NCBI GenBank assembly: GCA_963575645.1
Contig: OY754465.1
Coordinates: forward strand, 47,642,401-47,706,400
Reading direction: 5' to 3'
Origin: Xanthostigma xanthostigma
Taxonomy: Eukaryota; Arthropoda; Insecta; Raphidioptera; Raphidiidae
DNA length: 64,000 bases
A model generated the notes under the pieces. The model was not told where the DNA came from. It saw nothing but the letters and a program-made list of their open reading frames with translations, and searched no databases. Shown here in pieces: positions 1 through 64,000 of this stretch. The number at the start of each line of letters is the position of its first letter. Position 1 is the first letter of the stretch. The position numbers were made by a program, and so were the translations under genes.

Positions 1-495
1 ATCTGAGACCAAATTTTAGACTTGGTACAGTCCATGTAATATTTAAAAACTCTATTTTGGCATTAAATTAACATAAACTTACACGTTCTTTAATTATTTG
101 GAAAATAAAATAAAATTTATTTGTGTATTAATATTTGGAATATTTGCTCTAAAAAACGAACTAAAAATATACACTTCAATTGTAAAAGTCGACTTGTCAA
201 ACTGTTTGTAAAATCTCCGACATACGTACATATTTGCATTTCTCTCACACTCATGTCTCGTGAACATCGAAGGATTTTCTTTCTTTACGTTCCTCTTCAC
301 CCCGCTACCCCCTCGTCATTTTTACTATTATCGCTTGAAATCACCCCTTTTAAAGAATTTTCACCAAAAAAAAAATAGCGATAACATATCTGTGGACTAA
401 AGGCTTCAGTTTAAAAAAAAATTGTGTCAATCAGTTTAGTAGGGATGGCTGGCGGGTTGTCTAGAGATTTAGGCCTTGTGTTTTAAATATATAGA
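1..495 (-). mobile_element. Helitron-like non-autonomous element, copy 1 (cut by window edge)
   Basis: This stretch matches 40257-40745 along almost its whole length. Read on the minus strand it begins TCTATATATTTAAAAC next to an A, so TC sits at an A|T junction as Helitron 5' ends do. Its 3' part lies outside the window. No Rep or helicase reading frame is present, so it would have been moved in trans. The two copies differ by scattered substitutions and small indels, so they are old. Confidence 0.6.
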
Positions 496-3400
496 TAGTT
501 TTTAATTAAAAGTATGTCATTATATCGCGCTAACGATTGTTTTGATAATTATTTGTCGCCACACGTAAAATTGCTTCTAAATTTTCGGTTCAACAGTCCA
601 TTTTCGCGGTTGCTAGTTGGACCATATCTAGAGCGCATTCAGTGTTTTAAAGTTTAAGGCAGGACTCTTTAATAACTGTCTCTCTCAGATTGCATTTCAC
701 AATATTGAATACGATTACTTGCGTCTGTTCTATGAAGCACTGTATGTAGGTGACTCTCTCTTTGTTTGAATAAATTTAATTAAATTATAATGTTATTTAT
801 CAGTCATCATAAGAGTTGTGGTTTTAAAACTTTATCTACGTAATGCTGTTGCTGGAAACTTTAGCTGAAGAGTTGAAATCATTAAACATTCATTGTTGTT
901 TCCATTGTAATATACCTATATTGTATAAAGATGCGAAGTTTTTTTCTTTAATATATGACCTTTGACATACAGTTTTGAAAAATTGCTCTGAACATAATAA
1001 ATTGTTCTACTATCAAACATGACATGTCTGCATATTGTGCCAAATACAAGACATTAGTTTTAAATTACGTGTAAATAAAATAGTTTTATAAACTAACCTA
1101 TAATGTGAAGCTATGCTATTTTTCATAAATTTTAATAAAATCGATATATCATAACATTTTTATGCACATCAATATACGGTTAGTTTATTTTATACGGAAT
1201 TCGTATTTTGAATACCGTTTGATACGCAGATTATGATATTTTTACTATTGAATCGTCCAGAGCTGCGTTTCACAAACTTTTCGTATGATGAAACACGTCA
1301 CAAATCATGAAATTTTAACGGAACACCTTGATAATTTTATGGGGTAGGTTTCAAACATGTTTAAACTTGGCGCAGCATTTAAAATCAACGAGGTTTATGT
1401 TATTAATTTTCATATTTTTTTACGAAACACATATCCTTTTTCTGCAGAGCATGAGTGTTCTGCGAAACATAGTTTGGGTAACACAGATCTAGAATCGAGA
1501 CAAACATTTCGTTTTCAAAATAGAGTTATCGTATATATAATAGGTGTGTTGTGTGTGTTTTTTTTTTGCATAACGGAAAATAGGAAATTTACGAATATAT
1601 ATAAAAATATAAGATAATAAAGATAACACTTTACGTTGCCTCTGACGACATCGCAAATGAGATCAAAGATGAAATTTCACATTTTAGATAAATACATTTT
1701 TATAAATGTAATGTTGTTTTAAATATTATTATCAATATTATTTCTAAGTTTTTTTACAATTAGAAAAAAGTTGAAAAATAACAGTGGTCATTATTTTATA
1801 TTTCACTATTTAAAAAGAAAAAAAAAACTACAAAAATTAAACTGTACCTAATATTTAATTTGAGTTTAAAAAAAGCAATTTTGAAATGTTTTTAATAACA
1901 TCTACCAAATTGTTTCCATTTAGATTAAGGAAGAAATTAAGATTTAGAAATAATATTGCATCAGTGTAGGTATAAAGCAAAATATATTTATATTGCACTA
2001 AGTGCTGACTTCATTTTATACGAATTTAATAAATTTTGTGAACCTTTATTTTTCTCATTATTAACAATAAAATAGTGGCTTTAAAGTCTATATTTTTGCA
2101 GTGTAAACAGAATTGATGATAATTTGTTACAGTTATGAAATATGATTGTAGATAAAATAGTAAATTTATACTGATTTATACAAGGTGTAAGAAAATTCAA
2201 AATGAAAATTTACAAATTGTTTTAGCTTAAAAAATCATGTTGCCGACACGACCTTGAAATTAAATTAATATTTACACAAAGTTACTAAAAAATCATTCAC
2301 TATCAATTTTTACTTTTGCGTGACCATGGTCGTAAAAGAAAGTTTTATTATAGCGCAAGAAGTCGAAATCAAGTTTTCGACAGATTTGGGCGTTTGATAC
2401 TGAAAATTCGATTTCTGACTGTCTGTTCGTATGTGCAGAGACGTAGCCGACACACCACTGAGTCTGACTGTATATTTATTTGTACACCCTGTATATTATA
2501 TGGTGTTTGTGCTGTACACACCTAGTCTAGTTTATTGTTGCAGCGGCGACCGTAAAAATGATTTCAATTTTATAGATGAAACTTTCAGAAAAGAGAGAGA
2601 GACTTCAAACATTTGCCTAGGCAAATCTGCGACAGCGGGGAAACACCGCTTTTGATAATCATTTTGATGTAGTTACTATCTTCTAGAGTTAAAGCTTTTA
2701 AATTTTATGAATTTGTTGGTCGGTAAGAGCTTTCAACCTTTATAGGGCGGGGGTGGCCGATATTTTTGACCACCCAAGGTACATAAACTATTTGATGTTT
2801 GTCAGGCAAAATATGGACTGTAAAATAAGGGGAAGATATTGAGAAAAATCCTGGTGACTTTTTTACCTTGAAAACCTCTATTTGAATGTCAAAGTTTTTT
2901 TTCCAATATTTGGCTCAAAGTCCACATATCTATTTTTTTAGATTCGCTGAGTATACGTAAAAAATAGTAAAAAAAAATCCTTGAGACATCTTTGATTTCG
3001 AAAATCGCTATTTCACGGTGAAATTCTTTTTTTCGCTGTTTTGTTTTCAAAGTTGGAATGTCCACATTATATTTTGTTACTGAACATAAAATTTGACCTT
3101 GGAATATCGATTTTCAAGATCAAGGATGCTTTCAGGATCTTTTTCACTATTTGTTTCGTACTCAGCGCATAAAAAACATAGACATACCACCTTTCAGACT
3201 GAAATGGCAAAAAAAAATGTTTATATATTGACCTTTACATAAAAGACGAAGGTGATAGATTTTTCGTTCACCTGTCAAATTGGTAACGTAAAACTAGTAA
3301 TGCGTTGCAATTATTTATATGAATTTTGGGTCAAATAAAAAGTCGATTTGTATATGAAAATTCTTCCGTCCTCTTAAAGTATGAATTATATCTTGTTGCC

Positions 3401-3719
3401 GTCTTAAAAAATGATCAAGCATAATTTTATAATATTTTATAATAACGGTCGGATCAGGTTCTCGCAGGGCTGTCTAGGCGACTGGAGTCACTATAATGTA
3501 CTACTATCTTTTCTGAAAGTTTTATCTTCTATCGGAACAATTTTTTACGTCCGCCGCTTGGACTATTTGTGTAGTTCCGTGGTATATCTATGGGTATAAT
3601 ATGTGGCACGTATAATACCAGCACAATTCACTGTAATGTTAGCGGGAACGCAAAAAGCGCACGGAAAAGGGGGACGGAACAATGTACCAACAACCAGGAA
3701 TAGGGACGGGTGAGAAGTT
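496..3719. other. A+T-rich stretch without recognisable gene
   Basis: All reading frames here are under 90 codons, show no family motif and lack codon structure. Around 2730-3250 there are loosely similar runs of the type 'cttgaaaatcgatttt...', probably worn-out repeat material that I cannot assign. I see no RNA gene. Confidence 0.6.
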
Positions 3720-3920
3720 AACTATTTAAATTGGGAAGTAAGTGTTTGAAAAAAATTCAGCCAATTGGGCGACGGAACCAGACGCACAGAGATATTCCAA
3801 AAATTTGTTTTTTTGGATTCGGGGGACCTCAAAACGAAAAAATATTGTAAAATTTTGAAAAGTGAATTTTGACCTAAACTAGTATCATTCCACACTTGTG
3901 GGTTGGAATGGTAAAATTGT
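3720..3920 (+). repeat. Dispersed repeat related to 53475-53635
   Basis: From about 3800 the sequence (a TTTGGATTCGG motif, then CCTCAAAACGAAAA and TTTGACCTAAA, ending GGTTGGAATGGTAAAAT) matches 53511-53636 nearly base for base. The shared block also includes an upstream GACGCACAGAG. It is an interspersed family without visible coding potential. Confidence 0.6.
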
Positions 3921-4179
3921 ATTTAGATAATAATTATGTACTGTAATTGTATTGATGAATTGAAATCTTTTGTAATGTTTAAGAATTTTTGGATATACGT
4001 GATAATGACTTTTTAAACAACATTACATAAATTTTAAACTGGCTGTGAACTTTAATTTGCATCAGCCCCAACATAGAAAGTATATTAGGGCACTGGTGTC
4101 TATATACTTATATATAAGCGGTGGATAGACCTTTAGAGATACCTTTGTACAGTACTATGCAAAAGAAATAGTCTTTTCA

Positions 4180-4378
4180 TCTAAATATATAAAAGGAAAC
4201 CGTGACTGACTGACTGATCTATCAACGCACAACTCAAACCACTGGATGAATTGTGTTGAAATTTGGCACACAGATAGTTATTTTGACGTACGCATCCGCT
4301 AAGAACAGATTTTTGGAAATTCAACCCCTGAAAGGGTGTGACGGGGGTTAAAATTTGCATTGAGAAATCATATAAGAT
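4180..4378 (+). mobile_element. Helitron-like 5' end fragment
   Basis: It starts TCTAAATATATAAAAGG directly after an A. It continues with a CGCACAACTCAAACCACTGG-type segment of the kind found just inside the other Helitron-like copies in this window. There is no CTAG 3' end, because the element is interrupted by the palindrome that starts at about 4380. Confidence 0.5.
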
Positions 4379-4379
4379 A

Positions 4380-4737
4380 TAATAAATAAAATTATCGACC
4401 AATTTTTCAGACAATATATTAACAAACAATATAAAATTAATACATTAACGTTTCAATCCGGATTTGGACCTTCTTCAGAATTTATTTAAAAATATAAAAA
4501 TAAGTAATATTTAAATATAATTCGCTTTTTAAATATTAATTATTTTTATATTTTAAAAATATTTAAAAATATAAAAATAATTAATATTTAAAAAGCGAAT
4601 TATATTTAAATATTACTTATTTTTATATTTTTAGATAAATTCTGAAGAAGGTCCAAATCCGGATTGAAACGTTAATGTATTAATTTTATATTGTTTGTTA
4701 ACATATTGTCTGAAAAATTGGTCGATAATTTTATTTA
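4380..4737. repeat. Near-perfect 360-bp palindrome of Penelope-like terminal repeat
   Basis: Two arms of about 178 bp (about 4380-4558 and 4560-4737) are almost exact reverse complements. Each carries AATTTTTCAGACAATAT, ACATTAACGTTTCAATCCGG and a TTCTGAAGAAGG motif. A single left arm recurs at 60945-61100 and its outer edge at 59965-60008 and 61603-61625. The flank TTGAAGAGTTCTAATCAGAC after the right arm is shared with 55092-55120 and, inverted, 59937-59975. The CTGAAGA...GAAACGTT core resembles the hammerhead-containing terminal repeat of Penelope-like elements, which often occur as inverted copies. The family call is inference. Confidence 0.6.
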
Positions 4738-4856
4738 TTGAAGAGTTCTAATCAGACGTTAATCAAAGATTTGCATATAAGATATACCTATGTATCAATT
4801 CGAAAATGCGCAGGATTACTCCTGTTCTGGCTTAAAACAAGCAAACTAGCACCCAA

Positions 4857-5008
4857 AATAGCCCCGGTTCTAATTTTGAAATCCATCTTGCGAACTCACT
4901 CGCGAGCACGCAGTGAAACCATTTCCATCGCCGTTGCCAGCGCGGCAGTCAGCACAAGTCCCAGCAGTGATTCTAGCGGCAAAACTAGCCTCGCGTGCAG
5001 CGGCCTTT
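4857..5008 (+). mobile_element. Right-end fragment of the 42726-43093 inverted-repeat element family
   Basis: The end GGCAAAACTAGCCTCGCGTG...CGGCCTTT matches the right terminus of the element at 42726-43093, and the interior (CCATTTCCATCGCCG, GCGGCAGTCAGCACA) is of the same type. No matching left end is seen, so it is a partial copy. It directly abuts the next element. Confidence 0.45.
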
Positions 5009-5010
5009 AG

Positions 5011-5337
5011 TATAGTACGCGCCACGGATCTAAAAAGTTCTGAAGTTAGTCACAAACAGCGTCGCAAAGGCACATTTTAGAGCCGTTGATACTCCCACCA
5101 ACTCCCTGCCACCTGCACGGAACGTGCGCTTGCTGCTGATTGGCCGTGATCGCTCGTTGCCTTTGTCACTTGTCGCTTTCCTGCTTTAAATTACAGTCGA
5201 GTATGCTATTGTCAAGATGTTATTGCTATGTTAGTTTTGTTGAGTTGCGAGTTTGTAGTTTTTCAACAGACTGTACAAGCGCAAGCCTGCATTCGCATCT
5301 AACTTTCGAACCTTTTAGATTCGTGGCGCGTGCTATA
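5011..5337. mobile_element. MITE-like element with about 30-bp terminal inverted repeats
   Basis: The left end TATAGTACGCGCCACGGATC and the right end GATTCGTGGCGCGTGCTATA are inverted copies continuing inward for about 30 bp (ending AAAAAGTTC / GAACCTTTT). The interior is comparatively G+C-rich and has no transposase. The superfamily is undetermined. Confidence 0.6.
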
Positions 5338-5406
5338 TAAGTTGGTCATTGTATTTTTATCACGATAGTGTACTTTCGTACCTAGACTACGTATGTAGGT
5401 AGTATG

Positions 5407-6008
5407 TATACAGTATGTAAACACGTATGGTGCACATAGGGAAATTAACATTGGGAAAAAATGACTGGATCAGAGTGAGCCTTGAAATCTTGTTTTTCAA
5501 TTTGACAGATAATATTCTTTTGCTACCGAAGAAAATATTCAAATGATTTATACAAAATAATTGGACATTTTTTATTAATGGGACATTAAATTCTCAAAAA
5601 TACTTAAATATAGTGCGAGATCAAATATCTCCGCTTATTCGTGTTGAACCTAAAGACATTGGGTCACTGATTTACAAACGCGCATACGTCATACCAGTCA
5701 GACAATTTTTGAATGAAATGTTTCCAAACAGATGGAGTTGTTTTTTTGTTTTTTTTTGTACAAAAAAATTAAAATAATGATTTATAAGAGCTTTTTATTA
5801 TTAAAACATATAGGCGCTTTGGCTTACGCTATTCGCGCCTAAAAAGCCAAATAAAATAAAAATAAATCAAAATAAAATAGAAATCCTCAAGATTACCACG
5901 ATAATTCAATAGAAATAACAATTATGTAGTCATGGCTAACTCTGATCCAAGTATTTTTTCCCAATGCTAATTTTCCTATGTGCACCTTATGCGTTTACAT
6001 ACTGTATA
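5407..6008. mobile_element. 602-bp inverted-repeat DNA element
   Basis: The ends TATACAGTATGTAAAC and GTTTACATACTGTATA are the outer tips of inverted repeats about 75 bp long, which include GGTGCACATAGG/CCTATGTGCACC and CATTGGGAAAAAA/TTTTTTCCCAATG. The TACAGT start inside a TA suits a Tc1/mariner-type element, but no transposase is present. Inside, 5811-5846 holds a GGCGC...GCGCC hairpin shared with 61101-61134. Confidence 0.65.
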
Positions 6009-7795
6009 TTCCTACAAACAGCATTCATTTTATTTGCGAATGCAGCACGTACACTACATAAAATAGGGTGAAATCGATTATAATTTAATTTGGTTGACGT
6101 TATCCTTTCTATTATTTACGGTTACTAACACCGCACACTAATTTGCTGCCTTAAAATAGATCTACAAATTACCAATATGTATCCTGTGTCTTCACCAATT
6201 ATCCTTTCGTTTATTTCTTTTGTACCTTGTTTTGGTGCTTTTATATAATATAGTATTTATTTTGTAGACGCAGTCGAGGCATAATGCCTTAAAAGCTTAT
6301 TAACTTCTGGTTTTAAATTTCATTTACAATTTATCTTTATTTTAAAATATCGCTTTTGCACGCTTCTCCTACAATTATACTATGGTCTGATTTTGTAATT
6401 GGAACTTTATTTTAAAGCATTATTTATTCACATTACTAATTCTAATTTATTGAAAGACTTTTTAGGCGCGACATGAGAATAACTCAAATCCTTCCTCGGA
6501 CGGAAGTAACGTTCAGCAAAGTCTATGTCTGTTTACGCAATTTCCGCTACCGTAGTAATAAGGATATTTTACAGATGGCGGCATCAAAACTAACCTGTAG
6601 AAACCATCTTGAACGAAAGGTTAAACATAGCTCCGAAGTTTTGTGATCGGACCATGCGCTAGCGGACGTCGACGAAACACTTAATTAAGATTAAAAAAAA
6701 ATATATAAAATATATAATAAGGAAAAAATTACTAATAAATCAAAAATAAATAAATAAAAACAGTAAAAATAAATATTAATATCAACTACGCGTAAAGGGT
6801 CACATTAACTCATGTTTTTGGTAATTTTGATTTATTTTTTAAGGTTGGCATTTCCAAAGCGTATACTTTGCCTGCACCTCAGAGTATAATTCTGTTAATT
6901 AAATTTATAAAAGGTAAAAGAAGTTTGTAGTCTTCGAAATTCAGCTTGCGTATATAACGTATCTTGAACTAAAATTCGAATAATATAATATTGTTAAGTT
7001 ACCGATAAATACACGCACAACGTGGTTTGTTCAACCACTTCAAATAATTATATCGATGCTTTTGTTTTACATTAATTCTGGTAAGGAATGCTAGTGCCGT
7101 AATAGTATTTAACCAGAACATAACTGAATTTTCGAAAAATATCTTTATTATTAACATTTTGGGAGTCACTATTTTGAAATTTGAATGTCATCCAAGTTAT
7201 ACACAGTAAAAATAACTCGTTTGTCAAGTTTAGTTGTCTAAGCTTTGAGTTTTCGTAAACACAAGAATATTTTTTTTAAGAAATTTGCATTTATTGTCTA
7301 TAATAAATTTCCAATTTTTTCCATTTCCGAAAATTTACGACCAATACCTACCAGCGACACATGAACTAATATTAACTGATACTTTTTTCATTTGTTAAAC
7401 CGGAATTTTGAAATTCAAATAAAATTTAATTAAACTCAGGAAGCTTGAAAAAGTTCTAAACGTATATTGTTTATTTTTCTCTTTCATTTGTTTAAGGTTC
7501 AAATAACTTTTTTCTTCTGATATGTAAGGTACATGATATTGACATTCCACGAACAAGTTATCACTGTGAAAGTACTTTTATAGAAATACGTTTTAAATAA
7601 TGTTGTAAATTTTACAAGTTGTGTGAGTACATCAAGTGACATAAGTAGTATTCAATAAAACTGTACAATGTACATGGTGGCACAAAATAGTTCATTTTTG
7701 GAGAATATCGTAAGCTTTTATTTAGTGCACGAGTACAAGCCTGTAGCTCTAGTAAACACTTCCCTCATAGTTCGAGTCTGCGAGATTCGGTATTT
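6009..7795. other. A+T-rich stretch without recognisable feature
   Basis: I see no supportable gene or repeat boundary here. A slightly G+C-richer part at 6470-6680 contains short motifs (ACAGATGGCGGC) but no terminal repeats or open frame. Confidence 0.5.
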
Positions 7796-8283
7796 GAAAT
7801 ATATACCTTCATCTGTTATTTGATAATAACAAAGATAATATATGCATTGATAAATCGTATATGGGTTGCCTAGCTAAATCACGTACCGATGCTGTTAAAT
7901 AAAATCTGATCAACTTCCGTGATTTGTTAATCATAAAAATCGAGCCTAACATAAGAGAATATGACAAATAAAATGTTAACAAAACAAATAAACTCAAAGT
8001 ACACAGAACACAATTATTTTCAAGGTATGTTTATGTGGATGATCTATATTTATGTACAGAATCAACGGTATATTCCAATTCCTTGTGTCATATTCTCTCA
8101 TTTTAGGTTCGATTTTTATGACTAACAAATTGGGGAAATTGATCCAAAAAAGTTAATAAGAATTTATTTACAACAGCATCGGTAAGCGATTTAGCTAGCA
8201 ACCCATGTGCGATTTATCAGTGATATATTATCTAACATAATAATCTTTGTCACCATCAAATAACAGATGAGAGTATATATTTC
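7796..8283. mobile_element. 488-bp element with about 190-bp inverted arms
   Basis: The left arm (about 7796-7980) starts GAAATATATACCTTCATCTG and the right arm (about 8083-8283) ends ATGAGAGTATATATTTC. The arms share CATCTGTTATTTGAT, ATGGGTTGC, GCTAAATC, ACCGATGCTGTT and ATAAAAATCGA in inverted order, with about 20% divergence and small indels by eye. No transposase is present. The transposon superfamily is unknown. Confidence 0.6.
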
Positions 8284-9064
8284 TTAGACTATCAGGGGAA
8301 ACATTGGGATGTAGTTTGCATTCCAATGTTTTTGGGAGAATTAGAGCTCCCAGAAACCCAAGCTCGTATTAGTTGGTTCTTTAATACACACATAGACGCC
8401 GATTATCTCAGCTGTTGAGCGTCTATAATTTACAATCTCAATGTAGTAAACACTGATTTGCCACGTGTGTTTTTTAGATGTCATAAATTGTAATTTCCAA
8501 TATTATATACAAACTGTCGTAGTTTTTCATACGATTGATTTGGAACGAAAGATACATAATAAACGTCATTTTTTTAATTTTTCTTTTGTTGATAGTTTTT
8601 GTGTGGTCGGCTTGTGTATTTTTTTTTTTTTTCATTCGCGTCAATTTTGTGAGCTTTTTCTGCAAATATTAAATAACTGATATATTTCTTTAGTAAATGT
8701 AGAAGAATATTAATGGACTGTCAACTGTAAAATCTATAATATATATTTCTGTCTTTGTCATCTGCTATATGAGTCATGACTTGTATGAATAATTATTTTC
8801 ATCAAACTAATTACTTTACCTATTATCATCCAACTTTTCATTAAAATACTTTTTCATGATCAAAATACTATATTACCGACTACTTTTAAAATTTAGACAG
8901 TATACGTTTAAAATTAAATTTTTAAAAGCATTTTTTTTTAAATTAAACTTCTTTAGCGCGGTTTGTGAATTTCGCGAAGGGGCAACTCTGTGAGTTGAAG
9001 TTACCTAGAATAAGCATAAGTATACGCATGTAGTAATGTAGTATAGTATTTTTAGTCTGAGAGC

Positions 9065-9131
9065 CCGAAATAACCGAAGTAAATCTTTTCGGTATCTCGC
9101 TTATGAATACTTCTAACCGCTAACATTATAT
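9065..9131 (+). repeat. Short dispersed repeat, inverted partner at 58688-58755
   Basis: The block with AAGTAAATCTTTTCG, ATCTCG.TTATG and ACCGCTAACAT occurs in reverse complement at 58688-58755, at roughly three-quarters identity by eye. The nature of the family is not clear. Confidence 0.5.
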
Positions 9132-9605
9132 GTATTATAATTATACATGTTTTACTTTAACTGGGCGTAAAGATTACACACACACTTTTTTTTTTAAATT
9201 TTTAGTTAAATTATGGTTGAAGACAGGAACGATGTCTAAATGTTAGGTAAATAGCAAAAATTAACATCAGTATTCCGTTTTTATTTTGGTTCTTACACGA
9301 CACGAATATTTCTGATCACAACCCTACAAAAATACTATTATATTGGTGAAGTTTATTATAAGTTGAACATTTAATTTTTTTTCTAATTCTTTAATATCTC
9401 TACAAAGTTTGTGCCGTAAATTTGGCAAAGAACTGAAAAAAATGTTAAGAAAAAGTATTGAGAAAAACCCCTTGTTCGTAAACAGTCGATCTGAGAATAC
9501 TATAACATTGTTTAGTTCCCGGAGTAAAGAAAGACTATTTTGTGCTACTTTGTATATGCAGACATGCAGATTGTAAATATAGATATATACAATATAATAT
9601 GCGTA

Positions 9606-9780
9606 GGTTCGAATCCCGACGGTATTGAGTGAAGTTGAGTGAATTGAAATTGGCAATGACGTGTGTTTGACATATTTCTTGGCGGGTTTCACAGAACGTG
9701 TACGTAGTATTCGGGGCCAACCTTACCGTTTCTATGTCCTCGTGTTCGCGCCAACTGCGCCAGTTAATCGACACTCGCGT
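9606..9780 (+). mobile_element. Possible tRNA-derived SINE fragment
   Basis: At 9606-9620 the sequence GGTTCGAATCCCGAC is a good internal RNA polymerase III B box. No matching A box is visible upstream, so if it is a SINE its head is truncated. The downstream 160 bp are comparatively G+C-rich, but I could not match them to another copy in the window. Confidence 0.3.
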
Positions 9781-9883
9781 TCCGGTTTAATATGAACAGT
9801 TCCACTTTAAGATCCGGTCCCTTTATCTGTTAATGCAGCCTAACTTACACGTTTAAATAATTCTGAAATTTTCTAAATGATAT

Positions 9884-10502
9884 TGTAACAAAACTGCTAT
9901 AGTCTGTGGCGGAAAGTATTTATTTACGATATTAACTGTTTAACAAACAGTAAAAACACACAAACAAACACGTATAACGTTAACAGAAATAAAACTAATA
10001 GTTCTAATTATACAATGTAAGACTAAGTAACAGAGAATAAAGAATTATGTATAAAGAAATATTCACAACACACTAAAAACACAACACAGAGTTTATCAGC
10101 GCACTTGTCTATTCACTAAGTTATTTATTTATTTGCCACTCACTAGCGTTATATTTATTTTCTCAATATTGTAACAGAATTTATGTTGTAATGCCAGAAC
10201 ACGCACAATTTATGTAAAACAGTTATCTTTACGTCCACTCACTGTTAACACGCTGTAACTGACTGAACTCAACCGCCTTATATAGATTTTGGTCTGTGTT
10301 CCAGAACGTTCGAATTGGGATTTCCTTGCCTCTCTACTCGTTCGGGTTCTACGGCCTGGTGCCGGCTACCTGCATTCATTGTTGCTTTTCGTTATATGCG
10401 TGGGCGCCTCTAACGGTCGGATGTCCGTTACCTGCGTTCATTGTTTGTCCGTTGACCTTCGAGCGTTTAGTAGACTTTTCTAGAAATTCCATAGACGTAA
10501 CA
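9884..10502 (-). mobile_element. Solo LTR fossil of an LTR retrotransposon
   Basis: Read on the minus strand the block begins TGTTACGTC and ends GTTTTGTTACA, the TG...CA ends of a long terminal repeat 619 bp long. Inside, in the right place for an LTR promoter, lies TCTATATAAGG followed by GTTGAGTTCAGTCAGTT, and further in AATAAATA-type signals. No second LTR, primer-binding site or coding region is nearby. The family is uncertain (Ty3/gypsy or Bel-Pao is plausible). No clear target duplication is visible, and it looks old. Confidence 0.6.
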
Positions 10503-10749
10503 TTGTGGGGTAAAAATGCGCAACAATATCTATAAGTATACTAATATCATTATAAATGCGTTTGACGTCCGTTTCTCGACTTTTTATGTCATCACAGACA
10601 CCATTCGCACCATTACTATTTTCCATCTATGACACTGCCCGTTATTTTCTACAGTTTTCTACTTCAACTAATTAGTAGCAATGGGCGAATGAAGGAATTT
10701 TTAGGACATTAGGATAAGGCAGGCAAATTTTAAGCATAGGAGTTTGACA

Positions 10750-10953
10750 GGTAATCGGCCATGGCCTTGAATAAGGAACCATCTAGAATTATTGAGGAAA
10801 ACCATGTAAAACCTCAACAAGATGACCGGTACAGGAATTCTCACCGAGGGGCAGCAGAAAAAATTCCCAGTCACATCTGCCTCGCCGGGATTCCAACCCG
10901 GTACCTCCTGAATGCAAGTCTAGTGCTCTCATCACTACACTACACCGCTCGGC
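10750..10953 (-). mobile_element. tRNA-derived SINE
   Basis: On the minus strand the head begins GCCGAGCGGTGTAGTGTAG. It contains an A-box-like TAGTGTAGTGATGAGAGCAC (10923-10942) and a B box GGGTTGGAATCC (10888-10899), the internal RNA polymerase III promoter inherited from a tRNA. The body runs on with CTGCCCCTCGGTGAGAATTC, ACATGGTTTTCCTCAA and GATGGTTCCTTATTCAAGG, a body type I recall as widespread in arthropod SINEs. The head directly abuts the Helitron-like element that begins at 10954. Confidence 0.75.
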
Positions 10954-11170
10954 TACTAATATTATAAAGAGGTAAAGTTTGTAAGTAGGAGATAATCTCC
11001 GAAACAACTCATCCGATTTCAAACATGTTTTCACCAATATTTAGAATGGACCTTCAAGATATTATCGCGTCAAAATAAAAGCGATTTTTGCGGAGATCAA
11101 TTTTGCAACTTAAGTTGACGAAAAAACGGTGGAAATCTACAAATTAGACAAAACCGGACAGGCCCGCTAG
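10954..11170 (+). mobile_element. Helitron-like non-autonomous element
   Basis: It starts TACTAATATTATAAAGAGG and ends GGACAGGCCCGCTAG followed by T, a CTAG|T 3' end preceded by G+C-rich sequence. Copies of the same family lie at 41178-41970 (split), 53808-54054, and inverted at 40116-40745 and 48374-48476. The conserved 3' block includes TTTTGCAAC, GACGAAAAAACGG and CTACAAATT. It has no coding capacity. Confidence 0.65.
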
Positions 11171-11658
11171 TTTGATAAAGTATAAAATTCACAATAGGTA
11201 TACTACATTTAGTAACAATAATTTTTTTGACTAATATTTATAATTTCCGCCGTCAATATAGTGATTTCGTATTGTAAGGATTTCACGAAAAAATATATCG
11301 GCTAATTTTTTTTCTAATTTCGTTTTTATTTTCGTGTAATAAATTGAACAGCGCGTATTAATCTCGGTAATAGGATTTTTTACCTAGAAATTGTGGTAGT
11401 ATATGTTTTTAGAGATACTGAACATGAACCTGACAATATTCAGTATAATATTCAATTAATTTTAGACAAAAAACAACAATAGTTCATCTTCAAAAAACAA
11501 TACGTTTGTGATTACATTTTAATTAATATTATTTTTGCAACGTACGTGGAATTTTTAAGTTTGGTATTTTGAAATTGTTTTTTGATGTAAAATCTAATGG
11601 CGAGTTTGATTGGGAGTAAAACCGTGCAATTGGCGCGACACTATTATGGGAGAAAGCT
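11171..11658. other. A+T-rich stretch, nothing recognised
   Basis: There are no supportable reading frames, terminal repeats or RNA motifs in this stretch. Confidence 0.5.
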
Positions 11659-12045
11659 ACTTTTGTGTGCGTTGGATTAAACATGACCTTAGTTGAAGGC
11701 GACATCTAGATAACGGCGAAATTTATTTTCTAGTTTAGTTATTAGTATTTCGTTAGATGACAGCGCGTGACACCTGCTTTGTGTATGCGTTGGATTATAA
11801 CTTGGCTTTTGTTTAAGGCGACAACTAGACGATATAGAGCAAACTGTAGTTACAGGGTAGAATTTAGTTACATGGCGATATTTAGTTATTACAATTTTGT
11901 TAGTTGTCAAGACAAAATAAATTACAGGGCGTTATTTAGTTACTCGAATATTGTTAGTTGACAGAATAAAATTTATTTATAGGGCGATATTTAGTTATTA
12001 GAATTTCGTTAGCTGACATGGCGAAATTTAGTTACTAGAATCTTT
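11659..12045. repeat. Degenerate tandem repeats
   Basis: A block of about 60 bp (GTGCGTTGGATTA ... AAGGCGACATCTAGA, from 11667) recurs about 115 bp further on (from 11785). After it, a unit of about 55-60 bp with GGGCGATATTTAGTTA, TTAGAATTTCGTTAG and TGACAGAATAAAATTTA is repeated four or five times with drift. It is an old tandem array without coding signal. Confidence 0.55.
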
Positions 12046-14036
12046 CGCACATTTATGTTTCACATTTACTAGGCGTCACACGACGGCTCAAATTTTTAAC
12101 CATTTTGACGTTCTATGATTTTTTCGTTAAATAGTACTGTATTCTTGAACGGGGTTCTCTGAAATGATTTGAATAAAATTTAAGCTACATATATACGAAA
12201 ATACTTTAGCAAAATGTACATGAATTGTTTCATTATATCAATACCTTATATTCAAATTAAATTTAAAAAACAATAGAAATATTATACATAAATTTTTGAC
12301 ATTCAAAAACTATATAAAATTTCTAAGAAATGCAATCTTAGAAATCATTTATATTATAGATATCGTATCCTTCGTGATAATAATATTAAGAAAAATCGCA
12401 GGATTGTGGACAAAAATATTAGATTTGCTTAATATACGATGTTTCGTCTATAGATAGACTTTTTCAAGTAGTACCTACATATTATAGAAAATTAAAAACA
12501 AATAATATAATTTGAAATCCTATACACGACACCTAAATTTGTCCGAACACTTTTCAAGACTGTCTATTTATATCTCAAACAATTTAAATTAAGTACCTAT
12601 ATTAATTAAATACAAGGAGTAGCTGTCAGAAATTTTAATCTTCCAAAAATCCCTGATGAGTATTCTACAACATAATTACCAAATTAGTTAAATTACAAAC
12701 AGAAGCATTTTGTGGCAGCATTTTAGCTCGATAATATGTTGAAATTCATATAATCAATAAAAAGCTCGAGGTTTACCGGCATTTGTTACCGTTAACAAGA
12801 TGTCTTGTATCTCTCCAAGTCGGCAAGTCTACTTGTGAAGTAGGTTTCGAAACAGATCAACGAAGTCTGTCCACATCTACTTCTAAAATATTGTCTTTCT
12901 CACTTTAATTAAGGTTACGAAAATTTAAGTCGAAGTAACATTATTTTGCTTAAAGGCTTGGTGAGTTTTTTCACCGCCAAAAATCAAGAAGGGTAATCCA
13001 TTCAGAATCTGTGTGGCCAGAGCGAAAAATAACACACTCTGGAGAAATTTTGGAATTCATTGGATAAAAGTTATATAATTATGAATACATTACACAGATC
13101 TAGAAACTGTAATATAGTTAGTATTTATGAGACTAGGATATCATAGGGAGGCAAAGTAAAACTGACTTGGAAGTCCATTCATAAGGCAAAGAAAGCATAT
13201 AGAAAGGCAGTAACAAAACCGGCTTCAATACAGGTTTTCCATACCCTGGAGCAGGGAACTAGGAACAAAATTAAGTGTTATTCTTTTATACCGTCTCCAT
13301 CTCTACCACAGATAGTCTGCTAACTGTTAAGCATTTGCAGATATCACAATTTATTCAAGGTTGGCTTGGGACACAAAAAGTTACTGGAAAAAACGTATCT
13401 AGCAGAGCCCGATTCATACGACTTTTGAGAATTATAAATATTTTTTTTAATGAGGGGTTAAAACCAGCCCACCAGGAATTCTTCAAGTACTCCTTACGGC
13501 CAGGTCGAAACAGCCACAATTATATTGGAACCACAGTACAAGTGCACACATACTTTTTATAGCGCAAATAGAAATTGTAAACCTAAGACTTATAAACATG
13601 AGAATATCGATAAAAATAAATTAAAAATTGGGTTGTCCACAACACATGTATTGTTGCCTTTAACTGGTGGTTGTTCATGTATTGTTGTCTTGAGCTGGCA
13701 GGATCGCCATGTATTGTTGGTGGTTGTTCAGGTTCTTTTTGAGTTAGTAATACTTTTAATTTGGTTTAATTAATATTTATTTACAATCACCAACGTCGAC
13801 ATATGCCAGCTTCCGTTGGCATAGCGACCGCAGGTCCACTACATAACTTCCTCTTTCCCTCCAAATATACATATATTTATATCATTCAATATTAAAACCT
13901 CGCGTTATTAACTAGAACGATTATTACTAATCGTTTAAATTAACATACCTTGCAGTTATACATTTCAAATGATATTTAAGTATGTATCCACTAAAATATT
14001 GCTTTTCAACCTGTACCTAGATACAATTCTAAATTG
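12046..14036. other. A+T-rich stretch without recognisable gene
   Basis: Frames of up to 95 codons near 13275-13773 show no known domain. A CATGTATTGTTG motif repeats three times at 13643-13720, and nothing else stands out. Confidence 0.5.
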
Positions 14037-14140
14037 GAATCCTGAATCAGGATTTTCGAATGTTTTGTGGAGCGAAAGAAATACAGGAATAAAATGTTCT
14101 TGTGGCTTAACAACCATTCGAAAATCCTGATTCAGGATAA
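14037..14140. mobile_element. Small MITE-like inverted repeat
   Basis: ATCCTGAATCAGGATTTTCG and its inverse CGAAAATCCTGATTCAGGAT bound a 50-bp centre. Each arm is about 27 bp and is itself built on the palindrome TCCTGAATCAGGA. No transposase is present. Confidence 0.55.
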
Positions 14141-14951
14141 CAATTCGAAATTCAATGTACTACAGTTCTTTCAACCGAAGAGAATTATTATAGTACTCTT
14201 TTTGCTCAATATGACTTCTCGGGTTCCATAGTTACGTCGCCATCACAGCGAATGCATGTAGTACACTAGAACAGACTAACATATCGATTGGTCATGTCAG
14301 CGTAGTATACAAAACCAATGTGGAAGTTTAGCACATTTGCGGCGTTAACACAGGAACTAAGCAATTAATCAGATACACACAGCTGAGACTTTAACAGGTT
14401 TTAAAGTGAATTACACGAACATAGTTTGAAAACTTAATTGTTCGAAGTTCGATTCTTTGTTCTAATTATTATTAATACCTAATAATTGCAGTCATCTATA
14501 AAATATTTATTCACATAATAGTCTTTGTGCGTTTCTTGAAGCGTTATACTTTTCATTAAAAAGGACATTCTATTTGTTTATATCACTTAAAAAAATAATA
14601 ACTAAATAATGTGGAATGTTTAAATGGTGAAAAATGTACTTATAACTGAAGAAATGTTTTTCCCTGCGGTTGAGAGCACATAGTTATCAGAAGACGTTCG
14701 CTACATGATTTTATACCAGTAGTTTTTATGAAGTTTATTTATCAAGTAAAGACATTGTAAACACTACATCTATATTCTATATCTGTCTGTTTTGATGTGA
14801 AACTTAAAATATTGTGAAAGATTTTTTTTAGAACTTAGAGACGCGTGGCAATTTCAACTCTATGTGTCGAACAAGATTTAATTTTGGGAAAATTATAGTA
14901 TTGTTAAATTGTCTGCCGAAATTTTCTTGAGTTTAGACACTAGTAATATTA

Positions 14952-15100
14952 AGTTCGTTCCAAGCAGCCAGCGAACGGTTTCGAAACCGTCACCCGCATG
15001 CGCAGTAGGTAAAACGAAGCTGTTAGTGGCGATTTTAGAACACGTTTGCGCATACGGATGACGATTTCGAAACCGTTCGCTGGCTGCTTGGAATGAACCT
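14952..15100. mobile_element. 149-bp MITE with about 38-bp inverted repeats
   Basis: The left arm AGTTCGTTCCAAGCAGCCAG continues GCGAACGGTTTCGAAACCG. The right arm is the near-exact inverse, ending GCTTGGAATGAACCT. The motif ATTA flanks both sides (14948-14951 and 15101-15104) and may be a target duplication. The superfamily is undetermined. Confidence 0.65.
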
Positions 15101-15973
15101 ATTATGCACAATGTATTTCTCGAAATGATAATTTTAAGTATAGGTATAGGATGAAAACCTTTTCCAACTTCACTTGACATTTCCAAGGCACAGTAAACGA
15201 TTTGTTTTATTTTCATTGATCCGAGCATACAGTATTACAGACATCGAAAAAGAAAAGAATTATAGATACTTTTGATATACAATATACATATAATAACAAC
15301 TTTTGACAATATACAAAACCTTAGATGACTTAACGACATTTCTTCTAAATTAGTAAAATAAAATGTTTACATATATTAGACATATTTGGCGATTTTGGTC
15401 GTCGAAAATGGTTACGAGCTTCTGGACTATAAACTTATTAACTCAATGAAAATAAAAGAATATAAAATCAAAACATCGATAAGTGTTTTATTTGTTTATC
15501 ATGGTAAAATGCCAACTACAAAATCTAAAAAATTAAAGTTGATGGTGTAATTTTGTTTTGTAAAAAAATACAGAGTGATTACGATGCTACAATTTTATTT
15601 TACTTTAACAGTTTTCAAACATCTTTAACTTTTTACAGAAGAGGTAAATTATACAACCATCTGAGAAAGAAAGTTGGAAAAGAGTTTAAAAGAAAGTAAC
15701 AGTAAATCATTTAAAGTTTTTTCTCTCTTTTAATGAAATTAGCAAAAAAAGGTTGTATTCAATCAACGCTTAAAAACTGACATGCACTTAAATATTATCT
15801 GGTAAATGAATTCTTTTTAAAACTTTTGCATATTTTTTCCTACCAGCCTGCTATTACTGCCATTACTAAACTAAAAACTTAAAAAAAACAACTATTATTT
15901 TTTTGAAAGCTGCTAGTTAATAAAAATGTTACATAATTATTTTCAATTCTAAATGCTTTAAAAATATAGAAGA
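15101..15973. other. A+T-rich stretch, nothing recognised
   Basis: No reading frame, RNA motif or repeat boundary is supportable. Confidence 0.5.
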
Positions 15974-16305
15974 CTAGCGGTCCCGCCCGGTTTCACCCGG
16001 GTGCAATAGAACGAATGGGGGGGAGGAACGTGAGTACGCACATTCATCTTAGTTTACCGAGATGAATGTTGTGTCCAAATTTCATGATGATCGGAGTTAC
16101 CATTCAAAAGTTTTTGTCGGACGGACAAATTTTGAGTTACATTTTGTAACATTTTTCATTGATGCTCCGCTCCTATTAGTCGTAGCGTGATATTATATAG
16201 CCTATAGTGTTCCTCGATAAATGGGCTATGCAACAAATTTCATGAGTAAATCCTGGGATTAACGCGTTAACAAACAAACTCTTCAGCTTTATATATTAAT
16301 ATAGA
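15974..16305 (-). mobile_element. Helitron-like non-autonomous element (332 bp)
   Basis: On the minus strand it runs from A|TCTATATTAATATATAAAGC to ACCGGGCGGGACCGCTAG|T. The 3' end thus has the Helitron CTAG before T, preceded by a short hairpin CCCGGGTGAAACCGGGCGGG. A partial sister copy lies at 25571-25723 and relatives at 44993-45362 and 56533-56632. It encodes nothing. Confidence 0.7.
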
Positions 16306-17638
16306 TATATAGAAAAGTGGATTTATCTTCAAATGCCAGATTTTGTTCTCAATGCTGCGGTTCCAGATCAACATACTTATTGCATTCTGTTATGGCGCTG
16401 TACAATGCTAAAATTAACAGCACTGTTAAATCTTTGTCTCGCTTCATCTTATGTGATGTTAAATTTGTTAAAAAGTGACAAAAAATTGGAAAAATGCTCA
16501 TTTGACACAATGTTATAAATTGCGGTCACATACCCAGCGAATACAGAAAAGCATCACTTATCCACTAGTATTTGCATATTATTATTTTATTAACACCTTA
16601 TATACCGCAGTGCATACCCTCAACGCATTTAAATTTCGAAGTTTAACCCTAGATTAGGTTTGTGCAATTCTCTAATTAAAAACTGTAAAATTACTTGTTT
16701 GCGTTTACATCGATCGTAAAAGAGAAGCGTTATTTTAATATAAACGCTTTTGGTTATTTAAATTTTATTGTTTTATGCAAATTTTTTCTCCGGCCTCATA
16801 ATTGATTCTGGCGTGTGTGTTGTGTATGTGTGTGTGTTTTTGTTCACATTGGTCATATATTTGGAGCTCTATATAAGAAATAAATCACCACTATTTTTGT
16901 CCGTCTCTAGAGACCCAGCTCTATGTAATTCACCAGCCCATTTTTTCCCACTTCTTTTAAGAACGCAGCCTTACAATGTGACAAACTCTCTTTTCCTCGG
17001 ATACCGGATGATCGGTTTTATAAGTGTCCCTCAATTTTTTTATTTTTGTTTATATACATATAATCGATTGTTATATGTATAAGTAGATATATAAACATTT
17101 ACAAAAATGGTGCCATAGTATATAAGAGAGAGAAGTTTTGGTCCGACCCCTAGGTTCCGCCATCCGACCGACACCAATAGTGTAAGTGCCTTGTGGCAAA
17201 TACACTAAAAATGGTTGAAATCAACATTATGTTGAAGGGATAACCGTCTCACTTGAAATGCATTACACGTTTACCGACGCCATTTATAGACGGCAGCATT
17301 TATACACATTATGATTTCGCAAAGAATGTTTATTCATCAAAAAAGAGCACTCAGTATAGAGTGAGAGGCACGTATATGCAAGAGTAGTACGGCGTGCGGA
17401 GTTACAGGCGCCTGATAAAGGAAGTTCGCTCAATGGAATAATAGTGTCAAGGGTCAGAAGTTCGATTCACCATTGTGTAACCCTGCTAGACGGTCTGACA
17501 GTCTGCAAACTCCTTAAAACACGATACAGAAGTACTCGCTATCAAACTTTCAATTGAATTATTGCCTCGTAATCAAAACGATATTGGGAGTATATTACAG
17601 GTTTCAGCACAAAGGTTGTGCGTACATGCAAAAGCTAC
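16306..17638. other. A+T-rich stretch without recognisable gene
   Basis: Contains a GT-rich run at 16811-16840. Around 17430-17500 there is a weak tRNA-like B-box sequence (AAGTTCGATTC at 17459). A frame of 104 codons at 16768-17082 has no family resemblance. The last 8 bp (AAAGCTAC) are the left target duplication of the next element. Confidence 0.5.
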
Positions 17639-18173
17639 TAGGCTTGGGTAACTCAGATCTGAACCGGTTCAAAGAGCCGGCTCCGACAGAAGATCCGTGA
17701 GAGCCGGCTCACTTTTTTATGAGCCGACGGATCAACGGATCCGCATAACTCAGTGAAACACTTAACACACAGAAGCAATAAGTATCTATCAGCTCAAATG
17801 ACTCATGCATCATAATCTATCTATCTATCTAATATGTCTGGCTATGGTACACACTATACGCACAGACGGTACAATGTTTTACGTAAGTCACAACTATTTA
17901 AGGTATTGTATTGCATATTGTAATATGCTTTCTGTAACATAGCAAGTAGCAACCTGTAAAACCCCGCCTTATAATATGTGAGTCAGTCACTGCATAATAT
18001 TAGGTGATTTGATTGACTTGACTCAACTAACTCAGTTGGCTCAGTGGCTCAGTTGACTCGAATAACATATTCAGAACTCGGCTCTTTTTGAACCGGCTCA
18101 GGGAGCCGGCTCACATACGGGATCCAGATGCAAAGATGCAGATCACTAAAAAGACCCGTTTATCCCATCTCTA
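17639..18173. mobile_element. Non-autonomous hAT-type transposon (535 bp) with 8-bp target duplication
   Basis: The element starts TAGGCTTGGGTAACTC and ends GTTTATCCCATCTCTA, imperfect inverted ends of the TAGRG.TGGG kind used by hAT transposons. It is flanked by exact 8-bp copies of AAAGCTAC (17631-17638 and 18174-18181), the duplication length made by hAT transposases. Subterminal repeats GAACCGG, GAGCCGGCTC and AACTCAG recur near both ends, as expected for transposase binding sites. It has no transposase frame, so it is a deletion derivative or MITE. Confidence 0.8.
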
Positions 18174-18181
18174 AAAGCTAC

Positions 18182-19389
18182 TGTATTTTTTAAAAATTAA
18201 TTTAGTTAGTCGCAAACACTGGGATCAGTTCCATGCTTCTAGTGATGTGCCAAATGAACGTAAAACTGCAGTTTATAAAAATTAAACTATTGAACACATT
18301 TCATTGAATTTAAATATTGTTCTACTCGGATAGTAAAAGAAGTGAATAAAATTGCGATCTGTAGAGAGCGGACGTACGTACGTGCATACGTACAGACCAA
18401 CCGACAAATGCTATTCGTGATTTTCAATTACAATTTTAGTAGGAACTATGAACTCGAATCGGTCTAAAAATGGTTCTGTTTCATAAAACAGTATCTCCCC
18501 TTTCCGAAAAGCTACAATTTGAATGGATTTCGTGTGAAATTAACATATATATAAATTCTTGTATGAACTAAAGTCAGCTCTGATGCGCAAAGCGATAATA
18601 GAGCACATACTGCTAGTTTAGCGGTATGTGCAATATATTATTCGACATTTACTTCCACGAAGACTACAATGCCGCAAGCGGGCGTTAGACCAGGATTTAA
18701 CTGCTTTGTTATTATTGTTTTAAATCGCGGAGCCTGTTAATATGGCAGAGACTAAATTTAATCACGCTAAAGAAAGATAACTTAAAACGTGCGCACCTTT
18801 TTTTAAAAATAAGACATTTCTATTGTAAATTGCTTATATAGGAGTTATTTATTTGAAATCAATAGCTGTTATGCCAGTTTATGTTTTAGAAGGTTTGACA
18901 GCTTATGAAATGTAAACAAAAGTAATAATAATTTGATATCTGAAAACTTGAAATATTTCTGTGAAAAGTGTGGATTGCTCGTATAATCATTTTAGGGATT
19001 TCCTCTTTGAAGGAGTTCATATTGTGGCTTGAATGAATTACTTTGATCATAAATAAACACAAGTCGCCCTTCGCGGCGGTTCCTTTTATCTCCGGCGTGT
19101 TTCATTATCGAATCGTTTTTATTCTCGTTGAGACACAAAACGATGCTTTCAAAGATTTAAAGAACATCTACATAGTAATTATGGTAACATAATAGAAGTG
19201 TGTGGCGGCATTTTAACTGTATAATCTGTACTTGAAATGTGAAACTAGATTTTAAAATACACCGTGTACTAAAAAGTTCGACATTACACACACCCAGGCC
19301 TTTTGCTGCTTTTCTTCAGGTATCCAAAATGAAAAATAATAAGTAAACAATTTTAAAAGGTTCATTGTTTTAGCTCTCTCCTACATTTT
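18182..19389. other. A+T-rich stretch, nothing recognised
   Basis: There are no supportable frames or terminal repeats. ACGTACGTACGTGCATACGT at 18373-18392 is a short alternating purine-pyrimidine run. Confidence 0.5.
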
Positions 19390-20035
19390 GCCATTTTTTT
19401 GACTTTTTAACTTCTTCACGAACATTTCTTCTCCAGGATATTTTTAATCTTCCACTTTTACGATATCCCCGTAGGTTCCAATCCAGGACTCTTTTCGCTA
19501 TGTCGTCATTTGTCTTTTGTAGCGTGTGTCCTATCCAAATCTATTTCCTACGTTATCCAGATTTCCTGAAGACATACATGTTTCCAAAGTTCGCTGTTCG
19601 AGAGTGTTCTTAGCATGTCACCTTGAGGATTTGGAAATTTGGTTATGAAGATTTGCAGTTTAGTTCTTCCTTACTTTTCAGGTTTCAGATCCACACAGAA
19701 GGACCGATTTGATGAGTTAAAAATACATAACTTTAATCTTTCAAAAATCATGTTTGAGTGCCAAATGTGATTTAAACTTTCGAACGCTTGGGATTTTTTT
19801 TTGATTCTGATGTCTATATCTACGTCTATCCCTGTATCATTTCTGATTATATTGGCTAGATAGCAAAATTCTTCCACTGCTTTAACAGGTATATTACTAG
19901 CTGTTGTCAACTCACCTTACCAACTTTCATAGCGACTGTCTTATTTATATTGATACGAAGTCCTGCGACTTCTGCCTGTTCCACGAGAAAATCTAATTTT
20001 GCTTGCATATCCGCGCTATTAGTTGCCAAAAGACA
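19390..20035 (-). pseudogene. RTE-like LINE reverse-transcriptase remnant (3' part)
   Basis: Minus-strand frames, read in order, give the C-terminal portion of a non-LTR reverse transcriptase. First comes NSADMQAKLDFLVEQAEVAG followed by RIN, then a segment EEFCYLANIIRND in the 19671-19910 frame (F.YLG.II type). Last comes GHTLQKTNDDIAKR with LDWN and GRLKISWRR, the C-terminal signature common in RTE-clade proteins. The pieces lie in different frames with intervening stops, so it is a decayed pseudogene. The 5' end, with the endonuclease and most of the reverse transcriptase, is missing, as is usual for 5'-truncated LINE copies. The clade call rests on motif resemblance only. Confidence 0.7.
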
Positions 20036-20060
20036 AATAATTGGTTTACATAATTATTTA

Positions 20061-20635
20061 TCTTTATATATAAAAATTACGTGTCACATGTTTGTCCGCG
20101 ATGAACTCCTAAACTACTGAACCGATTTTAAATTTGATTTGCACACCGTGTGCAATTCGACCCAACTTGAAAGATAGGATAGCTTACATTTCAATTTATA
20201 GTCGCAATATTATTTTATTGCAAATTATTTGTCTATTCCTTGACAGTCATAATTATCTGTTGACTGGATTGAGTGAATATTCAATAGATGGTGCAACGTT
20301 TCATATAAGCTAGCACGACGGCGCAGACGGAGTGCTCAACTCCAAAGGATTCTAACAGATGGCGATACCTGTTGACTGGATTGAGTGAATATTCAATAGA
20401 TGGCGCAACGTTTCATATAAGCTACAATTCAATAGCATAACCACCACGTGTTGCTGAGGTTGAGGTATCGAGCACGATGGCGCAGCCGGAGTGCTGGACA
20501 TACACACATATACGCCCATGTATATTTTAAAATAAATAAAATAGATAGATAGATAGATAGATGTTCCAATTAAATTGTTTTATTATTTCACTTTATACGT
20601 AGCGAAGCACGTACAGGGACGCTAGTTTATATATA
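20061..20635 (+). mobile_element. Helitron-like non-autonomous element (575 bp)
   Basis: It runs from A|TCTTTATATATAAAAATTAC to GAAGCACGTACAGGGACGCTAG|T. Inside, a segment GACTGGATTGAGTGAATATTC ... CGTTTCATATAAGCTA is duplicated (about 20250-20315 and 20370-20425). Motifs such as GCACGATGGCGCAGCCGGAG link it to the larger element at 31971-33873. A (GATA)n run lies just before the 3' end (20542-20562), mirrored by (CTAT)n in the sister copy. Confidence 0.7.
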
Positions 20636-21698
20636 AGGAATAATGCGCACTGTTCAAAACTATCAATTTTTCGAAGGCTGTTCATGGACAGTTCGTTTGT
20701 TACATTTCATTTTATTTGGTCATAATGCAGTTTTGAATCGGACATTAAAGTGTAGAAACCTTTCAGTCGTCTTTTCTACCCAAATTGTGTTGACTTATGT
20801 ACGTCACTCTCTGCCCAAACAGATGTATCGAAAAGTCGGTAAACGCTCTAACAAATAACTTCTGAAAGTTCGACAAACTGTCAGTACTTAGAGAGCCTAG
20901 CTTATTTTTATAAACTGTCTATTATAATGTATTTGAATGTTTATTTTTCACTGTCCATTTTTGTAAGCTTTTCACTATTGCGTATTTGTAGAAGTATTTA
21001 ATTCAAATTACAATCGCCCTTAAAGATTAAACTACCCACCGTGGACACTTTTTACCTGTGTCCTTTGATAAACAATGTATATGTCGTAGTCACATAGTGA
21101 AATCCGAATAAAACTAAAATTTGTCGAGAATATTACTTACTAAAAAAATATGAGATAATCATATATTTAATAGTTTACTATATGAATCCATTGTCTATCT
21201 ACTCAATGTGCGGTGAGCGAAGGCCACAAAGCGTATCGAAAATATATCTGCGTCTCTTTCTTCGATGTAATTCCCTGATTTCTCCGATGATCTAGGATTG
21301 GTTGATGTACTTGCATTTAATCTAAATAATGTGTCCCTGTTTCAAAAACTTTGTCTTTTTCTATGACGTTAACATAGGCATACCCAGCTTTTGACCCTGC
21401 AGGAGGGAGCAAATTAGAAATTTCTTAAGCCCGTGCTTGTTTTGCCCTCCTGGATACGCTAGTGCTTACGGCGTAAAAAAATGACTGAAGTATATGTTTG
21501 CACCCTAATGGTTCGATTGCGATTTTATTCCTATGCTATTAGTATAGAATAAAAGTATATAGATAGGTATCAAAATAACAAATAATATCAAATCTGTGAT
21601 AAAAAAATGTTAGATAATGAATCAATAGTAGTCAATGGGTTGTTATTATGTTCAGTGGCAAAAGAATAATTTGTTATATAAGAATACATTATATATAT
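20636..21698. other. A+T-rich stretch, nothing recognised
   Basis: Short frames only, without family motifs. No repeat ends were identified. Confidence 0.5.
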
Positions 21699-22134
21699 AA
21701 AAGTGAAGGAAGGTTTTTGGTTGAGGATCATAAAATAAGCTTTACCAGTGTTTCGCTAGTGGCCAACGTTTCGAAAAATTTATTTTCATCTTCACGGCCT
21801 CAAGCTGGTCAAGTAGTGGTAAATTGTTCTAACAGTATACATGTTACATGATCATAATTATTAAATTGTCACGTTTAATTTTTTCACCACGTGACAATTT
21901 TATGAAAATTGAATAAATTTTTTAATTAATTTTTATAATAAGATATGTTTAAAATAATTGTATTAACTCATAATAATTATGATCATGTAACATGTATACT
22001 GTTAGAACAATTTACCACTACTTGACCAGCTTGGGGCCCTGAAGATGAAAATAAATTTTTCGAAACATTGGCCACTAGCGAAACACTGGTAAAGCTTATT
22101 TTATGATCCTCAACCAAAAACCTTCTTTCACTTT
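21699..22134. repeat. 436-bp palindromic repeat of Penelope-like type
   Basis: The arms at about 21699-21862 and 21970-22134 are near-exact inverse copies. They share AAGGTTTTTGGTTGAGGATC, AAGCTTTACCAGTGTTTCGC, and CCTGAAGATGAAAATAAAT followed by TTTTCGAAAC. The last is the CTGAAGAT-hairpin-CGAAAC core found also at 4642, 52951, 55929 and 59025. Inverted terminal-repeat copies of this sort are typical of Penelope-like insertions. The family call is inference. Confidence 0.55.
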
Positions 22135-22288
22135 AATATTCTATTGGATCAACACTACTTTAACTGAATTATATATATATATATATTTTTTTTCTCTTTC
22201 CTATTGTATATACATACATTTTGTAATTATATATGTATATTGTTTTTTTTGTTATGCTAATGGCTTTTGCCGAAGCATTTTTTTCAAA

Positions 22289-22444
22289 ATTAAAAAAAAG
22301 AATAATTCATTACATCAAGTAATTGGTCTTAGTCCATTTAAGGCGGCGTTTGGAAGTGATCCTAAACTTGGCCTTGCATCAACAAATCTTCCACAGCACA
22401 TGATACTGCCAGCAGGTTATAAAATATCTCGGTTTTTCACAATC
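22289..22444 (+). pseudogene. Integrase C-terminal fragment (retroelement or Ginger-like fossil)
   Basis: The frame contains LHQVIGLSPFKAAFGSDPK followed by LGLASTNLPQ. This resembles the stretch after the catalytic core of DDE integrases from Ty3-like or Ginger/KRBA2-type elements (family consensus of the form H....TPYEALFG..P..GL.S..LP). It is an isolated fragment in a longer non-homologous frame, a broken fossil. The exact family cannot be settled from so short a piece. Confidence 0.55.
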
Positions 22445-22449
22445 TGACG

Positions 22450-24060
22450 AATTCCACTATGTGACTACGGCATATACAAGTATCGAGACATAAACATCAA
22501 CACAGCGCCGTTAAAAAATTGTTTTTTTTTTTGTAAAATTTTGGCATCAAAATAAAGGAAAAATAATGTCAATAATAGCGACTGAACTTTACATCAGATT
22601 TGTTGGTCTGAAGAAAAATGTGTTATGATATTTTTATTAAAAATGGGGAGGTAAAAATGCGAAATCTGTGGTAGTATTTAAATTTTATCAAAAAATCAAA
22701 TTTGTATTATTTTGACAAGTTTTTAATGTATCCACGCAATTATTTTTGGTTAATAAAAAAAATACGCACAGTTTTTTTTTCTAATTTGCAACCATGTATT
22801 TCTTTCGATCGATGCGTTTTTATATAACACAAAATCTCAAAACGCATCTATACTACGCTATTTTTATTATGCAGCGTGAGATATTAAAGACGTATACTCC
22901 ACGAGAATTGAAATAAAACACAGATGATAACTTTTCCTATATAATTTCTATTTTATTTGTGTCCCGACGGTGACTATGTTTGAAAATAATTTTTTTCTCA
23001 TTTTCTTAAAAAAATCTTATTACTTGTAACTATTGCCATATCTCACTGTCATTATTAAAGATATACCTACTTATTATTCGAGGTACGTGCAAAAGATGTA
23101 GTGTGTATCTCGAACATAATTCTGTTGTGACTCGTTTTTCTATAATACCACGACTCGTAATTAATAACGGAAAGAAGTAATTATAGTGTGGAGACGTGTT
23201 TCTTCTGTGTTAAATTTTTTGCTATAGTTTTAAGATTACTATTTTTTTCCTAAAATAGTTGTAAAAATTGCATTGTATTTATAGTGAGAACAAAATTCAA
23301 TTGCAAGTCATGTTCCTTACATAAAATATACACGCCGTACGTTCTATCTGCTAAATCATAAATGTATAACTGTCCCTATATACTATAGACGTGAGTTATA
23401 TACTTACTATACTGTACACACTAACTCATAATGTCTTATCATTGATTCAATGTCTATTCATTGTTTTGTTTTATTTCTCTTCATTTCCCACGTTCAATTA
23501 GAAATCGGCGCTATTATTTCTCTAGCATATAATATATTGTCGCCCGAATTGCTTTACATTTTTTGCTCACTGCTTGTCCCCCTTTTATTGTATCGTAGCA
23601 ATATTAAAACTTTTCTAGTCAAGAAGAGACAGGTTTCTGAATATAATTATTTGGCGCAATAGTCCATATGATAATCAAGTATAATCTTTTGTTCGCATTG
23701 TTTTTTAGGTCAGAATATGTTGTCGATTTTACTAAAAAGCTAAATATTTCCGCTAATATTGGAGTGTGTGCTCGGGCTCAAATCACAATATTGATCAAAT
23801 TATTCGGAAATCGGAATATTTTTGTAAGATATACATCGACTGAATTCCTCAAAGAGGAAAATTTTTAGATAAGATGAACGGAGAGCAAAGAGGTACAAAA
23901 CTGGCAGAATTTTCGTAGACAACCCAAATGAAATGCAATATTGCGGTACACTGCATTGATATCAGCTATTATATAGTACCTACGTACATGTAAAAAATGT
24001 AGTATGTATCTCGAAAGTAAAGTAATGCATATTCTAGATACACTTACTACTATTGTCATG
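22450..24060. other. A+T-rich stretch without recognisable gene
   Basis: No domain-bearing frame is present. A motif ATGTAGTGTGTATCTCGAA (23096) reappears as ATGTAGTATGTATCTCGAA (23997), a hint of an old duplication. Confidence 0.5.
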
Positions 24061-24260
24061 TAGGCAAGACGGCGAGGAGTTTTGGGTGTATTTTTCGGTT
24101 AGAATTATTTTTTCCAAAAATTCCAACGGGATACTAAACTTAATGGACTTGTGATTTTTCTGGCTTGGTCCGACCAGCGAAACCCGTTTGTGAAATATAA
24201 TTTCGCCTGTGCCCGAACAATGCACTTTTTAATGTTTTTACCTTCTCGCCGTCTATCCTA
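24061..24260. mobile_element. 200-bp MITE-like element
   Basis: The ends TAGGCAAGACGGCGAGGAG and CCTTCTCGCCGTCTATCCTA form imperfect inverted repeats of about 18 bp. The interior has no coding capacity. The superfamily is undetermined. Confidence 0.5.
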
Positions 24261-24703
24261 ATGTGCGCAAACGCTAGGTCTCATTTTTTGAGAAAACTAT
24301 TGTTATATTAGTAGTATAGATCTCGGTGTATCTATATATCCATGCTAATAAATCTAACTAATATAATGTAATCCGCAGCATTTTAGTGCGATTATAATAA
24401 TTATTATTCAGGGCTAATAGTGTTGTGAAACCAAGCGAACACAATGAACTGACACCGCTACAATGTATCCAGTTGTGTGTGTACACTGCACGCATTAAAT
24501 ATAACGTAAATGTGATATATTTGAAACACAAAAAATCATCAGCGACATCCACTGGAGTGATTTCTAAAGTGAAAGTTTTTAGATCACGGTAACGGAGATT
24601 TTTCTACAATGATTTGCGAAGTCGATGAAAGGAATCTAGTGACTATGCCAATTCCGGCCGCAGTTTCAACTTCGGCTGTGATCTGAACGTTTACAACCAG
24701 TTC

Positions 24704-24756
24704 TAGGTACCTGCCAGGTCCGTGTACGTACCAGTTCCGTGTACCTACCAATTCCA
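24704..24756. repeat. Short minisatellite, about 17-bp unit
   Basis: Three drifting copies of a unit like GTACCTACCAGTTCCGT occur in a row (TACCTGCCAGGTCCGTG, TACGTACCAGTTCCGTG, TACCTACCAATTCC). Confidence 0.55.
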
Positions 24757-25366
24757 AAGAATACATGTCCGACTTGAACTAAATCCATCCAACTCACACG
24801 GATGATATGGATCCCAACCTATATTCATCCAAATCTACCCATCTCTAGATGTTACATCCTGTAAATGAAATAATTTGTAACTGCATTTTGTATAGCAGTT
24901 ATAGGGCAAACCATAAAGAAATGATCAATTGGTCAGCATAGGTCGTTAGGCGGCTGCTTGTTGACTGTTAAAAATAAAACCCAGATTTAAACATTTCTTT
25001 TTAATAGTGACAATATTTTAGATAACAATTTATAATGGAAAAAATAAATTTTCTTCATACCTCGATCGAAATTGCATACTTTCGGCACCAATTGTAAAGC
25101 AGAAAGTCAAACATTTACTCCTTGGTGGGATTACACGCTACAATACGAAAAGTTCGTACGTTCGTGCGGTAGTAAAGCAAAAACAACCAATCAACTGTTG
25201 TTTAAATGTCGTTTTCATAGCAACCCTATTACATTTTAGCTAATAGTCGCGAACAGATGTCATTCGTGTTTTTACATATAACTTCAAAGCTGCTTGCTTG
25301 GAATTTATGTGTGCTTTTATGTAATGAATAAGTTATTAATTATTTAATGTATTTCATACGGGTACT

Positions 25367-25514
25367 TACCACTGAGGTATGAAGAAAATATTATACACCA
25401 CAAGGGCCGAAAGTTTGATATTCTTGCACTGCGCGTCATGATGCCCTCGGCAAGAATATCAAACTTTCGGCCCTTGTGGTGTATACTATTTTTCTTCATA
25501 TCTCGGTGGTGTAA
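25367..25514. mobile_element. 148-bp foldback MITE
   Basis: The left arm (TTACCACTGAGGTATGAAGA ... CACCACAAGGGCCGAAAG, TTTGATATTCTTGC) is the inverse of the right arm (GCAAGAATATCAAACTTTCG ... TTCTTCATATCTCGGTGGTG). Arms of about 60 bp flank a 25-bp loop. The RNA or single strand would fold into one long hairpin. Confidence 0.65.
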
Positions 25515-25570
25515 TATACCTACTACTAAAAAAATAAAAACTAGCGAATGTAATACTCAAAATCAAAATT

Positions 25571-25723
25571 TTTCTGTCCGACAAAAACTTTTGAATGGTA
25601 ACTCCGATCATCATGAAATTTGGACACAACATTCATCTCAGTAAACTAAGATGAATGTGCGTACTCACGTTCTCACCCCACATCCGTTTTTTGCATCCGG
25701 GTGAAACCAGGACGAACCACTAG
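25571..25723 (+). mobile_element. Helitron-like 3' fragment
   Basis: Matches the 3' half of the element at 15974-16305 in inverted orientation (ACAAAAACTTTTGAATGGTA, CTCCGATCATCATGAAATTT, ATCCGGGTGAAACC) and ends ACCACTAG|T. The 5' half is missing. Confidence 0.6.
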
Positions 25724-26215
25724 TAAACGATAACATATAATAATAATTAACAATAATTATACGAGAACAATTGGTAAGTCAGTCAGTTAGTGAACGAGGG
25801 ACGTGCAACTTTATTTGTAGTACATTGTCTATAGGTATTATAGATATAATATAGATGGAAATCGATGATCGTATACCGCTAATTATGGTCAGAGTTGATG
25901 TACTTAACAACACGCTTCATTAACCGGTTAATTCCGATCAATTAATTATCGTTGTACATTTGTTTAAAGTGCAACTATCGAACAAATATATCAGTTCAAT
26001 GAACCAACAAAATTACACTTCCTCGTGGTTCAAGCTCTGACCATTCAAAAGTCTACTGGGCAAAACTATTATTGGATTTATTGTTTCTGTCAATTTTTTG
26101 TCACTTTAAACAAATGAACATAACATAAATTATGAACTAGCACTGTTAATTTGAACATTGAGTATACAAAATAGCGCCAGAGAGCTTTAATAAACTTTAC
26201 ATGTTGCTATTCTAC

Positions 26216-26366
26216 AGTGATTTCATTGAAGGGGCACCATGTGTAAGTTTTGTTTATGTGGTAGCTATGTAAATCATTAATCCATTTTATTTGAATTTGT
26301 CAAGTATATCCTTTTTCAGTGTAAGTGGAATGATTTTCTGTAATGCATTTATGATTTCTATATTAT
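26216..26366 (+). repeat. Dispersed inverted-repeat family, copy 1 (partial)
   Basis: Shares GTGGTAGCTATG..AATCATTAAT and GTGGAATGATTTTCTGTAAT with copies at 26418-26602 and 38434-38622. The middle is rearranged and part is missing. Confidence 0.5.
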
Positions 26367-26417
26367 CAAATAAACAAAACCCGCTTATATGATTCGTTTT
26401 AACTGAAATCCGCTACA

Positions 26418-26602
26418 TAGTGAATTTCCTTTAAGACGCAATATATTATACACGAGTGTTGTTGATATGATAGCTATGGAAAAATCATTAATGCATTACA
26501 GAAAACCATTCCACATAAAATGCAACATAGACCGATCACCCAAGGGAGGTTCGTGTACATTTAATGTTAAATGACTTTCTGTAATGCATTAATAATTTCC
26601 AT
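26418..26602 (+). repeat. Dispersed inverted-repeat family, copy 2
   Basis: Contains GTGAATTTCCTTTAAGACGC, ATTAATGCATTACAGAAAAC followed by CATTCCACATAAAATGCA, then CCCAAGGGAGGTTCGTGTAC and the inverse half ACTTTCTGTAATGCATTAAT. The two halves make a MITE-like fold. Its sister is 38434-38622. Confidence 0.6.
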
Positions 26603-27035
26603 GGGTACAATATCAATTTTGTCAACTTTCTAACTATTTTAAGTTCAGATAACTTAATGGGAGACAGCAATTTAACAGTATTGTTAACTTTAATATTTAT
26701 CGTACAGAATAGTACCATTAGAAAGAATACGTCTGCTTTTCTTGCGTTGAATAATATCAGAATAGGAAAAATTTCTCTGTATTCTAATCACAAAACTGTT
26801 TGTCACAGTTTGAAATACTAATATGTTGACAAGATATTAAATTAAAGATAAATGATCAAAAATAACACCCTTATTACTTGATTGTTCAATCATTCTTCTT
26901 TTAATTTCTTACAATAAATTAAAATTCTCATAAAGTATCTAAATATTTTTTATGACCAAGTTTCATTAAAATATTACACTGTGGGACATTCACTGTTTAC
27001 CTACGTACCGCTATGTATCTACATTTTTTAAGCTA

Positions 27036-27276
27036 CAGGCTGTCCGGTAAGTACCACACGGGATTAATTGGTTGGATAGAGAATAAAATTCTGAGACGAA
27101 AAGTTCTTCACCATTTTTTCACGCAACGTATGAGCAATTTATTAAAGAAAGTAGCCAATCAGATGCGCGCTATAGCAGTAAGTAAGTGAGAGAGAGTTGC
27201 GATCGGGTGAAATGGTAAAGAACTTTTCGTCTCTATCCAACCCATTAATCCCATGCGGTACTTACCGGACAGCCTG
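27036..27276. mobile_element. Tc1/mariner-type MITE, 241 bp, TA target duplication
   Basis: The ends CAGGCTGTCCGGTAAGTACC and GGTACTTACCGGACAGCCTG are flanked by TA on both sides (27034-27035 and 27277-27278), the target duplication of Tc1/mariner transposases. The inverted repeats extend about 70 bp through GGGATTAAT.GGTTGGATAG and GACGAAAAGTTCTT. The left arm has an 18-bp insertion relative to the right. No transposase is present. Confidence 0.75.
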
Positions 27277-27278
27277 TA

Positions 27279-28518
27279 GAACGTGAATTCTAATGAAGTA
27301 AATGTTTACACAACACAATATAAAAGTTGTAGATATTTCTGTAAAAGACAATTGATTTATTAAAACGTGATCTGATATTGCAATTCAATACCTAATTTTA
27401 TTTAATTCTTGAAATTTCGTACAGTATACTACGAAATGTTGACTTTTGCTATTTTTATTTTTTTGTTTTCAAATAAAAAAATTGTATTATACATTACTAT
27501 ATGCACTGCACATTTATAATACACGACATATTCAAATTTGACGTGCATTATATTTGACAAAAAATATATATTCGTTTATATATATATAGATATATTATAT
27601 ACACGAACGCGCTAGTCCGTGGACATATAAAATTTATGTATATATGTTACGGGTGGGTATTATAATAAAAATATTTCAGGTTAATTTGTCGTCATTATTA
27701 GATAAAAAATTACTCATGAAAGCAAGGGTAGATGTTTCTACAAAAAGTATATTTAGCTACTCCTATAGTAACCTGGGATCTTTAGTATCCTTCATTTGGC
27801 GTTTACCCGAACCCTTTTGCTTAAAAAACTTAAAAAAAATTAAAAAAACGGTTTTAAGAAATATGACGGTTTTGATAATTAGATCTTTCCTTTGTAGTAA
27901 CTTAACTAAATGCAGAGCTGACCTCATAAATTTCGAATTTTCTTCAGATTAAAGTGTCTTATTACCATCGGAAAAAATGACTCGTGAGATGGTGAAAACA
28001 CGCAGTCATCAAGTACCTATACTGTAAAAGCTTTGAGTCGATATTTATGAGTTAATAATGATTTCCACTCAATGTGTACACATAAGAACCTAAAAGCTTA
28101 GGCCATTTAATCTGCTATGGGTTGTTTGAATTCGGTATCTAAGAAAAGGCATGCGTGTCGAAAAAGCGCAATTTTCAACTTAGGTTCTAATTTCTAATTT
28201 TTTAAGATGTCGATTTGCTTACAAAAAGCTTGACTTAGAGAGATTTTGTTTTACGAAAATATATAATTTCAATTTAAAAATCTATGAAGAACGTAGTAAA
28301 TACGTAATTTTGTTTGAGTTTTAATCGACTTTTAGATTGATAATGAACTTTTTTGTCCTCAAACTAACTGTTCTTCAGTTATTTCAAAATTACTGTTTTT
28401 TGGACCCCCTACAGATTTATGCAAGCTTCATCTTTAAATAAAAAAAAGTAATTCTAAACAGAATATTCTGTCGACTAAATTAATATTATTGCACTCAATA
28501 TGTAAATATAGTAATAGT
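27279..28518. other. A+T-rich stretch without recognisable gene
   Basis: A 102-codon frame at 27644-27952 has no family resemblance. I see no repeat ends. Confidence 0.5.
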
Positions 28519-29039
28519 ATATTGTGCGACTAGTGAGAGAAGGAGAAGATTCCATGAGCGTGAAATTTGCCGCACGAGCGCAGCGAGTGCGGTAAAACAC
28601 ACGCGAGTGGAATATTCTCCTTCGATCAATAGTCGCACATAATACTTTATTCAACTAGCAGGAGTAATATGTAATCGGGGCCCTGATAAAAGAGGGAAAA
28701 ATAATAAATCACTTCATTGATTGACGTACCACCGTCAGTGTATACACAAGATTGCCATGATTTCGCTGAATTGCGATGCTGTTTTCATATAAGTATACAA
28801 TACCGCCTACCACGTTCCTATTGGTCCAGAAGCTACTTGCAGTTTTTTTCATTATTTAGCGCTTGGGCTTGCTACTGAGTTTCTATTGGTCCAGAAAATT
28901 CATTATTACACTAGTGAAGTAATACATTATTTCTCCCACGCCAGAAAATTCATTATTACACTATAGTGAAGTAATATATTATTTCTCCCACGTTTAGCAG
29001 GGCCCCGAAATTACATATTACTCACGCGTGTTGAATAAA
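28519..29039. mobile_element. Composite inverted-repeat element, copy 1
   Basis: There are two nested units. The first, 28519-28645, has inverted ends TATTGTGCGACTAGTGAG and CAATAGTCGCACATAATA plus AGAAGGAGAA/TTCTCCTTC. The second, 28646-29039, has inverted ends TTATTCAACTAGCAGGAGTA ... CGGGGCCCTG and CAGGGCCCCG ... ATTACTCACGCGTGTTGAATAA. The same two-part arrangement recurs at 36195-36681, so they were copied together. A 46-bp segment (AATTCATTATTACACTA... CTCCCACGC) is tandemly doubled in both copies. No transposase is present. Confidence 0.65.
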
Positions 29040-29379
29040 TATACTTATATTTGTTTCTACAAGTACATAATAAAAATTTTACAAAGAGAAATAAACTAAA
29101 ATAAAATGTAGAAACATTCTCACCACCTAAGGTAAATTAACCTGAATTGTATTGTATTGTATGTGAAAACACTATTTAAACAAATTGAGAAATATAAAAA
29201 ATAACATACCCATACTATAACTAGGTCCCTACTTAAGATATACTCACTGAAAATATGTTATTCCTCTTTTTCCCTTTCTAATCAATTAATAATTTCTTGT
29301 TTAAATGGAAAATTAAAAGTGAACCGTAATTATTATGACAATATCTATTACAAATTGTTTTCCCAATCTATTTTGTTGC

Positions 29380-29561
29380 GTTAAAAATCGCTTTTTTAAA
29401 AATCGATTTTCAATCCTTAAATTCATTTATCGCAATTCTAAGACTCTATTACACACCTGTACTTCAAGCCCTTTCAAACGACACCTCGATCGTTGAAATC
29501 GGTCCAGTAGTTTAAGAGGAGATAGTCGCGCAAAAAATCTGCTTGTCTATTCATGTATAGA
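29380..29561 (-). mobile_element. Helitron-like 5' end fragment
   Basis: On the minus strand it begins A|TCTATACATGAATAGACAAG and continues AAACTACTGGACCGATTTC, the phrase typical of the 5' part of these short Helitron-like elements. No CTAG end can be linked to it. Confidence 0.45.
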
Positions 29562-30035
29562 TAGCAATTTTAGTAAAATAATTTAATAAATAAAACATTT
29601 AATTTTCCTGTTACATATACACAGTATCCATATTGTACGTGTAATAGTAGAAATACATAAAGTTTAGTGTAAATCTCTGAAGTGTAGCAACTGTCGTCAA
29701 TAAATCATAAAGGTAATTATCCTGGCGACAATACATATCCCTACGACTTCTGAATATATTCATACTCTGATCGTGCATTACCCGCGGCCTCTGTCTTGTT
29801 TCCATTCATTGTTCGCTCACCGTTCATTTAAGGTAAGGCCTTGGTCGAGCAAACTACAGTTTCGAGTGAATTTAGTACTGCAATTCATGTAACTTATTAT
29901 AAATGTTGTAATTGTGATCATAATCTACATCAAGATCTTATTTAACTATTACGTTAACTAACTAACTCTCGTCGCTTCCGTATCTATTGGTAGTTTACTA
30001 TTCAACGTTTTATAGAACTGCAATAAGGTAACGTA

Positions 30036-30853
30036 TAGTTAGGGAGCTGACGCGCAAAAAAACCATGTCGTCCCAACTTTCTGCCGCCTGGTATATTTAA
30101 GCGATTTAAGTAATTTAGAGCATTTTTTTCTTGTAATATATATAGCGGTATTTAGACTCATTTTAAGATAAGGGGGGGGGGGGGGGAGAGAAAATCGAGA
30201 AAAAAAGTTCTAACTGCTTGGTTTTGATGGTATCATTTAGTTTCAGTGCTCCACATTCCCGGAAAAATAGTGGCAGAAAAAATTCATGGGACATTTTTCC
30301 GTGCCTTAATAAAAAAGAAAAATGAACCTTAATTGAATGTAACAAAATGGAGAATTTTCTTTTTGATATGTACATCGACGGAAAAATAGTGGCAGAAATT
30401 TTGCTCGGATCATTTTTCCGAAATTTGACGTTAAAATGTCGAAAATTAGATAAAAAATGTCAAAGATGGTAAAACATGGTTAATATTTAGAAAAATGTCT
30501 GTCCCTTCGTTTTTAAGTTCTGTTAGAGTCAAATGACCGGAAAATACTCCTAAGAAAGTGAATTTACCTTAGGAGTGGTTTGGGGAATATGCAATTGGTC
30601 AAAAATTTGTGCCGCTGGTATTTCGCGGTCATTTGGCTCTAACAGAACCTAAACACGAAGCGGCAGAAGTTTTTTTAAATTATAACCATTTTTTTACCAT
30701 CTTTTACATTTTTTATCCTCCTTTTCTTAAAATGGATTCAAATTCCGCTTATATATCATAGAAAAAAAAATGCTCTAAATTACTTAAATAGCTATGTCCA
30801 GGCGGCAGAAAGTTGGAACGACATGGAGTTTTTGCGCGTCAGCTCCGTAACTG
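30036..30853. mobile_element. Long foldback element, copy 1 (about 818 bp)
   Basis: The ends TAGTTAGGGAGCTGACGCGC and GCGCGTCAGCTCCGTAACTG are inverted. The arms run inward for several hundred bases with ATGTCGTCCCAACTTTCTGC, TTAAGTAATTTAGAGCATTT, and GAACCTAAA.ACGAAGCGGCA and their inverses. The centre is flanked by TTAGAG..AAATGACCG. A G15 homopolymer lies at 30172-30186 in the left arm. The sister copy is 43100-43673. It has no coding capacity. Confidence 0.7.
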
Positions 30854-31970
30854 TTTTAATTTTGATTTAAGTACTAAAAATGCATGTTTTACCTTTTCCT
30901 TTTTCTATTCGTATTTTTTTTTTTGCATTGCGTTGATTAAAGTTCATTCAACCTAACACAGAGGGAAATACAAATCCAAAACTTTTAATACAAATTACTA
31001 AGTTCGCGCTGTGAATAATCAAGTTCGGGTGTTTTTCCTGTTGCGGTGGAGCCAGGGAAAGCGGAATGTTTGCCGTCCCGGCGGAGCGTATTTTTTCGTG
31101 ACCTTATTTTTGTCGATGTCCATTTTTCTTCGCTTTATACTATTCTAAAGAGACTCTTATACGTATGTTCCTGGCTGCTAGAAATTCCCACAGGTGATGT
31201 CTTTCACTTTTTTATGTATATTTAATGCTTTCATTCAATACCTAGTTGTGTGGAGCGGCACATATGTTGTCTATACAGGGTGTATTGAAATCCACATACC
31301 TACGACTGAATTTATAGGACAACAATAAAAATATTTTAATGATTTCAAAAATACAACTTAAATGAATTTTAATCGACAAAATCTTTAATATATTTCATTT
31401 ATCAAGTGTAAATGGAAATATAGCTGTTCAGATTTGATAGTATTTTTGATCAACAAGTTTCAGTTAAGATATAATAATGAAACTACACATTGATATTAGG
31501 AACCGGGCCGCTAGTTTTCTGATAAAATCTTAGAAGTTCTGAAATGACGTAGGTCTGGCGAGTCTGGGATCTTAGTCTATTAGGAAAAGTTGTATTTCTA
31601 CAAAAATTAATGGCATTTTAACCGAAATCGTGATATGGAAGTAAAAAAAAAATTGTTTTTACTTTTTGTATTAAAAGTAACGTATTTATTATACGAAGAG
31701 ATGTCGTAAAGCGGGGGCTAAATTTGTTTTGGGTGTATTAAAACTAAGAAATCGGTATGTACATTTATTTGTACCGATGGTATAAAGTCATAAATATACC
31801 ATTCGCTTAAGTGATGCACATTAATACGGGATATTCATCACTTGAGGAATGGCATATTTACGACATTTTATATTATCGATACCGAGTTGTTTTTTTTTAT
31901 ATAGATTTTATTGGCTTTTGTTTTTAGTAACAGTTAGCCACCACAAATATTTATTTATTACTAGCGGCCC
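30854..31970. other. A+T-rich stretch without recognisable gene
   Basis: TATACAGGGTGTATTGAAAT at 31273 looks like one mariner-type inverted end, but its partner is not seen. ATTCGCTTAAGTGATG at 31801 and CATCACTTGAGGAATG at 31838 form a small inverted repeat. Confidence 0.45.
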
Positions 31971-32119
31971 TGTACGTGCTTCGCTACGTATAAAGTGAAA
32001 TAATAAAAAAAACTTAATTGGAACATCTATCTATCTATCTATTTTATTAATTGCTAGCTATTTTAAAATATATATGTGCGTATATGTGTGTATGGAAATA
32101 TATATTACTGCATACGTCA

Positions 32120-32718
32120 ATAAAAAAATAGCGTAAAGTATTCTTGGAAACTGGTCTTTAAAACACTTGCTCTATTTCGAGGGTTCACTCCGGCTGCGCC
32201 GTCGTGCTCGAAAAAAAATAGCGTAAAGTATTCGTGGATAACTGGTCTTTAAAACACTTGCTCTATTTCGAGGGTTCACTCCGGCTGCGCCGTCGTGCTC
32301 AAAAAAAAATAGCGTAAAGTATTCGTGGATACCTGGTCTTTAAAACACTTGCTCTATTTCGAGGGTTCACTCCGGCTGCGCCGTCGCGCTCGAAAAAAAA
32401 ATAGCGTAAAGTATTCGTGGATAACTGGTCTTTAAAACACTTGCTCTATTTCGAGGGTTCACTCCGGCTGCGCCGCCGTGCTTGAAAAAAAATAGCGTAA
32501 AGTATTCGTGGATAACTGGTCATTAAAACACTTGCTCTATTTCGAGGGTTCACTCCGGCTCCGCCGTCGTGCTCGAAAAAAAGTAGCGTAAAGTATTCGT
32601 GGATAACTGGTCTTTAAAACACTTGCTCTATTTCGAGGGTTCACTCCGGCTGCGCCGTCGTGCTCGAAAAAAAATAGCGTAAAGTATTCGTGGATAACTG
32701 GTCTTTAAAACACTTGCC
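32120..32718. repeat. Tandem array, 7 copies of a 90-92-bp unit
   Basis: GCGTAAAGTATTC starts at 32131, 32221, 32312, 32404, 32495, 32586 and 32677. Each unit reads on through GGATAACTGGTCTTTAAAAC, TTGCTCTATTTCGAGGGTTC and ACTCCGGCTGCGCCGTCGTG. The last copy is incomplete. Copies are nearly identical, so the array is young or homogenised. Confidence 0.85.
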
Positions 32719-32998
32719 GGTACTTGTAAAACTGATTCGCCGTCATCTTGATCTATGATATTGCATCTTTCGCTTCAAATTTAGGTTAATAATTTATTTA
32801 TTAAAATTACTCACCTATAATAATAATGGTTTTTAACTTTCTTTCAAATACGTATTTATTTTAAGTCTCACTTGGGTAGTAATTAAAGATTAACTGTCAT
32901 AATATTTTGAAAACAATTGTTTCATTGTTTGTATAAAATTCAAAACCTACTTACAATATTTAAGTATTTTCATACGTCAAAAAATTGATTTTTAAAAA

Positions 32999-33857
32999 AT
33001 GCCACTTTCGTTGTAATTTTATAACTCAAGAACGGGCTCACCTATCCAAACCAAATTTTTAGGTTTTGTTCGGACTATTTAGTAGATGGTTTATGTGAAG
33101 TTTGCACAAAATCAGTCGAGCGGTTCTTCATTTATCACATTTTATGTATATCTTGGCATTGATTTTTATAGATATTTGTTACAAAAAATGTGATAAATGA
33201 AGAACCGCTCGACCGATTTTGTGCAAACTTCACATAAACCATCTACTAAATAGTCCGAACAAAGCCTACAAATTTGGTTTGGATAGGTGAGCCCGTTCTT
33301 GAGTTATAAAATTACAACGAAAAGTGGCATCTATATCTATAAAAATCAAAATGCCACTTTTCGTTGTAATTTTATAACTCAAGAACGGGCTCACCTATCC
33401 AAACCAAATTTTTAGGCTTTGTTCAAACTATTTAGTAGATGGTTTATGTGAAGTTTGCACAAAATCGGTTGAGCGGTTCTTCATTTATCACATTTTTTGT
33501 AACAAATATCTATAAAAATCAATGCCACTTTTCGTTGTAATTTTATAACTCAAGAACGGGCCCACCTATCCAAACCAAATTTTTAGGTTTTGTTCGGACT
33601 ATTTAGTAGATGGTTTATGTGAAGTTTGCACAAAATCGGTCGAGCGGTTCTTCATTTATCACATTTTTTATATATCTTGGCATTAATTTTTATAGATATT
33701 TGTTACAAAAAATGAGATTAATGAAGAACCGCTAGACCGATTTTGTGCAAACTTCACATAAACCATCTACTAAATAGTCCGAACAAAGCCTCAAAATTTG
33801 GTTTGGATAGGTGGGCCCGTTCTTGAGTTATAAAATTACAACGAAAAGTGGCATTGA
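32999..33857. repeat. Five copies of a 150-165-bp unit in orientation F-R-F-F-R
   Basis: The unit carries GCCACTTTTCGTTGTAATTT, TAACTCAAGAACGGG, ACCTATCCAAACCAAATTT, ATTTAGTAGATGGTTTATGT and GAGCGGTTCTTCATTTATCA. Copies lie at about 32999-33145 (forward), 33171-33332 (reverse), 33348-33500 (forward), 33523-33685 (forward) and 33703-33855 (reverse), so adjacent copies can pair into long hairpins. The unit is the 5'-terminal part of the surrounding Helitron-like element. Confidence 0.8.
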
Positions 33858-34170
33858 TTTTTATATATATAGATTTAACTATTCATTTCTTAAACTTAAT
33901 TAATTAGACAGGGACACAATAGAGGGATAGACCATGGAGAATAGTAAAAGGTTTAATGGAGAGCACGAGCCACGCGAACAAGATGATACACACAAGACGG
34001 CTTTCAACCATGGATCTATGGATTAAGTCGTTATAATTTAGTTTTTTTTTTATTTAACTCAAAAGAGAAATTAAAAATATTAACCCAGGCGTACGAAATT
34101 ATTCTACGCCGCCAACTTACATAATTTTTAATAAAATATACTTACGTACCGTCGCGTCAATCAATTAGAT

Positions 34171-34432
34171 GCCTCTACTACACACGTGGCCAGCACCGCC
34201 ACTCAAATAAGTGCCTATCATCGCCGCGATGATTGCCTAGCCCTCCACACAATCGTGCCAGTCCGATTGTGTGTACGGGCGCACGATGCTGGCCACGCAT
34301 TCCTTTGATGTACCGACAATCAACCGATTACTGCCGATTACAGGCGATTATGTCCACGCACCGACGAATATGCCCTCTACACAATCGTGAGTGCCTGTAA
34401 GTGGCGGTGCTGGCCACTCGTGTAGTGGAGGC
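34171..34432. mobile_element. 262-bp MITE with about 40-bp inverted repeats
   Basis: GCCTCTACTACACACGTGGC followed by CAGCACCGCCACT on the left is the inverse of AGTGGCGGTGCTGGCCACTC plus GTGTAGTGGAGGC on the right. Inside, CACACAATCGTGCC and its inverse make a second hairpin. It is G+C-rich relative to its surroundings. The superfamily is undetermined. Confidence 0.7.
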
Positions 34433-34701
34433 AAGAAGTATCATACTTCTATGCTACAGAATTTCTCAGTCTTTTGTGGTCGAGTGTTTTGATGATAGTA
34501 ATAAAATAACTTTTTTTTTATTTGTGGAAAAAAAGTGTGCTTCGACTGTCAGGGTCATTAGCACTACTGCCATAAGGCATATTATACAATAACTTGGATA
34601 ACAATGCAATGCGGAATACGATAGGTACTTTAGGAAATCCACCTATTTCGAACCGCTGCATCTGCATTTTGAAACTGACCTTGTGATGATATAAAATATA
34701 G

Positions 34702-35471
34702 TAGGCCCCACTCACGATTAAACTTCATGCCACAGTTCAGTGTTCAGTGAAGTTGGACCGATTAATCGAAAGACTGACTGGCACCACACACAGTTCATGC
34801 AAACTGCTCAGTTTTTAAAATTTTTTGTGTTCAGTTTGGTTCAGTTGTTGGCATACACTCGTCGAGTATAGATATATAAAATATATATTATATACATACT
34901 TTAATATTATACTATAGATAACTAATAAGAACTAAATGAGTTATTTAAATGGTGAGGATTGGCTGTTCATAGCTGTGGGATTGTATTTAAAACAGAGAAA
35001 TAAGAAAAAAAATAAGAATATGGGTGAAAAATTGGTTAGAAATGCGTGATTCAAGAAGTCATGTTTATTTGATTAATGAATTACATCTTGAGCCGCTTGA
35101 TTGGAATAATTATTTACGAATGGATAAATTAACTTACAATTATTTACTGGAATTAGCTACCCCATTTATTAAGAACCAGGATACAAATATGCGAAAATCT
35201 ATTTCTACACAAGAAAGACTTGCAGCAACATTGAGATTTTTGGCTTCTGGTTGTACAAAAAACACAGAACTCCAAAAACTGACCTGAAAAAACCCACACA
35301 CACAGCAGTTTACTTGAACACTGAACACTGAAGTCGTTCAAAAATCAAGATGCATTTGATGAGTTCATGCTTGACTTCAGTGTTTATTTGTCCCACACAT
35401 TATCATGCTTCACTGAACTCTAAGTTTGAACACTGAACTGTGGCATGAAGTTTGATCGTGAGTGGGGCCTA
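34702..35471 (+). mobile_element. PIF/Harbinger transposon, internally deleted (770 bp)
   Basis: The inverted ends TAGGCCCCACTCACGATTAA and TTTGATCGTGAGTGGGGCCTA continue through ACTTCATGCCACAGTTCAGT. Between them lies the N-terminal part of a HARBI1-like transposase (34936-35287). Most of the catalytic domain and any MADF/Myb partner gene are gone. An inverted shorter copy follows three bases (TTA) later. The 3-bp junctions (TAG, TTA, TAA) resemble the TWA duplications of this superfamily but do not match exactly. Confidence 0.8.
34936..35287 (+). pseudogene. HARBI1-like transposase, N-terminal fragment with frameshift
   Basis: Two overlapping frames give the start of a PIF/Harbinger transposase. 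34936-35049 encodes MSYLNGEDWLFIAVGLYLKQ and ends in a wrong-frame tail. 35024-35287 continues in the next frame with WLEMRDSRSHVYLINELHLE, FLRM-like YLRMDKLTYNYLLELATPFI, then ISTQERLAATLRFLASG. These are the family's WV..WL.RR, L..D...Y..FLRM and S..ERLA.TLRFLA.G signatures. The shift lies in the A-rich stretch near 35010. The frame stops at the helix after RFLASG, before the DDE catalytic triad, so no active enzyme could be made. Family members are typically 350-450 residues long. Confidence 0.8.
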
Positions 35472-35474
35472 TTA

Positions 35475-35810
35475 TAGGCCCCACTCACGATCAAACTGAT
35501 ATTTCTCTGTTTTAAATAAAATCCCATAGCTATGAACAGCCAATCCTCACCATTTAAATTACTCATTTAGTTCTTATTAATGAACTATACTCTATAGTAT
35601 AATATTATAGTGTGTATATAATATAATATATCTTATGTATCTATACTCGACGAGTGTATGCCAACAATTGAACCAAAATGAACACAAAAAATTTTAAAAA
35701 CTGAGCAGTTTGCTTGAACTGTGTGTGGTGCCAGTCAGTCTTTCGATTAATCGGTCCAACTTCACTGAACACTGAACTGTGGCATGAAGTTTGATCGTGA
35801 GTGGGGCCTA
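35475..35810 (-). mobile_element. Second PIF/Harbinger copy, inverted, deletion derivative (336 bp)
   Basis: It starts TAGGCCCCACTCACGATC and ends GATCGTGAGTGGGGCCTA. Read on the minus strand it reproduces the 5' 300 bp of the neighbouring element, including the region up to the transposase start (AATGGTGAGGATTGGCTGTT, inverted). It then jumps straight to the opposite terminal repeat. Confidence 0.8.
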
Positions 35811-36194
35811 TAATGAAATACTATTACGCAATACAATATAAATTCGTAGCTATTTTTGTAAAAGAACTATCAGAACTTATTGAAATGTGAACGTGATCGG
35901 TTATTGTAATAAATATTGTAATTGATTAGTTTGAGAATTGTGTTAATCATTTTACCTGATTTTGAAATTTCCTACAGTACATGTAATTAATAGTTGTGTG
36001 TTAATATGTGGAGCTCGGGGTGATAGAAGGTAATGTTGAAGTTTTATTCTTATATTTATCACTATTTCGTTTTTTATGTACGAGCATACTTGAGTGTTCT
36101 AACATTACATAAAAAGTGATGTCTGAAATGAAATACGGAATTTGTTGCACTAGAAAGTATAATAATATGATAATTTGATTTAATAATATTAGTA

Positions 36195-36681
36195 TATTGT
36201 GCGACTAGTGAGAGAAGGAGAAGATTCCATGAGCGTAAAACGCACGCGAGTGGAATATTCTCCTTCGATCAATAGTCGCACATAATACTTTATTCAACTA
36301 GCAGGAGTAATATGTAATCGGGGCCCTGATAAAAGAGGGAAAAATAATAAATCACTTCATTGATTGACGTACCCAACGTCAGTGTATAAACACAAGATTG
36401 CCTTGACTTTCGCTGAATTGCGATGCTGTTTTCATATATACAATACCGCCTACCACGTTCCTATTGGTCCAGAAGCTGCTTGCAGTTTTTTTCATTATTT
36501 AGAGCTTGGGCTTGCTACTGAGTTTTCTATTGGTCCAGAAAATTCATTATTACACTAGTGAAGTAATATATTATTTCTCCCACGCCAGAAAATTCATTAT
36601 TACACTAGTGAAGTAATATATTATTTCTCCCACGTTTAGCAGGGCCCCGAAATTACATATTACTCACGCGTGTTGAATAAA
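36195..36681. mobile_element. Composite inverted-repeat element, copy 2
   Basis: Near-identical to 28519-29039 in structure and sequence. It lacks about 33 bp around the GCCGCACGAGCGCAGCGAGT hairpin present in copy 1, and both copies have the doubled 46-bp segment. Identity is high by eye, so one probably derives recently from the other or both from a young family. Confidence 0.65.
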
Positions 36682-38433
36682 ATATATTTTTGATTTGTTA
36701 TATTTTATATGTTAACTGAAATATCTTTTATCAAATGAACAAAAATTGTTCCAAAAAATGACTTTATGCTCACGCTTTGTTAAGAAATGAGCAGTTTCCT
36801 GAAGTGATAATATGTATTTTTTTTATTAAATAGGATTTTTTAACGTCATATCGTCTCTTTGTATTTGATAAAATTATTCTGTGTATTATTTTGGCGTACA
36901 CGAACTGCTCAGGGAAGAACAATGGGAATATTTTGAAAACAATTTAATTGAACAGAAAATAAATCTTAGCAAAAAATAATGTAAAATATATTAAATCAAT
37001 GCTTAGTTCGTAACGTAGAATGAATTATAAGAAAGGAGTTCAGGAAGCTATGATATTACATAATTAATTATAAGTTTCGATAATATTGAAAATAGAAAAA
37101 GTACAGTTGAACCAACTTGTTGAAATCTTGTGGTAAACATAAAGAAAATAAAACAACACGAATATACAATAATTCTGACGAAATAAGATCGGCAAAAGAT
37201 AGCAGATTAAAAAACGCTGTTATATTTTAAAAAAAGTTTTCTTCCTTCTGAACTCAAATGGTTCGTTGGGTTTAAAAGAACAAAATTCCCACTGTAACTT
37301 GTTTCCAAATACTGACAGTATTTTTAACTTACCGTAATATTATTACAGTGAATTAAGTTATTAAAATTAAAGTGCATTTTGAATGGGAGCGTCTTGTACA
37401 ATCACATTTTGAATTCATAAACCAACCGTTATGTTCCGTGTAATCTTTTAATCTTAATTGACTGCATGTCGCCTTTTAAAATAAGTAAACTTACTTCCAA
37501 CAGTGCGCTATTTAAATCTGAGCATATTTATATTTTTAGGACTATAGTGTGAACTTGAATCAATCGAAAAAATGGTTCCATTCACAGAACAGTAATAGGT
37601 CTGTTCTGTGGGTTTCATTTATAAAAGTACAATTTATTTCACATATTACATAATATGACATACCATTTTGATTTATATTGAGAAGCACTGATTTAGAGCA
37701 TAAAGTTGTTTTCTGGAATTCCGGTAAAAAATATATAAAATGAGGAAGAAGAGAAAAGAAAAATCATAACGAAAATAAAAATTAACTTCGGAAGCAAGCA
37801 CCAAAAAAAAAAAAAAAACAATGAACGAAATATATCTGGCTCGTATATTTAGTTTTTATTTCGCTGCATCGCAGTAAAGAACAATCCTTTAAATTAATAC
37901 CTACTCTCGACCAACCCAAAAATCGCCCTGAACTAATATTTAGTATGTGAAAGGTCGGGAAGAAGGGTAAAGAAAAAATATTTCAATTACCCTATTATTA
38001 ATGTGGGTCGCAATCTAAACAGAGGCCGTTCCGTGAGCCACATTTTTATACGAGGTTGTAATGATCACACAGCGCTTCGTTGGCCGACCTTACGCTAAAT
38101 ACAGACGATTCTTTAGTTTCAATTAACCATTCATCAGACCATACCTATTCAGGTATAGTGGGTGAACTGCACATTCACCTTCCTTTTAGATCGTGTCCCA
38201 AAATTTAGTTTCTATATGTTCTACTTTATATGACTTTATTTTTAATCCATCCCTTTTTTTTCAGGTGAGTGTCTACTTTCAAAATATGAATGTGGTGTGT
38301 GAGTAAGCCCTACAGTGCCCCCGGTGATAGGACAACTCCCAAAGCAAAATATATGAATCATTCTGGTAAGTCTATTTTTACGAATTTTTTCAAAACATTT
38401 AATTTCTATGTGCTAAAAAATGTACATACATGC
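36682..38433. other. A+T-rich stretch without recognisable gene
   Basis: Only short frames. A poly(A) run lies at 37803-37819. No element ends found. Confidence 0.5.
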
Positions 38434-38622
38434 AGTGAATTTCATTTAAGACGCAATATATACATGCGTTTTGTTGACATGGTAGCTATGGATCATTAAA
38501 GCATAATTGAAAATCGTTTCATATAAAATGCAACATACACCGGGTGCCCAAGGGAGGTTCGTCTGCATTTTATGTGGAATGATTTTCTCTAATGCGTTAA
38601 TGATTTCCATTACTACCACATC
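38434..38622 (+). repeat. Dispersed inverted-repeat family, copy 3
   Basis: Matches 26418-26602: GTGAATTTCATTTAAGACGC, TGGTAGCTATGGATCATTAA, CATATAAAATGCAACATAC, GCCCAAGGGAGGTTCGT, GTGGAATGATTTTCTCTAAT. The two halves are partly complementary. Confidence 0.6.
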
Positions 38623-39635
38623 GACAAAATTTTGATTTCTATGCAAATATTAATACCAGAGTAAAATATTTTTCAAATGATACGTAGACTCCGTCACCTC
38701 AACAATTTATTTCCAACTCCTGATCAAGTTTGGGATACAGATTCCAGAACAATTCTATGCTTTTTCAAAAGCTTTAACCTCGCTCAAGAATAAACAAGTC
38801 AGGGCCACACAATAGATCTACTAAGGTCGCGGTGTTGACGAGGCGTGCCTCATACCTTCTATCTAATCTAAAATATTTAAAATAAATGAATGATTGATGT
38901 AGGCGATTATTTGTCGTCAGATTATAAAGTTGACTAAGGATTTTTGAAAATTTTGATCACTTTTTATTTACGTTGCAATTTATCAATAGAGACACACGAA
39001 AAAACATTTTATATCACTTGAATATCGTCGTTGGTTCTGTAATACCTTTTATGTGCAAAAAGTAAAATTTGCAGGAAAGGCCAAAAAATGGTTATTTCAG
39101 CAATGAATGGTAAGAACTAGCAATTTCAGAGGTATATTACTAATTCTTCCTTATCTTCACTATACATGTTTAATTAAAGACGAAGTATTTTCTTAAAAAA
39201 TATTTAACGTTAATTTCGGGTTTATTGGCACATGGGAGGAATTATTTGATACAACTTTTCACATAAGAATTATTTCCCCTTGTTGGTTATACTGTAAAAT
39301 TAATTTGGAGGTATTACTAGTGTATAGAGCTCCGTTTCCTGAATCTATTCATTTAAAAAACGTAAAATCTGCCAATTATGCACATAAGAGCTATTACAGA
39401 ACCAACTACGATATATTCTTCACTAGGCACTTGGTAGAACATGATTGAATAATAAATATGAAAACTCAAATTAAGTAAGCGGTCAAATAACCATTTGTGG
39501 TTTCGAAGATGGGTTAATGAGCAGAATAAGTTTGTTGAGTGAATTAAAAAAAAATGTGGTCTTTATGCTTTTTCCAGTTTTTGTAATGTTATAAAATTCT
39601 TTGTTAATAATCTTACGGTCCGGCTAAATGGGCTA
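38623..39635. other. A+T-rich stretch without recognisable gene
   Basis: No supportable frame, RNA motif or repeat boundary was found. Confidence 0.5.
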
Positions 39636-39880
39636 TATCTAGTAAATTTGCGAGCCGCCTGTAGGTTGTGCGATCTTTTTGCAATCGGTAGAAGCGGCGG
39701 TATTTTCTACCGGTGTGGCGGCGGTGAACGAGAAGAAGCGAAAGAGAAACTCCGGACTCCGGTGAGCAAAAGTAAAGCACGTGATAAAGCAGAGTGAAAG
39801 CGAGTGTTTACGTGAATGAGTGTGTGAGAACACACTAATGCAAAACACACGGTGTCTGTCTGTCTGTCTGTTTTAGTAAG
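39636..39880. other. G+C-rich island with CGGCGG motifs and (GTCT)n tail
   Basis: The stretch with GAAGCGGCGGTATTTTCTAC, GGTGTGGCGGCGGTGAACG and AGCGAAAGAGAAACTCC stands out from its A+T-rich surroundings, then a short GTCTGTCTGTCTGTCTG run follows at 39853-39870. It could be an old unassigned repeat or a 5' exon/promoter. No splice-linked frame supports a gene, so I leave it open. Confidence 0.3.
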
Positions 39881-40115
39881 TTAAGAACAACGGGGAGTCA
39901 CTATTAGAACAGATGAACCTATATAAATTTGCTCTATGTTCATACTTCTTGACCCAGCTATCTTCAATCACTAAGCACAGTATTTTTTTGTTATTTTCAT
40001 ATAAGAAAATAATCGATTGATTTAGAATTGAGCCGGATAAAACTTTAACAATGGTAAGAAAATTTGACAGAACGCGGAAAATAAAGCTTACAAAATTCGC
40101 AATGTATTATATAAT

Positions 40116-40745
40116 ATAGCGACCCGGTCCGACTTGTAGACTTGTAGAATTTGTAGATTGCTGCCGTTTTTTCGTTGCTACGTTGCAAAATTGGTCAGAA
40201 TTAATTTTCAAAAAATCTAACCTCATTTACATTTACGATTTTCACTTTTTTTCTGATCTGAGACCAAATTTTAGATTTGGTACATGCTAAGTAATATTTA
40301 AAAACTCTATTTTGGCATTAAATTAACATAAACTTACAACTCTCGTAAATTATTTGGAAAACAAAATAATATTTTAATTGTCTAATAATTTTGAATATTC
40401 GCGCTAAAAAACTAACTAATTTAAATATACACTTCAATTGTCAAAGTCGACTTGTCAAACTTCGACATAGGTACATATTTGCATTTCTCTCACACTCATG
40501 TATCTTGAACATCGATGGATTTCTCTGTTTACGTTTCTCTTCCCCCGCTGACCCCTCGTCTTTTTTACTGTTATCGCTTGAAATCACCCCTTTTAAAGAA
40601 ATTTCAACCAAAAAAAAAAATGAAGTAGTGGTAACAGATCTGTAGACTAAAGGCTTCAGTTTAAAAAAAAAGTGTGCCAATCGGTTGAGTAGGGATTGCT
40701 GGCGGATTGGCTAAAGAAATAGGGCTTGAGTTTTAAATATATAGA
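40116..40745 (-). mobile_element. Helitron-like non-autonomous element, copy 2 (630 bp)
   Basis: On the minus strand it starts A|TCTATATATTTAAAACTCAA (40745) and ends GTCGGACCGGGTCGCTAT (40116), one base away from the expected CTAG. The 3' block (CAACGTAGCAACGAAAAAAC, AATCTACAAATTC) is that of the elements at 10954-11170 and 53808-54054. The rest matches 1-495. It encodes nothing. Confidence 0.65.
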
Positions 40746-41321
40746 TTACGAATTTATTTATTGATTGCGCATGACCTTGATGAAAAACTAACTTTTAGGT
40801 CAATTCCATTATTGTATGTGCTATTATTTTGTTTGCCACTATTGCGTAATTCTTTGTATTTTAGTAAACGTAAAACTTTCAGTAGGTCATTGCCATAAAA
40901 ATACTTTTAATGTCTTTCAATTCTTTCGATTCGAAAACAATATACTTGAAGACATTCTAAAAATAAATGGCAAAAGTTTTAAAATCTTGAATGAAAGTTA
41001 TGTTTTTTTTATAGTTTGTGGATATGGTCGCATAATAGCTGAACATTCTTTTGTGGGTTTGATGCCAGATATGTAACGCATTGTGTAAAATATCTACAGT
41101 GATATTAATGCAACATTACCCTCAAAATAACTAAAATTCACTGAAACTAACGTAATAAAAGCGCACCGGAAAGCTAATCTACACTAATATTATAAAGAGA
41201 TAAAGTTTGCAAGTTTGGATATAGGAGGCTATCTTCAAAATTACTCGTCCGATTTAAAAATGTTTTTCATCAATATTTAGAATGGACCTTCAGGATGGAT
41301 ATAGACTATATATTATCGCGT

Positions 41322-41874
41322 GTTTTTTTTTACTTTAACGGGAGTCGGCATATCGCCGGGAACACCGCAGCCTCTTTGGCTTATTGTGCTATCTCCCAAT
41401 CTCTTATATCACTCGTCTAGTATGCTCGTTCCTTACACTAGCTTGTGAAGTTCGTGGACTGAGTGATTGATATAATCTACTGGACTCATTCTACATTGTC
41501 CATAAATTATCTGTCTTCTACGATCCAAAGCCTCGCATTCACACAGAATATGATACGCTGTTTCCGTCCCCTTATTGCACTGTCTGCACTTTAAATACCC
41601 TTTAAACAGTCCGATTCTTTGGAGATGTCCTTTTAGGGCACAATGTCCTGTCAGGAGGCCTACTACGAGACGAAGATTATTCCTACTAAGATCTATTAGT
41701 TCTTCATTCATCTTTCGGTATGACGCCTTGATAAAGGTCTTACAATGTTGCTGCCCGGAAATTTGATTCCAGTGTGTCTTGTGCTGATGTTTGATTTATT
41801 CTTTTATTTGACCCAGTCATGTGCTTTTGGACTCTCCCAGGGCAGGTTCTCGGCCTATGTATGGAGTTGACGGT
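41322..41874 (-). mobile_element. 5'-truncated LINE insertion with 11-bp target duplication
   Basis: The insertion is bounded by exact copies of TATTATCGCGT (41311-41321 and 41875-41885). On the minus strand it ends in an A-rich tail (plus-strand T8 at 41323-41330) next to the left duplication, as target-primed reverse transcription leaves. It carries the end of the LINE polyprotein (41433-41711). It is younger than the Helitron-like element it interrupts. Confidence 0.85.
41433..41711 (-). pseudogene. LINE ORF2 C-terminal fragment (RNase H / zinc-knuckle end)
   Basis: The frame reads LSRNNLRLVVGLLTGHCALK, then LKCRQCNKGTETAYHILCEC and EALDRRR. The pattern LTGHC.L..HL...GL......CR.C....ET..HILCEC.AL..RR is the conserved C-terminal tail, after the RNase H domain, in insect LINEs of the I/R1/Jockey assemblage. 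It is 92 codons long, has lost all catalytic domains through 5' truncation, and cannot act alone. The clade is not resolvable from this tail. Confidence 0.75.
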
Positions 41875-42725
41875 TATTATCGCGTTAAAATAAAAGCGCT
41901 TTTCCGTGAAGACCAATTTTGCAACGTAAGTCGACGAAAAAATTGTAGCAAAGCCGGGTACCGGGCCGCTTATAACATATTATAAAGTTGTATTTTTTTT
42001 CGCCTATTTTAAACTCAAAACTACTGACTCGATTTGGAAAATGTCTTCACTGGTTAGAGATTTACATCTTCCTAATTATTATGGCTAAAGTTTAATATTT
42101 AAGCTATAATAATAATGCCTTGTCGTATTTCGACCAAACGAGCGAAGCGAGTGCATCCCCCCTTTTACTCACAATAAGCATATGTGAGATACCAAAGCAA
42201 AATTTACATCGGAATGCTGGTCATAGTTTCTCTATGGAAATGTTAAATCGACCTTGCTGTATTAGTCGGATGTTATAGTGAGACAACGATAAGTACAAAC
42301 CTTGTGCATGCTATTCCAAGCATCCTCCGGTCACTCATTATTTCTTCTTTTACTTTATCCCCGTGTCCCATTTTCTCGTCAGCCGACGAAGATTACAGAC
42401 CTAAGCTCCAACACGTGCCATTTGCAAACGCTTGCCGCTGTGTCTTCAATGCAAGTTTTTAGTTGCAGTATAAACTGTTTTCTTTTCTTTTTTTACATTA
42501 AGTGTTTTTTTATTTACACATTTTCATTGCATGCTGAGAATATGTGATCCATTTGGACATCCATAGAAATATTCTTTTTAAATATGCTTTCTTCTTGCGT
42601 AGTTATTTTAGAATAGAAAAATTCCTTGTTTTCGACTATCTGATTGTAATTCGAATAAATAACGATCCAAGGATAAATAAACAATACAGAAGAAAAAAAA
42701 ACTTTCAACTGATCAACTGGAACTT

Positions 42726-43093
42726 AAGGCCGCTTCACCGAGGCTGATTTTGCCACTGAACTTGTGCTTACTGGCACGCTGGCTGTGAAGATGAAAATGC
42801 CAATCAGGAAACAGTATCTTGTCACGTGAGCGACATGGACAAACGTCCACAAACAAACATGGCGTCATAGTGTGTGTTCTGTTCAGAAACAATAAACGTT
42901 CACTTTTGTTAACATTCGAACTGTCATTGCGCGCGCACCTAACCTATCTACAAAACTAATTTCAAAACAAACGTAGTGTGAAGCGAAAACATAAAAGCCA
43001 TCACGAAAGCCAGCGCCACAGCACGCTTGAAACCCAACAGCTAAATCTGGCAAGGAATTTATCGGCAAAACCAGCCTCCTGTGCAGTGACCTT
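42726..43093. mobile_element. 368-bp inverted-repeat DNA element
   Basis: The left end AAGGCCGCTTCACCGAGGCT plus GATTTTGCC is the imperfect inverse of GGCAAAACCAGCCTCCTGTG plus CAGTGACCTT. Repeats are about 30 bp. A relative of the right end lies at 4857-5008. The next element begins 6 bp further on. Confidence 0.6.
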
Positions 43094-43099
43094 TACTTA

Positions 43100-43673
43100 T
43101 AGTCATGGAGCTGACGCGTAAAAAAAGCGTGTCGTCCCAACCTTCTGCCGCTTGGTACATAAGTTATTTAAGTAATTTAGAGCATTTTTTTTATAAATGA
43201 TACATACATAGGCGGAATCTGGACCAATTTTAAGATAGGGGGATAAAAAATTTCAAAGAGGGTAAAAAAACGGTTAAACCTAAAAAAAATCTGCCGCTTC
43301 GTTTTTAGGTTCAGTTAGAGCCAAAGCGTCAGACATTTTTGACCAATTACACCCTCCTCAAGCCACTCCTTATAAAGTGCATTATTGATCATAAATCCAC
43401 TTTCTTAGGAGTGGCTTGGGGAGGGTGCAATTTGACAAAATTTCTGTCGTTGCTATTTCCTAATCATTTGGCTCTAACAGAACCTAAAAACGAAGCGGCA
43501 GAATTTTTTTTAATTTATCCCTTTTGAAATTTTGTATTCCCCCTATCTTAAAATGGGTTCATATTCCGCCTATATATATAAAAAAAAATGCTCTAAATAA
43601 CTTAAATAGCTTATGTACCAAGCGCCAGAAGGTTGGGACGACATGCTTTTTTTACGCGTCAGCTCCCTGACTG
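43100..43673. mobile_element. Long foldback element, copy 2 (574 bp)
   Basis: Inverted ends TAGTCATGGAGCTGACGCGT and ACGCGTCAGCTCCCTGACTG, with the same nested arm motifs as 30036-30853 (TGTCGTCCCAACCTTCTGCC, GTAATTTAGAGCATTTTTTT, CTGCCGCTTCGTTTTTAGGT). TTA flanks both ends (43097-43099 and 43674-43676), a possible 3-bp target duplication. The arms differ from copy 1 mainly in the centre. Confidence 0.7.
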
Positions 43674-43676
43674 TTA

Positions 43677-44458
43677 GAATATTTGTTATTTATTTCTATT
43701 AAATGTATAGATTTTCATTAGAACTTTTTCATTAAATGATAATTTATATAGTTGCCCCAGTTTTATGTTAAATCATGAGTAATGTTCTCATCGATATTGC
43801 TTTCGTGGGTGATTATTTTCAATTTATTTCCTTTCTTTCCTGGAGTCAAAGTTTTAATAAAGTTTTTACATGTTTTGAAATGGTTCATTAGAGGTTTCAA
43901 ATCGCACACTGGATGCGTTTCATTCTCTTTTATCAGATTCGTTCCGATTGAAACATTAAATTCTTTCTTAACATAATAGTTCCAAATCGGCCATGTTGTA
44001 GCAGTTAACTGTTCATTAAATATTTTCTATAGGACATTAAATGAAGCTATTCCAATCGCAAACTACCAACTGTCTTTTCTTTTTCTTATTGACCGTTACA
44101 GTAAGATTTTCCACTGACAATTTTCTTTTTTCTCTCTTGCACTGTTGAGTCGATTTCTTGTGCTCCTAACTTTTTTCCGTTTCATCTACAAATTATAGAT
44201 CAGCTATTATGGCAAATATTTCTTTAGATTTAAAAAAAATTATATATTTGCAGCATTTATGAATCGATTTTGATGAACATTTTTCTATTTAATAGGGCCT
44301 ACCTTCAGGTTGGTCTCACATAAATTTTACTGACATCGATTTAGCCGTTTATTTTTTAGTTAAGTTAAACACTATTGGCGGAGAAGACGATTAATAACGT
44401 GCAAACTACATATTATTGCAAAGCTACCAAAAAGTAAAAAATTAAAAATTGAGTCTCT
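43677..44458. other. A+T-rich stretch, nothing recognised
   Basis: Short frames without motifs and no repeat ends. Confidence 0.5.
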
Positions 44459-44592
44459 TTCAAAAAGGGTCACTAAAAAGCGTAAAACAGCAAATTTTTG
44501 AAGTCGACACCAATTTAAAACATGATACTAATTTAATAGGCTCCGACCTCTAAACTTTGCTGTTTTACGCTTTTTATTGACCCTTTTTGAAG
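44459..44592. mobile_element. 134-bp MITE-like inverted repeat
   Basis: TTCAAAAAGGGTCACTAAAA followed by AGCGTAAAACAGCAAA is the inverse of TTTGCTGTTTTACGCT plus TTTTATTGACCCTTTTTGAA. Arms of about 36 bp flank a 60-bp centre. No coding capacity. Confidence 0.65.
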
Positions 44593-44992
44593 GAATACAA
44601 TTGTTTTATTTTAAATTTTAAAATTAATTTGAAATTTAGAACTCTGTTTTCGTCCAAATTTTTTTTTCGTTCCGCAACAGGTGTAAGTTCATCTTTGACA
44701 TTTTCTCAGACAGAGACCATATTGAAAACAAGCTTTCTTGTGAAATATCTTTTGACTCACCTATATGAAAAGAAGATTTTCTTTTACTAAACAGTTTATT
44801 GGATATGTTCCTTCTTTAATAAGATTGCTAGAGAGTTTTTTCTTCAAAGGGAGAGATGCAGAGAAAGCATATCAGGCAGACTGAGCCAATGGTGTCGAAT
44901 TCCATTTAGCTTTTGTCAGGGCTATCCAAAAATTATACCAATGGTTTCAATTAATTTGTCTTTTCCAATATCTTATTATTTTTATGATATTA

Positions 44993-45362
44993 CTAGCGGT
45001 CCGTCCCGGTTTCACCCGGGTGCGATAGATATAATTCTGCCAAATGTATTATAGTCTGCGGCCCAGCATCTGAACCAATAGCTTTGAGCGAATTCTATCA
45101 GATATCACTATTTGGTACTAAAACAGTTTTTTTGTTTGCTTCTGAACTAATAGCTTTGAGTAAATTCTATCAGATGTCGTTACATATTACTAAAAAAGTT
45201 TTTCTGAGAAAACACCGTAATTTTGTTCAAAATATTTAATAAAAACTACCCTATAGAGTAAGTTGCACCAAGAAAGACACATTTACAAAATTTAATTAAA
45301 ATCGGTTCAGTGGTTTCGTAGATTAGTGTGGCCAATGTGACATGAGAATTTTATATATATAA
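44993..45362 (-). mobile_element. Helitron-like non-autonomous element
   Basis: On the minus strand it runs from TTATATATATAAAATTCTCA to CACCCGGGTGAAACCGGGACGGACCGCTAG|T with the same 3' hairpin as 15974-16305. The interior phrase TAGCTTTGAG..AATTCTATCAGAT is doubled (about 45081-45110 and 45156-45180). A partial sister is at 56533-56632 and an internal segment in the opposite orientation at 60665-60815. Confidence 0.65.
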
Positions 45363-46360
45363 GGTAAAATACCCGATACTTGAACAGATTCCGCAGTGTA
45401 TAATGTTTGATCACAATTTTAATGGTTAAATTTTATCATAATCCACCGAATGAAAGTATCCCTATAAAGCACGTAATGTTCTGAATCTATTAAAAATAAC
45501 AAACTGACATTACATTAAAAAATTTAGTTTTTATGAGTTTTTAAAAATATCCTTCAAAAGCCGTAGTAGTTGAACATTATACAGTCACAAGCTGCAGTAG
45601 TTGAACGCTTTGGACCAGTACTTGAACTACCATTAGGTATGACTTTAAACACCGTGTTTTAATAAAAATAATATTATTAAGGCTCAAAAAATATATACTT
45701 ATAGATATGAAAGGTGTGATGAAAAGGATTATTAGTGGGAATTTATTAGATTATTCCTGTGCAGCATAAATATCTATTACATTCGGAAGTATTTGATAAT
45801 ACTTCAACGTATTATTCAAATGTTAGACTAAAAACTTAATGCAACACTTAATGCAACACTTAATTCTTATTTTTCACTACTTGGATGTTAGGGTAAATTG
45901 ACCCAGAACGCTGGTTACCAAACTTCTCAGTTATTTTACTATACCAATTTCACAATTTATAATGAGGAATGGTAGCAATTTAAGTCAAAATTTGCTTTTC
46001 ATAATTTTACAATATTTTCCCTGCTTGAACTTAAAAATTTCTTTGTTTTTACCACTCTCACTTTTTGGGAAACATTCACTTACAAATTAATTCACGTTGG
46101 CTATACTTATTGGTTTGCATCCGTAGCTATGTTTATCTTTCATTCAAAGTGGTTTTTAATCTGTCAGTCGATGCCTTTAAATAGCGGAAACTGCTTAAAC
46201 ACGTAACTTCTGCTGTCCGAAAAAAGATCTGAGCTACTCAACTCTCGCCTTAGAAGTTTAACTTAAAAAAAAAAAACGAAACAACCGAACAGGATTTTTC
46301 GTTAATATTTTTGTTTGTAATTTTTTAGTTCCTATTTATTTTTAAGTGGAGTAATTTGTC
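45363..46360. other. A+T-rich stretch without recognisable gene
   Basis: No domain-bearing frame. Near 45560-45650 a loose repetition of GTAGTTGAAC/GTACTTGAAC appears. Confidence 0.45.
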
Positions 46361-46384
46361 ATCCCTAACTTATTGTGAAGGAAT

Positions 46385-46950
46385 TAGTGATATGTCGCTC
46401 TTGAGCGAGTCGTTTATAATGAACTACTCCTTTTTCGGAGCGGAGCGAGTCTCTCTTTTTTTGTGAATGACTCACTCCGAGCGCCATTGCTCTGTGCTGA
46501 GCTGTTTTGTACTGTTGTATTCGCACATTTACAGAGCACACGCAGCACATGCCACAGAGACACTAGTGAATTTTGCACGTACGGAGTTATCTTTGCTGAA
46601 TCATTTAATGTTGAATGACACACTGTAAGTGTAATAGTACTAAGCTTACAGTGACAAACCATTCACATTGACGTCGTTGACAAAGATATAATATTAAACA
46701 ATATTATTGTTAAGCTTTTCTTATATTTTATAGTTTATTTGAAATGGGAATAATCTAAGATATCAGAATCATATTAAAATGAGCTCAGAGCTGAGTGTGT
46801 GTATTGTGCTGTGCAATGCTACGTAACTTCAGACTGAGCATGTATGATGACAGTTCACACCTCTGCAGTCTGCACTCTTGCGCAGTGCGTACTGTCTAGT
46901 GTCGCTTCTTTGAACGACTCGCTCTGAGCGACTCTTTTTAGTGAGCAGAG
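46385..46950. repeat. Region with repeated GAGCGAGTC/GAGCGACTC motifs, possible hAT derivative
   Basis: CTTGAGCGAGTCG, GGAGCGGAGCGAGTCTC and ACTCACTCCGAGCG at the left and GAACGACTCGCTCTGAGCG at the right give clustered, partly inverted motifs around a 450-bp interior. This resembles the subterminal repeats of hAT elements, but I cannot fix ends or a target duplication. Confidence 0.35.
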
Positions 46951-46989
46951 TGCACGTAGCCAGCTCCCAATAAAGAAATTCGTACCAGG

Positions 46990-48373
46990 GGGATACTATA
47001 TTATGGGAATGTACCGATCCTGCGTGAAAGAAGACAAATTGGATTTATCTTTTGTCACACGCGGAGTGGTTAATGTGGGCGTATGCGTGTAGGTTAGTAT
47101 GCACATTGCAGAAATATATATTTAGGTAATACGTACCTCTACACACACATCATATTGTCTCTTACAATAAATAGAATTAATAACTTCAATGTCCCAAGTC
47201 TCTAAACCAGAGGTTAACGAACATTTGTAGGAATAAGATTTGTTCATGTCCCTTTTGTAGAAATCCTCCTTCACCGAAAATTATGATCATGATTCGGAAG
47301 GAATGACGTCTAAAAACTTTCAAAAAATTGAAGTGGGGTACGAAAAAATTGCAAAAGCTATAAACATTTTAGTAAAAAAATAGGGGTTCTAAAAGGTTCA
47401 AAAAAAGAGTAGGATATTTCCTACAAAAAAGCCCCACCTCCCCGAACTCTACCACCAATATTTCTAATTTTAATTTAGAAGTGAAAATAGGACCATGCCC
47501 TTCGTTTACATTTTAAAACAAATCTTCTCCAAAGTTCATTTGATACAGTACATTTTTGAATGAATACTCTAGTATAAAGAAAAAACAATTATTTGCAGCT
47601 GAAAGAATTTTCACTAAAAAAATATTTGTAACCTCACTATGCTAAGAGAAATTTCAGGACTGGCAAAAATTACAACCGATTACAATAAATAAACATTTTT
47701 TATAATAAAGACATAACTGAATCAGTGGTAAGATAAATATAACAATATCTTGAGACTTTTAGCTGCACATTTAACGAATGGTTTAAGAACCACTTTTTCA
47801 GGCTTCACTTTGACTGCAGAGGGAATTTCATTTTATTGTCGCCCTCCATTTCCAATTATTCCGAGAACAAATATTTTTTTTCTTTGTCTTTTAAGTGCCG
47901 TGTGGTGGTTGTGCTTTTTGAATCAGATTCTTTTCTTTCTTTTATGGTCTTTGGTATTTTCATAATACAATATATAGGAAAATAAATGCAATATCCGATA
48001 TATACTTATCATTGTGTAGGCCAGGCTACAGATTTTTTAGTTGATAAATAATTTGATAAGCTCAGTACAGTACTTTTTTAACCACATATTTGTTTTGTTT
48101 TTTTTTGTACTAAAATATAAGGATTGAATGTTTTTTTAACAAACGTGGCTATTCTATGCTTGATTTATGTTACATTTTGCATTACCTATGTATTTCCAAC
48201 TAAAATAAAATATTTTTTTAAAACTGTGTCTTTTATTAAATAAAAAAAATTTTATCAGAAGCTGAATGAACAAGCTTAGTTTGAAAGACACATTCATTTT
48301 TTTCATAAAAATTGCCATATTTATTCCTGTCTTCGTTATGATCATTTACAAAAAAATCCATAATCATTATTTA
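46990..48373. other. A+T-rich stretch without recognisable gene
   Basis: Short frames only. No repeat boundaries. Confidence 0.5.
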
Positions 48374-48476
48374 CTAGCGATTCGGTTTGGCTACGCCCGA
48401 ATTTGCAGATTGCCACCTTTTTTCGTTGACTCGTTGCAAAATTGGTCTCCACGAAAAGCGCTTTTATTTTAACGCG
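48374..48476 (-). mobile_element. Helitron-like 3' fragment
   Basis: On the minus strand it ends AAATTCGGGCGTAGCC, AAACCGAATCGCTAG|T, with the family block AATAAAAGCGCTTTTCGTGG and TTTTGCAACGAGTCAACG before it. Sequence up to about 48800 (AACTACTAAACCGATTTTAT, plus strand) may be further Helitron-like material in the other orientation. Confidence 0.55.
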
Positions 48477-48967
48477 TTAATATGTCGATCCTGTTCTTTC
48501 ACCTCTATTTAGAGTAGTTCTGAAAGAATTTTTCAAATACGTGCATTACTTTTTTATTATTTACATTTGAACGGAGTGTCCGATTGAAACGCGGTTTACG
48601 GCAGCAGACGCGGCTTTGCTGAACTTAGATTTTCTGACAATTTGGAATGATTCGGCCCAGTAGATTTTGAGAAATCTTAAAAATACAAGTTCCAACATTT
48701 TTTAGAACTACTAAACCGATTTTATCCAAAATCAGCACTTTTCCTCAAAAAACTGCGTCGATTGCCACAAGCCGCATCAAAATCGGTTCATGTGTTCAAG
48801 AGATATCGTAAACGAAAAATTCGTAAAAATATGTTTTTTTTTGAGCTCGAATAGCTGAACAATAAACTTCTTGCTATATTTATATATTTTTGAGCGTTTT
48901 GAACTCGAAAACAGCGGGAAGTTTCAGGGATAGCCTGCAGGGTTAAACTTAATAATAATAATAATAA

Positions 48968-49519
48968 TTGTGAAAAAATAACTCTAATAATTTAGAGTGA
49001 TGATGATTCTGTTTCAATGTTGGAAGATTAAAAAGGAAGAATCCTATAACAAGCATAAACTTATCAATGTTCTGTTTTTCGTACTTTAAAATCTAAAACA
49101 TTTTTTCAATCAGTATAATTTTAAGCAAGTAACATAGACACATTTATACAGTTTTTAGTAAAAATCAAGTCGTTTTTCAAGAAAAATAGTAATTTTAATA
49201 CCTTTTGATGACATCTTATATTTTAATTTATTTTATACATAACAACAATACTGAGAAAACAGACAGCATTGGTAAGTTTATTTATTTTACTTCCAGTTTT
49301 TTAACTTTAATTTTAACAACAATATTTTTAACAATAACAACTTTAAGAACAATTAACTTTAACAATAACAACTGTAACAACAATAATTTAAAACTTTTCA
49401 GATATGAATCTTCTAGATTCTCCGATCAGGCATAAATAAAATACAATAAAAACCTTCAGTATTTGCTTTGTTTCATCGATCCTATGCCACCAGGATTCTT
49501 CCTTTTTAATCTTCCAATA
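48968..49519 (+). mobile_element. Intron-bearing Penelope-like repeat, copy T1
   Basis: The right half (about 49140-49519) matches the minus strand of 58888-59185, through ATACATAACAACAATACTGA, AAACAGACAGCATTG and TCCTATGCCACCAGGATTC. Where that copy reads straight on (CAGCATTG|ATTCTCCG), this one has an insert 49272-49416 beginning GTAAGTTTA and ending TTCTAG, i.e. a GT...AG intron of 145 nt. An alternative acceptor TTTTCAG ends at 49401. The repeat also has inverted flanks (49020-49045 and 49492-49517). The Penelope-like assignment is inference from intron retention and the hairpin motif. Confidence 0.6.
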
Positions 49520-50070
49520 ATAAACATTTATTGCAGAAATTATTTTATAAAAAAAAAATAAAAAAATCTACAAATTTTTTTGTACGCCATTAGCCCTGAA
49601 TTAAAAAAAATACAATTAACTAAATATTAAAAAAAAAAACTTATATCTATGTAACCATTCAGTTACTAAACGTTGCACCAATTTTTCAAAAAAAAAATAA
49701 TAATATATGGTTGTGGTGGTCATTTTAGATTTCCGGTATTGAGGCCTCTTAATGTCAACTCGTATAAACGGTGAATTTTTACAGCACATGGGAAGTTATT
49801 ACCCTTAAACAATTAATTCCAACCGCAATATAATTAACAATTATAGCTTGTGTGTAGTTGCGGAAGGAAACTTGTAATAATCGGAGTGGGTGGTTGACAG
49901 TGGAGTTCTGTACTACTTTCATTTCCTGTAATAATAACCTCATTCCTGTTGCATTTCAGACGAGCTGAAATTCTTAGTTTGTATCAATTTACGGGTAACG
50001 TGCTCTGTTCTATTTAATGAAACCACAAACTTCGCAGAAAAATTGAACATCTATTATTAATTATATCTTA
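49520..50070. other. A+T-rich stretch, nothing recognised
   Basis: No supportable feature. Confidence 0.5.
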
Positions 50071-50360
50071 CTAGCCACTACCAGCGGCTCCGCACGCGAT
50101 TGAGATAAAACACGGCAGCGACAACAGTAGTAGAATCTTCGGCTCCATCGTATTAGTGTCTCACGGGACTGTGATATTATATAGTACATGTGAATTTTGA
50201 AATTATCTTTTTTTTAAGACAACATGTAGCCTATGTCCTTCCTCAAGAAGCAATCTATCTTGCCAAATTTTATAGAAATCCGTTTAGCAGTTTAGGCGTG
50301 AAAATGTAACAGACAGACAGACTGACAGAGTTACTTTCGCATTTATAATATTAGTATGGA
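50071..50360 (-). mobile_element. Helitron-like non-autonomous element (290 bp)
   Basis: On the minus strand it runs from A|TCCATACTAATATTATAAAT through GTCAGTCTGTCTGTTAC, GGAAGGACATAGGCTAC, to GCGGAGCCGCTGGTAGTGGCTAG|T. GCGGAGCCGC forms the 3' hairpin just before CTAG. This start and body are a widespread type in insect genomes. It encodes nothing. Confidence 0.7.
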
Positions 50361-50372
50361 TTTCTTTATGCC

Positions 50373-50863
50373 GGCACTTCACATGGCTATTTGTATTTGT
50401 GTATTTGGCAAACAATTACCAAATGTGGACAGTATATTTGACAAAGTGTTGGCCTTATTTTCCTATTTGACAAATAAGGCCAATACCAAATACGCGTTAC
50501 AGTGCGCTTGTCGGTTTTTCGAAGCACATAAAAGGAGTCAAATAGGCAAATATGCAAATAAACCGTCCACACAATTGACATTTTCAGAAGCGCTCGCGCC
50601 GTGAACCTGTACAGACGTGTCTGTGCTGTGAGCGAGAACTGGAACAATTACTATTGAAAATGAATTGGGACAATGAAACAGTGCTAAAATTCCTGGAATT
50701 TTGAACCTTGCATTCTGCTGCCAAATGTTTGTGTGTTTGCTATTTGACTGCCATGTGTAGATGGTCGTATTTGCCTCTATTTGCATGTTTGTCTTGAACG
50801 TCATATATTTTGCCAAATACAACAAACACCCAATAGCGAACACAAATAGCCATGTGAAGTGCC
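50373..50863. mobile_element. 491-bp inverted-repeat DNA element
   Basis: GGCACTTCACATGGCTATTT and AAATAGCCATGTGAAGTGCC are exact inverted ends, with further inverted similarity inward (GTATTTGGCAAAC / GCCAAATAC, TATTTGAC). It begins 12 bp after the Helitron-like end at 50360. No transposase. Confidence 0.7.
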
Positions 50864-52854
50864 AACTTTAGATACGTATCTGTTTAAAAAAATGACCAAA
50901 TTTTACCTGAATATAATGGATACTCGTTGCTTTTTAAACGCTTTTATTTAGTTTGACTCCGTATATTTCTTTATATCTGGTTTCAATTCTTGGGACCGCT
51001 TTTTTTAACTATTTGTACAATCGAAACGAACGTTATTTATTTTTGTGCGTTATTACAATTCAGGTTGATTTTTTTTGTAATTTAAGAATTAGCTACATTT
51101 AAAATAAACTATCAATTACCAGCACTTTCTGAGTTTGTAATAATAATGTTTAATAATAAATTAAAAATTTGGTTCATTCTTACCGGCTTCTTAGATTAGG
51201 GTTTGGAAATAAAGGTTTTGTAGTATTTAGAGCTCTACCAACGTTCAGAATTTATTTGTATCATTTAGAAGTTAAAGAGAATAGTCCCGGAAACATTAGA
51301 AAAAGTAACAGAAGTATTAAAAAGTCAAAATTTAACCCTTTCCTAAACTATTGATAAAATCGGCGTGGCAGGACCGAACTTATTGATAGTTGCGAATAGT
51401 GAATTTTATCTACTGAGCTGGATTTACATAATTTGAACCAGCTGTTGAATTGATAAATGCATGTTGGATATTGAAACAAAAATTTTAATAATTTTAAATT
51501 TGACTACACATAACACGTTTACACACGTATTGGAAAATGCACCATTATGTTAGCAGGGTTCTGTTCCGCGACATTTGTGTACTAGACATTCGCGAATGCG
51601 AATATTCTGTTTTCAAATCTGGTGTCATTTATCCAAGGTCAAAATTTAATAACTGATGCCTGCGCAAGTCGCACACACACAGTTGTAGTAGTTTTGGGTA
51701 CTTGGTTATTAATACTAAGGTTTTATTACCTAATGCTAAAGCAAAGGCTGATATAATATATAAATGCAAGGTTACCTTAGCGAATTTAAGTTAATTAAAA
51801 AAAAAGAATACGAAAAAAACCTCTAATAAAAAATTAATATTTTTTGTCTTACTTTATATTATTTCACTTTTTTCTAAATATGTTGTTTTCCTGATATTAA
51901 TATTGGCATGACTTTAGCAAATGCGAATGCCAAAAAATGTGCGACTATGAGCGAATACAAATATTCGTTCCATTACTATTCTGTACTAAATACGGAACCT
52001 TAGTTTATTCTCGATAGTTCAAGAAAAATGTCAATATAATCGTCAAAACATTCAATAAATCGATTTTAAAAAGTAATGAAAACGATAATTTGATAATTTT
52101 ACCGTGCATATTACTGGATATAACTAATTTAGATGTCCAGCATCGAATGTATTAGTTTCGTTTTCTTTTAACTTTTCATGAATACATCAACTGTAAAATT
52201 TGCAAATTAAAAAAAAAACTGTTTCCAGTGACGACATTTCAGGAGGATTGAGAATTATGAAGCACTTTGTACGTAAATTACAAGTTTATTTTTATTTCTT
52301 TCAAATACGTCGTCGCTTTTAAGTAACTATTGAACGAGTCATGTAACTAGTTCTAAACAAAAACTAGACTTTCTCTATACAATGTTATAACACATTAATC
52401 TTATCTCTGAGAATCTCGTTGTCTAGACACGTCGTGTAACGTAAGTTCGTTTTTGTAATTATATAGTCGCCGTCCTTTTGTATACTTTAAAACAGCACAC
52501 TACTAAATTTCAGTTTGCAGATAGTTCTTACGACTCCATTTTGCACTATTTTCCACTTCCCTATAGTCGCACAACTCGTAACTCGTCTGATTTTATCGCT
52601 CGCTATTAGTTAGTATCACACTTGCACTGAATTTATGCTTACCCATACTGTGATTGTTTATATGATATTGTAACAACGTCTCTACTGACCCCGTCCCCCT
52701 CCAAATTTCTTCTACAATGAGGCGATGGTGTGTTACGGAAGTGGTATGCCGCGATGTGTCCAGTGTCCACATATCCACCGTCACATTAACTCTAGCCGTC
52801 TTGCATAGCTGTTAGAAATTTTAAGGTTTAAGTATTCATTATTCATAAATAAAA
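50864..52854. other. A+T-rich stretch without recognisable gene
   Basis: Repeated AATGCGAATATTC-like and GCGAATACAAATATTCG motifs at 51590-51615 and 51953-51970 may be worn subterminal repeats. No clear ends and no gene. Confidence 0.45.
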
Positions 52855-53026
52855 AATATAGAATAGTTACTTCTTACCACAACAGTTTTATTAGCGGATG
52901 TACATTTCGGGAGCTATGCTCTCATCTTCAGCAAACACAGTTTATGTTTGCTGAAGATGAGAGTATAGTTTCCGAAATGTATATCCGCTAATAAAATTAT
53001 TGTGGTAAAAAGTAACTATTCTATAA
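52855..53026. repeat. 172-bp palindrome with Penelope-like core
   Basis: Arms 52855-52938 and 52944-53026 are near-exact inverses (TATAGAATAGTTACTT, ATTAGCGGATGTACATTTCG, GCTCTCATCTTCAGCAAAC). Each contains GCTGAAGATGAGAG...CCGAAATG, the window's recurring CTGAAGAT-hairpin-CGAAA core. The loop is about 5 bp. Confidence 0.6.
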
Positions 53027-53189
53027 TTTTTAATTTTGTTTCAACCACAGTGCTCTTAATATTTGTATATATGATATAATTTTGCTATTCGTTGCCTTGG
53101 TTACCTAATAATACGTTCCATATCATGTAAAAACTAATCAAAACATGTTTAACTAGTTTATTTCTGACATATCTACAAAACAAATGAAC

Positions 53190-53640
53190 AGCTGATTTTT
53201 TTTTATTTTCAAAATATTTCCGAAACTATAAAGTTTTCAACAAAACATTCTTGAAAAAATAAATAAGCCGTTATGAAAAGTATACCATTATTATATAAAA
53301 AACAACGTTACAGCATTAATTTCTTTTGCGCATGCGCCGATTTTCCTCAAAAATAATAGGGCTTTTCATATTTACGTATCAAATATCTTCCCAAAATTTG
53401 GTTTCAATTCGTTCATCCGTTTGACCTGTATCGGGTTCACAGTCTAAACCGACTACGAGTCATCGACTAACAGATTGACAGGACGCACAGAGTTTTTTCA
53501 AAAATATGTTTTTTGGATTCGGATGACCTCAAAACGAAAAGATATTGTAAAATTTTGAAAAGTGATTTTTGACCTAAATTAGTAGGTGCCATTTGACTTG
53601 TAGATTGGAATGGTAAAATAATACGCAAACAATATCACTG
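53190..53640 (+). repeat. Dispersed repeat, inverted partner at 61780-62000 and partial at 3720-3920
   Basis: TTTTGCGCATGCGCCGATTT, CTTCCCAAAATTTGGTTTCAA and TTCATATTTACGTATCAAA match the minus strand of 61800-61930. The downstream part (TTTTTGGATTCGGATGACCT, CAAAACGAAAAGATATTG, GATTGGAATGGTAAAAT) matches 3800-3917. It is one family whose other copy lies directly beside the terminal satellite. Confidence 0.65.
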
Positions 53641-53807
53641 TCGGAACTCAAACTCGAATTTTCAACTATCGCAGTGGTTAAATTATCATTTATTCTACCT
53701 TGACACATCTAAACAACCAGTATTTTCACATAATAAAGCATATTTTGCAACACAGCCTCCGGGAGTTTAGTTTACATTACGCATCATTAAAATTGAACTA
53801 GTTGTTT

Positions 53808-54054
53808 ATATAAACTAATATTATAAAGATGTAAAGTTTGTAAATTTGCATGTAAGAGGTAATCTCCGAAACTGCTCATCCGATTTCAAAAACTTATCCA
53901 CCAATATGTAGAATGAATTTTTAGGATGGACATAGGCTATATATTATCGCGGTGAAATAAAAGAGCTTTTCATGGAAATTAATTTTTCCAACGCTAGTCG
54001 ACAATAAAACAGTGCCAATCTACAAATCCGGAAGAAACCGGGCCGGGCCGCTAG
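53808..54054 (+). mobile_element. Helitron-like non-autonomous element
   Basis: Starts near TATAAACTAATATTATAAAG and ends AAACCGGGCCGGGCCGCTAG|T. The whole body aligns with 10954-11170 and the split copy at 41178-41970 (CTCATCCGATTTCAAAAAC, GGATGGACATAGGCTATATA, GTGAAATAAAAGAGC). The first bases have decayed from TC. Confidence 0.65.
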
Positions 54055-55829
54055 TATTCTATAAAGACACCCGCTACTGAATTTAAATACGTTTCACGGC
54101 TTTATTTTATTTCTTCGTTGAATTTATGTTTATGTCGTTGAATTTTCACAGTACCTACATTTATTATTCATTTACGTATATTTTGTTATTAAAAAAAAAT
54201 GTAATTTTACCGGTTTAAATACTACAAACTAAACGTCCAGCAATGCACGTGATTTTGAATCAGTACGCCACTGAACTATGTGTTTGGGGCGGTATGTATA
54301 TGTGTGCACAACATGTATTTAAAGTGAAACTATATAAAACCCGTTTCGTAATTAACAAAAGGCAATGACGACAGCCAGCGAGGCAGCCAACGCCAGCTAC
54401 GATGAGAGAGCAACTTTAGAGAGAAGCAGTTGAAGCAAACAATTAGAATTCACTGATGTTTCATTCCATTGCCTCGAGCGGGTCTTCTGTCTGTCTGTAT
54501 ATCTGTCCTCGTTCTGCATATTATAATAGTCTTTGAAATGTCGCGAAAACCGTTCTACTTTACAGAGCGTGCGGCAAAAGTCTTATAGTGTTTTTAGCAC
54601 GTTTTATGAAAAATTAATTCCTACCGCTTTACTTTTTTGAAGTAGGTTGCTTTGTAAATTAGCGAATTTAGTATTCTACAATTTTTAAAAACAAAAACAG
54701 TAATTTAAAAGTGACCACTCAAGTTGAACAATTTTGTATATACAAAGTTATTTTCTTTTGTTTTACAAGTAAGACGTTTAAGAATTTTTTTCCTTCAAAG
54801 AAATTTATAGATATCTTTATCGTGGACATAGAATTTTTCTACCCAAATTGATTTCAATGAGGTAATAGTTCACTGGCATAATTTATGTGATGTACAAATA
54901 GTGTGGACGAAAATAATTCTTTTGAACAAGTTAAAACTGTTATCAGTCGCCAATGTTCGAATATGGTTTCTGAGTCAAAATAATACTTGAGATTTTTAAT
55001 TTATTTAATTTTTATTAAATTATTTGTTTGATTCACAAAGATAAAGGACAGTAATCTTACAAAAAACTGAAAATAAATAACTTTTATTTATTGAAGAGTA
55101 ATAAGACGTTAATCAAAGATTTGAAGAACTGAAAATGTTTTATAGAAATATCGTTGCTACTTTAGTATTGTTAAAATCAATAATCATATTTTATTTCTAA
55201 TTGTTTTGTAAAAATGAAAAAAATTAGATTTAAATTTTTTAAAGATTTAATTTTAGAAAACTGAATAACAGTTTCAAACAGATGAAAAATCCGGTTTTTA
55301 AGTCAGAAAAAAACTTTTGGTCAAAGGATTCCATCTAGTTTAGTTTTGTTGCGTATTTTATATTTTAGCTACTTTATTGCGGAATTGATGTTGTTTTAAA
55401 ATGATAAATTTCGATGCTCAATATTGGGAAATAATGAAACATAGTCAAGTGTATTAATTATAGATTAATTATTTTTCTAGAAATGGTATTTATTAAAAAA
55501 TTTACAAATAGTGTCAATAAACGCACAGATATAGAGAATTTGTCACATATATATAGCAAACTAATTGACAAAATATAAATAGCCTTGTAAAAAATATCCT
55601 GTTAAAACTTAACAAATGTTGTCTGTTTCGTATGTCTATTAGTTCAGTATTATTCACAGCACAATATTAGAAAGGTTAAAACATTTGTTTCAATTTTATA
55701 TTTAAAAGAAACTAATAATTTTAAAACATTAACATTAACCAGCATTCACATTAAAAATATATTACAAAAATAACAATTAACAAGTTGAGTGACACCATGT
55801 TCTCAATCCATCAACAACAATATACTGAT
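54055..55829. other. A+T-rich stretch without recognisable gene
   Basis: Apart from 55085-55125, which carries the edge of the 4380-4737 palindrome family (TTATTTATTGAAGAG, AGACGTTAATCAAAGATTTG), I see nothing supportable. Confidence 0.5.
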
Positions 55830-56010
55830 AACATGTGACAGCATTTGGTAAGTTTTCTAACATTTACGAATAATTACATTTTAATTCAAAACAATTTTAT
55901 AACTAAGAAAATATAATTACAGAACACTCTGAAGATGATACAAAACGTATCGAAACGTTAGTATTAAATGCAAGTTTAAAAAAGTCTCAGTATTGCTTCA
56001 TTTTCGATCC
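55830..56010 (+). mobile_element. Intron-bearing Penelope-like repeat, copy U
   Basis: GTGACAGCATTTG is followed by GTAAGTTTTC and, 75 nt later, by ATAATTACAG|AACACTCTGAAGATG, a clean GT...AG intron (55848-55922) at the same site as in copy T1. The second exon has CTGAAGAT, then GATAC-AAAAC-GTATC, then GAAACG: a hairpin with a perfect 5-bp stem. The end TCAGTATTGCTTC...CCTTATGCCACGG aligns with the ends of T1 and T2. Confidence 0.6.
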
Positions 56011-56532
56011 TTATGCCACGGAATTCTTTCCAAATACTCATCATTAACTTCAATGGATCACAGTTACTCTATTTATTGAATAGAGTCAATCTTCAATTAA
56101 TTATTACATTGTTTTTTTAAACTTATGATCCACCGTGTACCCAAATGTACAAGGACCTATATATACTAGTGAATGTCACTGGAAAAGGGCCATTTCTAAA
56201 TTCTTGGTGTAGCTGCCATACTTCAGTAGTATGAATGTATGCATACTTCGCCGTTCTTTACTTTCAGTATGGCAGCTCACAAAATCGCTTGACGTCTCCG
56301 TCACAGTCATGATTCCAGAGATGGTTCACTTAGTTATTATGTTCTCCTGTCTGTCGTCGAACAATACTCTCGCTAAACAGCCAAGCACGTGAAAACGTCA
56401 TCAATCGACCTTCACCCGTTACTTCCACCACACAGACCCGTTCCTCCACCATCGGTCAATTTAAACTACTTATTTATTTGTACAGTTGGACAATCAGTTT
56501 TGTCGCTTAAATTGCACTTATTATAGCCAATA
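56011..56532. other. No recognised gene; short inverted repeat inside
   Basis: AGCTGCCATACTTCAGTA (about 56211) and TACTTTCAGTATGGCAGCT (56258) form a small inverted repeat. Otherwise nothing supportable. Confidence 0.4.
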
Positions 56533-56632
56533 CTAGCGGCCCGTCCCGGTTTCACCCGGGTGTAATAGACATAATTCTACAAAATGTATTTGGTTTGCGG
56601 CCCGGCGTCTGAACTAATAGCTTTGAGCAAAT
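56533..56632 (-). mobile_element. Helitron-like 3' fragment
   Basis: On the minus strand it ends ACACCCGGGTGAAACCGG, GACGGGCCGCTAG|T, matching 44993-45090 base for base over most of its length. It is truncated at about 56632. Confidence 0.65.
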
Positions 56633-57306
56633 ACTAGATTTACGTATAGGTATACGTACATTGCAACACGTATCTCAAGAATAAATTTTACCCTACCGTG
56701 CCAAAAGAAGTTTTACTTCAAAAAATTATCATTTATACAATGTCGATTCAAAACAAAATCTTCTACTCTTACCGTAATAGTGGAAGATTCGGGTTTAGTC
56801 CCGGCAGTGATATTGCTTGAAAAATAAAATGCTTCTAATATTGCACTGTAACATTCTAAAATGGTTGTTTTATAATATAATAACAAACTATAGCTATCTA
56901 TTTGTATATTAATAATTTATGTTTATTGGGTGTTCACTTTGAACAGAGTTAGTTTATGAGAACAAAAGTGAGTTTTGGTCCTGTGTTAAAATATTTTAAA
57001 AGACTTTTTTGTTCTTTTCATGATGAACAAAAATATTATGGCTTGTCAGTTGTATATATTTTTATTTTTAACATTTCTGACATATTAGATTATGAAAAAT
57101 ATTCTCTTATTACTTATTCATGTCTAACTGTTTTGTGTTATTTCAAATGCCAGAATATATTTTTTTTAAATATTGTATCAAAACAACTTAAGTAACTAAC
57201 CTGATGTGGTGAAAAAGATTACACATGGTGAGAGAGACAGAACGTGCGTGCGGTCAATCTCTATCTTTTTCTGACAAGTTGCCAACCCTAAGTGTCAGTT
57301 CACACG

Positions 57307-57437
57307 TGCCGGCACGATTTTTTATCGGAGCTTATTTGTTTATATGGCATGCTTTACATTTATCGAAGACGGTTAAAATTCGTCTTCCATTTAAAATAAA
57401 TATGCCGCAACGACACCCGATAAAAATCGTTCCGGCA
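57307..57437. mobile_element. 131-bp MITE-like inverted repeat
   Basis: TGCCGGCACGATTTTTTATC and GATAAAAATCGTTCCGGCA are inverted ends of about 23 bp. TCGAAGACGG/CGTCTTC also pairs inside. No transposase. Confidence 0.55.
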
Positions 57438-58687
57438 TCCGGCTCTAGCTACAGTACTGCGCCAAAAGAGATAGATATCGGCCGCATGCTGGCGTTGTCT
57501 CTTTTTTGAAACGGTCACATTTTCTGGTCGTTTGTTCACTCAACGGACATAGCTCTATGGTGCATATATAAAGTAAATTCGTTTTCAACGAATGCTGTCT
57601 TATAAAGTTCATAGTAAATGAAAACGCTAGCGCGTTGGTATAGAATTTGGTCACGTGACAGTTAAATATCGCACCAAACAGTGTGTGGTGTTCCACTCAG
57701 AAATGTATGCCAACTACTGCTGCTCTAGTAACTGCAACAACCTCTCATTTACATCAGACTCTACTTACTTTCTCTATTTGTCTATATTAGATTTGTTTAA
57801 AGAGTCGCCTGTTATCACATACTCTGCGCATGCGCGAGCTGCACAAACTCTCGCTCTCTCTATTGTCATTTGTTTTATTTGTTTTGTTTAAATTTATTTT
57901 AAACCATACGTTTAATCAGTCGTAAGCTATATGACATTCAGAACAAGGCACTAAACATGTCGCGTCATTTTGTTGTCTTTACAAATAAACAGACTCATTT
58001 GTTTTGATCTTTAGTTGTTGGACAACAATTTAATATTCTCTTTAATTGTTGTGCTTCTGGAATATTTACAAATGGCGGACGTGTGAAATGAGAACGAATG
58101 CAACAGTGACTCAGATTTAATTATTCAGCATTTTAATATCAACCCCATTAAGAATCAGTAATGTTCTAGATGTGGTTAGGTGCAGAGAGAGAGAGAGAGT
58201 GTTTTATTTCTGTCTAATTTTTATTATTTCTATACTCTCAAATCATAATAGACATTTTTTGTAAGAACCGATACTCACTCCTTATAACGAAAGCTCTCTG
58301 CTACGAAAACAAATGAGTTTCGTTACAGAGTTTTGACTATATTATACGCAATATTTTTAATTTCTTTTGAAAACCGTTTTTATCTTATGTAAGTAAAATA
58401 GTCAGTATCCTTTTCAACTGAATTAATCGGCACCCATTTTATATCATATTTTTTTATTTAATAGAATATAAAACCGGATAGTTTTTATGTAGCGTAAAAC
58501 TATGAAAATATATGTCAGTAGAATAAGAGAACTTATTTTATATTCTGCAAATACGAACCTTTTGTTTTACGTTTTAAAAAACTTCAAAGATAAATCATTT
58601 CAACTCATTTTTGTTGTTGAATAAACTTGACCCTGTTTGTAAAATAATGCTATACTATAATAAATGATTATAAAAGAGTTCATATAA
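57438..58687. other. No recognised gene
   Basis: Slightly less A+T-rich at 57640-57850, with a frame of 78 codons lacking any domain. A short GA run lies at 58185-58199. Confidence 0.45.
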
Positions 58688-58755
58688 ACATGTTAGCGGT
58701 AAGAATTATCCATAACCGAGATGTCGAAAAGATTTACTTTGGTTAATTTGCATCT
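58688..58755 (-). repeat. Short dispersed repeat, partner of 9065-9131
   Basis: Reverse complement of the 9065-9131 block (ATGTTAGCGGTAAGAATTA, CGAAAAGATTTACTTTGGTT on the plus strand). Confidence 0.5.
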
Positions 58756-58887
58756 AAAGAAATTTTACTTCAATAATAAACCAATTAACCTTCAACAACC
58801 ATCAATTGGTGAATAGTCACTTCATCTCGGAATGAAACAGAATAAGCTGAATATTTGTATAAATCTTCATTTTGGCATCCTCAATGT

Positions 58888-59185
58888 TGTGAAAAATAAC
58901 TCTAATAATTTAGAGTGATGATGATCCTGTTTAAATGTTGGAAGATTAAAGGATGAATCCTGGTGGCATAGGATGGATGAACTAAGCAAATACTGAATGT
59001 TTTTTTATTGCATTTTTTGTCTGACTTTTCGGCAAACTTTATGCCATCTTCGGAGAATCAATGCTGTCTGTTTTCTCAGTATTGTTATGTATAAAATAAA
59101 CTAAAATAAAAAATGTCATCAACGGGTATTAAAATTACTATTTTTCTTGAAAAAACGACTGATTTTTACTGAAAATTGTATAAAT
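58888..59185 (-). mobile_element. Penelope-like repeat without the intron, copy T2
   Basis: On the minus strand the sequence reads ACTGAGAAAACAGACAGCATTG and then, with no insert, ATTCTCCGAAGATGGCATAA. The same two blocks are separated by a GT...AG intron in copy T1. The junction is at 59058/59059. After it comes GAAGAT-GGCA...TGCC-GAAAAG, the hairpin motif of the family. The 3' part (TGGAAGATTAAAGGATGAAT and AACTCTAATAATTTAGAGTG, plus strand) matches 48968-49045. Confidence 0.65.
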
Positions 59186-59935
59186 ATGTCCAATGTAACT
59201 TGTTTGAAATTATATTCTCAATGTTGTTTCAAAAGTCTCATAAGGTCACGTGTGAGTGTCCTTAGATACTCAAGGTTAAAGGTTGCGAAAATCAGTTTTT
59301 TGGAAATATCTCCCTTTCTTTGTTTCAAATCGTATTTGCATTTATTATAAAAGTTATAGAGTCTAAGATTCTCTACAATTTTTTTCTTAACGAATTTTTT
59401 ATACGTATAACCGTTTTTGAGATAGCCATACATGCCATATAGCGCAATGTCAATCGCGAATCTCAGTCCATATAAATATAAATTATATTTATAAATATAA
59501 TGTGTTAAATAGTTAATTAACTAATATTTAACAAATAATTAAGTTAAAAAAGCACACTATTGATTGAGATTTGCGGTTGACCTTGGCATGTATGACTGAG
59601 CGCTCCACACTCTTCGCGCTCTGTCTTAAAAACAGTAAAATTGTTTGAGAGGAAATTTATAAAGAATTGTATACTCTACAACTTTCATAAAAAATGCAAA
59701 TACGATTTGAGGCAAAGAAAGCGAGATATTTCCAAAGAACTGAGTTTCGCGATTTTTGATCTTGAATATCTAAAGACGTTCACGCGTGACCTTATGTGAC
59801 TTTTGACATAACATTATTTTAGAATGTTAAAAGGTTTGTACAGAAATACCGAGGTTTTTCCTTTTTTTTAGCTTATTTGACTGCACAAGAATAATAATTT
59901 ATATTAAAAAATTCTGTCCAAATATTTTAAATTAG
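59186..59935. other. No recognised gene
   Basis: The block ATGTGACTTTTG...AGATACTCAAGG at 59240-59350 recurs, inverted, at about 59690-59810 (CAAATACGATTTGAGGCAAA, ATCTTGAATATCTAAAGACG). The region therefore holds a loose inverted pair, possibly one more foldback repeat. Confidence 0.4.
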
Positions 59936-60010
59936 ACAAATCTTTGATTAACGTCTGATAAGAACTCTTCAATAAATAAAATTATCGACCAATTTTTCAG
60001 ACAATATATA
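59936..60010. repeat. Edge of the 4380-4737 palindrome family
   Basis: AAATCTTTGATTAACGTCTG, then AAGAACTCTTCAATAAATAA and CGACCAATTTTTCAGACAAT reproduce, inverted, the right flank and arm edge of 4680-4775. Confidence 0.6.
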
Positions 60011-60664
60011 TATTTTAGAGTTAAAGTTACATATGTCTATAAGAAATTATAATGCCAAGGACTTGTACGACTAACACAAAATTTTTAAAGTAAATATTTC
60101 GAGAACAGTAATTTACAAATGTTTTATATTTATTTTTTATAGTTTTTCTTTTATTTGTTTTAGTTCGCTGTTTATTAATAGATTCAGCGATGTTCTTTTT
60201 AGTCAGCCGTCCTCTAAGCTAAGGAGTACGCAACGAAGGGCTATAAAAACCGCAGCTTTTCTCTCTTAATCATAAAACTTTTATAATCTTATTTCATAAG
60301 CGTTCAAATCAGAAGTTTTACAAAGTTTCTGTTAATGGTCTCACTGTGCTTAATCTTACAGTGAAAGCACCGATGCACATTTTGAATTTCTTATCACGTT
60401 CTACTTTAAATATTTCTCATGTTTTCCTATTTTATTATATCAATTTTTAATTGCCAGTTTTTAATTTTAAGAAATAAAAAAACTTTTCCCCCTTTTACAT
60501 AAAATTAATTTTTACCTATATAATTTTCCAATTAAATCATGAAGCATCTTTTTACGCTTCGTTAATTTTGCTCGCATTTTTTTTTTATGTATAGCCTGAA
60601 TTAATCAAATATGTTCGAAAGATATCCACAGTATAAATATACATCAATGTTACAATGATACAAT

Positions 60665-60815
60665 TTGATCCAGCAATTACTCCTATACTGAACTGATTTT
60701 TATGAAATTTTGTAAATGTGTCTTGCTTAGTGCACCTTACGCTATAGGATAGTTTTTATTAAACTTTTTGTACAAAATTACGATGATTTCTCAAAAACAA
60801 AACTGTTTTAGTAAC
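60665..60815 (+). mobile_element. Helitron-like internal fragment
   Basis: AACTGATTTTTATGAAATTT, TGTGTCTTGCTTAGTGCACC and TAGTTTTTATTAAACTTTTT align with the inverse of 45210-45310 in the element at 44993-45362. Neither terminus is present. Confidence 0.5.
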
Positions 60816-60944
60816 AGGTCCATGTCAGGGGGAAAAAATTGGGGGTCCATGAAATGAAAATGGGGGTCAACGATAGTGAATCTTTTAACAAAAAAGAAAC
60901 AAACTGGACATCGTTAACCGAAGAGATTTAAGATTAAATCTAAC

Positions 60945-61100
60945 TAATCAATAAATAAAATTATCGACCAATTTTTCAGACAATATATTAACAAACAATA
61001 TAAAATTAATACATTAACGTTTCAATCCGGATTTGGACCTTCTTCAGAATTGATCTAAAAATATAAAAATAATTAATATTTAAATATAATTCGCTTTTTA
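60945..61100. repeat. Single arm of the 4380-4737 repeat
   Basis: TAAAATTATCGACCAATTTT, AACGTTTCAATCCGGATTTG and GACCTTCTTCAGAATT match the left arm at 4385-4530 with very few differences. This shows that the unit also exists outside the palindrome. Confidence 0.7.
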
Positions 61101-61208
61101 GGCGCGAATAGCGTAAGCTAAAGCGCCTATATGTACTCGCTTTGTCTGTGAATCTGTGAATCTGTGAATCTGTGAATCTGTGAATCTGTGAATCTGTGAA
61201 TCTGTGAG
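61101..61208. repeat. GGCGC hairpin motif and (TCTGTGAA)n octamer microsatellite
   Basis: GGCGCGAATAGCGTAAGCTA plus AAGCGCCTATATGT (61102-61135) is shared, inverted, with 5811-5846. It is followed by eight octamers TCTGTGAA (61145-61208; the last ends GAG). The text after it (about 61225-61470, with AAACGACTTAACCGATTTTA) looks like the 5' region of a Helitron-like or similar element, not further resolved. Confidence 0.6.
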
Positions 61209-61779
61209 TCACGCTTTTTGTATCCAGCGTACAGCCCAAACGACTTAACCGATTTTAAAAAACTTTTTTTTGTTCGATTTGTCTCCGGGTAACTTAAATC
61301 CTAACGTCGCCCGATTTTTGAATTTTTGCTCCAGAGGGGAGCAATTTAGAAAAAACGAAGTTTTTCGCTTATAACTCGCTCAATTTAAATCAGATCGGTT
61401 CGAAACCTGTCTTAAACGAAAGAGGAGAAAATTTTACATAAATTTCGTACAACAGAATTCGCCCAATCACTTTTCTTATACACATTTATATAGAAATAAA
61501 TTCAATCTGATATAACCGATAGCAAACATCTTTCGGTTATCTCTCTCTGTTGCACGGTATAACATGGTAATTTAATTATTGCGTATGTTCTGTCTTAAAA
61601 TAAAATTGGTCGATAATTTTATTTATGACAATAATAAAACAAAGGAGATAGCATTTGTTCAAAAACGGATGCCATTTGAAATATTTATGAAAAGCAACGC
61701 CTTCTAAGTTAACAATTTGAATAACTAATTATTAGAACTTAATTCTTTGACAGCTGATGCAAACGTCACTTTTGACATT

Positions 61780-62000
61780 TCTTATCATTCCGACATCAAG
61801 GAAGAGCGGATTGAAACCAAATTTTGGGAGGATGTTTGATATGCAAATATGAAGTGGCCTATTGTTTTTGGGGAACATCGGCGCATGCGTAAAAGAATAT
61901 ATCTCTTATAATGTTGTTTTATATAATAATAATATAGTTTTTAAAACGGTTTTTACTCTATCTATTTTTACTAGAAGTTTTTGTAAATTTTTTGGGGAAA
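61780..62000 (-). repeat. Dispersed repeat next to the satellite (partner of 53190-53420)
   Basis: On the minus strand it contains GCATGCGCCGATGTTCCCCA and CCCAAAATTTGGTTTCAATC as at 53336-53420. It runs without a break into the first satellite monomer, so the array may have grown inside or at the edge of this element. Confidence 0.6.
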
Positions 62001-64000
62001 ATCGGTGACGTCACTATAAATCCAATATGGCGGACTTCTAAAGATGGCGGACTAATTTTATTATGTTTTCCTACAATATGGGTATCAAATGAAAGGGCTT
62101 GCTGAGAATAACTCGAAAAATAAAGTGACGTCACTCTACATCCAATATGGCGGACTTCTAAAGATGGCGGACTAATTTTATTATGTTTTCCTACAATATG
62201 GGTATCAAATGAAAGGGCTTGCTGAGAATAACTCGAAAAATAAAGTGACATTACTCTAAATCCAATATGGCGGACTTCTAAAGATGGCGGACTAATTTTA
62301 TTATGCTTTCCAACAATATGGGTATCAAATGAAAGGGCTTGCTGAGAATAACTCGAAAAATGAAGTGACGTCACTCTAAATCCAATATGGCGGACTTCTA
62401 AAGATGGCGGACTAATTTTATTATGCTTTCCTACAATATGGGTATCAAATGAAAGGGCTTGCTGAGAATAACTCGAAAAATAAAGTGACGTCACTCTAAA
62501 TCCAATATGGCGGACTTCTAAAGATGGCGGACTAATTTTATTATGCTTTCCTACAATATGGGTATCAAATGAAAGGGCTTGCTGATAATAACTCGAAACA
62601 TAAAGTGACGTCACTCTAAATCCAATATGGCGGACTTCTAAAGATGGCGGACTAATTTTATTATGTTTTCCTACAATATGGGTATCAAATGAAAGGGCTT
62701 GCTGAGAATAACTCGAAAAATAAAGTGACATTACTCTAAATCCAATATGGCGGACTTCTAAAGATGGCGGACTAATTTTATTATGCTTTCTAACAATATG
62801 GGTATCAAATGAAAGGGCTTGCTGAGAATAACTCGAAAAATAAAGTGACGTCACTCTAAATCCAATATGGCGGACTTCTAAAGATGGCGGACTAATTTTA
62901 TTATGCTTTCCAACAATATGGGTATCAAATGAAAGGGCTTGCTGAGAATAACTCGAAAAATGAAGTGACGTCACTCTAAATCCAATATGGCGGACTTCTA
63001 AAGATGGCGGACTAATTTTATTATGCTTTCCTACAATATGGGTATCAAATGAAAGGGCTTGCTGAGAATAACTCGAAAAATAAAGTGACGTCACTCTAAA
63101 TCCAATATGGCGGACTTCTAAAGATGGCGGACTAATTTTATTATGCTTTCCTACAATATGGGTATCAAATGAAAGGGCTTGCTGATAATAACTCGAAACA
63201 TAAAGTGACGTCACTCTAAATCCAATATGGCGGACTTCTAAAGATGGCGGACTAATTTTATTATGTTTTCCTACAATATGGGTATCAAATGAAAGGGCTT
63301 GCTGAGAATAACTCGAAAAATAAAGTGACATTACTCTAAATCCAATATGGCGGACTTCTAAAGATGGCGGACTAATTTTATTATGCTTTCTAACAATATG
63401 GGTATCAAATGAAAGGGCTTGCTGAGAATAACTCGAAAAATAAAGTGACGTCACTCTAAATCCAATATGGCGGACTTCTAAAGATGGTGGACTAATTTTA
63501 TTATGCTTTCCAACAATATGGGTATCAAATGAAAGGGCTTGCTGAGAATAACTCGAAAAATAAAGTGACGTCACTCTAAATCCAATATGGCGGACTTCTA
63601 AAGATGGCGGACTTCTAAAGATGGCGGACTAATTTTATTATGCTTTCCTACAATATGGGTTTTAAATGAAAGGGCTTGCTGAGAATAACTCTTAAAATAA
63701 AGTGACGTGACTCTACATCCAATATGGCGGACTTCTAAAGATGGCGGACTAATTTAATTATGTTTTCCTACAACATGGGTATCAAATGAAAGGGCTTGCT
63801 GAGAATAACTCGAAACATAAAATTACGTCACTCTAAATCCAATATGGCGGACTTCTAAAGATGGCGGACTAATTTTATTATGCTTTCCTACAATATGGGT
63901 ATCAAATGAAAGGGCTTGCTGAGAATAACTCGAAAAATAAAGTGACATTACGCTAAATCCAATATGGCGGACTTCTAAAGATGGCGGACTAATTTTATTA
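62001..64000. repeat. 120-bp satellite array with 600-bp higher-order period (runs off window)
   Basis: TCCAATATGGCGGACTTCTA occurs every 120 bp from 62021 to 63581 (14 times) and again at 63718, 63838 and 63958, 17 monomers in all. The 137-bp step comes from a 17-bp duplication near 63601. Variants repeat every five monomers: GCTGATAATAACTCGAAACA at 62581 and 63181, TGAAGTGACG at 62361 and 62961, CTTTCTAAC at 62786 and 63386, CTTTCCAAC at 62306, 62906 and 63506. Most monomers carry TGACGTCA. Because 120 is divisible by three, the minus strand stays open for 538 codons (61958-63574) with a 40-residue repeat (GKHNKISPPSLEVRHIGFRV...). I treat this as an artefact of the period, not a gene. Confidence 0.95.

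Follow-up and report, generated by a model that had tools for sequence, protein, structure and literature searches.

Penelope-like elements (PLEs), and the occurrence of introns within them, are already known. Penelope of Drosophila virilis and the intron-containing PLEs, reportedly the subject of work by Arkhipova et al. in 2003, combine RT with a GIY-YIG endonuclease, bear pLTRs and keep introns in their genomic copies, as do the elements examined here. PMC11167929 describes a purified PLE that cuts and extends both strands from an internal start. PMC3846280 weighs antisense RNA against unspliced sense RNA as the PLE template, leaving the matter open, and hypothesises antisense self-priming for bdelloid Penelope elements. 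The window analysed here, a stretch of 64,000 nucleotides from Xanthostigma xanthostigma (contig OY754465.1), contains three copies, T1, T2 and T3, which judged by their sequence derive from the leader (pLTR) of Penelope/Poseidon-like elements encoding RT and a GIY-YIG endonuclease, and which differ in whether the leader intron is present.

Leader copies in the window and their parent elements

T1 is an insertion of two arms. Its main arm (49046–49517, plus strand) comprises a 5'-truncated PLE spacer followed by an intron-bearing pLTR without tail, at 84% to positions 1689–2183 of the L093 reference, and upside down on its 5' side lies a short arm (48968–49045, minus strand) made up of the 3' 'tail' and the last pLTR bases, which matches the 3' end of T3 (reference 2236–2158, minus strand) and was scored as the tail arm. 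The main arm carries an initiator-like TCAGT (49110–49114, plus strand), the motif of an arthropod initiator. Downstream, CAGACAGCATTG is followed by a 145-nt insert, GTAAGT...TTCTAG (49272–49416, plus strand), and then by ATTCTCCG. T2, also on the plus strand, begins with a remnant of the PLE endonuclease C-terminus (55453–55575, found by tblastn and converted from coordinates 1264–1386 of locus L039) just upstream of the pLTR, and continues with an initiator-like TTCAGTATTATT (55643–55654), a leader exon 1 that would start at the initiator A and ends in GACAGCATTTG (55646–55847), a 75-nt insert, GTAAGT...TTACAG (55848–55922), and an exon 2 (55923–56110) opening with AACACTCTGAAG. Arm-end clusters were used to place within exon 2, which also contains the ATG, a first RT start region (~56046) and a tail with a palindrome (~56066–56086); T2 arms end in two such clusters, at reference positions 642–648 and 690–711, corresponding to ~56041–56047 and ~56089–56110 of the window. 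T3, the intronless copy (58890–59216, minus strand), starts at the initiator position (59216) and reaches the end of the tail, flanked by two 10-bp copies of the target-site duplication CTCAATGTTG (58880–58889 and 59217–59226). Its exons are joined directly, CAGCATTG extending up to 59059 and ATTCTCCG starting at 59058 with zero bases between.

The first-pass annotation had placed both inserts correctly to the base and had recognised the direct joining in T3. It had also named the proper acceptor for T1: among the eight T1-type introns read, TTCTAG stands directly before ATTCTCCGA in seven and TTTTAG in one, and a rival TTTTCAG located 15 nt upstream occurs in the window copy only. Its treatment of the three copies as one repeat family did not hold, since T2 and T1/T3 show no mutual blastn match within the window (E 1e-3).

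The suggestion that the copies were Penelope leader or terminal regions was borne out, T1, T2 and T3 all being pLTR/5'-leader pieces of GIY-YIG PLEs, and the RT/GIY-YIG frame to be sought in fuller copies was found in L093 directly upstream of a T1-type pLTR. There a 559-aa RT/EN frame (P0002) adjoins the intron-bearing pLTR with its end, and aligns to the PLE protein P0003 with E 1e-81 and 35% over 548 columns; P0003 contains RVT_1 (6e-12) and GIY-YIG (1e-5) domains, and P0002 a GIY-YIG domain (9e-5) with no RVT_1 match. An endonuclease end lies upstream in six of eight T1 loci (L002, L003, L004, L006, L007, L008) and in T2 loci L039, L051 and L065, with P0002 residues 519–559 matching L039 positions 1264–1386 at 71% identity (tblastn, E 5e-11). 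This partner was reached through tblastn matches beside T1 and T2 together with an endonuclease search. Four PLE families from the first GIY-YIG search (L089–L092) were rejected as partners, their ends sharing only short chance stretches with T1, T2 or T3. Several hallmarks of EN-containing PLEs are present: a single ORF joining RT to a C-terminal GIY-YIG endonuclease in the relatives (the window itself holding only the endonuclease remnant), introns kept in genomic copies (257 exact intron-bearing sites), partial inverted, head-to-head pLTR copies, and a target-site duplication of several bp (10 bp at T3).

Intron state across the genome

Exact junctions counted genome-wide number 1,087 intronless against the 257 intron-bearing (~4 to 1), with 0 matches to reversed control patterns, and in the young T2 family 417 against 76 (~5 to 1, for patterns that differ in length). 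The initial description of an element that usually keeps its intron and sometimes loses it thus has the direction reversed, and T3 is no lone loss but comes from a large family of intronless copies. Among the arms examined, which came from the matches listed per search (up to 100 sites each), the boundaries of the missing segment are exact at GT/AG and not random. The intron is lost exactly in 30 of 30 T3-type loci (reference gap 1917|2060, within 1 nt), and spliced T2 loci with both flanks aligned share the gap 448|523–524, the exception being the divergent L083 (448|525). Taken with the empty reversed controls, the 30 exact T3-type losses exclude chance, and the proposal of a spliceosomal-type intron precisely lost through an RNA intermediate is supported. 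Deletion or gene conversion at the DNA level has its bare possibility in its favour and we hardly credit it, as the stretch lost coincides with the GT...AG intron in every T3-type locus (30 of 30) and, a single base of L083 aside, in the spliced T2 loci with both flanks aligned, and as T3 in the window is an insertion in its own right, with a target-site duplication and a full 5' start.

The excess of intronless junctions could also be read as the mark of intron gain, an introner-like insertion having entered T1 and T2 with T3 preserving the original state. Such a history is highly improbable, for it needs repeated gain of one 75-nt sequence at the same base within identical exons, and the introns of T1 and T2 occupy a common position. 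A search with the T2 intron only gave, among the 46 matches listed (itself included), 13 full-length and 100% identical copies; 38 of the 46 lie at a listed donor, four are head-to-head neighbours of such sites and four, at three places, lie in pLTR copies, so that all 46 are in or beside pLTR copies (four by position only). Among 47 matches listed for the T1 intron, the six fetched places without a listed donor all fall within pLTR copies. The outcome set out beforehand as refuting, an insert behaving as a separate transposon, was not encountered: the placed intron-only matches include no free-standing intron, and those listed show no independent insertion with ends of its own.

Paired arms, trees and the template

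The arms of an insertion lie head to head. Of 41 two-armed insertions scored, 39 bear the PLE 'tail' on a single arm and not on the other (30/32 in T2, 9/9 in T1/T3), a count that leaves out four loci repeating an insertion and the tandem L071, and in which pairs more than 1,300 bp apart, among them L004 and L093, are unscored and the pair at L011 is a neighbouring copy. The arms of the scored insertions are unequal in length. Among single-arm T3 loci, target-site duplications of at least 6 nt flank only 8 of 19, compared with 6.4% of 342 mismatched controls; L033 and L036, which have no 5' match, and nine loci taken as two-armed stood outside this comparison. Inverted arms might arise by self-priming on antisense RNA, which would also explain why introns are retained. 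This idea fits head-to-head insertions with an intron and the extreme likeness of some arms (99.9% over 2,181 bp in L093), but precisely spliced copies require sense RNA, and copying one strand back on itself predicts neither arms of unequal length nor a pair of 3' ends of which one has the tail and the other lacks it. Self-priming is already disfavoured for the spliced class, and as a general account we consider it decidedly unlikely.

Of 23 arm pairs, 22 agree in intron state; random pairing would give 10.9 mixed ones. According to the trees, the intron was lost once for T3 and more than once in T2. In the T1/T3 tree (40 rows, those failing a length/pattern filter, among them L004 and L008, being omitted) T3 forms one intronless clade with support 100/98. 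The T2 tree requires 12 state changes, at least three of them forced by supported branches, against a shuffled mean of 17.4, a value as low being reached in 0 of 500 shuffles for the intron state and in 4 for the spliced; this tree has 140 columns and is weakly supported, 2 of its 46 inner branches being starred, and omits one intron-truncated arm, four unclassified arms and two of the three L071 units, which share a name.

Clustered T2 states and concordant arms are also expected if a few source copies pass their state on in DNA. It is conceivable, at appreciable though less than even probability, that splicing was captured only a few times, nearly all intronless copies descending from intronless DNA sources and intron-bearing sources almost never being spliced; the single T3 clade agrees with this as well. 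Against it, one set of T2 exon sequences identical over the 140 columns occurs in both intron states, both long exon-1 haplotypes are by eye found spliced (L079, L074) and unspliced (L042/L040, L041/L045), and the single insertion L044 pairs an arm that has the intron with an arm that is spliced.

The 5' ends of T3 copies cluster at the reference base matching the A at 49112 of T1, the start point of most spliced T3 copies. Spliced T3 loci begin within ~10 nt of the initiator-like site in 28 of 30 cases and T1 loci in 0 of 8 (Fisher test 3e-6, using 27 of the 30), a comparison of two subfamilies rather than of independent lineages. The start-site rule is not strict, because L011 reaches 30 nt upstream of the initiator and L028 extends past it to the ORF end; L028 being spliced, a rule equating ORF linkage with the unspliced state was rejected.

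The reading we favour, and hold to be very probable, is that sense PLE transcripts, spliced or not, serve as template and that both target strands are primed. Sense RNA would start at the initiator within the pLTR, and its small intron, of spliceosomal kind, would come shortly before the hammerhead-like motif and the start codon. Reverse transcription would begin inside this RNA, at one of two sites ~50 nt apart, and proceed toward its 5' end. With both target strands cut, each 3' end presumably primes one cDNA, one per start site, which would yield two arms set head to head, their 3' ends facing outward and their 5' ends truncated to varying extents where they meet, together with a target-site duplication. 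A template spliced in vivo would give an intronless insertion, and an unspliced one an insertion that keeps the intron.

The hammerhead-like core (CTGAAGA-stem II-GAAA, 55929–55963 of T2, plus strand; presumed cut site 26 nt after the ATG) has PAc-like spacing in T2 and is altered in T1/T3, and Rfam returned no hammerhead match at E up to 5 in one search and up to 2 in another. A speculative extension, which we think unlikely, makes splicing a switch between unspliced ORF-linked RNA, spreading autonomous PLEs, and capped spliced leader RNA, giving rise to a SINE-like family of 'processed pLTRs'. On this view the splice junction would also complete the outer stem of the hammerhead-like fold, pairing GCAUUU of exon 1 with AAAUGC of exon 2, and a ribozyme would exist in spliced RNA only. 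Folding support is mixed: three spliced T2-type segments have z of -2.97, -2.08 and -1.76, a T3 segment -0.21, and the unspliced T2 acceptor side adopts another fold (z -1.90).

Comparison with known systems

In this genome some thousand leader junctions are exactly spliced, which implies that sense, spliced RNA was used for at least one insertion class, and the intron comparison thereby bears on the mode of PLE replication. A two-armed insertion seems to preserve two priming events, whose intron states and start sites can be examined jointly, and such paired arms make the template question testable. A literature search whose coverage did not include key PLE papers listed no account of spliced leader families that had been amplified.

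In contrast to Penelope of Drosophila virilis and the intron-containing PLEs, most of the leader junctions counted here lack the intron precisely, and an intronless family of leaders, T3, has amplified. Short non-coding units with hammerhead-like motifs recall the metazoan retrozymes (PMC7229834), and L071, the one tandem array seen, consists of three spliced units; unlike retrozymes, the remaining copies examined are head-to-head or single, many start from the initiator, and they lack an Rfam hammerhead match. The Penelope families of Adineta vaga (PMC3846280) resemble the present ones in their inverted pLTRs with a tail on one, target-site duplications of 8–10 bp and intron-bearing copies, but are of low copy number, and the antisense template hypothesised there differs from the sense RNA to which the spliced copies here point. 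Poseidon of Anolis carolinensis (PAc), described in PMC11167929, shares two internal RT start sites bounding a 'tail', a hammerhead that cuts 26 bp past the start codon, with spacing equal to that of the presumed site in T2, and cutting and extension of both target strands. In vitro, however, PAc showed no start-site difference between strands, whereas here the arms differ in 39 of 41 insertions.

Window copies and element identity

Three repeat copies in the window, which are leader (pLTR) pieces of Penelope-like elements (PLEs), include two that carry an intron (T1 and T2) and one that is intronless (T3). The first-pass annotation had placed a 145-nt intron at 49272–49416 in T1 and a 75-nt intron at 55848–55922 in T2, both of which reading of the sequence bore out to the base, and the direct exon join it described in T3 was likewise exact (59059/59058, minus strand). 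Within the window T1 and T3 are 89% similar over 160 nt, and no match of T2 to either was found in this comparison. The surrounding genome comprises 623 Mb in 28 contigs.

At L093, an ORF-linked T1-type locus, a 559-aa frame (P0002) is followed directly by a T1-type pLTR with its intron. GIY-YIG is the sole Pfam domain of this frame, which aligns (E 1e-81) with P0003, a frame of another PLE in the same genome containing RVT_1 and GIY-YIG. An endonuclease end also lies upstream of six of the eight T1 loci (L002, L003, L004, L006, L007, L008), and the same holds for three T2 loci, L051, L065 and L039, the last being the window copy. The ORF ends of four T1-type insertions are identical over 221 bp, which suggests recent activity of these elements. 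A different PLE (L089, C4:23142300–23149300) has an 804-aa open frame adjoining a perfect inverted repeat that spans 3,142 bp. Other window repeats are a tandem satellite of 120-bp units with GTGACGTCAC that reaches the window edge (62005–64000), a tandem repeat of 91-bp units (32122–32717, 6.5 copies, 96% matches), and a foldback-like element (50373–50863) whose 25-nt inverted ends are 96% complementary and 441 nt apart.

Precision and abundance of intronless copies

In each of the 30 T3-type loci examined, the missing stretch is positions 1918–2059 of the ORF-linked reference sequence from L093, exact to within 1 nt. The 20 T2 spliced loci show a gap at 448|523–524 (one base being ambiguous) wherever both sides aligned, save for the divergent L083 (448|525). 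T1-type introns, as read, end directly before ATTCTCCGA in TTCTAG (7/8) or TTTTAG (1/8). An exact-pattern search of the genome returned 1,087 intronless junctions versus 257 intron-bearing ones, the reversed patterns used as controls giving 0 matches, and T2 sites numbered 417 spliced (50-nt pattern, at most 2 mismatches) and 76 with the intron (21-nt pattern, at most 1 mismatch), ratios that are only approximate because pattern lengths differ and one insertion may yield two sites. Identity to the T3 spliced unit was 93–100% in 40 scored candidates, T3 itself counted, and T3 is therefore a member of an amplified intronless family.

Searched alone, the T2 intron gave 46 listed matches, of which, by eye, 38 start at a donor on the T2 intron-site list and 4 lie head-to-head beside a site of this kind; the remaining 4 (C1:24440804, C1:24440868, C4:22803812, C6:7225092), once fetched, all lay within pLTR copies, some of which break off at the intron. 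For the T1 intron 47 matches were listed, and six places in C1–C3 without a donor on the list of intron-bearing junctions, a check that reaches as far as this list does, each fell inside a pLTR copy when fetched.

Recurrence of loss and presumed transcript starts

On a T2 tree of 62 arms, 35 with the intron and 27 spliced, built on 140 columns, intron state changes 12 times (bootstrap 10–14), at least 3 changes being forced by well-supported branches, and one set of identical sequences contains both states. Clustering nonetheless exceeds that of shuffles, which average 17.4 changes and of which 0 and 4 in 500 were as low; intron state is therefore probably inherited in part. The T1/T3 tree (40 arms) has a single change (support 100/98), most simply polarised as a loss on the T3 side because the intron position is common to T1 and T2.

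In 28 of 30 loci the T3 5' end falls inside reference 1756–1770, around the A of the presumed initiator TCAGT at 1761, the exceptions being L011 (1731) and L028 (1654, within the ORF end); the window T3 end, set by its 10-bp target-site duplication, is at the initiator position. All eight T1 loci start upstream of the reference initiator. Among T2 copies, 6/26 intron insertions extend upstream of the T2 initiator versus 0/20 spliced loci (Fisher p 0.03), one of the six (L045) by only a few bases. Judged by these ends, the spliced copies resemble cDNA made from transcripts starting in the pLTR, a rule that is not absolute given L028 (C3:10624390 region), a spliced, ORF-linked T3-type locus reaching the ORF end upstream of the initiator.

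Paired arms, hammerhead-like motif and known systems

Two-armed insertions are oriented head-to-head, the arms of L093 being 99.9% identical over 2,181 bp. Exactly one arm bears the ~50-nt 3' tail in 39 of 41 scored, the others (L070, L075) having ends that are truncated or without tail; PMC11167929 describes the tail as bounded by two RT start sites, and shows the PLE enzyme to extend both strands. From C1 to C5:33.5 Mb, the first 100 exact spliced sites of 417 plus 32 intron sites formed 23 opposed pairs, of which 14 were spliced at both sites, 8 had the intron at both and one was mixed, versus 10.9 mixed pairs expected at random (1 in 100,000 shuffles as low). This sole mixed pair (L044) has an intact intron in its minus arm and an exactly spliced plus arm. 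L071 (C1:10656420–10657600) holds three spliced T2-like units in tandem at spacings of 216 and 220 bp, an organisation that resembles a retrozyme. A further head-to-head pair in the window (52860–53022) has 78-nt arms that are 91% complementary and separated by 7 nt, each strand showing a CTGAAGATG...GAAA core, and is perhaps a short pLTR pair from a different PLE family.

T2 exon 2 contains the motif CTGAAGATGATACAAAACGTATCGAAACGTTAGTA, and the hammerhead-like core is altered in T1/T3. Spliced T2-type segments gave good folds, with z values of -2.97, -2.08 and -1.76, and a T3 segment did not (-0.21); the unspliced T2 acceptor side folds differently (z -1.90). We suggest, tentatively, a hammerhead-like fold in which the outer stem would join the 3' part of exon 1 to exon 2.

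A literature search, mostly at title and abstract level and with no claim of absence from print, turned up no report that we noticed of precisely spliced PLE copies or of an amplified intronless leader family. PLEs are well known, as are their introns, tails and head-to-head pLTRs (PMC3846280, PMC11167929), and in the PAc description within the latter the cut site lies 26 nt downstream of the ATG, the same distance as that presumed for T2.
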